A stretch of DNA of 64,000 nucleotides from Campylobacteraceae bacterium. Lineage in GTDB: Bacteria; Campylobacterota; Campylobacteria; Campylobacterales; Arcobacteraceae. Of this stretch, positions 1-64,000 are shown piece by piece (the stretch's first letter is position 1; every line of letters begins with the position of its first letter). Both the position numbers and the translations under genes were made by a program. The stretch is taken from assembly GCA_013373175.1 (NCBI GenBank), contig JABXII010000014.1, positions 1 to 64,000 on the forward strand. The letters are read 5' to 3'. The notes under the pieces were generated by a model, which was given only the letters and a program-made list of their open reading frames with translations, made no database searches and had not been told where the DNA came from.

Positions 1-128
1 GGAAAATACTTCCCTATGATTTTTGCTTGCAGTTTTAAAGCATAGACCATTACGATCAAGAATAAGAATACTATCCCCATCCCTAAGACCATAAACTTTA
101 CTGCCTCCGCAATTAAGTTTGTTTCCAT
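1..128 (-). CDS. oadG: OadG family protein (sodium-pump decarboxylase gamma subunit), 5' part only
   Basis: Only the first 42 codons are in the window; the gene continues past position 1. The visible part is a short polar N-terminus followed by one strongly hydrophobic helix (about residues 13-31, rich in Val, Leu, Phe and Ile) and then a basic stretch. This is the layout of the small gamma subunit that anchors Na+-pumping oxaloacetate or related decarboxylases in the inner membrane. The ATG at 126-128 follows a strong GGGGAG ribosome site at the normal distance. The alpha and beta subunits are not visible. The family call rests on the N-terminus alone, so another single-span membrane protein is possible. 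Confidence 0.62.
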   Translation of the reverse strand, partial: METNLIAEAVKFMVLGMGIVFLFLIVMVYALKLQAKIIGKYF

Positions 129-448
129 ATTACTCCCCGTGGTTACCATCGTGTAATTAGTAACCTAATTCTATAGAAACTTTGCTTTAGTAAAATTTAT
201 TTTGTAGTTCATATTATTACAAATTTTGCAATTTGGATATATTATTAGTTTTTATAATATTTTTTTGCCAACAACTAATAATAAACTATCAATTTTAAGT
301 AAAATATTCATTACAGAGTTTGTTGCTTTAGTGATTTTTGCTGACATTTTTTAGTCCTTTTAATAAAAATATGTCAAATTTTATACTTTTTTTTCAAAAC
401 CCTTGAAAAATATTGCATTTTGTAATATAATTCTAAAAAGGAGTTAAT
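129..448. other. Divergent intergenic region between oadG and the S24 repressor gene
   Basis: This 320-base stretch holds no open reading frame I would call a gene. It is very AT-rich. It contains a perfect 6-bp inverted repeat (GGTTAC at 141-146, GTAACC at 160-165, 13-base spacer) just upstream of the oadG ribosome site, which could be an operator or a leader hairpin. It also holds a good sigma70-type promoter for the rightward gene at 403-431. I see no clear promoter for oadG beyond A/T-rich hexamers around 170-180. Confidence 0.6.
403..431 (+). promoter_or_regulatory. Sigma70-type promoter of the S24 repressor gene
   Basis: A TTGAAA hexamer (403-408) and a perfect TATAAT (426-431) are separated by 17 bases. 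The AAAAGGAG ribosome site (436-443) follows at once and the ATG is at 449, so the predicted transcript has a leader of only about ten bases. This is the best -35/-10 pair noticed in the window, where most promoters show only a -10 box, as is usual in this phylum. Confidence 0.65.
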
Positions 449-1105
449 ATGTTAGCTGTTCCAGAAATAATCGAAAAATTAAAAGATATTATAAGTAAAG
501 ATGGGAAATTAGGAAAGGTTTTTGATAAAGACGTTGCTGGCGCATTAGATTTGAGCCAAGTAAATTTTGCAACTATGAAAAATAGAGGGAAAATACCTTT
601 TTCAAATATTTTAGACTTTTGTGCAAGAAAAAAGATATCAATAAACTGGTTACTATACAATCAAAATCCAGGTTCATTAGTTGATTCAACAGATAAATAC
701 TGGATTAGGTATTATCCTGAAGTAAGAGTTAGTGCTGGTGGTGGAGCTTATGAAAATGATGATGAATATGAAAGTTTAGAAGTTCCTCCATATTTTATAA
801 ATATGTTAGGTGGTAAAGAAAACCTTAAAAACATTGAAGCTATTAATGTAATAGGGGATTCTATGGAACCAACTCTAAATAGCGACAACGTTATTTTTAT
901 AGATAAAACTAAAAAAGATGCTTCTAGAGATGGAATTTATGCATTTACTACAAATCATGGTTTATTTGTAAAAAGAATACAAAAAAGAGTAGATGGAAAA
1001 TTAGATGTAATATCTGATAATAGAGATTATCCTGTACAAGTTTTAGAAAATAGTGAACTAAATATTGTAGGAAAAGTTGTAAGTACTTTTGGTATGATTT
1101 ACTAA
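449..1105 (+). CDS. CI/LexA-like transcriptional regulator with S24 peptidase domain
   Basis: The protein has 218 residues. The N-terminal ~70 residues resemble the helix-turn-helix of phage CI-type repressors (Bac_CI_repr style). The C-terminal half is a LexA/CI S24 peptidase fold: a self-cleavage site Ala96-Gly97 in a glycine-rich loop, the catalytic Ser138 in GDSMEPT, and Lys175 as the general base. Such repressors bind operators as dimers and inactivate themselves when stimulated by RecA filaments. No phage genes lie nearby, so this is probably a stand-alone chromosomal regulator. Its targets are unknown; the divergent oadG promoter and its own promoter are the nearest candidates. The start has a strong AAAAGGAG site 5 bases upstream. 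Confidence 0.8.
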   Translation: MLAVPEIIEKLKDIISKDGKLGKVFDKDVAGALDLSQVNFATMKNRGKIPFSNILDFCARKKISINWLLYNQNPGSLVDSTDKYWIRYYPEVRVSAGGGAYENDDEYESLEVPPYFINMLGGKENLKNIEAINVIGDSMEPTLNSDNVIFIDKTKKDASRDGIYAFTTNHGLFVKRIQKRVDGKLDVISDNRDYPVQVLENSELNIVGKVVSTFGMIY

Positions 1106-1113
1106 AAGTACTT
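1081..1113. terminator. Bidirectional hairpin shared by two convergent genes
   Basis: Perfect 10-bp inverted repeat AAGTACTTTT (1081-1090) / AAAAGTACTT (1104-1113) with a 13-base loop. The stop codon of the rightward gene (1103-1105) is in the loop/stem junction and the stop of the leftward gene (1112-1114) overlaps the right arm. A/T runs within the arms give weak U-tracts in both directions. Confidence 0.5.
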
Positions 1114-2107
1114 ATATTAGTGTTGGTTCGTTATTTTCTTTAGATACTTGTTCATATAAAGTATCGTAGTTTAATCCAACAAAATAAGCTGCGTTAAAAG
1201 AGTTTTTCTTTAGAAAAGCTTTTATATTAGTTAAAGAAGTTAAATGAATATATTCAATATTTTCTGTATATGTCTCTTCTTCAAAAGTAAAGTATAAAAT
1301 TTTTGCATATTTATACTTATTTTTTAAATATTTAATCTCTTCTTCTACTAATTGTTTATTCTCTTGTGCTAATAAAAATTTATCTGTTCTTCCATAATCA
1401 GTATGGTTAATTAATTTATCAACGAAAATAGGTCTTAATTTATTAAATTTTTTTAATTTATTTAAATCAGCATCAAAACCTAAGAAACTATATACATCCA
1501 AAAACTCTTTTAGATATAAACTAGGTATTTTTATTTTAGAAAAGTACCTATCTTGGTAAGAAAAAGTAGTTTCAAAAATAGAGTGTTCTATTAAGTTTTT
1601 TATTTCATACTGTTTAGTATTAAAATCAAAATTAACAGGATAAATATTTTCAAGTGTTTTTTGGCAGGAAGAAATTATCGTATCATTATCTTCAATATCA
1701 TCTATAAATTTAAAGAATTTTGACAAATCTTTTGGAATAAGCTTTATTTGACTGTGTGTTGTAGGTTTTTTAAGGATTTCAAAAAGATCATAACTAACGC
1801 TATTACAATAAAAAGCTGTAAGTTTTTTATTTGAAAGTTGAAACCTTATAAGTTTTATAATAGCTTCATTTAAATTTCTAACTTTTATCCATGCAACTTC
1901 ATTATCAATTATTTCAGTATCTTCATCGACAATTAGAGCAAAAGCACCATTTTCTAGTGCTTCTTTTATTCCCTCTTTATTTTGAACAATAAAAAGGTCT
2001 CCTTCTTTTACTTTTCTTGCAGTTGTTTTAATTGAGTATATAAAAGAGATTGATGGTTGGTTTAATAACCTACCATCAATAATATCTAATAAAGATGTAA
2101 TTTGCAC
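1112..2107 (-). CDS. Mur-ligase-like protein of unknown function (degenerate)
   Basis: 331 residues, GTG start. The GTG shares one base with the metG stop (TAGTG), so the two genes are translationally linked. Residues about 20-90 resemble the N-terminal UDP-precursor-binding domain of MurE/MurF: a KEGDLF-type motif, GAFALIVDE, then a short V-x-N-x-x-E-A-I-x-x-L helix. The part that should hold the ATP-binding GT-GKT loop of Mur ligases does not: no P-loop is visible around residues 95-120. A late helix-strand segment (about 240-280) resembles the terminal Mur domain. It may be an inactive or repurposed relative. The assignment is an inference from weak similarity; a family-specific protein of unknown fold is the alternative. 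Confidence 0.45.
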   Translation of the reverse strand: MQITSLLDIIDGRLLNQPSISFIYSIKTTARKVKEGDLFIVQNKEGIKEALENGAFALIVDEDTEIIDNEVAWIKVRNLNEAIIKLIRFQLSNKKLTAFYCNSVSYDLFEILKKPTTHSQIKLIPKDLSKFFKFIDDIEDNDTIISSCQKTLENIYPVNFDFNTKQYEIKNLIEHSIFETTFSYQDRYFSKIKIPSLYLKEFLDVYSFLGFDADLNKLKKFNKLRPIFVDKLINHTDYGRTDKFLLAQENKQLVEEEIKYLKNKYKYAKILYFTFEEETYTENIEYIHLTSLTNIKAFLKKNSFNAAYFVGLNYDTLYEQVSKENNEPTLI

Positions 2108-4068
2108 TAGCTTATTTTTGTCCCATTATTTTTTGAAGTTTCTGGTCTAATTAAAGATAAACCATTTTCATCTTTTGCTGCTAAAAGCATTCCTTCACTT
2201 AGCATTCCCATTAATTTTGCAGGTTTTAAGTTTGCCACAACACAAGCTTGTGTACCAACTAAACTTTGGGCAGTATAGAACTCTTTAATTCCTGCAAGTA
2301 CTTGTCTAGGCTTTTCTTCACCTACATCAACTTGAAGTTTTAAAAGTTTTTTAGATTTTGGAACTTCTTCCGCTTCTATAATTGTGCCAATTTTTAAAGT
2401 TGTCTCAAAGAATTGGTCAATAGTAATTAAGTTATCTTCTTCAGATTCTTTCTTTTCTTCTTTTTTAGAAGTTTTTTTCTCTTCAACCTCAGTTTTAGAA
2501 ACTTCTGTAGGCTTTGCTTGCTCTAGTAAAATCTCTTCAATTCTTGGGAAAAGTTGTTCAACTTTTGTAATAGTCGTCTCACCAATTAACTCTTTATTTA
2601 CAATAAGCTTTTTATATGACTCATTATTAATCTCAAGTCCTAATGAAGTAGCAATCTTAGCAATCTTTTCTGGCATAACAGAATCTAAAAGTAGGGCAAC
2701 TTTAGCCATTATATTTGTAATTAATGCAACTAATGCCATTGCTTCTTCTGTTTTACCTTCTTTCATTTTAGTCCAAGGTTCATGGTCACCAATAGCTTTA
2801 TTTGCAATTGTTAATACTTTCCAAATATCTTCTAGGTATCTATTTATTTGCATATTAAATACATAGTTTTCTACATTATCTAAAATCTCTTGAACTTCAT
2901 TTAACTCTTTTTCATGATATTTTACAACATCTTTTGAATCAATTTTAAAGTCAAAATATTTTCCTGACATACCAGAAATTCTATTTAAAAGATTTCCTAA
3001 GTCATTTCCTAAGTCAGAGTTTATTCTATCCATTAAAGCTTTTTGTGAAAAATCACCATCTTGTCCAAATGGAACTTCTCTTAACATGAAATATCTAAAT
3101 GCATCTAAACCATAAGCATCTGCTACTTCTTTAGGGTTTACAACATTTCCTTTTGACTTAGACATTTTTTCACCATCTCTTGTCCACCAACCATGAGCTG
3201 CAATATGATCTGGTAATGGTAAATCTAAAGACATTAAAAATGCTGGCCAATAAACAGAGTGGAATCTTAATATATCTTTTCCTACTAAATGAACTTTAGC
3301 AGGCCAGAACTCCATATTTTCTTCATCTCCACCATAACCTAAAGCAGTAACATAGTTCATTAATGCATCTAACCAAACATACATTACATGCATTGGCTCA
3401 TTTAAAGATTCTGGAAGTTTTACTCCCCAATCAAAAGATGTTCTTGAAATAGAAAGGTCTTTTAGTCCACCTTTTACAAAGTTCATAATCTCATTTTTCT
3501 TTGCTCTTGGTAAAATACAATCTTCATTTTCTTCATACCACTTGATTAATCTATCTTCATATTTTGATAATCTGAAGAAATAACTCTCTTCTTTAACAAT
3601 ATTTGTTGGTTTTCCACAATCTGGACAGAATTGTTCATCTATAAGTTGTTTTTCTGTAAAGAAAGTCTCACATGACACACAATAAAAACCTTCATACTCA
3701 CCTTTATAAATATCACCTTTTTCATACATTGTTTCAAAAGCTTTTTGAACACCACGTTTATGTTCTTCATCAGTTGTACGGATAAATTTATCATAAGAGA
3801 TATCAAAATCATCCCAAAGTTTTCTAAACTTGCCAGATACTTCATCAGCATACTCTTTTGCAGTTTTGCCTCTTTGTTCTGCACTTTGAGCAATTTTTTG
3901 CCCATGCTCATCTGTTCCTGTTAAAAAATATGTGTTATATCCAGTTAGTCTTGAGTATCTTGCTAACATATCTGCAATAATTGTTGTATATGCATGACCG
4001 ATATGAGCTACATCATTTACATAATAAATAGGAGTTGTAATATAAACATTTTTACAAGAGTTTTCCAT
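2107..4068 (-). CDS. metG: Methionyl-tRNA synthetase
   Basis: 653 residues. It charges tRNA-Met with methionine using ATP in the cytoplasm. The class I signatures are intact: HIGH at residues 22-25 and KMSKS at 301-305. A zinc knuckle is formed by Cys130, Cys133, Cys148 and Cys151. The anticodon-binding helical domain follows, then a Lys/Glu-rich linker (about 515-545) and a C-terminal Trbp111-like tRNA-binding OB domain (about 550-653), the long form of the enzyme. The ATG has an AAGAAGG ribosome site 7 bases upstream. It leads the pair with the Mur-like gene; the 71-codon ORF lies just upstream on the same strand. Confidence 0.97.
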   Translation of the reverse strand: MENSCKNVYITTPIYYVNDVAHIGHAYTTIIADMLARYSRLTGYNTYFLTGTDEHGQKIAQSAEQRGKTAKEYADEVSGKFRKLWDDFDISYDKFIRTTDEEHKRGVQKAFETMYEKGDIYKGEYEGFYCVSCETFFTEKQLIDEQFCPDCGKPTNIVKEESYFFRLSKYEDRLIKWYEENEDCILPRAKKNEIMNFVKGGLKDLSISRTSFDWGVKLPESLNEPMHVMYVWLDALMNYVTALGYGGDEENMEFWPAKVHLVGKDILRFHSVYWPAFLMSLDLPLPDHIAAHGWWTRDGEKMSKSKGNVVNPKEVADAYGLDAFRYFMLREVPFGQDGDFSQKALMDRINSDLGNDLGNLLNRISGMSGKYFDFKIDSKDVVKYHEKELNEVQEILDNVENYVFNMQINRYLEDIWKVLTIANKAIGDHEPWTKMKEGKTEEAMALVALITNIMAKVALLLDSVMPEKIAKIATSLGLEINNESYKKLIVNKELIGETTITKVEQLFPRIEEILLEQAKPTEVSKTEVEEKKTSKKEEKKESEEDNLITIDQFFETTLKIGTIIEAEEVPKSKKLLKLQVDVGEEKPRQVLAGIKEFYTAQSLVGTQACVVANLKPAKLMGMLSEGMLLAAKDENGLSLIRPETSKNNGTKIS

Positions 4069-4086
4069 ATAAATACCTTCTTTTAA

Positions 4087-4302
4087 TTAAAATTCAAATC
4101 CACCGCCAGAGCCTTTATTCATTGACTCGTAAACAGCTACTACATATTTCTTTCTTAATTCACAATCAAAAAACTTTTCACAAAAGTTATTGTCAGGTTG
4201 ACATGATTGTTTATTGTGTAAAGACATTTGACAACTATTTAGTTCTGCCTTTACTTTTTCTAGATTCAGTTCCCACTGATCTTTTTGTTTATTTTCAGAC
4301 AT
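4087..4302 (-). CDS. Small cysteine-containing hypothetical protein
   Basis: 71 residues. It contains four cysteines (24, 34, 41 and 47) between a charged N-terminal helix and a glycine-rich C-terminus, with no signal peptide or membrane span. I do not recognise a named family. The ATG lies inside the end of fbp (8-base overlap, ATGTCTGA), so it is probably translated by coupling after fbp and before metG. The same position between fbp and metG is, as I recall, also occupied by a short gene in Campylobacter, which supports a real conserved gene. The cysteines might bind zinc, but this is only a guess. Confidence 0.65.
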
Positions 4303-5140
4303 GATCTTTATAAACTTCTAATACTCTATTAATCTCATCATTAGATCCAAAGAAACAAGGGCTTGTATCATGAATATGAGTTGTAGATATCTCTAAAACT
4401 CTATTTTTACCATCAACAGCTCTTCCTCCTGCAAACTCATAAGCTAAGGCAAAAGGGAAAACTTCAAATAGTTGTCTTAATTTACCCTTTGGTCTATCTA
4501 TTGTTCCTGGATATGAAAACAGTCCACCACCTTTTAATAGGATTTGATGTAAATCTGGAACCATACCACCTGAATATCTTAAATAATAACCAGCATCATA
4601 CATACTATGTACTAGCTCTTTATGGTGAGTTGGCCAACACATTTGAGTGGAACCAGTTGCAGTTAATTTACCTTTTTGTTCTAATTTAATATCTTTTATA
4701 TAATTAAATTCACCATCAAAAAGTCTATATAATTTTACACAATTTTCGTATGCAACAACCATTTCTACTCTTGGTCCAAATACAACATAAACTGAAGCTA
4801 CAATATTATCTCCAGTAAAATCATTTTTATAAATTCCATAAATAGAACCAACAGATAAATTTACATCAACTAATGAAGACCCATCTAAAGGGTCATAAGC
4901 GATTAAATACTCTCCATTTTCATTTAAATTGACAATATTTTCTTGTTCTTCACTAACAATTGATTTAATTGAAGGAATAGTAGCAAAAACCTTTTCAATG
5001 ATTACATCACTAGCAATATCAAGTTTTAATTGAGTATCACCTGTAGAGTTTTCATTTTCACTTTTTGCAGTATCACCTAACTCTATAACTTCTTGTATTT
5101 GTTTACTAGCTTCTTTTATTGCTTCAAATATTTCTTGCAT
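4295..5140 (-). CDS. fbp: Class I fructose-1,6-bisphosphatase
   Basis: 281 residues. It hydrolyses fructose 1,6-bisphosphate to fructose 6-phosphate, the committed step of gluconeogenesis, fitting a group that does not grow on sugars. The metal/phosphate signature DPLDGSS is at residues 83-89, with the acidic pair of VSEEQE (Glu64-Glu65) ahead of it as expected for the inositol-phosphatase superfamily. It is shorter than the ~330-residue enterobacterial form, which is common in this phylum. The start overlaps the mobB stop by one base (TAATG) and the 3' end overlaps the next small gene by 8 bases, so mobB-fbp-ORF form one operon. Confidence 0.93.
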
Positions 5141-5643
5141 TAAACTCTCTTTGCATTGTTTTCAATCCAGTTGATTATCTCTTCTGGATTATTTAAGTCT
5201 AGTTTATCTAAGTTAGAAGGAATTTCATTTTTATCAATAGTTTCATCAAAAGCAATTGAGTTACTATATTTAAAATAAGATTCATCTACTTCATCCCTAA
5301 AGATTGTAATTCTTGGTAGAGGAAGAGTTTTTAATCCTTCAACTAGTAAATAATCAAAATCTTTAAAAGTTTCAATAATTTCATCAATTGTTGAAGTTTC
5401 ATTTTTAAAATATGTAGTTCTTTTAGGACTTACTACAGCAACATTAGCTCCTGTTTCAAAGAATCTAAAACTATCTTTTCTTGGAACATCAAAAGTTGCC
5501 TTATCTGATGGGTCATGCTTTACTATGCAAACCTTATATCCTTTCTCTTGTAAAAGAGTTGAAACCTTAATAACTAGGGTAGTTTTTCCACTATTTGACG
5601 GGCCACTAAAAGCCACTGCAAGTTTTTTATATTGATTATTCAT
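5140..5643 (-). CDS. mobB: Molybdopterin-guanine dinucleotide biosynthesis adaptor protein MobB
   Basis: 167 residues. P-loop GTP-binding protein that assists MobA in attaching GMP to molybdopterin for molybdoenzymes. A Walker A motif GPSNSGKTT lies at residues 14-22, followed by the typical VCIVKHDP segment and a conserved DYLLVEGLK motif near residue 100. Length is normal for MobB. It opens the operon mobB-fbp-ORF71. No ribosome site precedes the ATG; a -10-like TAAAAT sits seven bases upstream, so the message may be leaderless. Confidence 0.9.
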
Positions 5644-5650
5644 AAGGCAG

Positions 5651-5656
5651 ATTTTA
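5651..5656 (-). promoter_or_regulatory. -10 box of mobB, predicted leaderless transcript
   Basis: On the minus strand TAAAAT is followed by exactly seven bases and then the mobB ATG. A TTTACT-like hexamer lies about 16 bases further upstream. Transcription would start at or next to the first base of the start codon, which matches the missing Shine-Dalgarno sequence. Confidence 0.45.
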
Positions 5657-5698
5657 TCTAAATATATGTTAAAGTAAAATTAGGATAAAATACCATCT

Positions 5699-5704
5699 TA
5701 TAAT
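5699..5704 (+). promoter_or_regulatory. -10 box upstream of lipoprotein gene
   Basis: TATAAT at 5699-5704 sits just before the AGGA ribosome site (5710-5713) of the rightward lipoprotein gene. A second -10-like TAAAAT lies about 15 bases earlier and would give a longer leader. The 78-base gap to mobB must hold both divergent promoters. Confidence 0.4.
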
Positions 5705-5721
5705 AATTTAGGATGTTTTTT

Positions 5722-6210
5722 ATGAAGATAATCAGTAGTGTTTTTATACTATTTTTAACTCTATTTTTTTCAGGTTGTGCAGATAAAACCAGTGCATTAA
5801 ATCATTTTGAGAAAGATAAGTTAAGTGCAAAGGCAATTCAATATACAAAAAAACGTGATTTGATAAGCAATAACGAAATTGAGGCTTTAATTTTTGTTAC
5901 ATATTTAAATAATGTAGATGAAAAATATAAGAGTGATACTATTGAAACTTTTATTCTTGGGGTGCAAATTGCAAATAAAGATAAAGAGAACTTCTTTAAA
6001 GATTCATATAAACTTTTATTAAATGAAAAAGAATCAGTAAGTTTAAAAGGTTTAGATGCAGATTCTAAATTAGTGAATTCTATTCCATTAAAAAACCCAT
6101 GGGCTAGATATTATTTAGTAAAATTTAATAACAAAGAAGAGTTAAGAGAACTAAATTTAGAATTTATCCATAGTAAATATGGAACTACTACTTTAAGTTT
6201 TCAAAAATAG
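5722..6210 (+). CDS. Predicted lipoprotein of unknown function
   Basis: 162 residues from the ATG at 5722. An ATG at 5713 is in frame but sits on the ribosome site itself (AGGATG), while 5722 is 8 bases after AGGA, so 5722 is preferred. The N-terminus is a lipoprotein signal: Lys, a hydrophobic core, then a lipobox ending FFSGC with the acylated Cys at about residue 19. The mature part is soluble and lysine-rich with no domain I recognise. It is encoded opposite to its neighbours, and a lipoprotein gene occupies the same place between mobB and slt in Campylobacter as I remember it. It is probably an envelope protein; the function is unknown. Confidence 0.8.
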   Translation: MKIISSVFILFLTLFFSGCADKTSALNHFEKDKLSAKAIQYTKKRDLISNNEIEALIFVTYLNNVDEKYKSDTIETFILGVQIANKDKENFFKDSYKLLLNEKESVSLKGLDADSKLVNSIPLKNPWARYYLVKFNNKEELRELNLEFIHSKYGTTTLSFQK

Positions 6211-7594
6211 AAGATAAGCTTATCTTCTTTTTTCCTTTTTTTGTATTGTTGTTTATATAAAAATAGTAATTTAAAATAAATTCTTCCAGCTTTTTATCAG
6301 AGATAAATTCAAAAGCAAGGTTTTTATCTATATTATCATTTACTTTAAAACTCTTTCTTAATAACTCTAAATCATCATTTTTATTTTTTAAAGTCAAATA
6401 CTTTACAATAGGGTTTATACTTTTATCTTCTAAAAGTTCTTTATTTAGTAAAGAAATACTTTTTTCTAAAGCTAAACCACTTTTATAGAAGTTTTCTACA
6501 TCTTTAAGTTCATAGTTTTGATTTAACAGCCCTATATTAAACTCTTTTGAAATATGTTTATTATTAAAGTCTGAACTTACTTTAATCAATGAGTAAAGAA
6601 AAGCTTGAGTTTGTAATGATAATTTTTTTGTTTTTCTTATAAACTCTTTATTTTTTATTTGTGTAAATTTAAATGTTTTTTTATCTTCTAAAAGTTCACT
6701 TGCAAGAATTGTATATAAGTTTACTCTTTCATTGAAAATAATATCTTTTAAATAAGCTTCATTTTTTGTAGTTTTATATAACCAAAAAAGAATTTTATTT
6801 ATATTTTCATCATCTGCTTTATTTAAAGCATTTTGTAAATATGCAATTGTTTTATTTGAGTTATTAAGACTAAAGGCATTTAATCCCAATAAGAATGATG
6901 AGTTAGCATTTAACTGTGTATCATCAATAGATAAAAGAGAATCATTTACAATATCAAAGTTTCTATTAGTAATATTTTGTTTTAAATACTTTTCAAAGTT
7001 TATTTTGTCTTCATAAATTCTAAAAAATGTTTTTCTAGGTAGTTTATAGTTTAAATAGTTCTCTTTAAACTCAACTGGTAAATTAAAATATAACTCATAA
7101 AAAGAAGTACTATCTAAAGTAATAATTTTTGTAAAAGGTATAGCTGAAGATAAAACTTTTAGTTTTTTTGCAAAAAGAGGGTATTTATCTGCTGTTCTAT
7201 TTATCAATTGATTTAACTCTAAAGAGTTTAATTTTGAAGCTTCATTATAATCTAATCCCACCTTAATACAGTCATCATAAGAGTTAATTAACTGTTTTGT
7301 AGGCATATTCATACATTGAACTACTGCTAAAGTTTCATCATGTTTGTATTTTATTGCAAAGTTTGTAAATAGTTTAGTATTCATTGCATCAATATATTCA
7401 AGTGATTCATAAGCTTGTTTTTGGGTAGTTGAATCTTGCTTTAAAAGTTCATTTATAAAAAAATCTCTTCTAAGTCCTTTTTCTTCTTTTTTAATTATAT
7501 CAAGTGATAAAAACTCTTTTTTTTCTTCAATTTTTTCATTTGAAAAACCTAAAGTTGAAAATAAAGCTAAAAAAAGAAGAGAATAGGGCTTCAT
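6188..7594 (-). CDS. Slt-like periplasmic protein lacking the lytic transglycosylase catalytic domain
   Basis: 468 residues with an N-terminal signal peptide (about 1-18, ending FS-N). The N-terminal two thirds match the alpha-superhelical domain of Campylobacterota soluble lytic transglycosylases: a G-L-x-R-D-F segment near residue 40, a CIKVGL motif, and a SFLLGLNAF...LFWLYKTT...AYL...YTILASEL stretch (about 235-310). Gene order (lipoprotein, this gene, yggT, gltX) also fits slt. The catalytic domain that should follow, with its glutamate in an E-S-F type motif and the later G-x-M-Q motif, is absent. The last ~18 residues (Lys-rich KKGKKK, then SLSSIFENLK) are encoded by the opposite strand of the convergent gene's terminator and 3' end. 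It is likely non-catalytic. Confidence 0.6.
   Translation of the reverse strand: MKPYSLLFLALFSTLGFSNEKIEEKKEFLSLDIIKKEEKGLRRDFFINELLKQDSTTQKQAYESLEYIDAMNTKLFTNFAIKYKHDETLAVVQCMNMPTKQLINSYDDCIKVGLDYNEASKLNSLELNQLINRTADKYPLFAKKLKVLSSAIPFTKIITLDSTSFYELYFNLPVEFKENYLNYKLPRKTFFRIYEDKINFEKYLKQNITNRNFDIVNDSLLSIDDTQLNANSSFLLGLNAFSLNNSNKTIAYLQNALNKADDENINKILFWLYKTTKNEAYLKDIIFNERVNLYTILASELLEDKKTFKFTQIKNKEFIRKTKKLSLQTQAFLYSLIKVSSDFNNKHISKEFNIGLLNQNYELKDVENFYKSGLALEKSISLLNKELLEDKSINPIVKYLTLKNKNDDLELLRKSFKVNDNIDKNLAFEFISDKKLEEFILNYYFYINNNTKKGKKKISLSSIFENLK
6209..6236 (+). terminator. Rho-independent terminator of the lipoprotein gene
   Basis: Perfect 20-base palindrome AGAAGATAAG/CTTATCTTCT (6209-6228) followed by a run of T broken only by CC. 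It begins at the stop codon of the rightward lipoprotein gene. It lies wholly inside the coding sequence of the leftward Slt-like gene. Confidence 0.8.
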
Positions 7595-7595
7595 G

Positions 7596-7874
7596 TTACA
7601 TACTCATAAAAAGTCTACCCAAGAATGTTTCTAGGAAGATTAATGCAAAAATTAAAATAATTGGTGCAAAATCCATTCCCCCAAAAACTGTAGGAATAAA
7701 TCTTCTTACAAGATTATAAGCAGGTTCAGTTAATCTATATAACATTTGCACAATAGGATTATATGGATCAGGTCTTACCCATGAAAGTATTGCTGAAATA
7801 ATGATAACCCATTTATATAAAAAAATTATACTTAATATAACTGTAAAAAATGAGCTTAATAAGGCATCTGTCAT
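7596..7874 (-). CDS. YggT family membrane protein
   Basis: 92 residues with two hydrophobic segments (about 5-30 and 65-90) separated by the family hallmark: [13 protein letters not shown] followed by [14 protein letters not shown]. YggT proteins are small inner-membrane proteins linked in other bacteria to cell-division-site or osmotic functions; the biochemical role is not settled. The ATG overlaps the gltX stop (AATGA), and the Slt-like gene starts one base after its own stop, so the three genes form a tight operon. Confidence 0.88.
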
Positions 7875-9151
7875 TTTGTAATTTCTCCTAAATAGTTTTT
7901 AATTAGAGGATAAACTTCTTCAAGTTCAATTCCTTGTAGTTTTGTTTGTCCAGTAAGAACATAGGTTAATGGCTTTAAAAGTCTTTCTTCTTTTAATTGT
8001 GTTTTATCTGTAATAAATTGTTTAAATTCTGAAAAACTATCAATAAAAGGAGCGTCATTTACGGCTAGTTTCACTTCAACAAACTCTTCTTCAAAACCTT
8101 CACAAGTTGATTTTGGTGCAAATACTAAGTTTATTTTCTCTTTTATATCTTTTATTGTAGAAGTTTCATTTAAAAAAAGTTTCCCTAGTTTTCCAATATC
8201 ATCATCTGCAAATCCTAGAATCTTTGAAAACCTCATATTATCGATATTAATAAGATGTTTTTTATTTATCTCTTTTAGCTTTTCAATATCAAAGTTTACT
8301 GCTTCATTTGGAATATTTTTTATATCAAACCATTCTACAGCCTCTTCTAAAGTAAAAATCTCTTTTGGAGTTTCATTTCCAAGTAAAACTAAATAATTTG
8401 CAATAGCTGCTGGAAGAAAACCATCATCTATAAGTTTTTTTACAGAAGAGTATTTTGAGTCTATATTTACATCAGGGATATGTGTAAACTCAATTTCTTT
8501 ATCATAATTTAATAGTTTTCTAATATGAATCTGTTTTGCTGCATCATTTACTTTATCTTCTAAAGTAATAACAGCTGAAATATCAAATAACATATCATCA
8601 ACAGCATGGGCATAGTTGTGCGTTGGTGTTTTATCTTGTCTTAAAATAGGGAAAGAGTCGATATCTGAAGGCTTAAATGATAACTCACCTTTTAAAAGAT
8701 CTTTGAAAACTATATTTTCATCAGGTTTTTTTATTCTAACAATAAAAGGAGAATTTACATTTAAAACTGTTTCATCAGAAAGAGTTTGGCAAAAACCATC
8801 ATATTCATAAGGTTTATTATTTTTCTTTGCTTCTTCTTTTAGTTCCTCAATTTTTGCATCTGAACAAAAGCAGGCAAAGGCATTTTTTTGTCCCATAAGT
8901 TGCATTGTAAGTTTTTGGTGATATTTTAAATTATCATTTTGATGAAAAATACCTTCATAACCAATAGAAAAGAGATTTAAAAGCTCTAGAATCTCTTTAT
9001 CTTTTCCTTCAATATTTTTTTCTTTATCAGTATCTTCAATTCTTATTATAAGTTTTTCATTTAATTGTTTAGAAACAATATGATTAAATATTGCTACTCT
9101 TAAATCACCTATATCCATGTCTTTTGTTGGACTTTGTACAAATCTTAACAA
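7871..9151 (-). CDS. gltX: Glutamyl-tRNA synthetase paralogue without HIGH and KMSKS motifs
   Basis: 426 residues, TTG start with an AAGGAAG site in the end of the upstream gene. The fold is that of the second (GltX2-type) glutamyl-tRNA synthetase of this phylum: SPT at 7-9, RIEDTD at 37-42, [12 protein letters not shown], and [13 protein letters not shown]. But the HIGH-type motif reads DIG with Asp13 where His is required, with Lys10 replacing the preceding glycine. The conserved R-G-E-D-H motif reads T-L-E-D-K (196-200). The KMSKR loop is missing: residues run directly from PDVNIDSK to YSSVKKL (226-240). Each change hits ATP binding, so the protein probably cannot activate glutamate. The reading frame is otherwise intact, which suggests a retained non-canonical role or recent decay. 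Confidence 0.8.
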
Positions 9152-9152
9152 A

Positions 9153-10442
9153 TTACTTCCTTACTATTGAAAATGATAATTTTTTAATCTCGTCATGAGA
9201 TTTTATATATTTGTTTAAATCGTCTAATTTTAGACTTTGTATTCTATCTAACTCTTTTTGTGAGTAATCAAATCCTAAACCTCTATAAAAAAGAGTAAAA
9301 GCTCTATGTAACCTTTGTGATAGTGTTTCTGTTCTTAAAGGTTCACTTCCTAAGATGAAGTTTTTTGCAGAGTCTAGTTCTTCTTTTGTAACACCTTCAT
9401 TCACAAAATCATTTACTATTTTTGATACTAACTCTTTTGCCTCATCTGCACTTTCAAGTTTAGTTTGTAAATAACCTGTAAAGTAATTGTGAGATTTATT
9501 TATTGAAACATAACCATAAGCAGAATAAGCAAGACCTCTTTTAACTCTAATTTCTTCCATAAGTCTACTTCCAAAACCACTTCCACCTAAAATAAAAGAA
9601 GCTACTTTTGCTTTATAGTTATCTTCATTTTTTACAGTAGTATCAAAAGGACTTCCAAAGTAAATATAAGCTTGTTGAGTATCTTTTTTTAGTGTAATAG
9701 TCTCTGCTTTATCACTTGTTTTTACTATTTTAAACTTATTACTATTTGTAGCTTTAATATCTTTTAATAGTTTTTTTAATTTTGTTGAAAGTTCATCAAA
9801 TTCAATATCTCCACCTACAACAACAATTAAGTTATTTAAATCAATTGCATCAGTTAAAAACTTTTTAATATCAGCAAGTTTTATTTTTTCTATTGATTCA
9901 ATACTTCCACTTGCTGGTCTTTCTAGTGCAGTTCCTTTAAAAAGAATCTCTTTTAAATTTTTACTAGCAATATAGTCAAAATCATTCTCTTTTCTTTTTA
10001 ATGAACCAGTTTTAATAGTTTTTATTTTATCTAATACTTTTTTATCATAATTAGGGTCATTTAATAACTCTTTTAATAAAGATAATGCTTTTTCATTTAC
10101 ATCTTTTAGTGAAGAAAGTTCGATTACAAATGTTTCAAACCCAACAGAAGAGTGTAAAGAAATAGCAGAATCTTCTAACTTTTGAGCAAACTTAGTAGAA
10201 CCTAACTCTTTTGTTCCTTCATTTAGCAATTTTGCTGAAAGTGATGCTAAGCCACTTTTATTTTTATCTTGAATATACCCAGAGTTTTTAAATACAAGTT
10301 GTAAATTTAATATTGGTAAATTTTTATCTTGTTCAAAAACAACAGGAATTTCAATATCATTTATCTTTATTTGCTTAACAGTAGCAGACATTAAATATCC
10401 TTGAATTAGTAATAGTAGTAAAAAAGATTTAAAGAGGTTCAT
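9153..10442 (-). CDS. M16-family (insulinase-like) periplasmic protein without the HXXEH zinc motif
   Basis: 429 residues with a signal peptide (about 1-19). The sequence shows the two homologous halves of an M16 peptidase: the N-terminal [14 protein letters not shown] segment and the C-terminal [19 protein letters not shown] motif typical of M16C. In active members the first segment carries H-x-x-E-H; here the aligned residues 67-71 are Ser-Leu-Ser-Ala-Lys, so the metal ligands are missing. Inactive M16 chains usually work as the non-catalytic half of a heterodimer, but no partner gene is in the window. It lies 5 bases downstream of mqnC and 1 base upstream of the gltX paralogue. Confidence 0.82.
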
Positions 10443-10447
10443 GTAGC

Positions 10448-11518
10448 TTAAAACCTCTCTAATATCTCATAAGCAGTGTTTCTTTTTGCCGGGTTTTCAC
10501 CAACATCATGGATTAATTGAATCATTTCATCTTGATTCATACAGTTACTTGCACCTGCAGCTGCAACAACATTTTCTTCCATCATAGTACTTCCTAAGTC
10601 GTTTGCCCCAAATTTAAGAGCCATTTGACCAATATAACTTCCTTGAGTAACCCAAGAACTTTGAATATTTGGAAAATTATCTAAATATAGTCTTGAAACA
10701 GCAAGTAATCTTAAATATCTATTTGATGATTGAGGTTTTAAATCAGGAATCTCTTCTTTTAGTTTTGTATTTGCACTTTGAAAAGACCACATAATAAAGG
10801 CTCTAAAACCACCTGTTTCATCTTGAAGTTGTCTAATTCTATTCCAGTGTTCAATAATCTCTTCATCAGTCTCAACTGTTCCAAACATCATTGTAGCAGT
10901 AGTTTTCATACCAATAGAATGAGCTAATCTATGAACTTCTAACCAATCATCTGTATCAATTTTTCTAGGAGCAATAACATCTCTTACTCTATCTGATAAA
11001 ATTTCAGCTCCTGCACCTGGAATTGAGCTTAAACCTTTTGCTTGTAGTCTTTTTAAAACTTCAAGTCGAGAGATTTTTGAAACCTTTGCAATATAACAAA
11101 TTTCAATTGCAGAAAATGAGTGTAGAGTTATTTGAGGGAATTTAGTATGAATATGCTCAACTAATTCTTCATAATAGTCAATTTTAAGTTTTGGGTGAAC
11201 ACCACCTTGCATAAGTATTTGTGTACCACCAATTTCTAATAACTCTTCAATTTTTTTATCAATTTCATCAAACTTTAATACATAAGCATCTTCATCTCTA
11301 CCATGCCTATAAAAAGCACAGAATTTACAGTCTACCCAACAAACATTTGTATAGTTAATATTTCTGTCAACTACAAATGTTGTAATTTTTTCAGGATGTA
11401 ACTGTTCTTTTTTCTTAGAAGCTAAATCACCTAATTTTACTAAAGAAGCATTCTTAATTAAATCTAATGCTTCTTCCTCTGTGATTCTTCTATTAATAAT
11501 ATCCATTTTTTTTACCAT
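10448..11518 (-). CDS. mqnC: Dehypoxanthine futalosine cyclase (menaquinone biosynthesis)
   Basis: 356 residues. Radical-SAM enzyme of the futalosine route to menaquinone, converting dehypoxanthine futalosine to its cyclic form. The [4Fe-4S] ligands are Cys60, Cys64 and Cys67 (CWVDCKFC), followed by AFYRHGRDEDAY. Downstream motifs GGVHPKL, SIPGAGAEIL and TTATMMFGTVE are typical of the MqnC/CofH group. The other mqn genes are elsewhere, as usual in this phylum. The first ATG (11518) has GGAT six bases upstream; an in-frame ATG four codons later is possible. Confidence 0.93.
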   Translation of the reverse strand: MVKKMDIINRRITEEEALDLIKNASLVKLGDLASKKKEQLHPEKITTFVVDRNINYTNVCWVDCKFCAFYRHGRDEDAYVLKFDEIDKKIEELLEIGGTQILMQGGVHPKLKIDYYEELVEHIHTKFPQITLHSFSAIEICYIAKVSKISRLEVLKRLQAKGLSSIPGAGAEILSDRVRDVIAPRKIDTDDWLEVHRLAHSIGMKTTATMMFGTVETDEEIIEHWNRIRQLQDETGGFRAFIMWSFQSANTKLKEEIPDLKPQSSNRYLRLLAVSRLYLDNFPNIQSSWVTQGSYIGQMALKFGANDLGSTMMEENVVAAAGASNCMNQDEMIQLIHDVGENPAKRNTAYEILERF

Positions 11519-11540
11519 AAATTATCCAATTTTTTTATTT

Positions 11541-13787
11541 TTAAAAACTAGACCCTAATGAGAACTCAAATGATGATGTATCATCACCTGATTCATCATC
11601 TAATGCTTGAGCAAAAATCAGTTGTAATGGACCAAAAGGTGAGATCCACTCAAATAGTGCACCTGTAGAAGATCTTTCAATATCTGTCATACTATCTTCA
11701 CCAATCATACCATAATCATAGAACACACCCCATCTCATCTTAGCTTGAGGAGATAAAGGGAAACTCATTTCTACTGATGTTGCTGCCATATTTTTATAAG
11801 GGTCAACTTTTTCACCAGATTCATTTTTAGGGAAGGCATAAGATTTAAATCCTCTTAAAGATTTTGTCCCACCTAAGTATAATGAATCACCTTGATTAAT
11901 CTGACCATTATCCACAAGGAAGTTTGCTTGTAGCTTATATCTAAAAATCCAATCTAAATCATAAAGATCGTTTAAAGAATAGAAATATTTAAAGTAAGAT
12001 AAACTCTTAAGATATTCAGAGTCTCCACCTAATCCTGCAAACTCTAAAGAAGAACCAGCTTTAAAACCACTTCTTGGGTTTAAATAGTCATCAGTATTAT
12101 CAAAGTTTAAGAAAGGAGTAATCGAACTAGTTACATAATCTGTATCTTGAAATCTTTTATTTTCAGGAACTCCAGAATCATCATCATAATCATACTCTTC
12201 TTTAATAAAGTCTAATCTATATCTAGCACCAACTCTTAAGTTTCTAATAAACTCTTTACCAACACCAACAGAGAAACCTTTTATATCTTTATCTAATTCA
12301 TATTTAGAACTATCAATTTCAATATTATCTGAGTGAATATCTATATCTCCACTATATTTACTATCAGCAATAGCAGGATTTTTAAGTTTTACGGAAAGGT
12401 CAGTTTTTCTTTTAGATAAATCAACAGAAAGTCCTAATGAAAGTCCTGAACCAAAGATATTATTATCTACAATAGAACCATTAATCATAAATCCATCGTA
12501 TGAACCATATCCACCACCAAGAATGATATTTCCTGTTGCAGCTTCTTTTACTTTTACAACAATATCCATTTTATCAGCAGAAACTCTTTTTTGCTCAATT
12601 AGAACATCTTCAAAGTATCCTGTTCTTTTTAGTTTATTTTTTGAATCATTATAATCAGTTAGGTTAAATAAATCTCCAGGAGCTAAATAAACATCTCTTC
12701 TAATAACTCTATCAAGTGTTCTTGTATTTCCTGAAATTTTAACATCTCTAATAAATACTTTTTCTCCAGGAATAACATTAAATACTAAATCAGCAGTTCC
12801 ATTTTTTTCATCTTTTTTAATATCATATTTAACTTGTGCAAATGCGTAACCTTTATCTGCAACTAATGTTTTGATATAATCAGCATCTTTTCTAAGTCTT
12901 TTTATATTAAAAGTTCTACCTTTTCTAAGTCTTAACTCAGGATAAATATCTTCAGGCTTTACAATTTCAGAATTTACATATATTGCAATATCATTTACAT
13001 TATATTGCCTACCTTCTTCAATATAAAAGTCAAGTTCAGCTTGATTTGAAGAAAAGTCTACTTCTAAGAAAGGATCTTTTACTTTTGCATCTAAGTATCC
13101 ATTTTCAAAATATACTTCTTGAATTCTTTTACTATCATATTCTAATTGTTCTGCAGCTAATTCACCACCGTTCTGAGTGATAAACCAAGATGCGAACTCT
13201 TCTTCTTTATTTGCAGTTGCTGGTTCAAAATCACCTGAATCAAGGTTTTCTGAACCAAAATAATTTACTTTTTTAATGATGATTTCATCACCTTTATTTA
13301 CGTTAAAAGTAATTGCAACTGAGTCTTCATTTAAATGTTCTACTTCTGCTTCAACAACAGAATTAATATAACCTTCTCTTTCTAATTCTTTAAGAAGTTT
13401 TTCTTTTGCAGTTCTAACTCTTTTGTCAGAATACATATTCCCTTTTTCAAGACCTATTTGTTTTCTTAAAATGTCAATGTCATCTTCTCTTGATTTATAT
13501 CCAGTGATATCAACATTTGCAATAGATGGTTTTTCATCAAATATAAATTGAAGTTTTCCATTGTCCATATTAACTTTAATATCTTCAAAGTAATTAAATT
13601 TATAAAAGTCTTTTATGGCTTTATTTACTTTTTCAGTACTAACTTCATCACCAACTTTTATGTTTAATGTTTCATTTGCAACTGGTAAAGAAATTTTTGT
13701 TAAATTTACATATTCAATTGAAGTAATTTGTTCAGCTTGTAGAAGTGAAGCTAACGTGATAGATAATAAGATACTTTTCTTTTTCAC
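11541..13787 (-). CDS. bamA: Outer membrane protein assembly factor BamA
   Basis: 748 residues, GTG start five bases after AAGGA. The signal peptide (about 1-18) is followed by POTRA repeats (about 22-345, five expected) that guide unfolded outer-membrane proteins, then a C-terminal beta-barrel (about 365-748). The barrel carries the conserved LGGTKSLRGF loop-6 motif and ends with an aromatic Phe, as usual for barrel proteins recognised by the Bam machine. Length is within the family range. It precedes mqnC by 22 bases and diverges from tyrA; its promoter probably lies in the A/T-rich 13788-13850 region. Confidence 0.96.
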   Translation of the reverse strand: MKKKSILLSITLASLLQAEQITSIEYVNLTKISLPVANETLNIKVGDEVSTEKVNKAIKDFYKFNYFEDIKVNMDNGKLQFIFDEKPSIANVDITGYKSREDDIDILRKQIGLEKGNMYSDKRVRTAKEKLLKELEREGYINSVVEAEVEHLNEDSVAITFNVNKGDEIIIKKVNYFGSENLDSGDFEPATANKEEEFASWFITQNGGELAAEQLEYDSKRIQEVYFENGYLDAKVKDPFLEVDFSSNQAELDFYIEEGRQYNVNDIAIYVNSEIVKPEDIYPELRLRKGRTFNIKRLRKDADYIKTLVADKGYAFAQVKYDIKKDEKNGTADLVFNVIPGEKVFIRDVKISGNTRTLDRVIRRDVYLAPGDLFNLTDYNDSKNKLKRTGYFEDVLIEQKRVSADKMDIVVKVKEAATGNIILGGGYGSYDGFMINGSIVDNNIFGSGLSLGLSVDLSKRKTDLSVKLKNPAIADSKYSGDIDIHSDNIEIDSSKYELDKDIKGFSVGVGKEFIRNLRVGARYRLDFIKEEYDYDDDSGVPENKRFQDTDYVTSSITPFLNFDNTDDYLNPRSGFKAGSSLEFAGLGGDSEYLKSLSYFKYFYSLNDLYDLDWIFRYKLQANFLVDNGQINQGDSLYLGGTKSLRGFKSYAFPKNESGEKVDPYKNMAATSVEMSFPLSPQAKMRWGVFYDYGMIGEDSMTDIERSSTGALFEWISPFGPLQLIFAQALDDESGDDTSSFEFSLGSSF

Positions 13788-13853
13788 AGTTATCCTTATT
13801 TTTAATAATTAAAGCTAAAATATATCTAAATAAACTTTATAGGATGTTTAAGA

Positions 13854-13859
13854 TATAAT
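13854..13859 (+). promoter_or_regulatory. -10 box of tyrA
   Basis: TATAAT in a GATATAATC context, 38 bases before the tyrA TTG start. No convincing -35 hexamer lies 17 bases upstream; A/T-rich runs precede the box, as is usual for the main sigma factor in this phylum. Confidence 0.5.
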
Positions 13860-13891
13860 CGCTTTTTAAATATATTTTAAAGGTTATAAAA

Positions 13892-14722
13892 TTGAATGTA
13901 GGTATTATTGGTTTAGGCTTAATGGGTGGTTCTTTTGCAAAAGCAATGAAAAAATACTCAATAGCCACAAAAGTTTATGGATACGCAAGAAGTGAAAAGT
14001 CTAAAAAAGAGATAGAAGAATTAAATTTAGTTGATGAATTAGTAGATATAAAAACAATAAAAGATAATTGTGATTTAATTGTTCTTGCTATTCCTGTGGA
14101 TAATATTATTGATATGATGCCCGAATTTCTGGATATAAAAGATAAAACTACAATTATGGATTTAGGCTCAACAAAAGAGTTTATTATAAAAAATGTTCCT
14201 GCAAAGATTAGAAAAAACTTTATTGCAGCTCACCCAATGACAGGAACTGAAAAATCGGGACCTAAAGCAGCAATTGATAATTTGTATGAAGGTAAAACTG
14301 TAGTTTTATGTAATCTTGAAGAGAATGAAAATCAACATGTAAATAGAGCATTTAAAGTATTTCAAGAAATAGGGATGAGAATAGTTGCAATGGATGCTGA
14401 TGAACACGATATTCATGCTTGTTATATGTCTCACTTACCCCATGCAATTTCTTACTCTTTAGCAAATACTGTTATGGGACATGAAGATCCCAAATCTATT
14501 ATTGCTTTAGCAGCAGGTGGATTTAAAGATATGAGTAGAATTGCAAAATCAAGTCCAGATATGTGGACAGATATTTTTAAACAAAATAGAAAAAATCTTT
14601 TAGCTTCTATCGATTTATTTGAAGACCATATGAAAAAGGTAAGAAAAATGGTTGAAGAAGAGGATTATTCAGATTTAAAAGAGTGGATGAAAAAAGCAAA
14701 CACACTACATGAGATTTTATAA
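13892..14722 (+). CDS. tyrA: Prephenate dehydrogenase
   Basis: 276 residues, TTG start nine bases after AAAGG; no upstream ATG fits. It oxidises prephenate to 4-hydroxyphenylpyruvate with NAD(P) for tyrosine synthesis. A Rossmann motif GLGLMGG is at residues 7-13 and the catalytic His114 sits in HPMTGTEKSG. The C-terminal helical dimerisation region contains HDIHACYMSHLPH and GGFKDMSRIAKSSP. No chorismate mutase or ACT domain is fused. It is a lone rightward gene converging on folP; the two stop codons overlap inside a palindrome. Confidence 0.93.
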   Translation: MNVGIIGLGLMGGSFAKAMKKYSIATKVYGYARSEKSKKEIEELNLVDELVDIKTIKDNCDLIVLAIPVDNIIDMMPEFLDIKDKTTIMDLGSTKEFIIKNVPAKIRKNFIAAHPMTGTEKSGPKAAIDNLYEGKTVVLCNLEENENQHVNRAFKVFQEIGMRIVAMDADEHDIHACYMSHLPHAISYSLANTVMGHEDPKSIIALAAGGFKDMSRIAKSSPDMWTDIFKQNRKNLLASIDLFEDHMKKVRKMVEEEDYSDLKEWMKKANTLHEIL

Positions 14723-14728
14723 AATCTC
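14711..14728. terminator. Palindromic bidirectional terminator between tyrA and folP
   Basis: Perfect 18-base palindrome GAGATTTTA/TAAAATCTC centred on the overlapping stop codons of tyrA (+) and folP (-), flanked by partly complementary CACAC/GTGTG sequences that can extend the stem. It has A/T-rich arms and no long U-tract. Confidence 0.45.
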
Positions 14729-15862
14729 TTGTGTGTTAATAGCTTCTTGAACTTTAATAGCTTGATAGTGTTCTTTTACATCATGACATCTAATAATAGA
14801 AGCTCCATAGTTTATAGATTCTAAATGTATTGCTAAAGTTCCAGGAAGCCTTTGTTCTGTAGGAGTTGAAATAATCTTATCTATCATTGATTTTCTACTT
14901 GCTCCCATTAAAAGTTCATATCCAAAGTGTTTAAAATGTTCTAGGTTTTTTATAAGCTTTAGATTGTGCTCTAAAGTTTTTCCAAAACCAATTCCAACAT
15001 CTAAAACAATATCTTCAATTCCATAACTTCTTGCTTTTTCTATTCTTTGCTTAAAAAAGTCATCAATTTCTTGAATTAAATCTTCATATACAGGGTTTTC
15101 TTGCATAATAGTTGGATCTTTTTGCATATGCATAATTACAACTTGGGCATTGTATTTTGAAGATACTTTACAAACTTCATCATTTGCTAGTCCTGTTATA
15201 TCATTGACTATAGAAAAGCCATTTTCTAAAGCATATTCCAATACTTTTGGTTCGTATGAATCCAATGAAAACTTAGCTTTTTCAAAAAGTTTTTCTTTGT
15301 AAATTACATCAATAATAGGTTTTGCTCTTTTTAGTTCTTCTTCCCAAGAAACAGCAATACTTCCTGGTCTACTTGAAACAGCTCCTATATCAATAATACA
15401 AGCACCATCTTCAATCATTTTATTTATTCTAAAACTAGCATCCTCTTCATTAAAACGGCTATTTTGAAAAAATGAGTCCTCATTTGCATTTAAAACACCC
15501 ATGATTTTTGTTGGATACTTTCTTGAAGGAATAAACTCTTTTAAGTTTTTTGCAAACTCTTTTAAGCCAAAAGGTTGTGCTAGTTCTTTTCTACTTAAAA
15601 CTTCAAGTTGTTTTGTTGTTGCAATTAATATTCCATCTACATATTTTTCTTTTGCAGTAATAACACCAGTTGGAACAGCTAAGTCTGCTCCTATAGAAAG
15701 AGAGTCTTGTTTTAAAATATTTGCTGCGCCAACATGCATATTTTTTATTAAGATTGTATGTAAAGATGATTTTTTTGATAAAATAGAAATACCACCCTTA
15801 TCACAGCCTAGAGATTCATATACTTTTTTAGCATCCCAAATAGCTATTTTCTGAAGCGTCAT
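14717..15862 (-). CDS. folP: Dihydropteroate synthase (long form)
   Basis: 381 residues. It condenses 4-aminobenzoate with the pterin diphosphate in folate synthesis. The TIM-barrel part starts near residue 118 with GVLNANEDSF (122-131), the Campylobacterota version of the G-x-N-V-T-P-D-S-F signature. Then follow IIDIGAVSSRPGS, NDITG, and a terminal GASRKSMI phosphate loop. About 118 extra N-terminal residues precede the barrel, as in Helicobacter and Campylobacter FolP; their role is unknown. It lies one base downstream of holB in the block lysC-hobA-holB-folP. Confidence 0.93.
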   Translation of the reverse strand: MTLQKIAIWDAKKVYESLGCDKGGISILSKKSSLHTILIKNMHVGAANILKQDSLSIGADLAVPTGVITAKEKYVDGILIATTKQLEVLSRKELAQPFGLKEFAKNLKEFIPSRKYPTKIMGVLNANEDSFFQNSRFNEEDASFRINKMIEDGACIIDIGAVSSRPGSIAVSWEEELKRAKPIIDVIYKEKLFEKAKFSLDSYEPKVLEYALENGFSIVNDITGLANDEVCKVSSKYNAQVVIMHMQKDPTIMQENPVYEDLIQEIDDFFKQRIEKARSYGIEDIVLDVGIGFGKTLEHNLKLIKNLEHFKHFGYELLMGASRKSMIDKIISTPTEQRLPGTLAIHLESINYGASIIRCHDVKEHYQAIKVQEAINTQEIL

Positions 15863-15863
15863 A

Positions 15864-16496
15864 TTAAAGCCTATGTTTTCTATTTATTATTGTTAAAAGT
15901 AGGGTAGTTAAGACATTTATAGGTCTAGAGTTTAGATTTAGTAGTTTTATTGATTTTGAAAAAAGCTCTAATTCACCTTGAGTTAATTCAATTTTCTCTT
16001 TATTTACTTTTAAAAATAGACTTTCTACGAAAGATATAGCATCTTTTTTATCAATTCTTTGATTTTGTTTTAAAAACTCATAAACATCTTTTAAATCAAG
16101 TTTTCCTACATCTAAAGATAATTCTTCTTTCTTTGAGCTTTTTCTTAGAATTTTATGGGGCATTCTAGAAAAAATAGTTGGTAAAATAGTTGATTTAGAG
16201 TTAGTAATGATAATAAAAACAATATTTAAAGGTGGTTCTTCTAATATTTTCAATAAAGAGTTTTGCGCTTCATTTCTAAAGACTTTCCCACAAAGGAAAA
16301 TATATTTCTTCTCATTTGTTGAGATATATGCTTCTTTTATTGTAGCGTTAGCTTGAGCTAATTGAAACTCCTCTTTCTCTTCATTTCTAATTACTCTTAC
16401 ATTATGTTTTGAATAAAAAGGCAATAAAGAGTTAAGAGTCTCGTCTATATCATTAACAATTAAGATATGAGCCGTTTCAATTTTTTCGTTTATCAT
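15864..16496 (-). CDS. holB: DNA polymerase III delta' subunit (short form)
   Basis: 210 residues. It is part of the clamp-loader complex. The recognisable core is NSLLKILEEPP at residues 79-89, the hallmark of delta'/DnaX AAA+ folds, followed by FIIITNSKSTILPTIFSRM. There is no Walker A motif, as expected for delta', and the protein is much shorter than the ~330-residue E. coli form. The ATG overlaps the hobA stop by one base (TAATG). The order hobA-holB-folP matches Helicobacter pylori. Confidence 0.82.
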   Translation of the reverse strand: MINEKIETAHILIVNDIDETLNSLLPFYSKHNVRVIRNEEKEEFQLAQANATIKEAYISTNEKKYIFLCGKVFRNEAQNSLLKILEEPPLNIVFIIITNSKSTILPTIFSRMPHKILRKSSKKEELSLDVGKLDLKDVYEFLKQNQRIDKKDAISFVESLFLKVNKEKIELTQGELELFSKSIKLLNLNSRPINVLTTLLLTIINRKHRL

Positions 16497-17047
16497 TAAT
16501 GTTCTACGTTAATCTCTGCAAAAAGTGAAGCACTTAATGTTTTATCATAAAGCCTAAACATCTGAAGAAGTTTCATGTCTAATGCTTCATCATTGTTTTT
16601 TAGATTAAATGCATCTTGAACTTCTTCATCAAAAATCCAAAGAAAAGAGTTCTTTGAAAACTTTGGTAGAATAGCTCTAGCATCTTGACTTCTTCCAATA
16701 TACCAAAAACAGTAACCATTTGGAAAAGATATATTAAGCATATCTTTTATGAAATTGATTTCATCTTCTGTTTTTACTTCATCTAAGTCTTTATAGAAAG
16801 ATTTAAAGTTATAAAAAGGCAAAAAAGGTCTATTTTTCTTTTGAGAGTTGATATGTGTTAATACATATTTTAAAAACCAATCTCTATCACTATCAGTGAT
16901 AACTAAAACAGAACGACCTTTTTCTAAGATATTAGTAACTGATTTAGAAACTAAAGGTACCCATTCATACTTTTTTTCTTCTAACCAAGGAGAAATAAGC
17001 CTATCTTCTCTAATTGTGTCAACTGTCCAATTTAGAAATTCTTGCAC
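16496..17047 (-). CDS. hobA: HobA, DnaA-binding regulator of replication initiation
   Basis: 183 residues, GTG start three bases after lysC. HobA is specific to Campylobacterota; it tetramerises and helps DnaA assemble at the origin, as DiaA does in E. coli. Similarity to H. pylori HobA is seen in the N-terminal W-x-x-x-x-I-R region, LVITDSDRDWFLKYVLTHIN near residue 50 (LVSADSSRHWFLNYILSNLN in H. pylori as I recall it), NGYCFWYIGR, and the SFLWIFDEE...LDMKLLQMFRLYD C-terminal segment. Synteny with lysC, holB and folP supports the call. Confidence 0.88.
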   Translation of the reverse strand: MQEFLNWTVDTIREDRLISPWLEEKKYEWVPLVSKSVTNILEKGRSVLVITDSDRDWFLKYVLTHINSQKKNRPFLPFYNFKSFYKDLDEVKTEDEINFIKDMLNISFPNGYCFWYIGRSQDARAILPKFSKNSFLWIFDEEVQDAFNLKNNDEALDMKLLQMFRLYDKTLSASLFAEINVEH

Positions 17048-17049
17048 TG

Positions 17050-18261
17050 TTATTTATCCAGATTATATGCATCATGTAAAGTTCTAACAGCTAATTCTGC
17101 ATACTTTTCATCAATAATCATAGAAACTTTAATTTCTGAAGTTGAAATAATTCTGATATTAATATTTTCAGAAGCTAATGCAGTAAAGGCTTTTGAAGCT
17201 ACACCTGTGTGAGACTTCATTCCAACACCTACAATAGATACTTTACAGATTGATTCATTGTAATCAATATTTTCTGCATCATCTTTAAACTTATTCATAA
17301 CTTCTTTACAATTTTCCCAATCTGTAACAGGAATAGTAAAGTCTAAGTCAGTTTTACCATCAACACCAACTGTTTGTACAATCATATCTACATTAATATT
17401 TGCGTCTGCAAGAGCTGTAAAAATAGATGAAGCAATTCCTGGTCTATCAGTAACTCCATACATTCCAACTCTTATTTGGTTCTTATCTAATGCAATACCA
17501 CTTACAACTGGTTTTTCCATAATATTCTCTTCCTTAGTTATTAATGTACCTTCAACTTCTGGCGTAAAGCTGCTTCTAGATACTAAATTTACATTTAATT
17601 TTTTCGCCATCTCTACTGATCTGTTTTGTAATACTTTTGCACCTAAAGAGGCTAATTCTAACATTTCATCATAAGAGATTTTATCTAGTTTTTTAGCCTT
17701 AGGTTCAATTCTTGGATCTGTTGTATAAATACCATCAACATCAGTATAAATTTCACAAACATCAGCTTCAATTGCACCTGCAATAGCAACTGCTGTTAAA
17801 TCTGAACCACCTCTACCTAAAGTAGAAACTCTATTTGAGTCTTGAGCAACACCTTGAAAACCTGCAACAATGATGATTTTACCTTCACCTAATGCATTTT
17901 TCATATTTGATGTATCAATTGACTCAATTCTAGCTTTCATATGAGCATTATCAGTAACAATTCCAGCTTCTCTACCACTCATAGAAGTAGCTTTGTATCC
18001 TTGTTCATTTAAAGCAATAGAAAGCAGGGCAGAAGTAACTCTTTCTCCTGAGCTTAAAAGCATATCTATTTCATTTGCAACCGGATTTTTTGAAAAATTA
18101 CCTGCATATTCTAATAATTTATTAGTCTCACCACTCATTGCAGAAACAACTGCAATAACATCATGACCTTCATCTCTTATATTCTTTATTATATTGGCTA
18201 CATTTTGTATTCTTTCAAGTGTTCCTACACTTGTACCGCCAAATTTTAAAACTTTTAACAT
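17050..18261 (-). CDS. lysC: Aspartokinase
   Basis: 403 residues. It phosphorylates aspartate, the first step to lysine, diaminopimelate, threonine and methionine. The kinase domain opens with KFGGTSVG (about 6-13) and contains GFQG and TLGRGGSDLTAVAIA. The C-terminal part (about 265-403) carries two ACT domains, the usual site of lysine or threonine feedback. Length is typical of single-function bacterial aspartokinases. It stands 4 bases downstream of rppH and 2 bases upstream of hobA. Confidence 0.95.
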   Translation of the reverse strand: MLKVLKFGGTSVGTLERIQNVANIIKNIRDEGHDVIAVVSAMSGETNKLLEYAGNFSKNPVANEIDMLLSSGERVTSALLSIALNEQGYKATSMSGREAGIVTDNAHMKARIESIDTSNMKNALGEGKIIIVAGFQGVAQDSNRVSTLGRGGSDLTAVAIAGAIEADVCEIYTDVDGIYTTDPRIEPKAKKLDKISYDEMLELASLGAKVLQNRSVEMAKKLNVNLVSRSSFTPEVEGTLITKEENIMEKPVVSGIALDKNQIRVGMYGVTDRPGIASSIFTALADANINVDMIVQTVGVDGKTDLDFTIPVTDWENCKEVMNKFKDDAENIDYNESICKVSIVGVGMKSHTGVASKAFTALASENINIRIISTSEIKVSMIIDEKYAELAVRTLHDAYNLDK

Positions 18262-18265
18262 CTTT

Positions 18266-18760
18266 TTAAATAAAACCCTCTTTTTTAAAATATTTTAACA
18301 CTTGCTTATATACTGTTCTTTTGAAGAAAGTTATATAATCATAAATATTCTCAGTTGGAACAAATTTATATTCACTAAACTCTGGTATTTCAGTGTTTAT
18401 GTCTATTTTTGCACCTTTTTTTAACTTAACTAAGTAATACTTTTGAATTTGACCATCATAAGGGTGCATTTTCTTAGCAATTACAGGAGGAAAATCATAG
18501 CTTACCCATTTTGGATACTCAGCAATTATTTCAACATCCCTTGTGCCAATCTCTTCTTCAAGCTCTCTATATAATGCTTCATTTGGTTTTTCACCCTCAT
18601 CAATTCCACCTTGTGGAAATTGCCAAGCATTTTCTACATCTGTTCTTGAAGCTATGAAAACTTCACACTTTTCGGGATATTTTGCTGATAATACAATTGC
18701 TGCTACATTTGGTCTGTAATTTTTTTTATTTTTATTATCTTTCATTTCTTTATCAGTCAT
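18266..18760 (-). CDS. rppH: RNA pyrophosphohydrolase (Nudix)
   Basis: 164 residues. It removes pyrophosphate from 5'-triphosphorylated RNA, which triggers mRNA decay. The Nudix box fits the G-x5-E-x7-R-E-U-x-E-E-x-G pattern at residues 51-72 (GGIDEGEKP...RELEEEIG), preceded by AWQFPQGG as in RppH/NudH. The first ~14 residues are Lys/Asn-rich and may not belong to the fold. It heads the leftward block rppH-lysC-hobA-holB-folP and diverges from hemW. Confidence 0.92.
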   Translation of the reverse strand: MTDKEMKDNKNKKNYRPNVAAIVLSAKYPEKCEVFIASRTDVENAWQFPQGGIDEGEKPNEALYRELEEEIGTRDVEIIAEYPKWVSYDFPPVIAKKMHPYDGQIQKYYLVKLKKGAKIDINTEIPEFSEYKFVPTENIYDYITFFKRTVYKQVLKYFKKEGFI

Positions 18761-18792
18761 AAATATTTTTTCCCTTATAATTAGCCTGATAT

Positions 18793-18798
18793 TATAAT
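18793..18798 (+). promoter_or_regulatory. -10 box of hemW
   Basis: TATAAT within TATTATAATAAAC, 17 bases before the start codon, with the AGGA ribosome site in between. The predicted leader is about ten bases. The 55-base gap must also hold the rppH promoter. Confidence 0.45.
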
Positions 18799-18815
18799 AA
18801 ACTTAGGATTAAAAA

Positions 18816-19877
18816 TTGCTTTTATACTTACATATACCTTTTTGTGATAGCAAGTGCCATTATTGTGCCTTCAATTCATATACAACTAAATTTAATCTAA
18901 AAAAAGATTACATGAAGGCTTTAAACAAACAATTAAAACATGATTTGGAAAATTACTGTCTAAATGAGAAATTAGAGACTATTTTTTTTGGTGGAGGAAC
19001 TCCAAGTACAATAAAACCAAAAGACTATGAAGAAACTTTTAAAATATTAGAAAACTATATTGATGAGAATACAGAAATAACAACTGAATCAAACCCTAAT
19101 TCTGCTACTAAAGAGTGGCAAAAAGAGATGATGAATTTTGGTGTAAATCGTATTAGTTTTGGTGTTCAAAGTTTTCAAGAAAATAAGCTAAAAGAATTAA
19201 ATCGTGCACACAATGCAAATAGTGCTATAACTGCTATACAAAATGCTTCTTGTATAGGTTTTGATAGTATTAACTGCGATATAATTTATGGTTTCAAAAC
19301 TGATACATTAAATAATATTAAAGAAGATTTAACACAAGCTTTTTCATTACCAGTCACTCACTTAAGTGCTTACTCTTTGACCTTAGAAGAAGGTACAAAA
19401 TTCTTTAATAAAAGTGAAGTGAAAATAGATGATGAAGAATTATCTTATGAGATATTTGAGTTTATAGAAAAAAATGGATTTTCTCAATATGAAATATCAA
19501 ATTTTGCAAAAGATAAAAGTTTCCAATCAAAACATAATTTTGGATATTGGGAACATAAAGAGTATTTAGGAGTTGGAGCTGGTGCTGTTGGATATATTAA
19601 CAATAGAAGATATTATCCAAGTAAAGATTTAGATGAATATATCAAAAATCCAATTTCTTATGAAATAGAAGAACTATCAAATGAAGATATTAAAGTAGAA
19701 AAAGTACTTTTAGGTTTTAGATGTATTTTAGGAGTAGAACTTTCTATTTTCACTCAAGATGAATTAAAAAGAGTAGAACACTTGATAAATGAGAATAAAA
19801 TATATATAAAAGATAAGAGAATATTTAATAAAAACTTTCTTTTAGCAGATGAAATTGCTCTTTATATATTAGAGTAA
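18816..19877 (+). CDS. hemW: HemW-like radical SAM protein (heme chaperone)
   Basis: 353 residues, TTG start seven bases after AGGA. The N-terminus has the radical-SAM cluster ligands Cys10, Cys14 and Cys17 (CDSKCHYC) and FFGGGTPS for SAM binding. HemW proteins resemble coproporphyrinogen dehydrogenase HemN but lack its extended N-terminus and bind heme instead; the short N-terminus here fits HemW. Motifs GVNRISFGVQSF and HLSAYSLTLEEGT are typical. It is shorter at the C-terminus than E. coli HemW. It leads the rightward block with prmC. Confidence 0.9.
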   Translation: MLLYLHIPFCDSKCHYCAFNSYTTKFNLKKDYMKALNKQLKHDLENYCLNEKLETIFFGGGTPSTIKPKDYEETFKILENYIDENTEITTESNPNSATKEWQKEMMNFGVNRISFGVQSFQENKLKELNRAHNANSAITAIQNASCIGFDSINCDIIYGFKTDTLNNIKEDLTQAFSLPVTHLSAYSLTLEEGTKFFNKSEVKIDDEELSYEIFEFIEKNGFSQYEISNFAKDKSFQSKHNFGYWEHKEYLGVGAGAVGYINNRRYYPSKDLDEYIKNPISYEIEELSNEDIKVEKVLLGFRCILGVELSIFTQDELKRVEHLINENKIYIKDKRIFNKNFLLADEIALYILE

Positions 19878-19888
19878 ACTCTTTTTGA

Positions 19889-19894
19889 TATAAT
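19889..19894 (+). promoter_or_regulatory. -10 box of prmC
   Basis: TATAAT in GATATAATAAAAAC, 28 bases upstream of the prmC ATG and just after hemW. A GTAAGGA ribosome site follows. It suggests that prmC and the following genes have their own promoter in addition to any read-through. Confidence 0.45.
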
Positions 19895-19922
19895 AAAAAC
19901 TTTTATAGAAGTAAGGATATAA

Positions 19923-20759
19923 ATGACGATAAAAGAAGTAGTAAGAAACTATTCTAAACAATTAAGAGAAGTAACTCATATTCCAGCTAAAGAAGTTGAA
20001 ATATTTATATGTCATATTTTAGAAAAAAACAATATATGGTTACACCTTAATTATGATAATGAATTTAATGAAATTAAAAAACTAGAAAAACTAATAGAAA
20101 AAAGAAAAAAAGATTACCCTTTAGAATATCTAATTGGTAGAGCATCTTTTTATGGAGAAAGTTTTTTAGTTAAAGAGAATGTTCTAATTCCTAGACCAGA
20201 AACTGAACTTCTTGTTGACAATGCTGTTGAGATTTTAAAAGATGCTAAAAATAAAACAGTTTTAGAAATAGGAACAGGTTCAGGAATTATATCAGTTATG
20301 TTAGCACTTTTAATAAAAGATATTAAAATTATAGCTGTTGATATAAATGATGATGCAATTGTTCTAGCAAAAGAGAATGCAAAAAAACATAATGTAGAAG
20401 ATAGAATCACTTTTATCAAAAGCGATTTATATACTAATATTAGTGAAGATGAAGAAATTTATATGACAATTTCAAATCCTCCATATATTGCAAATAATTA
20501 CAAGCTTCCAGCAAATGTAAAGTATGAACCTCAAAATGCACTTTTTGGAGGAGAAGTTGGAGATGAGTTATTAAAAAACATCATAGAAGAGACTTCAAAA
20601 AGAGAGATTAAATATCTACTTTGTGAAATGGGATATGATCAAAAGAAACCTTTAGAAAACTATTTAAATAATTTTTTGATAAAAGACTACTCATTTTATC
20701 AAGATTATGAAAAGTTTGATAGAGGTTTTACAATTGAGTTTAAACAAAATATAAAATAA
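19923..20759 (+). CDS. prmC: Release factor glutamine N5-methyltransferase
   Basis: 278 residues. It methylates the Gln of the GGQ motif in peptide release factors. A helical N-terminal domain contains the PLEYLIGRASFYG motif (about 66-78). The SAM-binding motif EIGTGSG is at 115-121 and the catalytic NPPY at 185-188. Length and motif spacing are those of PrmC/HemK. The M3 oligopeptidase gene follows after 11 bases. Confidence 0.95.
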   Translation: MTIKEVVRNYSKQLREVTHIPAKEVEIFICHILEKNNIWLHLNYDNEFNEIKKLEKLIEKRKKDYPLEYLIGRASFYGESFLVKENVLIPRPETELLVDNAVEILKDAKNKTVLEIGTGSGIISVMLALLIKDIKIIAVDINDDAIVLAKENAKKHNVEDRITFIKSDLYTNISEDEEIYMTISNPPYIANNYKLPANVKYEPQNALFGGEVGDELLKNIIEETSKREIKYLLCEMGYDQKKPLENYLNNFLIKDYSFYQDYEKFDRGFTIEFKQNIK

Positions 20760-20770
20760 AAGGAGAAAAT

Positions 20771-22741
20771 ATGTTTAAAGAGTTTGATTTAACAGATTTA
20801 GAAAATAGTAAAAATAGATTAGAAGAGATTTTAGAAAACAGTAAAAATAAAATTGATGAGTTATTAAAAATAGAAGATAAAAGTTATGAAAATTTTGTAA
20901 AACCTTATGAAGAAATAGGAGAGAGGTTAAGTGATTTCATTACTCCAATTTTTCATATAGATTCTGTTAAGAATTCAGAAATAACGCAAAAAGTTTATGA
21001 AGAGTGCCTTCCTTTAATCTCAAACTACGAAACTGAAGTTTCACAAAATGATGATATTTATAGGTCTTTAAAAGATATACAAGATAAGAGTTATACAACT
21101 TTAAATGATATACAAAAAAAAGTACTAGAAAATGAGATTAGAGATTTTGAATTAAGTGGTTGTCATTTAAATAACGAAATAAAAGGAAGACTTAAAGAGA
21201 TAAATTTAAGATTAAGTGAGTTATCACATAAGTTCTCACAAAATCTTTTAAATGCAACAAATGAATATGAAATGATAATTGAAGATTATGAAGATGTAAA
21301 AGAAATTCCTGCTTCTGATTTAGAGTTTGCTAAGTTTGAAGAAGATGGAAAAACGAAATATAAATTCACACTTCAGATGCCATCTTATTTATCATATATT
21401 ACATATGGTTCAAATAGACAAAGAAGAGAAGAAATCTATAAAGCATACTCGACAAGAGCACCCCAGAATGGAAAAATAATTGAAGAGATATTAAAACTAA
21501 AAGATGAAAAAGTTAAAATTTTAGGCTTTGATAACTATGCTTCATACTCACTTTCAACTAAAATGGCGAAGAAAGAAGAAGAGGTAATTAACTTCTTAGA
21601 AGAGCTTGCAAAAAAAGGTAAAGATAGAGCTTTAGAAGAGATTGATGAATTAAAAAAATATGCTGCAAAAGATGGTATTTCAGATATTGAGAGTTTCGAT
21701 TTAGCTTATTATAGTGAGAAATTAAAAGAAGAAAAATATGATATTGATGAAGAATACTATAGACCATACTTTGAAAAAACTTCTGTTTTAAATGGATTCT
21801 TTAGCTTTTTAAATAAGATTTTTAATGTAGAGTTTGAAGAAGCAAAAGATGCAAAAGCTTGGGATAAAGATGTATTAGTGTGTAATATAAAAGAAAACTC
21901 AAAAATATTTGCAAGAATATATATTGATTTAGAAGCTAAAAAAGAGAAAAGAGGTGGTGCTTGGATGAACAACTGGCACTCACACTATATAGACAAAGAT
22001 GGAAATGAAAAGCTTCCTACAGCTTATATTGTATGCAATTTCCCACAATCAAAAGAGGGGGTTCCTTCATTATTAAGACACTCAGATGTTGTAACACTAT
22101 TCCATGAAATGGGACATGCCTTACATCACTTATTTAGTAAAGTGTCTGAAGCCTTTGTAAGTGGTATTGCAGGTGTAGCTTGGGATGTTGTTGAATTCCC
22201 ATCACAATTCCTTGAATACTTCTCTTATGACAAAGAAGTATTAAAGATGTTTGCTAAGCATTACGAAACTGGAAAAGTATTAGATGATGAAGCAATTGAT
22301 AAACTAATCAAAGCAAGAAACTTCCAATCAGCCCTTGCCATGTTAAGACAAATTGAGTTTGCATTGTTTGATTTTAAACTACATCAAAAGTTATACAAAA
22401 CGGAAGCAGAAATACAGGATTTATTGGATAACATAAGAAATGAGTATGCCGCAATAAAGCCACCTGCGTATAATAAGTTCCAAAATGGATTTGCTCATAT
22501 TTTTGCAGGAGGATATGCAGCAGGATATTACTCTTATAAATGGGCAGAAGTATTAAGTGCAGATGCATTTTATATGTTTATTGACTCAGGAAAAGTCTTT
22601 AACAAAGAGTTAGCAATGAAATACAAAAAAGCTATTTTAGAGAAGGGTGGTTCTCAAGATATGGACAAATTATTCTACGAATTTGCACAAAGAGAGCCAA
22701 GAGTTGATTCTTTATTAAAAATTGATGGAATTATTAGCTAG
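20771..22741 (+). CDS. M3-family oligopeptidase (oligopeptidase A-like)
   Basis: 656 residues. Cytosolic zinc metallopeptidase that degrades short peptides, including cleaved signal peptides. The zinc site is HEMGH at residues 445-449, followed by the third ligand Glu475 in DVVEFPSQ; LHHLF and ARNFQSALAMLRQ are also typical. The length fits PrlC/Dcp-type enzymes (~680). No signal peptide is present. A strong AAAAGGAG ribosome site precedes the ATG. It follows prmC closely, probably in one transcript. Confidence 0.93.
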   Translation: MFKEFDLTDLENSKNRLEEILENSKNKIDELLKIEDKSYENFVKPYEEIGERLSDFITPIFHIDSVKNSEITQKVYEECLPLISNYETEVSQNDDIYRSLKDIQDKSYTTLNDIQKKVLENEIRDFELSGCHLNNEIKGRLKEINLRLSELSHKFSQNLLNATNEYEMIIEDYEDVKEIPASDLEFAKFEEDGKTKYKFTLQMPSYLSYITYGSNRQRREEIYKAYSTRAPQNGKIIEEILKLKDEKVKILGFDNYASYSLSTKMAKKEEEVINFLEELAKKGKDRALEEIDELKKYAAKDGISDIESFDLAYYSEKLKEEKYDIDEEYYRPYFEKTSVLNGFFSFLNKIFNVEFEEAKDAKAWDKDVLVCNIKENSKIFARIYIDLEAKKEKRGGAWMNNWHSHYIDKDGNEKLPTAYIVCNFPQSKEGVPSLLRHSDVVTLFHEMGHALHHLFSKVSEAFVSGIAGVAWDVVEFPSQFLEYFSYDKEVLKMFAKHYETGKVLDDEAIDKLIKARNFQSALAMLRQIEFALFDFKLHQKLYKTEAEIQDLLDNIRNEYAAIKPPAYNKFQNGFAHIFAGGYAAGYYSYKWAEVLSADAFYMFIDSGKVFNKELAMKYKKAILEKGGSQDMDKLFYEFAQREPRVDSLLKIDGIIS

Positions 22742-22796
22742 TTTTTGTAATAATATCGTTTTTAATTAATAATAGAATTTTATAAGGGTTATTTAA

Positions 22797-23318
22797 ATGA
22801 CAAACGCAGAAACAATCGCAAAACTTAATGAAGCTTTAGAGAAACTAATAGTTGCATATGAACAATTACAGAACTCTTATGATCAACTACAAGATGAACA
22901 TAATACATTAGAAAATGAAAACGAAAAACTTAATAGCGAAAATAATAAACTTAAAGATAAAATCTCAGCTTTAGAAGCTGAGACTAGAAATTTAGAGGAC
23001 AACTTAAATAGTTTACAAGATAGTAGTGAGAAAGACTCTTCAAATATTAACTCAATGCTAAGTAAAATAGAAGGCTTACTAAGTAAAAAGGCACATCCAG
23101 AGAAGCATAGCTATGATGAGGATACTTCAAAAGTAAGAGAAACAATTCAAGAGGTTATTGTAGATAAAAAAAGTGACACACTTCCTTTAGATAACACAGA
23201 AGTTAGTGATGAAATAAAAGAAAACAAAGAAACACAAAATAATAACACAAGTGGTTCTTCTTCAGAAAAAATTGATTTAAATAGAATGGCATCATTATTA
23301 AACGGTTTTAATAATTAA
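22797..23318 (+). CDS. Coiled-coil protein of unknown function
   Basis: 173 residues. Residues about 1-85 form a continuous acidic heptad pattern (many L, I, N and E; repeated L-x-x-E/N-N-x-x-L), clearly a coiled coil. The rest is low-complexity, Asn/Ser/Glu-rich, ending with a short hydrophobic helix (MASLLNGF). I see no signal peptide or catalytic motif. The N-terminal half recalls ZapB-like or other division-associated coiled coils, but composition alone cannot prove this. The next small gene follows after 9 bases and xerH converges, so a division or chromosome-end role is conceivable but speculative. Confidence 0.6.
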   Translation: MTNAETIAKLNEALEKLIVAYEQLQNSYDQLQDEHNTLENENEKLNSENNKLKDKISALEAETRNLEDNLNSLQDSSEKDSSNINSMLSKIEGLLSKKAHPEKHSYDEDTSKVRETIQEVIVDKKSDTLPLDNTEVSDEIKENKETQNNNTSGSSSEKIDLNRMASLLNGFNN

Positions 23319-23327
23319 AAGAAAACT

Positions 23328-23609
23328 ATGATACTTCTATTAAATAAAGATTCTCTTTTCTCTACTTTTGGGGTTGATTCCTTTCAAAGTTTAGATTCGG
23401 CTATTAATAGTATGGCACCATCAATGGTTGATTATTATTTATCAGACCTTTCTAATGGGATGGATGATATCTATTTAAATAAAAGAAGTATTCAAGATAG
23501 TATTAGTACAGGGGACTTTTCTATATATTTAGATTATGATGAAGAAGTTTATTTAGAAATAGAAGAAGTAAACAATGCTTTAGAGCTTGAAACAGGCTCT
23601 TTATGGTAA
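23328..23609 (+). CDS. Small acidic hypothetical protein
   Basis: 93 residues. The C-terminal half is strongly acidic (DYDEEVYLEIEEVNNALELE) with no signal peptide or membrane span. I do not recognise it. It starts 9 bases after the coiled-coil gene, with only a weak AAAAGAAA ribosome site, so expression probably depends on the upstream gene. The frame is intact and codon use is like its neighbours. It ends 8 bases before the convergent xerH stop. Confidence 0.5.
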   Translation: MILLLNKDSLFSTFGVDSFQSLDSAINSMAPSMVDYYLSDLSNGMDDIYLNKRSIQDSISTGDFSIYLDYDEEVYLEIEEVNNALELETGSLW

Positions 23610-23617
23610 AGCACTAA

Positions 23618-24673
23618 CTAATCCATAAGATTAGTAGTAGCTTTTAGTCTCTCTTTATCAAAGTGGGTATATATTCTAGAAGTATTTATATCTGCATGAC
23701 CTAATGCTTCTTGAACTAAAATAAGATCATGGTGCTTTTGGTATAGTAAAGTTGCAAAAGAGTGCCTTAACATATGTGCTCCATTTTTTTCTTTTCTAAT
23801 ACCTGCAAGAGTTAGTATATTTTCTACAATTCTACTAACATAAGCTTGAGTTAGCCTATTTCCTTTTTTATTACAAACAACATAATCTTCTTCACAAACC
23901 CTTTGATTTAACCAGTTTTGTAGATCATTTTCTATAATTTTAGTTTTAATCATAGCAATACGTGGTTTATTTCCTTTACCTCTAACTTGTAATACATAAA
24001 CATCATCTTCTTTGTATAAGTCTCTTAATTTAAGATTTAACATCTCAGAAACTCTAATTCCTGTATATATTATCATTTTTAGAATAACTCTATTTCTATA
24101 TATTGTATCAGCAGAAAACTCATATTCATCGATTGCTTTTAAAAACCTATCGATTTCATCTTTATTCATATGTGCAGGTAGTTTTGTTCCAGATTTACCA
24201 CCAAGTCCTGCCCAGTTTTTAAGTTCAATCTTAAACTGATAAGAACTTCCATCAGAGTTTTCATTTTGTTTATCAATATATGAAAAGAAGTTAAGTAGGG
24301 CAATTCTATGGTTTTTTTTACTTGCATCTGACAAACCACTTGTATATGAAGCTAAAAAATCAACTAACAATTCTTCATCAATTTCTTTCATAGAAGCTGG
24401 TCCAAATGTTTGTAAAAACTCATATAATTTCATAAGAGGATTAAAATATGTATTTATTCCTGTTAGACCAATATTTCTAGCTTGTTTAACTAAATCCTTT
24501 AATTCTTCAATAGATTTATCTCCACGAATTAAAACTTGCAATATATTTGCAAATTTTTCTTTATCATTAACTTGAGTATTAGAAAGTGTTGTTAATTTGT
24601 TTCTTACAAATAATGAAAGCCAAAAGCAGTAAGTTTTATTAAAAGTGTTTTCAAAGTCAAGTTCATATCTCAT
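23618..24673 (-). CDS. xerH: XerH-type tyrosine recombinase (chromosome dimer resolution)
   Basis: 351 residues, longer than XerC/XerD (~300) and typical of the single XerH recombinase that resolves chromosome dimers at difH in Campylobacterota. The catalytic set of tyrosine recombinases is complete: Arg207 (TGIRVSEML), Lys233 in the beta-hairpin (RGKGNK), His300 and Arg303 (HMLRH), His326 (LGHADI) and the nucleophile Tyr335. The N-terminal ~160 residues hold the SAM-like core-binding domain. No phage or integron genes are close, which supports a housekeeping role. A perfect dif-like inverted repeat lies 56-76 bases upstream of the start. Confidence 0.9.
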   Translation of the reverse strand: MRYELDFENTFNKTYCFWLSLFVRNKLTTLSNTQVNDKEKFANILQVLIRGDKSIEELKDLVKQARNIGLTGINTYFNPLMKLYEFLQTFGPASMKEIDEELLVDFLASYTSGLSDASKKNHRIALLNFFSYIDKQNENSDGSSYQFKIELKNWAGLGGKSGTKLPAHMNKDEIDRFLKAIDEYEFSADTIYRNRVILKMIIYTGIRVSEMLNLKLRDLYKEDDVYVLQVRGKGNKPRIAMIKTKIIENDLQNWLNQRVCEEDYVVCNKKGNRLTQAYVSRIVENILTLAGIRKEKNGAHMLRHSFATLLYQKHHDLILVQEALGHADINTSRIYTHFDKERLKATTNLMD

Positions 24674-24729
24674 ATTTAATACCTTTATACAAATTACTTG
24701 TATCGTAGCAAAAGATATATTAATTTGTA

Positions 24730-24749
24730 TTGAAAACTATAATTTTCAA
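24730..24749. repeat. Inverted repeat upstream of xerH, candidate dif-like or operator site
   Basis: Perfect 7-bp arms TTGAAAA (24730-24736) and TTTTCAA (24743-24749) flank a 6-base spacer CTATAA. This is the layout of Xer recombination sites: arms whose inner halves are palindromic, around a 6-8 bp core. It lies between cheB and xerH. Alternatives are an operator for xerH expression or chance in A/T-rich DNA. Confidence 0.4.
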
Positions 24750-24776
24750 ACTTTTTTATATATAAAAGAAGTAAGC

Positions 24777-25856
24777 CTATCTTCTTTTATTCTTAGCAAA
24801 ATCAATTATATAATCTGCTATTTCATCTAGGTGAATAATATCTTTTACTGCTCCAGCTTGAATAGCTTTTGCAGGCATTCCAAAAACAACACAACTTTCT
24901 TCATTTTGTGCTACAGTATATGCACCATTATCATGAAGTTCTTTCATTGCAATTGTTCCATCATCTCCCATTCCTGTCATCATTACAGCCATTGCTGCAC
25001 CACCAACTACATTATTAACTGACCTAAACATTACATCAACACTTGGTTTATGATGACTAACTTTTATCTCATCTAATAGTTTTATTTGATACTCTCCACC
25101 AGCTATTCTTTCTATACTTAAGTGCATATTCCCAGGAGCTAAATAAGCATGACCATTTTCTAAGATCATTCCTGTCTCTGCTTGATGAACAATTAATGAG
25201 GAATTATCATTTAACCTGTCTGCAAATGATTTAGAAAAACCGTATGGAATATGTTGAGTTATTACTATAGGAGGAAGATTGTTTGTTAATCTTTTAAAGA
25301 CCCTTAACAATGATTCAACACCACCAGTAGAAGAACCGATTGCAATAATCTTTTTCCCCATTAATGGGGCTGGTTTTAATGGTATAACTAAATCTGGGTG
25401 ATTTTTCTTATTTGCTTCTAGTGTAGTTTTTGTTTTTGGTTGTTTTTTTGCTTTTGGCTTTTTCAATGTATATCTTTTTAGCAAGAAAGTAAGATTAAGA
25501 AGGTTTTCTTTGATTCTTTCTCCAAAAGAAATCATAGACTCCCCTGCTTCAGGCTTTGGTATAAATCCTACCGCACCATCATCAAAAATGTCATTACCTC
25601 TAACACTTTCTCCTGAAACAACAACAGCAGGCATTGGATGTAATCTCATAAGGTTTCTTAAAAATGTTACACCGTCCATTTTAGGCATGTTAATGTCAAT
25701 AGTTACTAAATCTGGTTCATACTCTTTAATTTTTTCTCTTGCATCATAGGCATCAAATGCTTCTGCGATAACTTCAAAATCTTCTATATTATTAACCATA
25801 TCTTTAATAATTCTTCTCATTGAAGGAGAATCATCAATTACTAAGACAGTATACAT
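24777..25856 (-). CDS. cheB: Chemotaxis response regulator protein-glutamate methylesterase CheB
   Basis: 359 residues. Demethylates (and deamidates) chemoreceptors during adaptation. An N-terminal receiver domain with phospho-acceptor Asp54 (TIDINMPKMDG) is joined by a Lys-rich linker (about 130-155) to the methylesterase domain with Ser176 in GSSTGG, His202 (ITQHIPYGF) and Asp299 in GMGDDG. Full-length CheB contrasts with C. jejuni, whose CheB lacks the receiver domain. It is the last gene of cheY-cheA-cheR-cheD-cheB. The stop codon sits in a hairpin (AAAAGAAG/CTTCTTTT). Confidence 0.95.
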   Translation of the reverse strand: MYTVLVIDDSPSMRRIIKDMVNNIEDFEVIAEAFDAYDAREKIKEYEPDLVTIDINMPKMDGVTFLRNLMRLHPMPAVVVSGESVRGNDIFDDGAVGFIPKPEAGESMISFGERIKENLLNLTFLLKRYTLKKPKAKKQPKTKTTLEANKKNHPDLVIPLKPAPLMGKKIIAIGSSTGGVESLLRVFKRLTNNLPPIVITQHIPYGFSKSFADRLNDNSSLIVHQAETGMILENGHAYLAPGNMHLSIERIAGGEYQIKLLDEIKVSHHKPSVDVMFRSVNNVVGGAAMAVMMTGMGDDGTIAMKELHDNGAYTVAQNEESCVVFGMPAKAIQAGAVKDIIHLDEIADYIIDFAKNKRR

Positions 25857-25877
25857 ATAATCACCCTACATTTTAAT

Positions 25878-26555
25878 TTAAAATAATTCAATTTCCATTT
25901 CTGGTTCAGCTTTACTTGTGTTATCATCAAATAAGTCAACACCACCAATATACTCTTTGATAACTGGTGCTTTTGTAATTTCTGTTTGTAACGCTTTTTC
26001 TTCTTTAACAATTTTACTATCAGTTTCACTTTTTTGAGTAACTTTAATAAATGTTTGGAAAGTATCAGCAAGTAGAATCAATCTACCATGTTCACCTCTA
26101 GTGTGTTCACTTACTAGTTTAAAGCCTTCTGATTTGCAAAAGTCTTTAGCAAACTCTACATTTCTATGCCCTATTGATATTGCTGACATATTAAGTTGCA
26201 TAATATCTGCACCACCAGAAATTTTTGCAGTCATATTCTTTTTATCACAACCTAATTTGTACATTTCATTAAGCATAGCCTCTACAGAATATAATCCATA
26301 TTTCATATCATCATTACTACTATTAGTAGTAGGAAGTAAAAAGTGGTTCATTCCTTTTACTTTTTTAACTTCATCATAGAACATAATTGCAACACATGAG
26401 CCTAAAAGTGTTTTAAATGCAATACTATCAATATCTTTTCCAACTGCAAACTCTCCACCAATTATAGTGTGAGTATTATAACCTTTAGTTTTTTGTGTAA
26501 ATCTTGAGATAGAAGCTTTTTCAATACTTCCATCTTTATGACCTATAACAATCAA
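25878..26555 (-). CDS. cheD: Chemoreceptor glutamine deamidase CheD
   Basis: 225 residues. TTG start that overlaps the cheR stop (TTGA). CheD deamidates glutamines in chemoreceptors. The catalytic Cys54 (LGSCVAIMFYD) and His71 (GMNHFLLP) are present, with the later GGAD and GHRNVEF motifs. The protein has an N-terminal extension of about 30 residues and a C-terminal tail of about 55 residues, Lys/Glu-rich and ending in an acidic-hydrophobic EMEIELF peptide, beyond the usual ~165-residue core. The tail could be a docking peptide for another Che protein, by inference only. Confidence 0.92.
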   Translation of the reverse strand: MIVIGHKDGSIEKASISRFTQKTKGYNTHTIIGGEFAVGKDIDSIAFKTLLGSCVAIMFYDEVKKVKGMNHFLLPTTNSSNDDMKYGLYSVEAMLNEMYKLGCDKKNMTAKISGGADIMQLNMSAISIGHRNVEFAKDFCKSEGFKLVSEHTRGEHGRLILLADTFQTFIKVTQKSETDSKIVKEEKALQTEITKAPVIKEYIGGVDLFDDNTSKAEPEMEIELF

Positions 26556-27394
26556 TTAAATTCCTTTGTCTTTATAAAAATATTTTGACCAATTCTATCA
26601 ACATAATCGATTAAATCATGAGGATTCTCTGAATGTCCTAAATATAAGGTTCCACCCATTTTTAGATGAGAAAATAACCTTTTTAAAATTTTATTTTGAT
26701 CTTCCGATGAAAAGTAAATTAATACATTTCTACAGAATATTACATCAAAATACTCTTTTTGAAAAGGGTATGTTGTATCATTTAAATTATTTACCTGAAA
26801 AGTTACCATCTTTTGAAGTTCTGGTTTTACTTTTATTAGTATTTCTTCACTAGTTAAAGTTTTGTTAACTCTTTTTTTAAAGAACTTCGGTGGTTTAATC
26901 CAATCAGGAAACTCTCTTGATGACTTTGCATATCTATAAACACCGTTTGCTGCATATTGCAAAACATTTGTATCTATGTCAGTTGCAATAATAGAGGCAT
27001 TAATCCTTTTACCTAACAACTCTTGTGTTTCAAGTACTGTCATTGCCATTGAATATGGTTCTTCTCCTGTTGAAGAAGCTGAACAATACATTTTAATATC
27101 TTTACCTGAATTCACAAATGCAGGAAGAACCCTATCTCTTAAATCAGTAAAATGAAACTCTTCTCTAAAGAAATGAGTTTTATTTGTTGTAAAAGAGTTT
27201 ATAAACTCCATAGTAAAAGAACCCTCTTCTATGGAGTCTAAAAGATGATCAATATCACCTGTGTATTTTGTATCTCTTTTTAATTTATGAAGCCTATTAG
27301 CTATCATAATATCTTTATTCTCTGCAAGGGTAATTCCAGTTAGAGAATAAAGTATTTTTTTCACCCTTTGGTGTAATACTCTATCGCTAGACAT
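26552..27394 (-). CDS. cheR: Chemotaxis protein methyltransferase CheR
   Basis: 280 residues. Methylates chemoreceptor glutamates with SAM. The N-terminal helical domain is followed by the SAM-binding segment CSASSTGEEPYSMAM, IIATDIDTNVL, and FDVIFCRNVLIYF, all typical of CheR. The late segment GGTLYLGHSE completes the fold. It is encoded between cheA (4-base gap) and cheD (4-base overlap). Confidence 0.96.
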   Translation of the reverse strand: MSSDRVLHQRVKKILYSLTGITLAENKDIMIANRLHKLKRDTKYTGDIDHLLDSIEEGSFTMEFINSFTTNKTHFFREEFHFTDLRDRVLPAFVNSGKDIKMYCSASSTGEEPYSMAMTVLETQELLGKRINASIIATDIDTNVLQYAANGVYRYAKSSREFPDWIKPPKFFKKRVNKTLTSEEILIKVKPELQKMVTFQVNNLNDTTYPFQKEYFDVIFCRNVLIYFSSEDQNKILKRLFSHLKMGGTLYLGHSENPHDLIDYVDRIGQNIFIKTKEFN

Positions 27395-27398
27395 AGTT

Positions 27399-29537
27399 TT
27401 ATGAAGCGAATTGAGCTGCTGTCATATCTTTTTCTATTTTAATTTGAGCATTGATAATACCTAATACGTCTAGAATTAAACCAATACTTCCATCACCTCT
27501 TACTGTAGCAGCACCTATTCCTTCTACACTTCTAAAGTTTTTATCTAAAGGCTTAACAACAACTTGATGTTGATTTAAGAACTCATCAATAGAAATAGCA
27601 ACTTTTTGATTACCTGATTTTACAACAATTAACATACCATCTTCAAGGTTATCAAAAGTTGGAGCAACACCAAATAATTGGTGTAATCTTACTACAGGAA
27701 TAAACTCTTCTCTTAACATTAATAAGTCTTGTGAACCATCACCAATCTTTTTAATCATATCTGGCGTTGGTTGAAGTGATTCAACAATTGAACTTAAAGG
27801 TAATATATACTTTTGATCTCCAACAGCAATATCTAATCCATCTAGAATTGCAAGTGTAAGAGGAAGCATAATCGTAATTGTTGTACCAGTACCTGGTGTG
27901 GTATCAAGTTTAATTGCTCCACCTAATTTTTGGATATTTGTTTTAACAACATCCATTCCAACACCTCTTCCTGAGATATCAGTAATTTTATCAGCTGTTG
28001 AAACTCCTGCTCCAAATACAAGCATAGCTTTTTCATTGTTATTCATAGTATTGTATTGATTTTCATCAATTTGACCTTGTTCTAAGGCTTTAAGTGCAAC
28101 TCTGTCACCATCAATACCTTTTCCATCATCATCAATAGTAATAATCATCTGACCATTTGCTTGTTCTGCTGAAATTGCAATAGTTCCAACTTCTTCTTTT
28201 CCATTTGCAACTCTTACATCAGGAGTTTCTAAACCATGGTCTAAAGAGTTTCTAATAATATGCATTAATGGATCTGTAAGACCTTCAATCATTGCTTTAT
28301 CAATTTCAACACCATCTCCATAGTGTTTGAATTCAACTTTTTTACCAAGTTTTTTAGAAATGTCTCTAACAACTTTAGGGAATTTAGAGTAAATTGCATC
28401 CATTGGTACCATTCTGATACTCATAATAGAATCTTGCATTTCTCTAATATGTCTTTCTAGTAATTCTAATCTTTCTAAAACAGCATTTCTTGTTTTATCA
28501 GACTCAATTGTTGTTGAAAACTGTGTTAACATTGCATTAGTAATTACTAAATCCCCAACATTATTCATAAGTAAATCAATTTTTTCAAGGTTTACTCTAA
28601 TGTTATTTGAAGCAGAAGATTTTTTACTAGTCTCTCTTTCTTTTCTAGCTGCTGGTGCAGGTTTATTACTATCTGCTCCAGCTGGCGCAGAAGGAGTAGG
28701 AGTAGCAACTTTTTTCTCTTCTGCTACAGGAGCTGCTTTAGTTTCAACAGTTTTTGTTTCTTGTGCTTTTATTTCTTCTTTTTGGTCTTCATTATTAGCT
28801 TCTATTTTTGAATTAGATGTTATTTCATCCATATCATCAAAGAATCCAAAATCATCATTATCTTCATGTTCTATTACAGGGGTTGCAGCTGTTTCTGAAA
28901 TTCTGTCTAATTCCTCATCAAAGAAACCATAATTAGTATTATCTTTTCCGATTTCTTCATCATTGAAAAAACCATAAGTCTCATTGAAATTACTTTCTTG
29001 AATATTTTCATCATAGAATCCAATATTATCTGCTTCTGATGAGCTATTAGTTTCAACACTAGGAGTAGCTTGGATTGTTTGTTCTACAACTGGTGTTTCT
29101 TGAACGGGAGCAGCTTCTTCTGCTGAAGGAGACTCTCCATCAATATAAGCTCTAATTGTTACTAATAAATCAGAGGTCATCTCTTCAAATGTTTCTCTTG
29201 TAAGCTCTTCAGCAACTTCTAAATTTAGAAGTTCTCTCATAACATCTAAACCATCAATTAATGTTCCTGCCATTTCTGGTTTGAATTCAATTTCATGGTT
29301 TCTTAATTTATCCATCATGTTTTCAACATCATGAGTAAACTCAGCAAAAAGAGTTAATTCAACAGAGGCACCACTACCTTTTAATGTATGAACATCTCTA
29401 AATAGTTGTCCCATTTCATCATCAGTAAGTGTACCGTTACTTTCTGCTTCAAGTAACACATTATCTGCAGATTCAAATAGCTCTTCAGCCTCTTCTACAA
29501 ACATCTCTCTATATTTAGATATATCAAAACCAGACAT
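27399..29537 (-). CDS. cheA: Chemotaxis histidine kinase CheA (no fused receiver)
   Basis: 712 residues. Core kinase of the chemotaxis array. The P1 domain carries the phospho-acceptor His50 (DVHTLKGSG). A long acidic linker (about 130-300) with repeated GFFDEE/GFFNDEE-like peptides follows; then the P3 dimerisation helices, the P4 ATP-binding domain (HIIRNSLDHG N-box, GRGVGMDVVK) and the C-terminal P5 CheW-like domain. C. jejuni and H. pylori CheA end in a receiver domain; this one does not, and a free CheY lies directly upstream. The repeated Gly-Phe-Phe-Asp motifs (NIGFYDE, YGFFNDE, YGFFDEE, FGFFDD) look like short linear binding sites, possibly for CheY or CheB. Confidence 0.96.
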   Translation of the reverse strand: MSGFDISKYREMFVEEAEELFESADNVLLEAESNGTLTDDEMGQLFRDVHTLKGSGASVELTLFAEFTHDVENMMDKLRNHEIEFKPEMAGTLIDGLDVMRELLNLEVAEELTRETFEEMTSDLLVTIRAYIDGESPSAEEAAPVQETPVVEQTIQATPSVETNSSSEADNIGFYDENIQESNFNETYGFFNDEEIGKDNTNYGFFDEELDRISETAATPVIEHEDNDDFGFFDDMDEITSNSKIEANNEDQKEEIKAQETKTVETKAAPVAEEKKVATPTPSAPAGADSNKPAPAARKERETSKKSSASNNIRVNLEKIDLLMNNVGDLVITNAMLTQFSTTIESDKTRNAVLERLELLERHIREMQDSIMSIRMVPMDAIYSKFPKVVRDISKKLGKKVEFKHYGDGVEIDKAMIEGLTDPLMHIIRNSLDHGLETPDVRVANGKEEVGTIAISAEQANGQMIITIDDDGKGIDGDRVALKALEQGQIDENQYNTMNNNEKAMLVFGAGVSTADKITDISGRGVGMDVVKTNIQKLGGAIKLDTTPGTGTTITIMLPLTLAILDGLDIAVGDQKYILPLSSIVESLQPTPDMIKKIGDGSQDLLMLREEFIPVVRLHQLFGVAPTFDNLEDGMLIVVKSGNQKVAISIDEFLNQHQVVVKPLDKNFRSVEGIGAATVRGDGSIGLILDVLGIINAQIKIEKDMTAAQFAS

Positions 29538-29575
29538 GATAAAACCTTTTTATATTTATAATTATAGTCTTTAAA

Positions 29576-29944
29576 CTATCTACTTAAAACTATGTTAACT
29601 GCTTTTAGTAATTGTTCTGGTACAAATGGTTTTACAATCCAACCTGTTGCACCCGCAGCTTTACCTTTTGCTTTCATTTCGTCACTTCTTTCAGTAGTTA
29701 ATACTAAAATTGGCTTTGAAGCATATTGAGGTAATTTTCTTAATTCACCAATTAATGTTAAACCATCCATATTTGGCATATTTACATCTGTAATTATTAA
29801 ATCAAAAGAATTAGATTTAGCTTTTTCAAGTCCATCAACTCCATCAATAGCTTCAACTACATCAGTATAACCACCTTCATTTAGTGCATAATTTAGCATA
29901 TCCCTTAACATTGTAGAATCATCTACGATTAAAAGCTTAGCCAT
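29576..29944 (-). CDS. cheY: Chemotaxis response regulator CheY
   Basis: 122 residues, a single receiver domain. Phospho-acceptor Asp53 (LIITDVNMPNMDG), acidic pocket Asp8-Asp9, the switch Thr83/Thr84 and Lys105 are all present. It is the first gene of the che operon, 38 bases before cheA, and probably signals to the flagellar motor. The upstream gap to pnp (29945-30021) is very A/T-rich and should contain the operon promoter, though I see no clear single candidate. Confidence 0.94.
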   Translation of the reverse strand: MAKLLIVDDSTMLRDMLNYALNEGGYTDVVEAIDGVDGLEKAKSNSFDLIITDVNMPNMDGLTLIGELRKLPQYASKPILVLTTERSDEMKAKGKAAGATGWIVKPFVPEQLLKAVNIVLSR

Positions 29945-30021
29945 ATAAACCCCTTATTTGTAATAAAAATATATTATTTTAATCAATATTAACTAAACAA
30001 ATATTAATTTAGTATTAAATT

Positions 30022-32205
30022 TTAAAACTGCGCTGAAGCTAGTTCAATTCTATCTTTTTTAACTTTTAATACTTTAATCTCAACATCTTGATCAACTTTT
30101 AACACGTCTTCAACTTTATTTACTCTTTGTTTAGAGATTTTTGAAATATGTAAAAGCCCTTCCCCACCTTTTGGTAGTTCAACAAATGCACCAAAGTCCG
30201 CAATTCTTACAACTTTACCTGTTAAAACATCATCAACTTTGTATAGTTTTTCAAAGTCAATATTCTTTTTTTGATGATCTCTTCTTTCAGGAGCATTGTT
30301 AGAAATAGTTTTAATGTGTTCGCAAGCATCTAAAACATTTTGTTTATTTTCTCCACTTACTTTTACATTTCCTGTATCTCTATCTAGATCAATAGAAACA
30401 GAGAATTTTTCAATAATTTCTTTTATAGTTGCACCAGCTTTTCCAATCACAACCATAAATTTACTAGGATCAATTGCAAATTGCTCAATTAAAGGTAATG
30501 CTTCACTTGGTACAATATCAGTAGATGCTTCTTCCATTAATCCTAAAATATGCTCTCTACCCTCTTTTGCTTGAAGTAATGCTTCTTTTAATACTGATAA
30601 CTCAATTCCACCAAGTTTAATATCCATTTGAAGTGCAGTAATTCCTTCTTTTGTTCCAGCTACTTTAAAGTCCATATCTCCATCATGGTCTTCTAATCCC
30701 ATAATATCTGTTAACACTGAATAATCATTACCTTCTACAACCATACCCATAGCAACACCAGCAACTAAATTAGAAATAGGAACTCCTGCTGCTTTTAATG
30801 CTAATGAACCACCACAAACTGTTGCCATAGATGAAGAACCATTTGATTCTAAGATTTCTGAAACTAATCTAACAGTTTCACTATAATCTTTGTCAATTGT
30901 TGCTTCAAGTGCTTTTTTAGCTAAATTACCATGACCTAATTCTCTTCTTCCTACACCAAACATTGGTTTAGCTTCACCTACAGAGAAACCAGGGAAGTTA
31001 TAATGAACCATAAATCTTTCAGTTGAAGTTGATTTTTCAGTTAAAGTTTCAAACATTTGTCCATCTTTAGCTCCTGCTAAAGTTCCAACTACTAATGCTT
31101 GTGTTTCACCTCTTGTAAATAAACAAGAAGAGTGAGCTGAAGGTAAAATGTTAGTATCAATAGAAATAGGTCTTACATCTTTAAGCCCTCTTCCATCTGC
31201 TCTAACTTTATTATTTACAATCATTTGTCTAACAGCTTCTCTTTTTACAATAGAAACAGCTTCATAAATTGTATTATATTCAATCTCTTTTTCTACACAA
31301 TATTCATCTACTAAAATTAAACTTGCAACTTCTTTTAATTCAGTTGCTCTTTCACTTTTAGCTAATTTTTGAATTGCACTTTTAATATTTTCTAAATAAT
31401 TATCTCTTACATAATTAATAACAGATTCATCAATTGTAAACTCAACTAATTTTACATCTTTTATCTCTTTACAAACAGATTCAAAACCTTTTTCATATGT
31501 ATCATTTGATTCTTTTAAAGCTTCTTGAGCAACTGAAATAGCTTCTACTAAATCATCTTCACTCATCTCATTTGTTTGATGAACTTTAGTAAATGCTTCA
31601 ATATCAACCTCTATCATTTCTTCGGAAGCAATTGATTTCATCTCAATCATTAATAACTCTTCTTTAGAACCAGCAACATAAAGATCAAGTGTTGACTCAT
31701 CCATCTCACTTAATTTAGGGTTTACAATATACTCACCATTTATTTTAGCAACTCTTACACCAGCAACAGATTTTTTAACTGGTAAGTTAGAAGTATATAA
31801 AGCTGCACTTGCTGCGTTTAAAGCTAAAACTTGTAAATCTACATCTTTATCAGCACTTAATACTATTACTGTAATAGTTGTAGGATAAACATATCCCTTA
31901 GGGAAAAGAGGTCTTAAACTTCTATCAATAACTCTTGAAGTTAATGTTTCAAACTCACTTGGCTTTGCTTCTCTTTTAATAAAACCACCAGGTAGTTTTG
32001 CTGCTGCATAAGTTTTTTCTACATATTGAACTGTTAAAGGAGTAAAATCTTCTTCAACAGGGTTATCAAACTCACTTACTACAGTTGCTAATACAACTGC
32101 ATTTCCTAATCTTGCTAAAACAGATCCATTTGATTGTTTAGCTACTTTATTAAATTCGAAAACCTCTTGTTTTTCATTTAATTCAAATTCACATACTGTT
32201 GACAT
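30022..32205 (-). CDS. pnp: Polyribonucleotide nucleotidyltransferase (PNPase)
   Basis: 727 residues. Phosphorolytic 3'-5' exoribonuclease of mRNA decay. Two RNase PH domains flank a helical insert; the first contains FIKREAKPSEFETLTSRVIDR-like sequence and the second GRRELGHGNLAKKAL, with MATVCGGSLAL and DIMGLEDHDGDMDFKVAGT in the active-site region. A KH domain (about 565-620, VVIGKAGATIKEI) and an S1 domain (about 640-727, ADFGAFVELPKGGEGLLHISKI) close the protein. It follows the phosphoribosyltransferase gene by 5 bases with an AAAGGA site. Confidence 0.97.
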   Translation of the reverse strand: MSTVCEFELNEKQEVFEFNKVAKQSNGSVLARLGNAVVLATVVSEFDNPVEEDFTPLTVQYVEKTYAAAKLPGGFIKREAKPSEFETLTSRVIDRSLRPLFPKGYVYPTTITVIVLSADKDVDLQVLALNAASAALYTSNLPVKKSVAGVRVAKINGEYIVNPKLSEMDESTLDLYVAGSKEELLMIEMKSIASEEMIEVDIEAFTKVHQTNEMSEDDLVEAISVAQEALKESNDTYEKGFESVCKEIKDVKLVEFTIDESVINYVRDNYLENIKSAIQKLAKSERATELKEVASLILVDEYCVEKEIEYNTIYEAVSIVKREAVRQMIVNNKVRADGRGLKDVRPISIDTNILPSAHSSCLFTRGETQALVVGTLAGAKDGQMFETLTEKSTSTERFMVHYNFPGFSVGEAKPMFGVGRRELGHGNLAKKALEATIDKDYSETVRLVSEILESNGSSSMATVCGGSLALKAAGVPISNLVAGVAMGMVVEGNDYSVLTDIMGLEDHDGDMDFKVAGTKEGITALQMDIKLGGIELSVLKEALLQAKEGREHILGLMEEASTDIVPSEALPLIEQFAIDPSKFMVVIGKAGATIKEIIEKFSVSIDLDRDTGNVKVSGENKQNVLDACEHIKTISNNAPERRDHQKKNIDFEKLYKVDDVLTGKVVRIADFGAFVELPKGGEGLLHISKISKQRVNKVEDVLKVDQDVEIKVLKVKKDRIELASAQF

Positions 32206-32210
32206 AAGTT

Positions 32211-32864
32211 TTATCCTTTATTCATTATTTTTAATAAGTCTTCATACTTTAGTTCATCAAGTTCATCATAATAGAAACCAATATCTATGAAATGATCAAG
32301 ACTCTCTACATAATATAAATCATCTGCAATTGATTCTATAGTATTTATACTCACTTTTGGCAAAATTGGAGTTGCTACAGAAACTGATTTTGCACCTAAA
32401 TTAATTGCTGTTTTAATGCAAGCCATCATTGTTAAGCTTGTATTTAACCCCTCGTCCACAAGAAGAATATTCTTATTTGTAAAATCGCCTAATTTTTTAC
32501 CTCTTCTATGTTTACAAACCATTTTTGATAAGTCATTTTCATAAATATATCTAGATTTGGAAAATACAAAATCTAAACTAATATCAAATGCCTTAACTAA
32601 CTCTTCATGAATTACAACCTCTTCTGTCTCGGTAACAATTGCAACTTCACAATCTTCATTATTAGGAGAAAGTATTTTTCTTGAAAAAATTACATCACAA
32701 TTACCTTCTAACTCTTTAGCTATAATTTCAGCAACGGGATAACCTCCATATGAAGTTGCAATAACAATCCACTCTTCTAGCTTCATTTTATTTACAGGTA
32801 ATACATCAATAAGTCTATATGCTGCTACATCTCTATTTTTAAAAAAGATTTTATCAGGAGTCAT
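32211..32864 (-). CDS. Phosphoribosyltransferase-family protein
   Basis: 217 residues. The fold is type I phosphoribosyltransferase: a central strand followed by the PRPP-loop region, here KNILLVDEGLNTSLTMMACI (about 130-150) where the family usually has D-D-x-x-x-T-G-x-T. The first acidic pair is Asp-Glu and the T-G is replaced by T-S, so PRPP binding may be altered. ATSYGGYPVAEIIAKEL near residue 37 corresponds to the substrate-binding loop. The substrate is unknown. It lies between lptD (1-base gap) and pnp. Confidence 0.75.
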   Translation of the reverse strand: MTPDKIFFKNRDVAAYRLIDVLPVNKMKLEEWIVIATSYGGYPVAEIIAKELEGNCDVIFSRKILSPNNEDCEVAIVTETEEVVIHEELVKAFDISLDFVFSKSRYIYENDLSKMVCKHRRGKKLGDFTNKNILLVDEGLNTSLTMMACIKTAINLGAKSVSVATPILPKVSINTIESIADDLYYVESLDHFIDIGFYYDELDELKYEDLLKIMNKG

Positions 32865-32865
32865 A

Positions 32866-34956
32866 TTATTTATCTCTTTCTAATTCAAACTCTTGTTTTA
32901 CTGCACCTAAAGGTTTTAACACTAGCTGTAAATAAAAGATATCTTGAGTAATTGGTTCTGAGTCAATAGTTGAAGCAGGTTCTGTTTCTCTTTCAAAGCT
33001 TATACTAAAATCCCAACATCTATCATTTATATCAAAATGAATAGCCTCTTTACTTCTGTAGTCTCTTTGTAAATCATAAGTAGTCGTATAACCTATTTTA
33101 TAATCATTAGAAATTCTATAACTTGTAGAAGCATTATATGATTCTAACTCTTCTTTTCCTGAGTTAGGCGTATCTTTAGACATATAGTAACCAAGTCTTA
33201 AATAATAATCTTCATAAGATAATGAGAAATTAGTAGAGTTTTCAATAAACTGATCATCTTGATGGTTGAAAACTACTTTATTAGAAATTGAACCTAAAGC
33301 ATAATTATATGTAAGTTGATTTTCTAGATTTCCTAATTCAAAGTTATCATTTTCATCTTTTTCAAAAGATTGTCTAATTCTATGATTTATTATTTGCTTT
33401 AAATTTTCTTTTTCATAAATAGACTGATTTAGTCCAAATACTACGTTATCTGTACTTTCAGAAACAGGGAAAGAACTTAATTGAGAATTGTTATTTGAAA
33501 TAGAGAAAAGATCACCATCTTTTTTCATTGTATTAAAATGATTATACTCAGCACTTAAATTCATAGTATGAATATAGTTTTCATAAGGTTTGATTAAATC
33601 ACTATTTAACATAACACTACTAACACTTTCAACAAAAGTGCCATCTTCAAAATCTAAATTTATATCCTCATCTTTATATTCAAACTTATTAGCTGTTATT
33701 TGATGTTTTAAAGTAAGCGTTAAATAATCATCAAATAAAGAAAAAGAGTATGATAAGGGAATACTAAATTCATATTCATTAGCATTTAAACCATCTCTTC
33801 TATAATGATTTGTATATTTAAAATCTGTAGAATACATTAATCTATCAAGTAGTGGTCTGCTATAAGAGTGTGCTTGAAGTTTAGGTAATTCTTGCAAAGT
33901 ATCATTATTTGATTCTTTTTGTGTATCTATATAATATCTTGAATATGCACCTAAAAAGTAATCAGAAGTATCATATATATAGTTAATCTTAGACTCAACT
34001 TTTCTTTCAATAGATTCTTGATATCTACTGTCTTCTAAAGAGTTAAACTCTACATTATTTAAATATCGAATAGAAGCATATAATCCATCTTTTGAATCAA
34101 AAGTATCTGCAAATAAATTTACTCTTTTATAATCTAAATTAAATCCATAATGTTCATTATCTCTTAGATCATTTTCTTCAACATAAGAATCTTTTTCTTT
34201 AAAATAACCTGTTCCAATTCTAAGCATAGAATTAGGAGAGTCTGCATATCTAAAATAAAAATAAGAACCATATCCTCTATTTGTTCTAATTTGAGGAACA
34301 ATTTCAATATCATAGTTTGGTGCAGGTGCAAAATATATTGGTTGATTATAGAAGAAACCTTCCTCTGTTGAGTATCCTAATAAAGGAATTAAAAGTCCTG
34401 TTCTTCTTCTTGTATCAGTAGAGAAACCTAAATAAGGAGTATAAATAACTGGAAAATCTTTTACATAAAGTGTTGTATTATATGTATTAATCCACATGTC
34501 TTTTGTATCATAATCCATACTAGAAGATCTAATACTCCAATCTGGGTCAACACAATCACAACTTGAAAGTATTGATTTTCCTAATTTAATTAAATCATTT
34601 TTTTTATCTGCATCTTTTGAATTAATCCAAATTTGGCTTTTCTCTTCATAGAAAATATTTGGATTTTGATATAAATCATCATTGTTCAAATCTAAAAATG
34701 CATAATCACTCTTTGTTTGAACATTATTGTTTTTAACAATAATTACATCATCAAATAACTCTAATGTATTTTTATCTTTATCATGAATGATTTTTTGTGC
34801 AGTAATATAATATTTAGGAGAAAATACAACAACATCACCTTTTGCAACTAAAATATTGTTTTTAGTATTTAAATTATTTGCAATAACTTGAAACTTTTCA
34901 TTTTGTGCATGTAAGGATACAACTAAAATGGCTGTTGCTAAAACTTTTTTAAGCAT
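32866..34956 (-). CDS. lptD: LPS-assembly protein LptD
   Basis: 696 residues. Outer-membrane beta-barrel that inserts lipopolysaccharide with LptE. After a signal peptide (about 1-17) comes the OstA/LptA-like jellyroll (about 20-125, with repeated DVVV, DDVII and tyrosine-rich strands), then the barrel, marked by repeated ...TRRRTGLLIP... and W/Y-rich strands. Cysteines in SSCDCVDP near residue 133 match the disulfide region of LptD. It overlaps the RDD gene by 8 bases. Length is modestly short versus E. coli (784) but normal for this phylum. Confidence 0.92.
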   Translation of the reverse strand: MLKKVLATAILVVSLHAQNEKFQVIANNLNTKNNILVAKGDVVVFSPKYYITAQKIIHDKDKNTLELFDDVIIVKNNNVQTKSDYAFLDLNNDDLYQNPNIFYEEKSQIWINSKDADKKNDLIKLGKSILSSCDCVDPDWSIRSSSMDYDTKDMWINTYNTTLYVKDFPVIYTPYLGFSTDTRRRTGLLIPLLGYSTEEGFFYNQPIYFAPAPNYDIEIVPQIRTNRGYGSYFYFRYADSPNSMLRIGTGYFKEKDSYVEENDLRDNEHYGFNLDYKRVNLFADTFDSKDGLYASIRYLNNVEFNSLEDSRYQESIERKVESKINYIYDTSDYFLGAYSRYYIDTQKESNNDTLQELPKLQAHSYSRPLLDRLMYSTDFKYTNHYRRDGLNANEYEFSIPLSYSFSLFDDYLTLTLKHQITANKFEYKDEDINLDFEDGTFVESVSSVMLNSDLIKPYENYIHTMNLSAEYNHFNTMKKDGDLFSISNNNSQLSSFPVSESTDNVVFGLNQSIYEKENLKQIINHRIRQSFEKDENDNFELGNLENQLTYNYALGSISNKVVFNHQDDQFIENSTNFSLSYEDYYLRLGYYMSKDTPNSGKEELESYNASTSYRISNDYKIGYTTTYDLQRDYRSKEAIHFDINDRCWDFSISFERETEPASTIDSEPITQDIFYLQLVLKPLGAVKQEFELERDK

Positions 34957-35377
34957 TAACTACTAATGTCCTTCCTACTTTATCATGTAATGTTTGTCTG
35001 CTTTCTGTAAAAAAAGCAAAAATAAATCCAAAATAGAAAAACATTTCACTAAAAAGTCTAAAAACAGATCTTGTTGCAGAAGTTAATAAAGATACTCTTC
35101 CAAAATCATTAAAATCAATAACTCTTACTTTAGCTACAATTTTTCCTATAGTTGCACCATAATACCAAATAAAAAATGTTTGATAAATAAATTTTAGTAG
35201 TAATACTTGCCAAATAAATGCATTCATTACAGCAAGAACAGACACTAAGTCTGTACCATTTACTGCAATTTTGTCCCAAAACATTACAACAATTATAAAA
35301 GTTACTAAAAAGTCATCAATTACATAAGCTAAAGCTCTTCTTCTATTTGATGCTAATTCTAAGTTATCTGTATTCAT
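34949..35377 (-). CDS. RDD family membrane protein
   Basis: 142 residues. The RDD-family signature is seen at the N-terminus: paired arginines, then a membrane helix with D-D (RRRALAYVIDDFLVTFIIVV). Two further membrane segments follow and the late motif RQTLHDKVGRTLVV is diagnostic of the family. Function is not established; members have been linked to transport or ion homeostasis. It sits between purD (5-base gap) and lptD (8-base overlap) and is probably co-transcribed. Confidence 0.85.
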   Translation of the reverse strand: MNTDNLELASNRRRALAYVIDDFLVTFIIVVMFWDKIAVNGTDLVSVLAVMNAFIWQVLLLKFIYQTFFIWYYGATIGKIVAKVRVIDFNDFGRVSLLTSATRSVFRLFSEMFFYFGFIFAFFTESRQTLHDKVGRTLVVNA

Positions 35378-35382
35378 ACTTA

Positions 35383-36651
35383 TTATTTTAGTGCCTGATA
35401 TGCAATATCTGTTCTGATTTTTTTACCTGCAAAGTGAACTTGCCCACAAAGTCCATATGCTCTGTCTCTCGCTTGCTTAATAGATTTACCAAAACCAACA
35501 CAAAGAAGAACTCTTCCACCTGTTGCCATTAGCTTTCCATCTTGCATTTCAACACCAGCATATGAGATATGAGTATGTTCTTTTAAATCTTCATCTACAA
35601 TTTCATCTACAATAATCTCAGCAGGTTCACTAGAACCATATGGATAGTTACCACTTGCCATTACAACAGCAACTCCATACTCATCTTTAATTTTGATATC
35701 TAATTTATCAAGTTGTTTTGTAGCACCTTTATAGAAAAGTTCTGAAACAGGTGTTTCTAGTAAAGGCATTAAAATTTCACACTCTGGGTCACCAAATCTA
35801 ACATTGTATTCTAAAATAATTGGTTCACCATTTACTACCATTACACCAATAAAAAGTACACCTTCAAATGGTGCACCCTCTTTTTTCATACCCTCTAAAG
35901 TTGGTTTAATAACTCTTTCTTCAACTTTTTTATAAATATCATCATTTACTAAAGGTGTTGGAGCATATGCACCCATACCACCAGTATTTGGTCCAGTATC
36001 ACCATCCCCTACTCTTTTGTGGTCTTGTGCTGCTGGTAAAACCTTATAATTATCACCATCACAAATAGCAAAGATAGATAATTCATATCCATCTAAATAC
36101 TCTTCTACTACAATAGAAGTTCCTGCATCACCAAAAGATGAACCTGATAACATATCAGATGCAGCTTGTTTTGCTTCATCTTTAGATTGCGCAATAATTA
36201 CACCTTTTCCTGCACATAAACCATCCGCTTTTACAACAATTGGTTCACTCATTGTATCAATGAAATCATGAGCTTCTTTTTCATTTGTAGTTTCTATAAA
36301 CGCTGCTGTTGGTATGTTATATTTCTTTAAAATATTTTTCATATAAACTTTAGAACCTTCTAACTGAGCTGCTGCACTACTAGGTCCAAATACAGTCAAT
36401 CCATGTTCTTTAAATATATCAACAACACCATCTACTAGTGGAGCTTCTGGTCCAACAATTGTTAAATCAATTGCATTTTCTTTTGCCCAAATAGCTAACT
36501 CATTATAATCTTTAATATTGATATTCTCTGCAATTTGAGAAGTAGCTCCATTTCCTGGATTAAAATATAATTTATGATTTTCTTCTTCTTTAGAAATAGC
36601 AAGTCCTATTGAGTATTCTCTTCCACCACTACCAAGTATTAAAATATTCAC
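35383..36651 (-). CDS. purD: Phosphoribosylamine-glycine ligase
   Basis: 422 residues, GTG start seven bases after GGGGAAA. It forms glycinamide ribonucleotide in purine synthesis. The N-terminus has the GSGGREY motif, then an ATP-grasp domain (about 100-325) with VVKADGLCAGKGV, GDGDTGPNTGGMGAY and LEYNVRFGDPECE. Length is normal. A 6S RNA gene ends about 30 bases upstream on the same strand, so purD is probably made at least partly by read-through from the 6S promoter. Confidence 0.97.
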   Translation of the reverse strand: MNILILGSGGREYSIGLAISKEEENHKLYFNPGNGATSQIAENINIKDYNELAIWAKENAIDLTIVGPEAPLVDGVVDIFKEHGLTVFGPSSAAAQLEGSKVYMKNILKKYNIPTAAFIETTNEKEAHDFIDTMSEPIVVKADGLCAGKGVIIAQSKDEAKQAASDMLSGSSFGDAGTSIVVEEYLDGYELSIFAICDGDNYKVLPAAQDHKRVGDGDTGPNTGGMGAYAPTPLVNDDIYKKVEERVIKPTLEGMKKEGAPFEGVLFIGVMVVNGEPIILEYNVRFGDPECEILMPLLETPVSELFYKGATKQLDKLDIKIKDEYGVAVVMASGNYPYGSSEPAEIIVDEIVDEDLKEHTHISYAGVEMQDGKLMATGGRVLLCVGFGKSIKQARDRAYGLCGQVHFAGKKIRTDIAYQALK

Positions 36652-36680
36652 TTTGATTTCCCCTAAAAATTATTAAAATA

Positions 36681-36846
36681 CCCAAGTAGTCGTTAACCAT
36701 CAAACGGCCCACAAAAGCCAACGTTAGCAAATAAGAGTAACATTTCAGGAGCCTAAACGTAATGAAAAGCTGCACACCATGTTATCTACATTATCTACAA
36801 AAATATAGTATCGGACCCTCAACGATGGAAATCCCGAGCTACTTAG
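36681..36846 (-). ncRNA. ssrS: 6S RNA
   Basis: The 243-base gap between the SulP gene and purD holds no ORF but has a 6S-like structure when read on the minus strand. Ends pair: AAGTAG (from about 36844) with CTACTT (to about 36684), continued by UCG/CGA. Inside follow CCAUC/GAUGG and GGUCC/GGGCC, and a central hairpin UUUAGG/CCUgAAA. That gives a long closing stem, bulges and an apical hairpin at ~165 nt, the normal size. 6S RNA mimics an open promoter and sequesters RNA polymerase. I recall that 6S RNA lies next to purD in Campylobacter and Helicobacter, which supports the call. End points are approximate. The promoter should be in the TAATATATAT region at 36847-36860. Confidence 0.75.
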
Positions 36847-36894
36847 ATATATATTATTTTATCTAATTGTATATGAATTAAACATTAAAGTATG

Positions 36895-38487
36895 TTATAC
36901 TGGGCTTCTTTTATAATTATTTTCTTGTATAGAGTTAACAGCATTATCAATCTTATTAAATATCTTTATATTTTTAAATATATTATTTTTATCTAAATCA
37001 ATCACTCTTTTTTTATCAGAAATTTTTAACAATAAAATCACTTCAATATCTCTATTCTTTAGTCTGGTTAAAACCTCTTCTAACATAAAAATAGCAGAAA
37101 GGTCTAATACACTAACTTCTAAGCAGTCTAGTATAATAGTTTTTGTTCTATCTCTTACTTTATCAATTCTTCTATCAAGAATAGAAGCTGTACCAAAAAA
37201 CAATGAACCTTTTATCTTAATGATTTTAGTTGATTTATCTTCTATATCTATATCAAAACCTGATTCTCTTCTAGGATAAATAGTTTTAATTTTAGTATTT
37301 TTAGATACCTTATAAACTGCAATAATTGAAGCAAAAGTAATCCCTACTCCAACTGCCATAATTAAATCCACAAAAACTGTTAATAAAACTACTGTAACCA
37401 TTACAAGTAAATCTTGTCTTGAAACTTTGTTAATAAGTTTTATAAATTTATAGTCTAAAATATCAAACCCTACTTTTATTAAAATACCTGATAAAACAGC
37501 AAGGGGAATACTTGAGGCAAAAGGTGCAAGTACTAGTACGATTAAAAGTAGTGTTAAAGAGTGTACTATTCCTGATATTCTAGTTGTTCCACCACTTTTA
37601 ATATTTATAACTGTTCGCATTGTAGCACCAGCACCTGGAATTGCACCAAAGAAAGAACAAATTGAGTTACCTATTCCTTGTGCAATAAGCTCTTTATTTG
37701 GTCTGTGCTTAGTTTTTGTCATAGAATCAGCAACTAAAGATGTAAGTAAAGAATCTATAGAACCTAACAAAGCTAAAGTTATTGCAAGCGTTATAATAGT
37801 ACTAAGCTTTAAAATATCAAAACTAAAAGGTAAAACAATATTGGGTAATCCCATAGGAATTTCTCCAATGGTTGTAAGTGAATAGTTCATAAATACAGAG
37901 AGCAAAGTTACACAAACTAAAGCTATTAAAGCAGAAGGAACAACTTTTGATATCTTCTTTGGAGTAAAAAACATTATTATTAAAGTTATTGAAGCAATAA
38001 TAAGAGAATGTAAATCTGCATTATTTATGGTATTTGGTATATTTATAACTGTCTCTATAACAGAACCATAAGAATCAACACCTAAAAAAGAGTTGATTTG
38101 TAAAATTATAATTATAATTCCAATACCAGACATAAACCCAGAAATAACAGGATAAGGAATATACTTTATCCATTTTCCTATTTTTACTACACCAAAAGAG
38201 ATTTGAATTAATCCAGCTAGAAAGATAACGCTAAATACTGATTGCAAGTCATTTTGGAAAGTTACTATAGCGGAAGCTGTAATTACTGTCATTGGTCCTG
38301 TTGGACCTGAAATTTGAGTAGAGGTTCCCCCAAAAAGTGAAGCAAAAAAACCTAATATAATTGCTCCATAAAGACCTGCAGTTGCACCTGCACCACTTGC
38401 TACACCAAAGGCCAATGCCAATGGTAAAGCAACAATAGCTGCAGTTACACCTCCAAAAAGATCATTTTTAAAAGTGTTTATATTCAA
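36895..38487 (-). CDS. SulP-family anion transporter with STAS domain
   Basis: 530 residues, TTG start six bases after AAGGAG. Residues about 10-400 are membrane helices with SulP signatures: AAIVALPLALAFGVASG in helix 1, SGPTGPMTV in helix 3, and GAIPGAGATMRTVINIKSGG later. A C-terminal STAS domain follows (about 425-520, IKGSLFFGTASILDRRID and IILDCLEVSVLDLSA). SulP proteins carry sulfate, bicarbonate or other anions; the substrate cannot be told from sequence. It follows der by 13 bases. Confidence 0.88.
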   Translation of the reverse strand: MNINTFKNDLFGGVTAAIVALPLALAFGVASGAGATAGLYGAIILGFFASLFGGTSTQISGPTGPMTVITASAIVTFQNDLQSVFSVIFLAGLIQISFGVVKIGKWIKYIPYPVISGFMSGIGIIIIILQINSFLGVDSYGSVIETVINIPNTINNADLHSLIIASITLIIMFFTPKKISKVVPSALIALVCVTLLSVFMNYSLTTIGEIPMGLPNIVLPFSFDILKLSTIITLAITLALLGSIDSLLTSLVADSMTKTKHRPNKELIAQGIGNSICSFFGAIPGAGATMRTVINIKSGGTTRISGIVHSLTLLLIVLVLAPFASSIPLAVLSGILIKVGFDILDYKFIKLINKVSRQDLLVMVTVVLLTVFVDLIMAVGVGITFASIIAVYKVSKNTKIKTIYPRRESGFDIDIEDKSTKIIKIKGSLFFGTASILDRRIDKVRDRTKTIILDCLEVSVLDLSAIFMLEEVLTRLKNRDIEVILLLKISDKKRVIDLDKNNIFKNIKIFNKIDNAVNSIQENNYKRSPV

Positions 38488-38500
38488 GAAGAACTCCTTA

Positions 38501-39934
38501 TTAGAAAGCTTCTACTTCATCCTCATCTATATCTCTTTGACCTTTTCCTCTTGCAATAATATGAATAGGAGTTCCTTCAAAGTTTATATTTTTTCTTAAA
38601 AAATTAATTAAATATCGTTTATATGAAAAATGTAGTAGTCTTGGTTTGTTCATGATAAGTGCAATTCTTGGAGGCTTAACCTCAAATTGAGTTGTATAAT
38701 ATATTCTTAAGTATGCACCGTTAGGACTAGGAAGAGCATGTCTAATTACAGCTTCCTCAATTGTTTTATTTAATACTGATGTTGGAATTCTTTGCGCATA
38801 GTTTTCATAAATTTCTATAATTTTATCTTTTAATCTATCAATACTTCTTCCTGTTTTAGCAGAAACAGCAATAATAGGAGCATAATATAAAAATTTAAAT
38901 TTTGAACGAATTTTATCTTCAAGTTTTTTGAAGGAATCCATGTTTTCATCCCATTTATTTAAAACAATTATTGTTCCTAATCCATAAGTATCTACTAAAC
39001 CAGCAATTTTTTCATCTAAATCAACTAATTCTGAAGAAGCATCTAAAACTAAAAGTGCTAAATTAGCTTTTTCTAACATTTGAGTAGTTCTATTTAAAGC
39101 ATATTTTTCAATACCTTCTATTTTACCTCTTCTTCTAAGACCTGCTGTATCAACAAAAGTAATATGTTTATCTTTATAATCAAAAGATTCATCAACAGGG
39201 TCAATTGTAGTTCCTGCAATAGGAGAAACTACTGATCTTTCTTCTCCTACAAGGGCATTTAAAATTGAAGATTTACCTACATTAACTCTTCCAATAATAG
39301 CAACTTTTACTTCACCATCGTCTAATTGTGCAGTTTCATTAATATCTTCAACTGGGTCTAAAAACTCTTCTATTGAAAGGTCTTCTTCTATTTCACTATT
39401 TATGATAATTTCTTCTTCAACTTTTCTTGCAGGAAGTCTATTTGCGATCCACTCAAATAAGCTTTTTGTTCCTCTATTATGAGAAACAGAAACCCCAAAA
39501 AGATTATCATCATCTATTCCAAACTCATAGAAGTTCCATAACCTTTCCTTCTCTTTATCATTATCAATCTTATTCACAACTAATGCAAGTTGTTTTCCTA
39601 AGTCTTGAAGCTCATAAAATAGTTCTTTATCCTTTTCATCAGGTAATCTTTTACCATCAACCATAAAAAGTATTATATCAGCCTCTTTTGCACACTCTAT
39701 GGCTTTTCTTTTAACGTTACTGAAAATTGCATCATTAGTTTCATCAATTCCACCAGTATCAAGCATTAAAGCATCTTTTTCTAAGATTTCCACTTCATGT
39801 CTTCTAATATCTCTTGTAGTACCAGCCATATCAGAAACAATAGCTATTCTTTCTTTTGCGATTCTGTTAAACAGTGATGATTTACCTACATTTGGTTGAC
39901 CAACTAAAGCAATCTTTTTAAGTTTTTTATCCAT
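38501..39934 (-). CDS. der: Ribosome biogenesis GTPase Der (EngA)
   Basis: 477 residues. Tandem GTPase needed for 50S assembly. P-loops are at residues 12-20 (GQPNVGKSS) and 215-223 (GRVNVGKSS), each with DTGG/DTAG switch and NKID/NKWD base-recognition motifs. An acidic linker (about 174-208) separates the G domains, and a C-terminal KH-like domain contacts rRNA. Length is typical. It is downstream of hpf, separated by a strong terminator. Confidence 0.97.
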   Translation of the reverse strand: MDKKLKKIALVGQPNVGKSSLFNRIAKERIAIVSDMAGTTRDIRRHEVEILEKDALMLDTGGIDETNDAIFSNVKRKAIECAKEADIILFMVDGKRLPDEKDKELFYELQDLGKQLALVVNKIDNDKEKERLWNFYEFGIDDDNLFGVSVSHNRGTKSLFEWIANRLPARKVEEEIIINSEIEEDLSIEEFLDPVEDINETAQLDDGEVKVAIIGRVNVGKSSILNALVGEERSVVSPIAGTTIDPVDESFDYKDKHITFVDTAGLRRRGKIEGIEKYALNRTTQMLEKANLALLVLDASSELVDLDEKIAGLVDTYGLGTIIVLNKWDENMDSFKKLEDKIRSKFKFLYYAPIIAVSAKTGRSIDRLKDKIIEIYENYAQRIPTSVLNKTIEEAVIRHALPSPNGAYLRIYYTTQFEVKPPRIALIMNKPRLLHFSYKRYLINFLRKNINFEGTPIHIIARGKGQRDIDEDEVEAF

Positions 39935-39949
39935 ATAGTCTTTATATCC

Positions 39950-39989
39950 TTTAAAAATAAAAAAGGCATTAGCAAAATGCTAATACCTT
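39950..39989 (-). terminator. Rho-independent terminator of hpf
   Basis: On the minus strand an 11-bp stem AAGGTATTAGC/GCTAATGCCTT (one G-U pair) with a 5-base ATTTT loop is followed by TTTTTTATTTTT. The stem covers 39963-39989 and the U-tract runs to about 39952. It is one of the clearest intrinsic terminators in the window and separates hpf from der. Confidence 0.85.
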
Positions 39990-40013
39990 AAGTTAGTAAA
40001 ATTAGATTATATC

Positions 40014-40556
40014 TTAATATAATCCAAATTTACCTTCGTCTTTTGATTTATATAATACTCTCATATTATCATCTTTATCATAGAATACTTTGAATAAGGC
40101 ATCAGACTCTTTTAAGTCTTTTAATGCTTCTTCAATATCTAGAGGTTTATAAGATGCAAGTCTTACAGGGAAAACTTCTGAATCTAATTTATCTAGTTCA
40201 TTAGCAATTTGGTCTTCAATTTCTTGAGAAACCACTTCTGTAAGTTTAGTTGCTTTATGACCAGTAATTTTATCATGATGTCTTCTTAAAACTTTTGATA
40301 CTCTATCTACAGCAATATCAACCGCTGCATATAAATCTTTATCTTTTTGTTTTACAACTACAGTATCTAAATGTGCAATATTTAAAGTGAATTCAAAAGT
40401 AAAAGCTTTTCTACCATTTTTTTCTTCTTGTGCAATAATTGCATTAACAGATATAATATCTAAATTATATTTTTTGAAAATTTCTATTGAGCTATTAACG
40501 TAATCTTTAATTGGCTCTGTTAATTCTATGTGTCTTCCTACAATACTTGTATTCAT
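40014..40556 (-). CDS. hpf: Ribosome hibernation-promoting factor, long form
   Basis: 180 residues. Binds the 30S subunit and pairs ribosomes into inactive 100S dimers in resting cells. The N-terminal S30AE domain (about 1-105) starts IVGRHIELTEPIKDYVNSSI; the C-terminal dimerisation domain (about 120-180) contains FPVRLASYKPLDIEEALKDL and FKVFYDKDDNMRVLYKSKDEGKFGLY. An AAAGGAG site lies six bases before the ATG. It is monocistronic between ftsK and its own terminator; a TAAAAT -10 box within TGCTAAAAT lies about 35-40 bases upstream of the start. Confidence 0.95.
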   Translation of the reverse strand: MNTSIVGRHIELTEPIKDYVNSSIEIFKKYNLDIISVNAIIAQEEKNGRKAFTFEFTLNIAHLDTVVVKQKDKDLYAAVDIAVDRVSKVLRRHHDKITGHKATKLTEVVSQEIEDQIANELDKLDSEVFPVRLASYKPLDIEEALKDLKESDALFKVFYDKDDNMRVLYKSKDEGKFGLY

Positions 40557-40637
40557 AACATACTCCTTTGCTTTATAATTATAATTATTTTAGCACAAAA
40601 TATATAAAAACAGCATTTATAATACAAGATTAATAGA

Positions 40638-42872
40638 TTAAATTAATATTTCTCTGTTACCTTTAGCATTTGCTTCACTTAAAACACCTGTTTGCTCTAA
40701 TTGTTCCACAATTGTAGCTGCTCTGTTATACCCAATTCTTAGTTTTCTTTGAATGTAAGAGATTGATGTTTTTTTATCATTTAAGACAACTAATTTAGCA
40801 TCTTCATAAAGTTCATCTAATTCTCCAAGTTCAACACCAGTTGCACCTGCAATAGCTGAAGAATTTCTATCTTTTACAAAGTTCATATCATATTCTACTT
40901 CTCTTTGATATTTTAAGAAGTCAACTACTGCTTCAATTTCATCTTCTTTTGACCAAGGTGCATGAATTCTAACTATATTAGAAGTTCCAGGAGGAGTAAA
41001 TAGCATATCACCTCGTCCTAGAAGCGATTCTGCACCCATTGAATCTAAAATAATTTTTGAATCTACTTTTTGACCTACTTTATAAGATAATCTACTTGGT
41101 AAATTTGCTTTAATAAGTCCTGTTACAACGTCAACTGAAGGTCTTTGTGTAGCAACTATTAAGTGAATACCTGAAGCTCTTGCCATTTGAGCAAGTCTTG
41201 CAATAGAGTGCTCTACATCTTTTCCACTTGTCATCATTAAATCAGCTAACTCATCAATAACTACAACAATATAAGGAATTTTATCATAACCTTCTTTTTT
41301 TGCTTTTTCATTATAGTTTTCAATGTTTTTAGTTTTTGTTTGAGACATTAGTGTATATCTTCTTTCCATCTCTGCAACCATATTTGATAAAGCATTAATT
41401 GCATCTGTTGGTTTTGTAATAACAGGAGTTAAAAGATGAGGAATATCATTATACATTGAAAACTCAAGCATCTTAGGGTCAATCATTACAAGTCTAAGGT
41501 TATCTGGAGAGTTTTTATACAATAATGATAAAATCATTGCATTTATACCAACTGATTTACCAGACCCAGTAGTTCCTGCTATAAGTAGGTGTGGTAACTT
41601 TTTTAAGTCAGTTATAAATGGTTTTCCAACAATATCTTTACCTAAAATCATAGTTAAAGGTGATTTTGAATTTTGGAAGATTTCACTTTCTAAAAGTTCT
41701 CTAATAAAAATTGTTTGCATATCTTCATTAGGAACTTCAATACCAACAACATCTTTCCCTGGAATTGGAGCTTGAATTCTTATTGTTTGAGCTTTTAATG
41801 CCATTGCTAAATCATCTTGAAGATTTAATATCTTAGAAACTTTTACATTTGGAGCTGGTTTAAACTCAAAAGTTGTAACAACTGGCCCTGTATAAGTTCT
41901 AACTACGTCCCCTTCAATCTTAAACATTAAAAGTTTTTCTAATAAGTCTTCAATCTTTTGATCAATTACACCCTCTGATACTTTTGATTTTTTATCTTTT
42001 GGTGCATTTTGGAAAAATTTACTTGGTGGCAATTCAAAATCTTTTGGTTTTTCCATTTTCCCTAATTCAATATCTTCTAAAAGCTTTTTGTTTTCTTCTA
42101 ATTCATCTACAATAATCCCGTGAGAAGTACTATCTTCCACTATTGCAATATCTGAAATTTCCTCTTCATCTGAAGAGATTTTTATCTCTCTTACATCTTC
42201 ATTATTTAGCTCTTCTTGGTCTAATGAGATAATATTTAAATCATCAACTTTTATATCTGTAATACTTTCTGCACTATCATCAATTACAATTTGAGGTATT
42301 TCTTCCTCTTCTTGAGCAGAAACTTTTTCTTCTTTTACAGAAGTCTGTTTTCTTTCTCTTTTCTCTTTTTTTCTACTAGCTATTCTTTTAGGTTTAGATG
42401 AAGTATCTACCTTTTTAAAACTTGGAGTAATTTTTTGCATATCAATATTAAAACTCATATCTTCAAAAAGAATTAAAAAAGATATTACAAAGCCTATACT
42501 AACAAATATCCAAAGACCAGCAACCCCAATAAATGGCATCATTGAATCAACTACATAATCACCTATTTCACCACTTAATTTTCCATCTACAACTAAAGAT
42601 TGGAAAGTTAAAAGAGTTATTAATAATAAAAAAATTGAAACAGTTTTTATAGAAAAATCATTCCAATCAAAATTTTCTTTAAAGTTTATAATATAAAGTG
42701 GCACTAATAATAGTAATAAATACCCATATGATAAAAATCCAAAATTTGTATGTGAAAAGTTAGCAAATACAGAACCTATTTGCCCTACACTACTTTTATC
42801 AGATATGAAAGTTGCATATTCAAAATATACAATTAAAAAAAGTATGATTAGTGAAAAAATTTTCTTTAAAAT
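40638..42872 (-). CDS. ftsK: DNA translocase FtsK, probable ATT start
   Basis: 744 residues if started at the ATT at 42870-42872; the first conventional codon is a GTG at 42704 (688 residues). The 56 upstream codons are open, encode one full membrane helix (IFSLIILFLIVYF) and the first half of another that the GTG would cut (GYLLLLLVPLYII). An AAAGG site overlapping the lpxD stop is 7 bases before the ATT, with no ATG, GTG or TTG between. FtsK pumps DNA at the division septum and activates Xer recombination. Four N-terminal helices, an acidic linker, a RecA-like motor (Walker A GTTGSGKS at 377-384 in GTG numbering, DELADLMM) and a C-terminal winged-helix gamma domain are present. Confidence 0.88.
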   Translation of the reverse strand: MLKKIFSLIILFLIVYFEYATFISDKSSVGQIGSVFANFSHTNFGFLSYGYLLLLLVPLYIINFKENFDWNDFSIKTVSIFLLLITLLTFQSLVVDGKLSGEIGDYVVDSMMPFIGVAGLWIFVSIGFVISFLILFEDMSFNIDMQKITPSFKKVDTSSKPKRIASRKKEKRERKQTSVKEEKVSAQEEEEIPQIVIDDSAESITDIKVDDLNIISLDQEELNNEDVREIKISSDEEEISDIAIVEDSTSHGIIVDELEENKKLLEDIELGKMEKPKDFELPPSKFFQNAPKDKKSKVSEGVIDQKIEDLLEKLLMFKIEGDVVRTYTGPVVTTFEFKPAPNVKVSKILNLQDDLAMALKAQTIRIQAPIPGKDVVGIEVPNEDMQTIFIRELLESEIFQNSKSPLTMILGKDIVGKPFITDLKKLPHLLIAGTTGSGKSVGINAMILSLLYKNSPDNLRLVMIDPKMLEFSMYNDIPHLLTPVITKPTDAINALSNMVAEMERRYTLMSQTKTKNIENYNEKAKKEGYDKIPYIVVVIDELADLMMTSGKDVEHSIARLAQMARASGIHLIVATQRPSVDVVTGLIKANLPSRLSYKVGQKVDSKIILDSMGAESLLGRGDMLFTPPGTSNIVRIHAPWSKEDEIEAVVDFLKYQREVEYDMNFVKDRNSSAIAGATGVELGELDELYEDAKLVVLNDKKTSISYIQRKLRIGYNRAATIVEQLEQTGVLSEANAKGNREILI

Positions 42873-42882
42873 TTTAAAGCCT

Positions 42883-43830
42883 TTATTTTAATAATTTTGC
42901 AATTCTACTTTGTAATTTTAACCATTGTCTATGTTCAAATAATGGGAATCCTGCCCATTGTTTCTTTGGTTCAGTAATAGACTTAGTTACACCACCACGT
43001 GCTGCAATAGTTGTAAAAGGTGCTATTTCAAGATGTCCTGCAGTAGCACTTTGTCCACCCATAATTACAAACTCATTTAAAGTAGTTGAACCTGAAAGTC
43101 CTACTTGGCCTGTTAAAATACAACCATCTTTTAAAACACAGTTATGAGCAATATGAACTAAATTGTCAATTCTAACACCATTTCCAATAATTGTTGAATT
43201 AAATGCTGCTCTATCGATACAACAATTTGAACCAATTTCTACATCATTGCCTATTGTTACATTACCATTTTGATAAATTTTAATATATTTTCCAGTTTTA
43301 GTATGTGCAAATCCAAAACCATCACTTCCAATAACAGTTCCAGCATGGATTATACAATCATTACCAATAGTACAATCTCTATAAACTGACACATTAGGAT
43401 AAATAATAGTATTATCTTTAATAGTTACATTATCACCAATAAAACTTCCAGACATTATTGTACAGTTTTTACCAATTTTAGAGTCTTTACCAAGATAAAC
43501 GTTTGACATAATATTTGTATTATCGCCAATAACACAATCATTTCCTTGGGTTTCTACTACCTTAGGTGCAAAAAACTTACTTAATCTTGCTAAAGTTAAG
43601 TAAGGTTCTTCACAAATAATTGCAATTGTATTTTCTGGAACATTTTCTTTAAACTCTTCTTTTACTAAAACAGCTCCTGCTTTAGTTTTTGATAAATCTT
43701 TTACATATTTTTTATTTTCTAAAAAAGAGATTTCATTTTCACTTGCATCTAAAAGTGTATTTAAGCCTGAAACCTCTGTCTTAGCATCTAAACTAATATC
43801 TATTTTTTCTAATATATCAGATAAAATCAA
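42883..43830 (-). CDS. lpxD: UDP-3-O-acylglucosamine N-acyltransferase LpxD
   Basis: 315 residues. Adds the second acyl chain in lipid A synthesis. The N-terminal uridine-binding domain (about 1-95) is followed by a left-handed beta-helix of hexapeptide repeats (about 100-270, many I-G-x-x-x-x and N/G turns) with the catalytic His in LVHIAHNC (about 231). The end region GGVTKSITEPKKQWAGFPLFEHRQWLK is typical. It is 8 bases downstream of ilvH and its stop overlaps the ftsK ribosome site. Confidence 0.94.
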   Translation of the reverse strand: MILSDILEKIDISLDAKTEVSGLNTLLDASENEISFLENKKYVKDLSKTKAGAVLVKEEFKENVPENTIAIICEEPYLTLARLSKFFAPKVVETQGNDCVIGDNTNIMSNVYLGKDSKIGKNCTIMSGSFIGDNVTIKDNTIIYPNVSVYRDCTIGNDCIIHAGTVIGSDGFGFAHTKTGKYIKIYQNGNVTIGNDVEIGSNCCIDRAAFNSTIIGNGVRIDNLVHIAHNCVLKDGCILTGQVGLSGSTTLNEFVIMGGQSATAGHLEIAPFTTIAARGGVTKSITEPKKQWAGFPLFEHRQWLKLQSRIAKLLK

Positions 43831-43838
43831 ATCTTTTC

Positions 43839-44336
43839 CTATCTTTCCATTGCTACAACACCACTTTTTACTACTTCTAGTGGTTTGTATTTATTCATAA
43901 TATTTGTAAAATTAGCAATTCTACTTGGAGCATCCGTTGCAGAAATAACAATTGCATCATGTGTAACATTTTGGATATGTCCATTATATGCTCTTGCAAT
44001 GACTTCAATATCGCTAAGAGGTTGCTCAATTGGTATTTTAATTAAAACTGTCTCTTTTTCAATAACATTTTGATGCTCATTTACTTTTAAAACAGGAATT
44101 AATTTATTTAATTGCTTAACAATTTGATCAATAACTCTTTTATCACCAGTTGTAACAATAGTCATTCTAGAGTACTTTGAACCAGTCATTGGTGCAACTG
44201 TTAAAGAATCAATATTATAACCACGTGCTGAAAAAAGCCCTACAATTCTTGATAAAACATTGTGTTCATTGATAACAATTACTGAGATAACCTGCCTTGT
44301 TGTTTCTGAATCATAATAGTGATTAAAATTATTCAT
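43839..44336 (-). CDS. ilvH: Acetolactate synthase small (regulatory) subunit
   Basis: 165 residues. Regulatory partner of IlvB in valine, leucine and isoleucine synthesis. The N-terminal ACT domain shows VIVINEHNVLSRIVGLFSARGYNIDSLTVAPM, the usual valine-binding region, and the C-terminal domain follows (about 85-165). It overlaps the 3' end of ilvB by 8 bases, so the subunits are translationally coupled. Confidence 0.96.
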   Translation of the reverse strand: MNNFNHYYDSETTRQVISVIVINEHNVLSRIVGLFSARGYNIDSLTVAPMTGSKYSRMTIVTTGDKRVIDQIVKQLNKLIPVLKVNEHQNVIEKETVLIKIPIEQPLSDIEVIARAYNGHIQNVTHDAIVISATDAPSRIANFTNIMNKYKPLEVVKSGVVAMER

Positions 44337-46023
44337 TGCTATCTCCTAATAAAGTCATTTCATTTAATGCGTGTCCATTTGGAACCATTGGTAATACAAT
44401 TTCGTCTCTAGCTACAATAACATCAATCATTGCAGGCTTTTTCTTTTCTACTGCATCTTTTAAAGCTTCTTCAAACTCTTTTTTCGTAGTTACTCTATAT
44501 CCTATTCCACCAAATGATTCAACTAACATTTTAAAGTCAGGCTGTGCACTTAAATCTGTTTCAGATAATCTATTTTCATAGAATAGTGTTTGCCATTGTC
44601 TTACCATTCCAAGATAGTTATTATTAAGAATAATATTAATAACTGGTAAATTATACTCAACGCAAGTCATTAACTCTTGAATATTCATTAAAATTGAACC
44701 ATCTCCAGTGAAGTTAATAGATACTTTATCAGGATTACCTCTGGCAACTCCCATAGCTCCCGGAAGACCAAATCCCATAGTTCCTAAACCACCTGATGTA
44801 TTCCATTGTCTTGGATAAGAGAATGGATAAAATTGTGCTGTCCACATTTGGTGTTGCCCAACATCTGTAGAGATAATTGCATTTTCACCTAAAATTTGTC
44901 CAACTCTTTCAATTGCCCATTGTGGCTTAATAACTGCATCAGAATCTTGATATCTTAATGGTTCTTTTTCTTTATAATCTCTTAATAAAGAAACCCAATT
45001 AGTATATTCATTAAACTCCATACTTTTTGCAGCTTCAATCATACCTTCAACTGTTACTTTTAAATCTCCAACAATTGGAAAATTCGTATCAACTAGTTTA
45101 CCAATAGAAGTTGGGTCAACATCAACATGAATTACTTTTGCTTTTTTAGCAAACTCATCAAGTCTTCCTGTAACCCTATCATCAAATCTTGCACCTAAAG
45201 AGATAATACAATCAGTGTCATGAGCTGCCATATTAGCTGCAAATTCACCGTGCATACCTAACATACCCATAAATAATTCATTGTCATCACCCATAACACC
45301 TCTAGCCATAAGTGTTTCAACAACTGGGATATTTGCCATTTTTGCAAACTCTCTAATTTCATAAGCACAATTTGCTAAGATTGCTCCACCACCAACGTAT
45401 AATAAAGGCTTTTTAGATTTTGCAATTGCATCCATTGCCTTTTTTAGTTGTCTTTTGTTGTAATTAACAGTAGGTTTATATGTTGGAATATCAACCTCTT
45501 TAGGATATTCAAAGTTAGCTACTTCAGCTGTAATATCTTTAGGAATATCAATATGGACAGGACCAGGTCTCCCCGTTGCTGCTATATGAAATGCCTCTTT
45601 TATAATTCTTGGTAAATCTTTAATATCATTTACTAGATAGTTATGTTTTGTACATGGTCTACTAATACCAACTGCATCTATTTCTTGAAATCCATCTGTT
45701 CCTATGATAGTTGTAGGAACTTGTCCTGAAATAACAACCATTGGAACTGAATCCATATATGCATCTGCTAGTCCTGTTACTGCGTTAGTAAAACCTGGTC
45801 CACTTGTTACAATAGCAACACCTACTTTACCAGTAGATTTAGCAAAACCTTCAGCAGCATGTATTGCTGCTTGCTCATGTCTAGTTAATATATGTTGAAA
45901 AAAACTCTGCTTATAAATTTCGTCATAGACATTCATAATAGCGCCACCAGGGTAACCAAATACTACATCTACCCCTTCCTCTTTTAATGATTCCGTAACC
46001 ATTTTTGCGCCAGTTATTCTCAT
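44329..46023 (-). CDS. ilvB: Acetolactate synthase large (catalytic) subunit
   Basis: 564 residues. Thiamine-diphosphate enzyme that makes acetolactate or acetohydroxybutyrate. Motifs in order: VFGYPGGAIMNVYD and the catalytic Glu in HEQAAIHAAEGFAKSTGKVG near residue 50, the FAD-domain GGGAI and LGARFDDRVTGR, and the TPP-binding NFTGDGSILMNIQELMTC...NNNYLGMVRQWQ. Length matches IlvB/IlvI. It heads ilvB-ilvH; a TATAAT box lies 30 bases upstream. No leader peptide rich in Ile, Leu or Val is visible. Confidence 0.97.
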   Translation of the reverse strand: MRITGAKMVTESLKEEGVDVVFGYPGGAIMNVYDEIYKQSFFQHILTRHEQAAIHAAEGFAKSTGKVGVAIVTSGPGFTNAVTGLADAYMDSVPMVVISGQVPTTIIGTDGFQEIDAVGISRPCTKHNYLVNDIKDLPRIIKEAFHIAATGRPGPVHIDIPKDITAEVANFEYPKEVDIPTYKPTVNYNKRQLKKAMDAIAKSKKPLLYVGGGAILANCAYEIREFAKMANIPVVETLMARGVMGDDNELFMGMLGMHGEFAANMAAHDTDCIISLGARFDDRVTGRLDEFAKKAKVIHVDVDPTSIGKLVDTNFPIVGDLKVTVEGMIEAAKSMEFNEYTNWVSLLRDYKEKEPLRYQDSDAVIKPQWAIERVGQILGENAIISTDVGQHQMWTAQFYPFSYPRQWNTSGGLGTMGFGLPGAMGVARGNPDKVSINFTGDGSILMNIQELMTCVEYNLPVINIILNNNYLGMVRQWQTLFYENRLSETDLSAQPDFKMLVESFGGIGYRVTTKKEFEEALKDAVEKKKPAMIDVIVARDEIVLPMVPNGHALNEMTLLGDSNE

Positions 46024-46052
46024 TGCCTTTTCCTTTTATAAAATAATCAAAG

Positions 46053-46058
46053 ATTATA
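46053..46058 (-). promoter_or_regulatory. -10 box of ilvB
   Basis: Minus-strand TATAAT preceded by CTG (CTGTATAATC), about 30 bases before the ilvB start. No good -35 hexamer is visible. Confidence 0.45.
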
Positions 46059-46145
46059 CAGAAGTATTGATTAATAGCAGTTTAATAAGCAATTTTATGA
46101 TAAATTTTAAATTTAGCTTATATTTATTATTTTTTAGCTAAAATG

Positions 46146-46151
46146 TATAAT
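46146..46151 (+). promoter_or_regulatory. -10 box of the flagellin-like gene
   Basis: TATAAT within ATGTATAATAATT, 26 bases before the ATG, with an AAGAGG ribosome site. It resembles the main sigma factor rather than sigma28 (no CGATAT-type box) or sigma54 (no GG/GC pair). Confidence 0.45.
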
Positions 46152-46176
46152 AATTAATCTACTATAAGAGGTTTTA

Positions 46177-46989
46177 ATGGATATTAATAATGTAAATAAT
46201 AATATTGCTTCATTAAATAGTTCTTCGGACTATCAACTTAATAAAACTAATAGTTCCTCAAAAATTCAAGATAATAGTAGTGATTTTCTACATCTTACAA
46301 TTAATGAATACAATCAAAAAAGAGACGAGCTTTCAGAGTCTTTACAATCATTTAATACAGGTATTGCTATTACAAAAGTAGCAGAAAATGGATTAAATAA
46401 ACAAGAAGAAATATTAAATAATATTCAAGATAAACTTAACTCTTTAGATGAAAATATTCAAAACAAAAATGAAATAAAAAATGATTTAAATAAAGAGCTT
46501 ATGAATTTTAAAGAAGAAGCTTTTCAAACAAAATATCAAAGAGAAAACCTAATTGCAATTGATGATTATGAAGAGAATTTATCAGTTACTGTTTCTACTA
46601 AAGAAGCTTATCACTCAATAGATAAGCCAAATACTCCTCAAATAGCAAACTCTCTTGCGCAAGAGTTTAGTAGAAATGATTTTAATAATGAAGATTCATT
46701 AAATATTACAAAAGAACAAGTTGCCTTAGCACAAAAAGAGATTCAAGGATACAAAACTCAGTTTAATGACTTAGGTGAGAAACTAGAATCAAGTGCAAGA
46801 AGTTCTATTTCTACGCAAGTAGAGTTATCTAAACTTAATATGCAAAACTTAAAAAGTGGTGTAGAAATAAATTTTGGAAAAGAGATGAATGATTTTTCTA
46901 AAACAAATATCACTTCTAATATGGGTTATTTAGCTGCTTCACAAGCAAATATTATGCAAGAGCAAAGTGTAAGGCTATTATCTAAGTAG
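46177..46989 (+). CDS. Flagellin-family-like protein
   Basis: 270 residues, no signal peptide. Two ends resemble flagellin. About residues 58-125 follow the D0/D1 N-terminal pattern (NTGIAITKVAENGL...EILNNIQDKLNSL..., then L-x-x-E-L repeats; compare NANDGISLAQTAEGALQE in flagellins). The last ~25 residues (NMGYLAASQANIMQEQSVRLL) match the C-terminal D0 helix (S-x-A-M-A-Q-A-N-Q-x-x-x-x-V-L-x-L-L). The middle is short and helical, without a variable D2/D3 domain. It may be a secreted or minor flagellin like Campylobacter FlaC, but sequence similarity is limited. It is a single gene away from flagellar clusters and converges on ppx with a 12-base overlap. Confidence 0.55.
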   Translation: MDINNVNNNIASLNSSSDYQLNKTNSSSKIQDNSSDFLHLTINEYNQKRDELSESLQSFNTGIAITKVAENGLNKQEEILNNIQDKLNSLDENIQNKNEIKNDLNKELMNFKEEAFQTKYQRENLIAIDDYEENLSVTVSTKEAYHSIDKPNTPQIANSLAQEFSRNDFNNEDSLNITKEQVALAQKEIQGYKTQFNDLGEKLESSARSSISTQVELSKLNMQNLKSGVEINFGKEMNDFSKTNITSNMGYLAASQANIMQEQSVRLLSK

Positions 46990-47886
46990 ACAAGAGTTAA
47001 TAGCTACACCCTCTCTTAAACCATCATCTAAAACTATTGATTCTTTTTTATCTAACACTTCAAAAATAGTTTTATAAATATAAACACCAACTTCAATAAA
47101 TTCAACTCTACCTTTTCCTACAAGTTTAGTAATTGTAGAAGTTGAAGAGTTTTTAAAAAGTTCTAAACACTCATCTAAATCTTTTATTTTAATTTTTGTA
47201 CCATTAACAGCATCTTTATCATAGTGAAAGAAGTCTTGTCCTAATTTTATTGCTGCAATTGTAGTTGGAGTTCCAGCCGTTGCAACAAAAGTAAACTCTT
47301 TTGTATCAATACTATTTTCTTCTAAAAAGTTTTTTATATCTTTTTTATTTTTTTGTAACTCTTTATATAAGTCATCACAGTTTTCATGTCTTTGTGTTAA
47401 AGTAACAATACCAAAATTAAAGCTATGAGAAATAAAATCCTCATCGTTATTTACAATGATTTCGGTAGAACCTCCACCAATATCAAGTAAAATAAACTTT
47501 GAAGAGTTGATTTTTTCTCTTTTTAAAGCATATTTAACAGCTAAAAGTGTAAGTCTAGCTTCTTCTTTTCCATCGATTATTTTAAAGCTTGCTCCTGTTT
47601 GCTCTTTAAAATATGATAAAACTTCTGAAGAGTTCTTTGCAAGTCTCATAGCAGCAGTAGTAACGCAAATAGCTTTACTTGGTTCATAATTAAGTTTTTT
47701 ACACGAAGCTTCAATTGCCAAAACAACTCTTTGTTGAGCCTCTTTTGAAATGCAGTTTGTCTCATTTAAACCATCAGCCATTCCTACAACTTCATTGTAT
47801 TCACCAATAACTTTATTATTTAAGCAATCGTAGATTAAGACTCTAAAAGAGTTAGAGCCTAAATCAATAGCGGTAACTTGACTCAT
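46978..47886 (-). CDS. ppx: Ppx/GppA family exopolyphosphatase / guanosine pentaphosphatase
   Basis: 302 residues. ASKHA-fold phosphatase acting on polyphosphate and/or pppGpp. The phosphate-binding motifs are IDLGSNSFRVLIYD (N-terminus) and LLDIGGGSTEIIV (about 142-154), with TAAMRLAKNS between. It is the short two-domain form common in this phylum, lacking the C-terminal HD domain of E. coli Ppx. It follows pssA with no gap and may be co-transcribed with the diguanylate cyclase, linking lipid and nucleotide signalling genes only by position. Confidence 0.92.
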   Translation of the reverse strand: MSQVTAIDLGSNSFRVLIYDCLNNKVIGEYNEVVGMADGLNETNCISKEAQQRVVLAIEASCKKLNYEPSKAICVTTAAMRLAKNSSEVLSYFKEQTGASFKIIDGKEEARLTLLAVKYALKREKINSSKFILLDIGGGSTEIIVNNDEDFISHSFNFGIVTLTQRHENCDDLYKELQKNKKDIKNFLEENSIDTKEFTFVATAGTPTTIAAIKLGQDFFHYDKDAVNGTKIKIKDLDECLELFKNSSTSTITKLVGKGRVEFIEVGVYIYKTIFEVLDKKESIVLDDGLREGVAINSCLLR

Positions 47887-48444
47887 TTATGGATGTCTGA
47901 TTTTAAGTTTTGAATTTAGTAGGAATCCAATGATAATCATTGAAATTAAAACAATATTTTCATTTATAAGCCCAGTTAACCATACTAAATAAACAACCCA
48001 TAATAAAATTGCACCTAGTGGTGTTGGAACTCCAATAAAATATTTTTCAACCTCACCTTCTTGGGCATTAATATTAAACTGAATTAATCTTCTAAGACCA
48101 GAAATTACATAATAAATAAAAGCAAATGCAACTAAAGGTGTATAAAGCATTAATTCTTTGCCGTCTATTACTGCAAAAAAGATGAACATAGTTGGAACTA
48201 TTACAAATGATAAAAAGTCCGCAAAAGAGTCTAATTGAATACCAAACTCTGTAGATAAATTATATTTTCTTGCGATTTTACCATCCACAATATCAAAAGC
48301 ACCCGCAAGCCATGCGAAAAGTGCAGCCGCAAAAAAATTATTATGTGTTAGATAATAAATTGCTAACATACCAGCGGCAATATTAAAAAAAGTTGCTAGG
48401 TTAGCTAAATTAAAATGACTATTTTTATTAAATAGAAACGTCAA
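47887..48444 (-). CDS. pssA: CDP-diacylglycerol-serine O-phosphatidyltransferase
   Basis: 185 residues, TTG start right after the diguanylate cyclase stop, with GAAGGAG in the end of that gene. It makes phosphatidylserine, the precursor of phosphatidylethanolamine. The CDP-alcohol phosphotransferase motif D-G-x2-A-R-x8-G-x3-D-x3-D is complete (Asp54 to Asp76). Five or six hydrophobic helices are visible. The length is that of the short Bacillus/Campylobacter-type PssA. Confidence 0.92.
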   Translation of the reverse strand: MTFLFNKNSHFNLANLATFFNIAAGMLAIYYLTHNNFFAAALFAWLAGAFDIVDGKIARKYNLSTEFGIQLDSFADFLSFVIVPTMFIFFAVIDGKELMLYTPLVAFAFIYYVISGLRRLIQFNINAQEGEVEKYFIGVPTPLGAILLWVVYLVWLTGLINENIVLISMIIIGFLLNSKLKIRHP

Positions 48445-49557
48445 TTATTCTCCTTCGTTATGAATAGTAAACTGATTTCTACCATTCTCTTTTGATTTGT
48501 ATAAACACTCATCAGCTATTTTATAAAGCTTGTTACAAGATGTGTATGAATAGGGTTGATAAATAACAGCCCCTATAGATATTGTAACGACATTTGCAAT
48601 CTTACTATTTTTATGCTCAATATTTAATGATTGTATATTATTATTTACATCTTTTAGGCACTCTTTTAGAGTTTTTTCATCAATATCGAATAAAATTACT
48701 CCAAACTCTTCACCACCTAACCTAAATACATACTCGTAATCTTTATTAAAGTATTCCTTGAGCTCTTTTGCTACAGCTTTTAAAGTTTCATCGCCTAAGT
48801 CATGTCCATAGGTGTCATTGTACTGTTTAAAAAAGTCAATATCAAGCATTACAAAAGCAGTATGCCAAGAGTTTTGGTTTGAAATAAAGGGCATATTATC
48901 AAATATTTTATCAAAATACTTTCTATTATATAACTTTGTCATAGAATCAGTAATTGAATCTAATGCATATTTTTTAGTAAGTATTTTTAATTGATTGTCT
49001 TTTTTTATAATAGAATAAATAATAAAAGATATAAAAATAAAAGAGACTACAATTAATGCAATCATATTATAAAATAAGTACTCTTTCATTGATGAATACT
49101 CTTTTAAGAACTCTACTCTTTTTTTATAAGCAATCTTTTTTTCATATTCTTTTAAAAAGTCAATTCTTTTTATTACTTTTTTATATGTTGAGATTTTAGT
49201 TTTATAAGATAAAGAGCTATTAACAGACTTATTTATTTTACTAATAACTTTTCTTTCTTCAATATCTTTGTAAGAGTTATTATAATAATCCCAATCTTTT
49301 TTTATAGATTTAAAATATGGTTCTCTTTTACATTTTTTGTATGTTCTCATACATTTAATTAAGTCATCATAATTTTCTTCTATACTATGAAGTTTTAGTA
49401 CAGGCATATAATTTCCAAAATAAATATAATCAATTTGTTTTTTTAGTTTGTCAATCTGAGAATTAAACATAAAACTAGAAGTAAATAAAGAAGCTAAAAT
49501 AATGAAGCTAAGAACACCTAATTTAAAACTAACACTTTTATAAAACTCTTTTTTCAT
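48445..49557 (-). CDS. Membrane diguanylate cyclase (GGDEF)
   Basis: 370 residues. One membrane helix (about 11-30), a periplasmic segment (about 31-160, rich in Lys/Tyr, with two cysteines at 69 and 76), a second helix (about 163-185) and a cytoplasmic GGDEF domain. The active site is GGEEF (281-285), an accepted active variant; MLDIDFFKQYNDTYGHDLGD before it and ATVSIG-like VVTISIGAV after are typical. The RxxD inhibitory site is absent: the aligned residues are Lys-Asp-Tyr-Glu. It should make c-di-GMP in response to an unknown periplasmic signal. Confidence 0.9.
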   Translation of the reverse strand: MKKEFYKSVSFKLGVLSFIILASLFTSSFMFNSQIDKLKKQIDYIYFGNYMPVLKLHSIEENYDDLIKCMRTYKKCKREPYFKSIKKDWDYYNNSYKDIEERKVISKINKSVNSSLSYKTKISTYKKVIKRIDFLKEYEKKIAYKKRVEFLKEYSSMKEYLFYNMIALIVVSFIFISFIIYSIIKKDNQLKILTKKYALDSITDSMTKLYNRKYFDKIFDNMPFISNQNSWHTAFVMLDIDFFKQYNDTYGHDLGDETLKAVAKELKEYFNKDYEYVFRLGGEEFGVILFDIDEKTLKECLKDVNNNIQSLNIEHKNSKIANVVTISIGAVIYQPYSYTSCNKLYKIADECLYKSKENGRNQFTIHNEGE

Positions 49558-49662
49558 ATTAAAATTATATCTAATAAGTATTAAAAATGCTTATAAATTA
49601 ACTTAACTTATTCTTAATTATCTTTTAGATACAATCGCGATTTTAATAAGAAAGGTTTTATT

Positions 49663-51207
49663 TTGTTGAATATCAAAGATACAATAATTGGTAAATCAGT
49701 CAAAAGTGATGTCTTATCAGGAATAGTTGTTGCAGTTGCTTTAGTTCCAGAAGCTATTGCATTTTCAATTATTGCTGGTGTATCACCTTTAGTTGGTTTA
49801 TATACAGCATTTATTTTAGGACTGATTACTGCATTAGTTGGTGGTAAAGCAGGAATGATTTCTGGTGCAACAGGAGCAATTGCAGTTGTTTTAGTTGGAT
49901 TAGGAGTTAAAGTTAAAGAGTCTATTCCAGAGAACTTATTAGCACAATTAACTGCAAATGGAGAACTTTCTACTTATATTTTACAGTATATTTTATTAGC
50001 TACTATTCTTGCAGGTATTTTTCAAGTTTTAATTGGTGTTTTTAAACTTGGAAAGTTAATTAGATTAGTTCCTCAACCAGCAATGTATGGATTTGTAAAT
50101 GGTCTTGCAATTGTAATTGCACTTGCTCAATTTCCACTATTTAAAGGTGAAAGTTGGATAATGTACGCACTTGTTGCTCTTACAATGGTTATTGTTAAAT
50201 TTTTCCCAAAAGTATCAACAGCAGTTCCATCAGGTCTTGTTGCTATTGTTGTTATTTCAGCAGTTGTTATAGGAATGGACTTAGATACAAAAAGAGTTGG
50301 TGATTTAGCTGATATTTCAGGAAACTTACCATCATTTGCCCTACCAACATTACATATTGATATGGATTCTGTATTAATGGTTCTTCCATACTCTGTTTTA
50401 GTTGCACTTGTTGGTTTAATCGAGTCACTTTTAACTCTTTCAGTTTTAGATGAAATGGGTGGTAAAAGAGGAAGTGGAAATCAAGAGTGTATTGCACAAG
50501 GTGCAGGAAATATTACTTGTGGTTTCTTTGGTGGTATGGCAGGTTGTGCAATGATTGGACAATCTATTATTAATTTCTCAAATGGTGGTTGGGGAAGACT
50601 TTCAGGTATCACTGCTGCTATTTTACTTATCTCTTTTGTTGTTGCTTTAAGTCCATATATTGCATTGATTCCTGTAGCTGTTTTAGTAGGAATTATGTTT
50701 ATGGTTTCTATTGGTACTTTTGAGTGGGAAAGTGGAAATAGAATTAGATTTATGCCAAACTCAGATAAGTTTGTTTTAGTTGCTGTAACAGTTATAACTA
50801 TCTTTGCAGACTTAGCAATTGCCGTTATTACAGGTATTATTATCTCAGCATTAGTATTTGCATGGAATCACTCAAAAGTAAGATCTAGAACTTACAGAGA
50901 AGATGATAATACAAAAGTTTATGAGTTTGATGGACCATTATTCTTTGGTTCTACAACTTCATTCTTTGAACTTTTTGATACAAAACATGACCCAGATAAT
51001 ATTATTCTTGACTTTAGAGATGCAAGAGTAATGGATATTTCAGGAGTTGAAGCAATTGATAATATCACTAAAAAATATGCCGAGATAGGTAAGAAACTTA
51101 CAATTAGACACTTAAGTGAAGATTGTAAAAAAATTCTTAAGGATGCAGGACCATTTTGTACTTATGAAGAAGATGATCCTAACTATAAAGTAGCTATTAA
51201 CTATTAA
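49663..51207 (+). CDS. SulP-family anion transporter with STAS domain (second paralogue)
   Basis: 514 residues, TTG start seven bases after AAAGG (a TTG one codon later is possible). SulP signatures: GIVVAVALVPEAIAFSIIAGVSPLVGLY, SGATGAIAVVLV, QGAGNITCGFFGGMAGCAMIGQSIIN, and a C-terminal STAS domain (about 410-500, FDGPLFFGSTTSFFELFD, VMDISGVEAID). It differs strongly from the SulP gene at 36895-38487, so it is not a recent duplication, and probably has a different anion specificity. It is a single rightward gene; the substrate is unknown. Confidence 0.88.
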   Translation: MLNIKDTIIGKSVKSDVLSGIVVAVALVPEAIAFSIIAGVSPLVGLYTAFILGLITALVGGKAGMISGATGAIAVVLVGLGVKVKESIPENLLAQLTANGELSTYILQYILLATILAGIFQVLIGVFKLGKLIRLVPQPAMYGFVNGLAIVIALAQFPLFKGESWIMYALVALTMVIVKFFPKVSTAVPSGLVAIVVISAVVIGMDLDTKRVGDLADISGNLPSFALPTLHIDMDSVLMVLPYSVLVALVGLIESLLTLSVLDEMGGKRGSGNQECIAQGAGNITCGFFGGMAGCAMIGQSIINFSNGGWGRLSGITAAILLISFVVALSPYIALIPVAVLVGIMFMVSIGTFEWESGNRIRFMPNSDKFVLVAVTVITIFADLAIAVITGIIISALVFAWNHSKVRSRTYREDDNTKVYEFDGPLFFGSTTSFFELFDTKHDPDNIILDFRDARVMDISGVEAIDNITKKYAEIGKKLTIRHLSEDCKKILKDAGPFCTYEEDDPNYKVAINY

Positions 51208-51217
51208 GCTAAAAAAC

Positions 51218-51246
51218 TTTACTTTTTTAAAGCAATTAGATAAAAT
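51218..51246 (+). promoter_or_regulatory. Promoter of the SprA-like / axial-like gene pair
   Basis: TTTACT (51218-51223) and TAAAAT (51241-51246) with a 17-base spacer, 24 bases before the ATG. It is a sigma70-type arrangement; no sigma28 or sigma54 flagellar promoter motif was seen. Confidence 0.45.
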
Positions 51247-51269
51247 TGTTTTAATATAAAAGGTTTAAC

Positions 51270-51749
51270 ATGGAAGTAAATGCATATTCTCAATCAGCAT
51301 CGTCTATATACCAAGAGTTAGCTCAGAAAAGAACTGAGCTTGCTAATATTGACAAAAGAGAAGTAGAAAAAGCTGCTTCAGATGAGTATGATAAAACTAA
51401 TGCCTCTAGCGAAAAGTTTGATAAACAAGACTATGATAGAGTTTTAGATAAATATAAAGATTTAGATGCCCAAGTTAAAACCCATGAGCAAGCCCATGCT
51501 GCAAATGGAACTACAACGGCTCCAATTCAATATAACTACCATGTTGGACCAGATGGAAAACTTTATGCAAATGGTGGTTCAGTAAGACTTGATACTTCAA
51601 TTCCAGAAGATGAAGCAGCTGCAAATGCAAAGTTAGAAGAACTAAAAAGTGCTTCAAGTGCACCAAATGAGTTAAGTTCGGCTGATGCACAAATTGCAAG
51701 AATTGCAAATTTAAACAGAATGTTACTGCAATCTCAAGAAGATGCTTAA
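51270..51749 (+). CDS. SprA-related putative metalloprotease
   Basis: 159 residues. The centre matches the SprA-related family: VKTHEQAHAANG with a zinc-type H-E-x-x-H at residues 72-76, then YNYHVGPDGKLYANGGSVRLD, the characteristic G-P-D-G-x-x-Y-A-x-G-G motif, and a helix rich in Ala. The N-terminal 60 residues are charged and helical; no signal peptide. The family is annotated as putative metalloprotease, but I know of no proven substrate. The next gene (axial-like 79-mer) starts 10 bases later, with an AAGGAG site, suggesting a joint flagellar or surface role. Confidence 0.75.
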   Translation: MEVNAYSQSASSIYQELAQKRTELANIDKREVEKAASDEYDKTNASSEKFDKQDYDRVLDKYKDLDAQVKTHEQAHAANGTTTAPIQYNYHVGPDGKLYANGGSVRLDTSIPEDEAAANAKLEELKSASSAPNELSSADAQIARIANLNRMLLQSQEDA

Positions 51750-51759
51750 GGAGTAAATT

Positions 51760-51999
51760 ATGAGAATTGATAGCAATTTAAATGGAATGCTTGCAGCACA
51801 AATGCAAGTAAATGAAACAGCAGAAAAACTATCAACTATTGCACAAGTAGTAGGTGATCCAGAAAATATGGAAGTTACAGCAGATATGATTGATGCAATT
51901 GCTGGTAATATTCCTCAAATAATTGCTTATGAAGCAAGTGCAAAAGGTATTGAAATGCAACAGGCTGTTGCAGATACACTTCTTAATTTAAAGGCATAA
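51760..51999 (+). CDS. 79-residue protein resembling joined ends of a flagellar axial protein
   Basis: The first ~22 residues (MRIDSNLNGMLAAQMQVNETAE) resemble the N-terminal D0 helix of rod/hook proteins (S-L-x-G-L-x-A-A-Q-x-x-x-x-x-x-A-N-N-I). The last ~30 (PQIIAYEASAKGIEMQQAVADTLLNLKA) follow the C-terminal pattern A-Y-E-A-N-A-K-V-I-Q-T-x-D-E-M-L-x-T-L-L-N-L-K. Only about 25 residues lie between, so the exposed domains of a normal axial protein are gone. No signal peptide. It could be a tiny export-apparatus substrate, a plug or cap, or a regulator of assembly. This is inference from pattern, not a named family; it is paired with the SprA-like gene. Confidence 0.5.
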   Translation: MRIDSNLNGMLAAQMQVNETAEKLSTIAQVVGDPENMEVTADMIDAIAGNIPQIIAYEASAKGIEMQQAVADTLLNLKA

Positions 52000-52006
52000 T
52001 ACAATC

Positions 52007-52034
52007 AGTTTATAAGTTTTAAAACTTATAAACT
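52007..52034. terminator. 28-base perfect palindrome between convergent genes
   Basis: AGTTTATAAGTTTT followed by its exact reverse complement, centred at 52020/52021. It begins 8 bases after the 79-codon gene's stop and covers the last codons and stop (52019-52021) of the leftward PagL-like gene. T/A runs at the centre and edges could support termination both ways, though there is no G/C-rich stem. Confidence 0.5.
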
Positions 52035-52498
52035 AATCTAGCTCCAATTAAATCAATACCTGAATTCTTATTGTTTATATTTGCATTAGAATAATGAGTA
52101 TACTTTAATGTTACGTCTAAACTATCTGTAAATCTATAACCAAAACCTGCACTCTCTTTAAATTGAAAATATGTACCATATTCCTCATTATCTAAATGTT
52201 TTTGAGAAAAATAAGCAACACCTAGACCTAATTCAAAATAAATCTTTTCATTAAAAAAATAATTTAACATTGGTTGAGTACTTAGAATAACCATATCATC
52301 TTTTTTAGCTTCTGCATCTTGAAATGTAAATTCCCAACTCAAGTTCGTGTCTTTAATAATTTCATAATTAATATCTTTGATTACAGATATTCCATAAATA
52401 TCAATATCATGATTAGAAGTTCCATATTCTAATGCAACTTTATCAAAAGAATATAAACTACTTATGAATAAGAATAAAATTAAAGTAAGTTTTTTCAT
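52019..52498 (-). CDS. PagL-like lipid A 3-O-deacylase / acyloxyacyl hydrolase family protein
   Basis: 159 residues with a signal peptide (about 1-18). The mature part is a small eight-strand beta-barrel pattern of alternating aromatic residues ending in Phe. The C-terminal segment has HYSNANINNKNSGID, the PagL signature, with the catalytic His135 and Ser137; Asp149 stands where PagL has its third acidic residue. Such enzymes remove an acyl chain from lipid A in the outer membrane and change its detection and permeability. It is a single leftward gene; regulation is not visible. Confidence 0.72.
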   Translation of the reverse strand: MKKLTLILFLFISSLYSFDKVALEYGTSNHDIDIYGISVIKDINYEIIKDTNLSWEFTFQDAEAKKDDMVILSTQPMLNYFFNEKIYFELGLGVAYFSQKHLDNEEYGTYFQFKESAGFGYRFTDSLDVTLKYTHYSNANINNKNSGIDLIGARLVYKF

Positions 52499-52569
52499 AT
52501 TATCTCCTTTTAAAGGAAATATTATAAATAATTTATAATTAAACTAGAATAAATATTACATTTTATAAA

Positions 52570-53064
52570 CTAACTATTAGTTTTTATAAACTGTTGTAGT
52601 TCCTTTAACTGAGTTTCATTAAAAACTTTAATTCCATTCTCATTTAAAAGTCTCGCAGTTAAACCTTGAGCTTCTATTAAATTATCTGAAAAAGTACCAT
52701 CATAAATTTTAGTATTTCCACATGATGGAGATTTTGATTTTAATAATGCAACTTTAATACCCTCTTCTTGGCAAAGCTCTAAAGCTTTTTTAGCCCCAAG
52801 TAAAAAATTTATAGTTACATCTTCTTTATTTATAGTTTCAACTTTAAAAGGCTTTTCTACACTTGTAATCTCTGCTGGTTCTCTGGGAGTAGATAACCCA
52901 CCTTTTACTTCTGGGCATAAAGAGTAAACTTCATTATCACATAAAATATCCATAAATAGTTCTTTTGAAGAAAAAGAAAAGTTTGGATTAAATGCTACAG
53001 AAGAGTTTCCCCCATCATACCTTACATCTTCACCTAAAAGGCAAGAAGAGACCAATAACTTCAT
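52570..53064 (-). CDS. DUF523 family protein
   Basis: 164 residues. The family signature is clear: LVSSCLLGEDVRYDGGNS at the N-terminus, then CPEVKGGLSTPREPAEI and ALLKSKSPSCGNTKIYDG. The conserved cysteines (in SCLLG, SLCPE and PSCG) suggest a metal or cluster site; the family's function is unknown. It begins 3 bases after the ttcA stop and is probably co-transcribed with it. Confidence 0.9.
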   Translation of the reverse strand: MKLLVSSCLLGEDVRYDGGNSSVAFNPNFSFSSKELFMDILCDNEVYSLCPEVKGGLSTPREPAEITSVEKPFKVETINKEDVTINFLLGAKKALELCQEEGIKVALLKSKSPSCGNTKIYDGTFSDNLIEAQGLTARLLNENGIKVFNETQLKELQQFIKTNS

Positions 53065-53067
53065 ATA

Positions 53068-53826
53068 TTAGTCTCTGTCCAGTAATTCTTTATCAAAGAA
53101 TGTTGAAGTTTGGATATTTTTAAATGCTGATTTCATAGATACAAACATTTGAGGGTTTTCTTCTTCCATTTTTTCTAGAAGTTCTTTTGTTGATTGTCTA
53201 GCATGTGGCATCTTAATATCAAATCTCATTGCAGGACAAGCTTCATCTCCAATAACTGAGATTTCATTAGTTTGAGCAAAAGCTCTTAACTGTCTCTCTC
53301 TACAGAAGATTAATGGTCTAATAACTTGTAACCCATTTTCTGCTTTATAAATTGGAGGCATTGATCTTAATGCACCATTATATAAGAAATTCATAAAGAA
53401 TGATTCCATTGCATCATCAAGATGATGACCCAGTGCTACTTTATTAAACCCTTGCTCTTGTGCAGTTGAATAAAGATATCCTCTTCTCATTCTAGAGAAA
53501 AAAGAACAAAAAGATGAGTTCTTTCTAATCTTATCTTTTGATAATTCAAAGATTTCTGTATCAATAATCTCATGCTCAATTCCATGTTCTTTACAGTGGT
53601 CAGCTAAAAATTGAACTTGCTCACCCATTCCATATGTAACTGTTACGGCTTTAAATTCAAAATCAAAAGGAGTAACTCTTTTTAGGTGATTTAAAGCATG
53701 AATTAAAGTTGTAGAGTCTTTCCCACCAGAAAAACCAACAAGTACTTTATCTCCTTCTTGAATCAATCCGTATTCTGCATTTGTTCTTCCAACTAAACTT
53801 GAAATTTTTTTACTTAAGTTTACCAA
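53068..53826 (-). CDS. ttcA: TtcA-like tRNA 2-thiocytidine synthetase, one cluster cysteine missing
   Basis: 252 residues, TTG start after GGAAAG. It should thiolate cytidine 32 of certain tRNAs. The PP-loop ATP motif SGGKDS is at 33-38. In E. coli TtcA an Fe-S cluster is held by a C-x-x-C pair and a third Cys. Here the pair reads CSFF (Cys107, Phe110) in an otherwise typical S-R-M-R-R-G context; the third is probably Cys197 (EACPAMR). GHHLDDAMESFFMN is typical. Either the cluster has another ligand or the enzyme acts differently. The gene lies directly upstream of the DUF523 gene. Confidence 0.85.
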   Translation of the reverse strand: MVNLSKKISSLVGRTNAEYGLIQEGDKVLVGFSGGKDSTTLIHALNHLKRVTPFDFEFKAVTVTYGMGEQVQFLADHCKEHGIEHEIIDTEIFELSKDKIRKNSSFCSFFSRMRRGYLYSTAQEQGFNKVALGHHLDDAMESFFMNFLYNGALRSMPPIYKAENGLQVIRPLIFCRERQLRAFAQTNEISVIGDEACPAMRFDIKMPHARQSTKELLEKMEEENPQMFVSMKSAFKNIQTSTFFDKELLDRD

Positions 53827-53883
53827 AATATCTTTCCTAACTATATTTTTCGCGATTATAACAAAAAAAACTAAATTAACTGC

Positions 53884-53907
53884 TTTTTTAGATAATTACA
53901 CTATAAT
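53884..53907 (+). promoter_or_regulatory. Promoter of the 64-codon ORF
   Basis: TTTTTTAGATAATTACACTATAAT with TATAAT at 53902-53907. The same motif recurs exactly 300 bases downstream before the next gene. Confidence 0.45.
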
Positions 53908-53940
53908 TTCTTTTTTAATTTTACTAGAAAGACTAATTTA

Positions 53941-54135
53941 ATGACACAAGAAGAGATAAAAGAGTTTAAAGACACAATAGCAAAATCTATAATTCCTATT
54001 GTACAAAATATGACAGAGGAACAAATAAGAGAGATTATAAATCTAGTAGAAAAAGAGCATGAAGATTTACCTGAAGGTTTTGGTAATATGCTTTATGAAC
54101 AAATCTTAATTATGAAATATAATGGAAGATACTAA
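53941..54135 (+). CDS. Small helical hypothetical protein
   Basis: 64 residues. Charged amphipathic helices with no cysteine, signal peptide or membrane span; I do not recognise a family. It has its own promoter (TATAAT 53902-53907) and ends in a short perfect hairpin that includes the stop codon. Both flanking features and the lack of any competing gene support it as a real gene. Its start has only a weak AAGA-type ribosome site. Confidence 0.55.
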   Translation: MTQEEIKEFKDTIAKSIIPIVQNMTEEQIREIINLVEKEHEDLPEGFGNMLYEQILIMKYNGRY

Positions 54136-54144
54136 AGTATCTTC
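54125..54144 (+). terminator. Hairpin at the end of the 64-codon ORF
   Basis: Perfect 9-bp arms GAAGATACT/AGTATCTTC around the AA of the stop codon, followed by TTACACATTTTCC. The U-tract is poor, so efficiency is uncertain. Confidence 0.4.
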
Positions 54145-54183
54145 TTACACATTTTCCTTAGCTTAAATTAAATTCTTTACTAT

Positions 54184-54207
54184 TTTTTTAGATAGTTATA
54201 CTATAAT
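54184..54207 (+). promoter_or_regulatory. Promoter of the ATP-grasp/transglutaminase/protease operon
   Basis: TTTTTTAGATAGTTATACTATAAT with TATAAT at 54202-54207, 35 bases before the ATG. It is almost the same as the promoter 300 bases upstream. Confidence 0.5.
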
Positions 54208-54241
54208 CATGCTTTTCATAAACATTTGAAAGGATTAAATA

Positions 54242-54874
54242 ATGAAAAAACTTTTTTTTAACACCCTATTCTATTCAATCTTAACTATTACGCTTATTGC
54301 TTGTTCAACTACAAATAAAAATGAACAAATTGTTCCACAAAAAGTTGAAAAAGAAAAGCCTAAAGAAAAAATTATAATAAAAGAAAAGATTGTATATAAA
54401 GAGAAAAAGGTTCCTATTTATATCACAAAAGAACCAAAAGAAAAAGACTCTAAAATAATTCTAGGTAACTATGAATATGCTTATATACCTTCTGAAAAAT
54501 TAAAGTTAAAAGCTAAAGTTGATACAGGTGCAACTACTACTTCTGTACATGCTACAAATATCAAAGCCTTTGAAAGAGATGGAAAAAAATGGGTTAAATT
54601 TTCTTTAAATGATGAAAAAGGAAAATCCATAGAAAAAGCCCTACCTATTAGTAGAGTTGTTTATATAAAAAGGCATGGAGCAAAAAATCAAAAGAGATAT
54701 GTTGTAAAGATGAGAATAAATGTTGCAAAAAGTAGTCAATTAATAGATGTAACATTAACAGATAGAAGTAAATTCTCATATCCTGTACTTATAGGGAAAA
54801 ATTTCTTAACAGGTTTAATTTTAGTTGACGTATCTAAAAAATATACTCAAGAACCAATTACAAATAACAAATAA
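54242..54874 (+). CDS. Lipoprotein-anchored retropepsin-like aspartic protease (ATP-dependent zinc protease family)
   Basis: 210 residues. A lipoprotein signal ends LIAC (Cys21). Then comes a Lys/Glu-rich linker (about 24-72). The domain has the retropepsin active-site motif D-T-G-A at 94-97 (VDTGATTTSVHA), later SRVVYIKRHG and FSYPVLIGKNFL; the latter replaces the usual I-L-G. The family is often labelled ATP-dependent zinc protease (RimB-like), although it has no zinc motif. It starts a three-gene operon with the inactive transglutaminase/7TM protein (9 bases) and the ATP-grasp ligase (2 bases). The localisation is presumably the periplasm, on the inner or outer membrane. Confidence 0.8.
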   Translation: MKKLFFNTLFYSILTITLIACSTTNKNEQIVPQKVEKEKPKEKIIIKEKIVYKEKKVPIYITKEPKEKDSKIILGNYEYAYIPSEKLKLKAKVDTGATTTSVHATNIKAFERDGKKWVKFSLNDEKGKSIEKALPISRVVYIKRHGAKNQKRYVVKMRINVAKSSQLIDVTLTDRSKFSYPVLIGKNFLTGLILVDVSKKYTQEPITNNK

Positions 54875-54883
54875 AGAGTATAA

Positions 54884-56419
54884 ATGACATCAAGAAATCA
54901 AATACTACTATTTTCTATAGTTTTAATCCTTACATCTATTGCTTTAATGAGCTACAAAATTAAAGTACTTAACTTTCCTCTATTTCAAGAAGAAACAACA
55001 AATATTTGGAATATTGAAGCTAAAATCACCTTTGATAGCAAAAAGAACCAAAGTGCATTGGTATCTATGATTCTTCCAAAAAAACAAGATGGAATAATTA
55101 TTGTAAATGAAGAATCAAGTTCAGCTGATTATGGTTTTACAAAAAGAAAACTAAATACTGTAGATAAAGGTATTTGGTCTAAAAGGGAAATAGAAGGAAG
55201 TCAAGTTATTTATTATTCAATAGATATTATTAAAGATAAATACTATAAAGCTAACCTTGAAGAAGAACCAATTGAATTAGAAAAAATGGAAGTACCTTCT
55301 GTAATGGTTCAAGCAGCTAATTCTTTATTAAATAAGATATATGACAAAAGTTCTGATGCTGTAACTTTTACTTCTTTATTAATAAAAGAGTTTAACTTAG
55401 TACAACCTTCTCAAGCTGCAAAAATGATAAAAAATAATTATATGAAAAAAGCAACAGATAAAAGAGATGCCTTAGTTCAATTATTAAACAAAATGCAGTA
55501 CAAAGTTAGAACTATTGGTGCTTTATACTTAGAAGACAAACAAAGAAATGTAGCTTTAACTCCTATGTTAGAAGTTTTTCATAAAAATAAGTGGTATCTA
55601 TTTGATATAAATAATGGACTAATTGAAAATAGTAGTGAAATTTTTATTTGGCAAAGAGGTTCACAATTTTTATTAGAAGCAGAAGGAGTAAAAAACTCTG
55701 ATGTAAGATTTTCTGTAACAAGAAATATTGTTCCTGCTAGAACTGCTGCTTTATCAAAGGACTTGAAAAAACAAAGTACAAGTACTCTTCTAGACTTTTC
55801 TTTATTTACATTACCAAATGAGTCGCAAAATACTTTTAAACTATTGCTTTTAGTGCCATTAGGAGCTTTAGTAGTTGTTATAATGAGAGTTATAGTTGGA
55901 CTTAAGACCTCTGGTACATTTATGCCTATTTTATTATCTATGGCATTTATTGAGACAAGTTTATTACCAGGAATTGTACTATTTATTTTAGTTGTAACTA
56001 TGGGATTAGTAGTAAGGTCATATCTATCCCACTTAAACTTGCTATTAGTAGCTAGAATCTCTTCTGTATTAATTGTGGTTGTAGGAATCATGGCTTTTGT
56101 TGCAATTTTATCTCAAAAGTTAGAACTTCAATATGCTACTAGTATTACTTTCTTCCCTATTATTATCTTAGCTTGGACTATTGAAAGAATGTCAATTATT
56201 TGGGAAGAAGATGGTTCTAAAGAGGTATTCTTACAAGGTAGTGGTTCTTTAATTGTTGCAATTATTGCTTACTTTGCTATGACAAACTCTGTGTTAAGCT
56301 TTATAACTTTTAACTTTCCAGAGGTTTTATTAGCAGTTCTTGGATTAATCATACTACTTGGAAGATATAGTGGATATAGATTAAGCGAGCTTTATAGATT
56401 TAAATCAATGGTAAAATAA
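54884..56419 (+). CDS. Inactive transglutaminase fused to seven transmembrane helices
   Basis: 511 residues. One N-terminal membrane helix (about 8-24) is followed by a periplasmic region with a transglutaminase-like core (about 150-290: DALVQLLNKMQYKVRTIGALYLED, then TPMLEVFHKNKWYLFDINNG). The catalytic Cys and His of active transglutaminases are missing, as in this family; only the final Asp-like strand remains. The last ~190 residues form about seven membrane helices. It is the middle gene of the operon and probably holds a substrate for the neighbouring protease and ligase. Function in this organism is unknown. Confidence 0.78.
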   Translation: MTSRNQILLFSIVLILTSIALMSYKIKVLNFPLFQEETTNIWNIEAKITFDSKKNQSALVSMILPKKQDGIIIVNEESSSADYGFTKRKLNTVDKGIWSKREIEGSQVIYYSIDIIKDKYYKANLEEEPIELEKMEVPSVMVQAANSLLNKIYDKSSDAVTFTSLLIKEFNLVQPSQAAKMIKNNYMKKATDKRDALVQLLNKMQYKVRTIGALYLEDKQRNVALTPMLEVFHKNKWYLFDINNGLIENSSEIFIWQRGSQFLLEAEGVKNSDVRFSVTRNIVPARTAALSKDLKKQSTSTLLDFSLFTLPNESQNTFKLLLLVPLGALVVVIMRVIVGLKTSGTFMPILLSMAFIETSLLPGIVLFILVVTMGLVVRSYLSHLNLLLVARISSVLIVVVGIMAFVAILSQKLELQYATSITFFPIIILAWTIERMSIIWEEDGSKEVFLQGSGSLIVAIIAYFAMTNSVLSFITFNFPEVLLAVLGLIILLGRYSGYRLSELYRFKSMVK

Positions 56420-56421
56420 AT

Positions 56422-57357
56422 ATGTTTGCAAATCCATTTAAACTAAAAAAGCTTGGTATTTTAGGTATGAATGATAGAAATATCAACTATATAGGAAGAC
56501 ATAATGAAAGAAAAAACTTTCCTTTAGTAGATGATAAACTAAAAACAAAAAAACTTGCTCAAAAACATGGAATTTCAGTTCCTGAATTACTTGGATATAT
56601 ACAATATCAAGTAGAGATAAATCATTTTGAAGACTATATAAAGAATCAAGATGGCTTTGTTATAAAGCCATCACAAGGAAGTGGTGGAAAAGGTATTCTT
56701 GTTATTTTAAAAAGGGAAAAAGACAAGTTTATTAAACCTAGTGGTGAAGCTTTAAATTATCACGATGTAAAAAGACATATTTCAAATATTTTAAGCGGTC
56801 TATATTCATTAGGTGGTAAAAATGATGTTGCTGTATTTGAAAAGTTAGTAGACTTTGATGATGCCTTTGATGGTTTTAGTTATGAAGGTGTTCCTGATGT
56901 AAGAGTAATTGTATATAAAGGCTTTCCTACTTTAGCTATGATGAGGTTATCTACATCAAATAGTGATGGTAAAGCAAATTTACATCAAGGAGCAGTTGGA
57001 GTTGGTATTGATATTAGAACAGGAAAAGCTTTAAATGCTGTTCAATTTGATAGACCAATTAAAGTCCATCCTGATACAAACAAAGACTTAAAAGAGCTTA
57101 TGGTTCCTTTCTGGGATGAAATACTTCATTTATCAGCAAGATGCTATGAAATGACAGATATGGGCTATTTAGGTGCAGATATAGTTATTGATAAAAATTT
57201 AGGTCCTTTAGTGTTAGAACTAAATGCAAGACCAGGATTAGCTATACAAATTGCAAATGATACTGGTGCTTTAAAAAGATTTAATTTAATTGATAGTTTA
57301 AAAGATATAAATAAAAGTTTGGAAGAAAAGATTACCTTTTCAAAAGAAAACTTCTAA
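56422..57357 (+). CDS. Alpha-L-glutamate ligase-like ATP-grasp protein
   Basis: 311 residues, two bases after the 7TM gene. RimK-related ATP-grasp ligase: the ATP-binding loop is GFVIKPSQGSGGKGILV (about residues 76-92), DVRVIVYKG, and the metal-binding DMGYLGADIVIDKN...LVLELNARPGL (about 252-276). ATP-grasp ligases of this group join amino acids, often glutamate, to carboxylates of peptides or metabolites. Together with the protease and inactive transglutaminase it forms a triad predicted earlier to modify a peptide or protein; the substrate is not known. A strong palindrome terminates the operon. Confidence 0.82.
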   Translation: MFANPFKLKKLGILGMNDRNINYIGRHNERKNFPLVDDKLKTKKLAQKHGISVPELLGYIQYQVEINHFEDYIKNQDGFVIKPSQGSGGKGILVILKREKDKFIKPSGEALNYHDVKRHISNILSGLYSLGGKNDVAVFEKLVDFDDAFDGFSYEGVPDVRVIVYKGFPTLAMMRLSTSNSDGKANLHQGAVGVGIDIRTGKALNAVQFDRPIKVHPDTNKDLKELMVPFWDEILHLSARCYEMTDMGYLGADIVIDKNLGPLVLELNARPGLAIQIANDTGALKRFNLIDSLKDINKSLEEKITFSKENF

Positions 57358-57384
57358 AAAGAAGAGATAATCTCTTCTTTTTAG
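57354..57384. terminator. Bidirectional terminator between the ligase operon and putA
   Basis: Perfect 15-bp arms CTAAAAAGAAGAGAT (57354-57368) and ATCTCTTCTTTTTAG (57370-57384) around a single base. The left arm contains the ligase stop TAA, the right arm the putA stop TAG. Each direction sees a stem followed or ended by five T, so it acts for both strands. Confidence 0.75.
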
Positions 57385-60300
57385 TTTTCTAACTCTCTTG
57401 CTCCAATATTTCCATATCTATGATATGAATGTGAAACAGACTGCTCTTTAAAGTAGTTTAGAAGTTCTAATCTTCCTTCCATCATAGGTTTTCCTCTTAC
57501 AATGAAAGTTGTTGTTTTAGCTGCTTCTTTAAACACCTCTTCAGATACTTTTGCAATATCTGAATAAATTACTCTATCATAATTAGAAATCTCTTTTTTG
57601 AATTTCTCTTCATTTTGAATAACTAAGTTATCCCTTGAAGTAAATAGTTTAGAATATGAGTCTTCTAAAAACTTTTTAACTTTTTCATTTTTATCAATTG
57701 ATACTTTGAAATGAACTTTAGAAACTCTTGCTGCAAGTATTCTTGAAACAACTTCAAAAATTGTATCATCATCACTAACTCTAATAATTACGTTATCTAA
57801 AGGAATATATCTGAAGTGATTATCTTCACCTCTTACTTTACAATAATCTTTCTCTTTAGTGAATTCATTTTCATAATTTTCATAATAAGACTGTAAAGCA
57901 AAAGAAAGCTTTTCAATATCAGTTTTATCTTCACCATTTGCTTGACAAGATTCAATAAATCTAGTTAAATCTGTAGAGTATTTTTTAGATACTTTAGGTA
58001 AAGAAACCTCTTCAAAATCAACAAATTGAGTAATATAGTTATAAATACCTACTTTTCTTCCTGCACCAATTGCAGATTTACCCATTCCACCAAATGGTTG
58101 TCTTAAAACAATTGCTCCTGTAGTTCCTCTATTTACATATAAGTTTCCAGCTTTTAAATTTGCTTTCCAGTACTCAACTTCTCTTTCATCTAAAGACTCA
58201 ATTCCTGAAGTTAAACCATAACCTGTAGCGTTTACAATCTCAATTGCATGTTCTAAATCTCTTGCTTTTACTACTGCTAAAACTGGACCAAAAAGTTCTG
58301 TTTTATGAATGAAGTTTCCTTCTTTTACACCCCATTTTATAGCAGGCTTCAGCATAAACTCATTGTCATCAGCATATGCAGGTTCTAATGCCCACTCTTC
58401 ACCATCTTCTAATTCAGAAATTGCTTTTTTAAGTGCTCCACCAACTGGATTAGCTAAAGTACCAATTCTATTTTTAAAATCCCAAACAGAACCAACACTC
58501 ATAGACCTAGCAGTATCAACTAAAGCTTTTCTAAATGATGGGTCATTATAAACTTCTTCTTCTAAAACTAATAAAGATGTTGCTGAACATTTTTGACCTG
58601 AGTTATTAAATGCACTTAAACAAACATTTTTAACTGCTTGATCTCTATCTGCCATATTTGTAACAATTGTTGCATCTTTACCACCAGTTTCTGCTGTTAA
58701 GAATAAATCTGGTCTAGTATCAAGCATTTTTTGAGCAGTATCTTCACCACCAGTTAAAATTACAAAATCAACTTTTTTATTTGCAATTAAATGTTCACCA
58801 GCTAATGCTCCAGGACAAGGAACATATTGTAAAGTATTTTTAGAAACTCCTGCATCCCAGAAGCATTTGCACATTTCATATGCTGTTAATGCTGCAACAG
58901 AAGCAGGTTTAATAATTACTGTATTACCAGCTGATAATGCTGATGCAACTCCACCTAAAGGAATAGCAACAGGGAAGTTCCAAGGTGGTACTACTACACC
59001 TACACCTTTTCCACTAAATTCAACATTTTCATACTTTTTCCAATATTCAGATGAGTGAGAATAAAACTCAATAAAATCAACTGCTTCAGAAACCTCTACA
59101 TCAGTTTCAGTAAATACTTTTCCAACTTCCGCTGCTGCAACACCAATTAAGTCATCTCTTCTTTCTCTAACTTTAATAGCTGCTTGTTTTAAGATTTCAT
59201 GTCTTTGTCTATTAGTTTTACTTCTCCAACCATCAACATCAGCATGTGCAGTTTCTACAGCTTTTTGTAAATCTTCTGCTGTTGCATTAGCAAATCTTCC
59301 TGCTAAAACACCCTCTTTTAATTGAGATTTATCAATAGCATCAACTACTTTTCTATCACCTACTAAATCTTCACCAGCAACTACAACTGGAGCAATTTTA
59401 TGTTCAGTATCTTTTGAGAACTTCCATTTTTTAACAATACCTCTTGCCCACTCTTGGTTAGCAGGTAATACAAAGTCAGTATCTGCTTCAGCATGATAAC
59501 TTCCTGTATCATATGAAGAGTTAGCAAAGTCATCCCATTTCTCTGTTAATCTATTTTGTTGTCTTTTTGAACCAACAAAAGAAGTTTTTTCATTCTCGAA
59601 AGATTTAAGGAATAATTGTTTTTGCATTTCCCAATCTTTACTTCCAACAGTAAGACCAAAAGAGTATCTAATAAAGTTATTAGGACCTGTATTTTCATCT
59701 AATCTTCTTACTAAATATGCAATTGCATTAGTGAACTGCTCTTTAGAAGCTGTTGGACCATAAAGAATCGCATTTTTAGAAATCTCTTTAATTGCAAGTC
59801 TTGCAGACTCACTCATACCTTCTAACATTTCAATTGTATGATATTCTGAAGTTCCATTTTCTTGTGCAAGTTCAGTAGCAAATGCTAATTCAAATAAGTT
59901 GTGAGAACCTGTTCCCACATTCATATAAGGAGCATTTTCTGGTTTTAATGCATATCTAATCATTCTTTTATAGTTTGAGTCAGTATCACTTTTATCAGTA
60001 TAAGTTACCATTTCCCAGTGTTTTTGAGAAGCTTCAGTCTCTTCCATCTCCATGTTAGCACCCTTAACAAGTCTAAACTTAATAGGACATCCACCATTTT
60101 CTACTCTTTTTCTTGCCCATTCACATAAATCTTTTTGTACATTAAATGAATCAGGTAAATATGCTTGAAGTACAATTCCTGCATAGAAATCTTTGAACTC
60201 TTCTTTTGCTAATGTTCTTTTAAATACTTCAACTGTAATATCTAAGTCTCTGTACTCTTCCATGTCAAGATTGATAAATTTATTTGATTTTGTTCCATCA

Positions 60301-60956
60301 GGAGCAATATAAGGATATTTTTTTGCTTGCGCATAGATTTTACTTAATTTTTCAACTAATACTTCAACAGTATGTTCAAAGTCTAAAGCACTAATTTGAG
60401 AATAAATAGTTGAAATTTTGATTGAAATATAGTCAATATTTGGATTCTCTAAAGCTTTTAAATATTTTTCCATTCTTTCAGAAGCTTCTTCTTCTCCTAA
60501 AACTACTTCACCAATAAGGTTAATATTTACTCTAGTGCCCTCTTCTTTTCTCATTTTAAGGTGCTTATTAAATGGTTCTGCTTCACCTTTTAAAACAACT
60601 GTTTTTGTATCATCTCTAATTTGATCAACAAACATTGGTACAGAAAGATTTGGTAAATATTTACCTATATTTTGGAATAACCATAAAAGCATTCTATCTT
60701 TTGTTGTAAAGAAATGTGCCATTCCATGTTTTTCAAGTAAAAAAATGATTTGATTTGCAATTCTATCATTTGACTCACATCTAAAACATTGGTCCATTAA
60801 TTCAATTAATAAAGCTTTATCTTTTGGATGTTCTAACATTTTGTTCATTTTCTTGTAGAACTCTCTGTCATAATCACTAACAAGCTCAGTAGCTCTTCTT
60901 TGCCATTTTTCAGCTAGTTTAACCGCTGATTGTATAATCTCTTTTTCTTCTCTCAT
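57381..60956 (-). CDS. putA: Bifunctional proline dehydrogenase / glutamate-semialdehyde dehydrogenase
   Basis: 1191 residues, close to the ~1185 of Helicobacter PutA. Oxidises proline to glutamate, feeding electrons to quinone. The FAD-dependent PRODH barrel spans about 100-465, with RLVKGANMEMEE near 295-306 and RRLDENTGPNNF (417-428). The aldehyde dehydrogenase domain (about 520-1000) has NAD-binding PWNFP (658-662), Glu756 in ETGGK, and catalytic Cys790 in GQKCSA. The final ~190 residues form a C-terminal domain of unknown role. No N-terminal RHH DNA-binding domain is present, so it is not a self-repressor. The operon promoter is likely in the A/T-rich 60957-61030 region. Confidence 0.96.
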   Translation of the reverse strand: MREEKEIIQSAVKLAEKWQRRATELVSDYDREFYKKMNKMLEHPKDKALLIELMDQCFRCESNDRIANQIIFLLEKHGMAHFFTTKDRMLLWLFQNIGKYLPNLSVPMFVDQIRDDTKTVVLKGEAEPFNKHLKMRKEEGTRVNINLIGEVVLGEEEASERMEKYLKALENPNIDYISIKISTIYSQISALDFEHTVEVLVEKLSKIYAQAKKYPYIAPDGTKSNKFINLDMEEYRDLDITVEVFKRTLAKEEFKDFYAGIVLQAYLPDSFNVQKDLCEWARKRVENGGCPIKFRLVKGANMEMEETEASQKHWEMVTYTDKSDTDSNYKRMIRYALKPENAPYMNVGTGSHNLFELAFATELAQENGTSEYHTIEMLEGMSESARLAIKEISKNAILYGPTASKEQFTNAIAYLVRRLDENTGPNNFIRYSFGLTVGSKDWEMQKQLFLKSFENEKTSFVGSKRQQNRLTEKWDDFANSSYDTGSYHAEADTDFVLPANQEWARGIVKKWKFSKDTEHKIAPVVVAGEDLVGDRKVVDAIDKSQLKEGVLAGRFANATAEDLQKAVETAHADVDGWRSKTNRQRHEILKQAAIKVRERRDDLIGVAAAEVGKVFTETDVEVSEAVDFIEFYSHSSEYWKKYENVEFSGKGVGVVVPPWNFPVAIPLGGVASALSAGNTVIIKPASVAALTAYEMCKCFWDAGVSKNTLQYVPCPGALAGEHLIANKKVDFVILTGGEDTAQKMLDTRPDLFLTAETGGKDATIVTNMADRDQAVKNVCLSAFNNSGQKCSATSLLVLEEEVYNDPSFRKALVDTARSMSVGSVWDFKNRIGTLANPVGGALKKAISELEDGEEWALEPAYADDNEFMLKPAIKWGVKEGNFIHKTELFGPVLAVVKARDLEHAIEIVNATGYGLTSGIESLDEREVEYWKANLKAGNLYVNRGTTGAIVLRQPFGGMGKSAIGAGRKVGIYNYITQFVDFEEVSLPKVSKKYSTDLTRFIESCQANGEDKTDIEKLSFALQSYYENYENEFTKEKDYCKVRGEDNHFRYIPLDNVIIRVSDDDTIFEVVSRILAARVSKVHFKVSIDKNEKVKKFLEDSYSKLFTSRDNLVIQNEEKFKKEISNYDRVIYSDIAKVSEEVFKEAAKTTTFIVRGKPMMEGRLELLNYFKEQSVSHSYHRYGNIGARELEN

Positions 60957-61086
60957 CCCATATCCTTATATTTAAAAGCATAATTTTTATTAAGTAATAC
61001 AAAAAGTAGTACCTTTCAAAAATTATCCCACATAAAAACTTAAATTAAACTTAGTTTTTATCCTTTTTTTTATCTTTAACTGTCTA

Positions 61087-61119
61087 TTTTATAGCATTGT
61101 GTAAAACGGTTCTATAAAA
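61087..61119. repeat. Inverted repeat upstream of the RHH gene
   Basis: Perfect 8-bp arms TTTTATAG (61087-61094) and CTATAAAA (61112-61119), 17-base spacer, about 75 bases before the RHH start. The right arm contains TATAAA and could be part of a promoter, so the repeat might be an operator. The rest of the 239-base gap (60957-61195) shows no ORF or RNA that I can recognise. Confidence 0.3.
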
Positions 61120-61195
61120 TTTAAATAGCAGTACTTCAAGGAGTTTTAAAAGAAATCAAAGTAATATTACTAAACAAAATTTAAAGGTTTATTTC

Positions 61196-61420
61196 TTGGC
61201 TAAACAAAAATATGATAGACAGATTATAAGAAATGTAATAGATAAAAGTTTAAAAAATAAAAAAGAGATTACTCAATTAACAATAAAAATTGATTCAAAA
61301 CTTGATGATGCTTTAGTAATTCTTTCTGAAAAAATTAATATTTCAAAAAATAGACTTATTGAAAATATTTTATATGAAAGTGGCATTATAGAAGAAGTTG
61401 AGGAGAATTATTATGAATAA
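61196..61420 (+). CDS. Ribbon-helix-helix-like small protein
   Basis: 74 residues, TTG start eight bases after AAAGG. Residues about 27-66 fit a ribbon-helix-helix fold: a beta strand QLTIKIDSKL, helix DDALVILSEKI, a turn NISKN, and a second helix RLIENILYESGI. The Lys/Arg-rich N-terminus (KYDRQIIRN...KNKK) may contact DNA. Such proteins usually act as autoregulating repressors or antitoxins. The downstream gene starts inside its 3' end (overlap ATGAATAA), which is a common antitoxin-toxin arrangement, but the partner is not a known toxin. Confidence 0.65.
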   Translation: MAKQKYDRQIIRNVIDKSLKNKKEITQLTIKIDSKLDDALVILSEKINISKNRLIENILYESGIIEEVEENYYE

Positions 61421-62081
61421 TTTCCCAAAACAACAAGAAATAATAGATGCTATTTTAAATGGAATTGTAAATGCAAAAAACAATTTTCTATTTTGGACAA
61501 ATGATAGACTAAGTCTTTCATATGGACCTCCTAAAATTGTTAATATTCATATCGCACAAGAGATAGCAAAAATCAAAGAATATACACCAGAAATATTTAT
61601 TAGTGCAACAGTAACTGATATTTTAAGATGTTCTTTGCCAGATAGAAATGAGTATCAAAATTTTATGACAAAAAGAGACCTTTCAGAAGGAACTTTTAGT
61701 ATAACACTTGATGAACGAATTTCTCATAGCAACCATAATGATTCTATTTCTAGAGTAATTATTTCTGTTAAAAACAACGTTATAAATACAAAAAAAGAGT
61801 ATTTAGATGAAATTGATAGAATCTGTAAAATGATTCAAAGAGATGAAGAATATAAAGAATCAAGCTTAGATTATGGAGTATTTACTTTTTACTCTGATAT
61901 TTCAAAAGATGCTAGGAAAAAGCTTGATAAAAGAATTCCTGAGATAATCAAAAACTTCGATAAAGTTGTTGCACAATACGATAATTTAAAAGCAACATTT
62001 AAAGGTGGAGAAATAAATAAAACAGAAGATGACGAAGAATGGTCAATGAGTTGTTATATTATTGAACCATTTTTTAAATAA
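61413..62081 (+). CDS. Hypothetical protein coupled to the RHH gene
   Basis: 222 residues from the ATG at 61413, preceded by GAGGAG; an in-frame TTG 15 bases earlier is less likely because it lies within the ribosome site. No signal peptide, membrane helix or nucleotide-binding motif. The protein alternates hydrophobic strands and charged helices (for example SYGPPKIVNIHIAQEIAKI near residue 36-54, and a strand-rich stretch GTFSITLDERISHS). I do not recognise the family. The overlap of 8 bases with the RHH gene implies translational coupling and shared regulation. Codon use and A/T content look like neighbouring genes. Confidence 0.6.
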   Translation: MNNFPKQQEIIDAILNGIVNAKNNFLFWTNDRLSLSYGPPKIVNIHIAQEIAKIKEYTPEIFISATVTDILRCSLPDRNEYQNFMTKRDLSEGTFSITLDERISHSNHNDSISRVIISVKNNVINTKKEYLDEIDRICKMIQRDEEYKESSLDYGVFTFYSDISKDARKKLDKRIPEIIKNFDKVVAQYDNLKATFKGGEINKTEDDEEWSMSCYIIEPFFK

Positions 62082-62102
62082 ATGTAGAGATAAACTCTAC
62101 AT
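62082..62102. terminator. Hairpin between the RHH operon and livF
   Basis: Perfect 8-bp arms ATGTAGAG (62082-62089) / CTCTACAT (62095-62102), 5-base loop ATAAA. It follows the rightward stop at once and ends 4 bases before the livF stop, so it can serve both strands. T-tracts are short. Confidence 0.5.
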
Positions 62103-62106
62103 CTAT

Positions 62107-62829
62107 TTAGTGTTTTTTACCAAGATAAGCTTCTTGAATTTTTTCTGAGTTTAATAACTCTTCTGATGTTCCTTCGTGAGTAATATGCCCCACTTCTAAA
62201 ACATAAGCTCTATCAGCTAATTTCAATGCAGCTTTTGCATTTTGTTCTACTAATAAAACAGTTACACCACTTTGTGCAATCTCTTTTACAGCTTTGAAAA
62301 TCGCTTTAATTAAGATTGGAGCAAGTCCAAGTGATGGTTCATCAAGAATTAAAAGTTTTGGTTTTGACATGATAGCTCTACCAATAGCAAGCATTTGTTG
62401 CTCACCACCAGATAAAGTACCTGCAAGTTGTTTTCTTCTCTCTTTTAATCTTGGTAAAATATCATAAATCCATTCTAAAGTCTCTTTATCATGGTCTTTA
62501 AGAGTATAAGCACCCATCATTAGGTTTTCTTCAACTGTAAGTGTTCCAAAAACTCTTCTTCCTTCAGGTGAATGAGACATCCCTAAAGTTACTATATCAT
62601 GAGCAGGTGTACCTGTAATATCATTTTTATCAAATACTATACTTCCACTTTTTGATTTTAATAATCCAGAGATTGTTCTTAAAGTTGTAGTTTTACCAGC
62701 ACCATTTGCACCTAAAATTGTTACAACTTCACCACGTCTAACATGAATATTAATTCCTTTTATTGCAGCAATTGCTCCATATGAAACGTGAAGGTCTTTA
62801 ATATCTAATAAAATCTCATTATTTACCAT
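62107..62829 (-). CDS. livF: Branched-chain amino acid ABC transporter ATP-binding protein LivF
   Basis: 240 residues from the ATG at 62829, which follows AGGAGG by nine bases; the open frame extends 11 codons further, into the livG end, but that start would lack a ribosome site. ATPase of the LIV uptake system. Walker A GANGAGKTT, signature LSGGEQQ and Walker B LLILDEPS are present. Length is normal for LivF. It overlaps the livG 3' end by 11 bases; the livG tail (acidic DDDEEEEE) supplies the purine-rich ribosome site for livF. Confidence 0.93.
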   Translation of the reverse strand: MVNNEILLDIKDLHVSYGAIAAIKGINIHVRRGEVVTILGANGAGKTTTLRTISGLLKSKSGSIVFDKNDITGTPAHDIVTLGMSHSPEGRRVFGTLTVEENLMMGAYTLKDHDKETLEWIYDILPRLKERRKQLAGTLSGGEQQMLAIGRAIMSKPKLLILDEPSLGLAPILIKAIFKAVKEIAQSGVTVLLVEQNAKAALKLADRAYVLEVGHITHEGTSEELLNSEKIQEAYLGKKH

Positions 62830-63610
62830 TTTCTTCTTCCTCCTCGTCATCATCAGAACCAATATATGCTTCTACAACTCTTGGATCATTTTGTACAAAA
62901 TTAGGTTCACCTTGAGAAATCTCTTTTCCAAAGTTAATAACAGTGATATAATCAGTTAAATTCATAACCATTTCCATATCATGTTCAATCATCATAATAC
63001 CAATATCCATTTTAGATATTTTTCTTATGATTCCTGTTAATTCAATAGTCTCATTTTCATTAAGACCAGCTGCTGGCTCATCTAAAATAAGAAGTTCAGG
63101 CTTTGCAGCTAGTGCTCTTGCCATTTCTACTTTTCTTTGATTACCATACGATAAATCACCAGTTGCATTGTTTGCTAAATGAGTTAAATTAAAGAACTCC
63201 ATTAACTCTTCAACTTTTTTCCAAGCTTCTTTCTCATCTTTTTTATAAAAAGGTGTATGGATAATTCCGTGATACCATTTCTGTTTTGATTTAGTATGAT
63301 ATCCTGCCATAATATTTTCAGCTACACTCATTTCTTTGAATAATCTAATATTTTGGAATGTTCTTAAAACTCCCCTTTGGGCAATTTTATGAGGTTGCAT
63401 TCCAGTAATATCTTCACCTTTATATTTAATAGTTCCTTTTTCAGGAGTATAAATACCTGTAACACAGTTAAAAAGTGTAGTTTTCCCTGCTCCATTAGGA
63501 CCAATGATTCCATAAATTTGACCAGGTTTTACTTTAATAGTTAAATCATCAATTGCAACAAGACCATGGAAAAACTTAGATACATTGTCTATTTCTAGTA
63601 CATATTTCAT
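62819..63610 (-). CDS. livG: Branched-chain amino acid ABC transporter ATP-binding protein LivG
   Basis: 263 residues. Second ATPase of the LIV system. Walker A GPNGAGKTT (about 37-45), signature LSYGNQRKVEMARA, Walker B LLILDEPAAGLN, and the LivG-type insert after Walker A with GMQPHKIAQRGVLRTFQNIRLFKEMSV are all present. The C-terminus is an acidic DDDEEEEE tail that doubles as the livF ribosome site. The ATG overlaps the livM stop by one base. With livM and livF it forms the operon livM-livG-livF. Confidence 0.94.
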   Translation of the reverse strand: MKYVLEIDNVSKFFHGLVAIDDLTIKVKPGQIYGIIGPNGAGKTTLFNCVTGIYTPEKGTIKYKGEDITGMQPHKIAQRGVLRTFQNIRLFKEMSVAENIMAGYHTKSKQKWYHGIIHTPFYKKDEKEAWKKVEELMEFFNLTHLANNATGDLSYGNQRKVEMARALAAKPELLILDEPAAGLNENETIELTGIIRKISKMDIGIMMIEHDMEMVMNLTDYITVINFGKEISQGEPNFVQNDPRVVEAYIGSDDDEEEEENGK

Positions 63611-64000
63611 TATTCAGTTTCTCCTTTCGGTTTTGCTTTTTGTGCTTTTTCTTTTAAATATTTTGGAATATTTCCAAAAGTTGCTGGCCATACACCATTT
63701 GGTCTAAGAACCATTGTAAGAACCATTGCTGCACCAAAAATTAAATATCTTGATTCTTTAAACTCTGTAAATAATTCAGGTAATACAAACATTACAAATG
63801 TACCAATGATTACACCTGGAAGTGATGCAGAACCACCAACAAGTACAATAGCAAAGAACATAACAGATTGCATAAATGAGAATGATTCAGGACTTACAGC
63901 TGAATACTGAATTGCAAATATAGAACCAGCAACACCAGCAATAGCTGCACCTAAAGCAAAGGCAAATAGTTTATAATATGGAATATTTATACCCATAGAC
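63610..64000 (-). CDS. livM: Branched-chain amino acid ABC transporter permease LivM, 3' part
   Basis: The C-terminal ~130 residues are visible; the gene continues past the window end. It starts within the A-M-G-I-N-x-x-x-Y-K-L-x-A-F-A-L-G-A motif typical of LivM/LivH-type permeases, followed by membrane helices (IAGVAGSIFAIQYSAVSP, FFAIVLVGG, GVIIGTFVMFVLPEL) and a terminal LRPNGVWP motif. The Lys-rich cytoplasmic tail ends with the stop at 63610-63612. It is the upstream partner of livG and livF. The periplasmic binding protein and LivH are outside the window. Confidence 0.9.
   Translation of the reverse strand, partial: SMGINIPYYKLFAFALGAAIAGVAGSIFAIQYSAVSPESFSFMQSVMFFAIVLVGGSASLPGVIIGTFVMFVLPELFTEFKESRYLIFGAAMVLTMVLRPNGVWPATFGNIPKYLKEKAQKAKPKGETE

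Follow-up and report, generated by a model that had tools for sequence, protein, structure and literature searches.

The window, a 64,000-nucleotide stretch of an Arcobacteraceae genome (contig JABXII010000014.1), carries an open reading frame of 426 codons at 7871-9151 on the minus strand, as are all window features located below. Its TTG start codon follows AGGAAG, and its 3' end lies in an ATGA sequence (7871-7874) in which its stop overlaps the start of yggT (7596-7874), an arrangement that is nearly universal across the class. yggT is the conserved downstream neighbour, and a slt homologue (6188-7594) is the third gene of the conserved block. The gene is gltX2, orthologous to those encoding the glutamyl-tRNA synthetase GltX2 (GluRS2), at the ancestral gltX2-yggT-slt locus. 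Its product was 40-65% identical to intact GltX2 and ~30% identical to GltX1 of the same genomes, and the tree placed it with the GltX2 proteins of its own family. The three-gene locus was kept in families f1, f3, f10 and f11, and gltX2-yggT in f7 and f4.

The initial annotation had described an uninterrupted GltX2-type protein devoid of HIGH, RGEDH and KMSKR, and both the open frame and the altered letters were found. The HIGH motif, variable among relatives, is absent: residues 13-16 (9104-9115) read D-I-G-D instead of the H-I-G-N of intact GltX2. Residue 10 (9122-9124), a Gly in 38/38 aligned intact GltX2, is Lys, and the R-G-E-D-H motif is replaced by T-L-E-D-K at residues 196-200 (8552-8566). 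A deletion with its junction at residues 226-236 (8444-8476) has removed the KMSKR loop; intact GltX2 proteins from this family read ..NAQTGKKMSKRDD.. there, and the net loss is seven residues. A further change, which the annotation had not mentioned, lies in the C-terminal domain, where K387-G-K389..F392 of intact GltX2 is K-E-E..L (residues 387-389, 7985-7993). To judge by these substitutions, the protein probably lacks synthetase activity. It passes the NCBI glutamate--tRNA ligase equivalog model (300 bits, cut-off 290) and will therefore be annotated as an active enzyme. A sequencing artefact was ruled out, since all 16 members of the genus were in the same state: each had an open frame at the locus and had lost at least one motif, and the lost letters differed between species. 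A check proposed with the initial annotation, whether close relatives share the losses, thus came out positive.

The fold appears to have outlasted the motifs. An AlphaFold2 model of the window protein (92 orthologues; pLDDT 95.7, pTM 0.91) gave a full GluRS fold, which superposed on Thermus thermophilus GluRS (1j09) with Z 34.7 and rmsd 3.1 over 417 residues. The version from G192, among the most reduced (382 aa, zinc knuckle gone), was also well predicted (pLDDT 91.5). The window protein retains the zinc-site residues C94, C96 and C121 together with Y117 (8789-8872). Residues kept in degenerate proteins include, among others, C94, C96, C121, D185-D186-M187, G244, N252-Y253-L254, N296, H299 and Y414. 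R3, R18, the Rossmann fold and the zinc site are also kept; R196, Y178 and N179, which we take to be glutamate-pocket residues by analogy with the T. thermophilus enzyme, are not.

The neighbouring genes were inspected as well. The Slt homologue, two genes downstream, had no SLT domain match in the window; its catalytic Glu-Ser (RQES in intact relatives) is replaced by KVSSD, and it is ~90 aa shorter. Loss of Slt features is graded in the genus: G003 keeps the Glu-Ser pair and G013 still scores above the SLT cut-off. The genome has two further SLT-domain genes. On these letters the Slt homologue is a candidate for a second dead enzyme in one operon. The gene immediately upstream (9153-10442), almost abutting gltX2, encodes an M16 peptidase family protein. 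No HxxEH zinc motif was visible in it, and the M16 protein of a relative with intact GltX2 (L150) had the same two-domain Pfam pattern.

Gln-tRNA routes and the distribution of motif loss

Three class Ic synthetases are encoded in the genome (2.76 Mb, 38 contigs). Its GlnRS (755 aa, with a C-terminal YqeY domain) has intact PHIGH and VMSKR motifs, and its GltX1 (470 aa) has intact HIGG and KLSKR; gatB was found and no AsnRS scored above the cut-off. Because GlnRS is intact, Gln-tRNA can be made directly, independently of GltX2. Since gatB is present and AsnRS was not detected, Asn-tRNA presumably continues to require GatCAB. The prediction that tRNA-Gln must be charged another way if GltX2 is dead, and the accompanying proposal to look for a second gltX, glnS and gatCAB, thus led to GltX1, GlnRS and GatB. 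Genes for tRNA-Gln(UUG), tRNA-Glu(UUC) and tRNA-Asn are present; tRNA-Gln and tRNA-Asn both have U1-A72, whose retention in tRNA-Gln is uninformative. The gatB match (G000:C18:115165-116589) and its relatives contain an in-frame stop (TAG/TAA) in many f1 genomes, probably a profile overrun past the stop of the gene.

glnS was detected above the curated cut-off in 57/298 Campylobacteria genomes and in 16/16 members of the genus; the class sample and the genus members together gave 71 distinct glnS-plus genomes. GltX2 was present in 66 of these and was not found in G062, G255, G210, G111 and G120. In G255, gltX2 is cleanly deleted between glnS and yggT (L166, 4466-4497). Frames were open in 65/66 GltX2 genes. 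Two proteins, from G076 (one TAG) and G224, were truncated at the C-terminus with loss of the C-terminal domain, and they were left out when motif loss was called, by simple letter rules, on the remaining 64 full-length proteins. Motifs had been lost in 61/64, all three in 52 and some in nine; only G190, G234 and G300 were intact. By comparison, 78/78 sampled GltX2 proteins from glnS-minus genomes (38 + 40 sequences) were intact at HIGH, RGEDH and KMSKR, and all kept Lys389. Five genomes of a single genus (G031, G033, G065, G139 and G307; f2, g21; L247, L248, L250, L251 and L252) had neither GltX2 nor GlnRS above the cut-off and a single GluRS-like gene, which suggests that a non-discriminating GluRS arose in that genus.

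Motif loss occurred independently in six families. Degenerate GltX2 proteins shared a mean 49-61% identity with intact GltX2 from within the family, compared with 39-44% for the GltX2 of glnS-plus genomes from other families, and the GltX2 tree followed family taxonomy, degenerate proteins included. On this tree, which was built from degenerating GltX2 itself and in which the deep placement of long branches is unsure, glnS required 14 changes and catalytic loss 13. Among 10 well-supported contrasts, 8-9 independent pairs agreed and none opposed (phylogenetic sign test, median p=0.0039). Joint transfer, in one event, of glnS and a dead gltX2 was ruled out because degenerate copies group with the intact ones of their own family; the ancestral position of the locus also ruled out co-transfer. 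glnS adjoins gltX2 only in f10, f7 and f4: in f10 it lies immediately upstream in the same orientation, and in f7 and f4 the two genes diverge.

Changes at the anticodon motif recurred too. All intact proteins in the alignment carried Lys at position 389, and 77% of the degenerate ones had an acidic residue there. By parsimony, 11/13 first changes from Lys389 were to Glu, compared with ~0.30 predicted by codon frequencies (p about 7e-5, under a simple neutral expectation and for a position picked after seeing the data). The place of Lys389 within a conserved anticodon-domain motif suggests that it lies near the anticodon. Because the K389E charge reversal is repeated, binding of the tRNA-Gln anticodon by the window protein is unlikely. 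The initial annotation had offered tRNA binding, regulation or a chaperone activity as possible roles, and it is anticodon binding that is weakened here. In G190, K389E is already present with catalytic motifs intact, suggesting that GlnRS was gained before GltX2 was disarmed; this order bears on how a direct route replaces indirect tRNA charging.

Selection on the degenerate protein

Codon models gave omega of 0.061 for 22 degenerate proteins of the window's family versus 0.038 for 10 intact ones, 0.096 versus 0.045 in f7, and 0.143 for degenerate f10. dN/dS between the window gene and its two nearest relatives was 0.10-0.12; among its neighbours in the same clade it was 0.06 for yggT, 0.09-0.11 for the M16 gene and 0.24 for slt. 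Across 13 close degenerate pairs (from f1, f3, f4, f7 and f10, the two window pairs included), values were 0.10-0.33 with upper bounds all ≤0.52, and three intact close pairs gave 0.03-0.09. As dN/dS is far below 1 in both degenerate pairs and codon models, degenerate GltX2 is clearly under purifying selection, though relaxed. These values and the open frames in relatives ruled out a random pseudogene, and the window gene itself, in a clade with omega of 0.061, has no stop or frameshift. The dN/dS comparison proposed with the initial annotation, together with the sharing of the losses by relatives, therefore upheld its suggestion that the protein is kept for a non-synthetase function.

The relaxation was uneven along the protein. 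Catalytic and anticodon sites, which are under the tightest constraint in the intact enzyme, showed a rise in omega from 0.019-0.021 in intact to 0.131-0.188 in degenerate proteins, about seven- to nine-fold; at other positions it rose from 0.040-0.049 to 0.052-0.085 (1.3-1.7-fold). C-terminal helices outside the anticodon motif were nearly unchanged (0.060 to 0.064; 0.070 to 0.076). Short-segment omega agreed for residues 98-140 and 297-345, although segment-wise values are noisy (one segment did not converge, at 1.0) and only their broad pattern is used.

This pattern bears on whether gltX2 might be a slowly decaying gene whose protein is idle and whose frame is kept only through translational coupling to yggT and slt. 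In most genomes, whether the protein is intact or degenerate, the end of gltX2 and the beginning of yggT share 4 nt; the shortened forms in G076 and G224 and the deletion in G255 still leave an upstream frame ending near yggT; and slt, a member of this operon, has likewise degenerated in the genus. Coupling to yggT may indeed help to keep the frame open. However, frame-keeping alone predicts dN/dS of ~1, far from the 0.06-0.14 of the codon models and the 0.10-0.33 of close pairs. In the window's clade, gltX2 evolves at a dN/dS similar to that of its functional neighbours, and constraint was lost at specific sites, not everywhere. Since coupling leaves the constraint on amino acids unexplained, we regard it as an unlikely sole cause.

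A probably displaced synthetase with a proposed second role

We favour the view, to which we assign a probability of about 0.7, that GltX2 was displaced by an acquired GlnRS, disarmed, and kept as a pseudo-synthetase. Ancestrally, GltX2 would have charged tRNA-Gln with glutamate. Horizontal acquisition of a YqeY-fused GlnRS, for which the tree gives some ten well-supported independent contrasts, would have made this reaction redundant and probably harmful. GltX2 would then have been disarmed at its ATP site, KMSKR loop, glutamate pocket and anticodon motif, the last via the repeated Lys-to-Glu reversal. The disarmed protein would survive through a second, non-catalytic role already present in the active enzyme; that many lineages kept the protein independently suggests that this role is older than the losses. 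Whether GltX2 throughout the Campylobacterota, active Helicobacter and Campylobacter forms included, has a separately selected non-catalytic function seems to us an even bet. Such a role is not retained everywhere: the five glnS-plus genomes without gltX2 can dispense with it, although they have kept gatB. The loss of the C-terminal domain in G076 and G224 also speaks against the proposed reading, as does the mild relaxation of constraint beyond the active site.

The least certain step is the nature of this role. Our tentative guess, somewhat doubtful as it is, is that GltX2 may be a protein scaffold in the tRNA-amidation machinery, acting through protein-protein contacts. Its constrained helical half (~297-345) and its Zn/acceptor domain (~98-140) would make contact with GatCAB or with the YqeY domain of GlnRS, which resembles the GatB tail. 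The guess draws on the near universality of GatCAB, the absence of AsnRS, a GlnRS whose YqeY domain matches the GatB tail, and the constraint on the helical half. The presence of gatB does not by itself discriminate: it was found in 65/66 glnS-plus genomes with GltX2 (AsnRS in 0/66), and an attempt to tie GltX2 retention to the presence or absence of GatCAB failed, as genomes lacking gltX2 carry gatB too.

A tRNA chaperone or regulator that binds the acceptor stems of tRNA-Gln or tRNA-Asn without charging them would also be non-catalytic. Recognition of the U1-A72 acceptor pair, which both tRNAs carry here, has been reported for H. pylori GluRS2 (PMC9976931), and the Zn/acceptor segment as well as K324, K339, K347 and K418 are still constrained. 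This role nevertheless appears improbable: K387 and K389 repeatedly become acidic, F392 and R396 drift, and a dead enzyme holding tRNA-Gln would compete with GlnRS. Net charge has fallen by ~8-12 units in f1, f4, f7 and f11, but has risen in f3. Much further from plausible is an enzyme of another kind, whether a ligase with another site or a GluQ-RS-like modifier. Retention of the Rossmann fold, R3, R18 and the zinc site would suit it, but each of the three ATP/adenylate motifs is either lost or variable, the extent of the KMSKR loop deletion differs between close relatives, and the predicted glutamate pocket is not kept.

The closest known systems match the window protein only in part. It belongs to the same orthologous family and fold as intact GltX2, but lacks HIGH, RGEDH, KMSKR and the KGK anticodon motif, and its host has GlnRS. 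The best-known precedent for a synthetase-fold protein kept in bacteria without synthetase activity is HisZ, a HisRS paralogue that lacks adenylation activity and serves as regulatory subunit of HisG (PMC9437257); HisZ, however, is a paralogue with a known partner, whereas GltX2 is an orthologue disarmed separately in many lineages after GlnRS arrival. Thermotoga maritima GluRS2, likewise a second GluRS copy reported to be inactive in tRNA charging, is of the gene-duplicate type, has a canonical H-phi-GG motif and is not linked to GlnRS acquisition (PMC3927822). GluQ-RS (YadB), likewise a GluRS derivative with a different role, corresponds to the N-terminal part of the window model, but it is catalytic and has no anticodon domain; in the window protein the domain is retained and the catalytic motifs are missing.

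Coexistence of GlnRS and GluRS2 in epsilonproteobacteria was noted in 2014, when GlnRS was proposed to be possibly non-functional there (PMC3927822; its two lists of GlnRS-carrying species contradict each other). That proposal is contradicted by our data, which point the other way. Our searches of the open-licence literature turned up no previous description of motif loss in GltX2, and no second paper on the coexistence. Repeated parallel loss of motifs with retention of the protein, each time with GlnRS, constitutes a natural experiment that splits catalysis from other roles. Automatic annotation labels such proteins, probably catalytically dead, as glutamate--tRNA ligases. If our reading is true, GlnRS acquisition would have repeatedly split two functions of GltX2, leaving a dedicated pseudo-synthetase in many genomes and pointing to an unrecognised function of GltX2.
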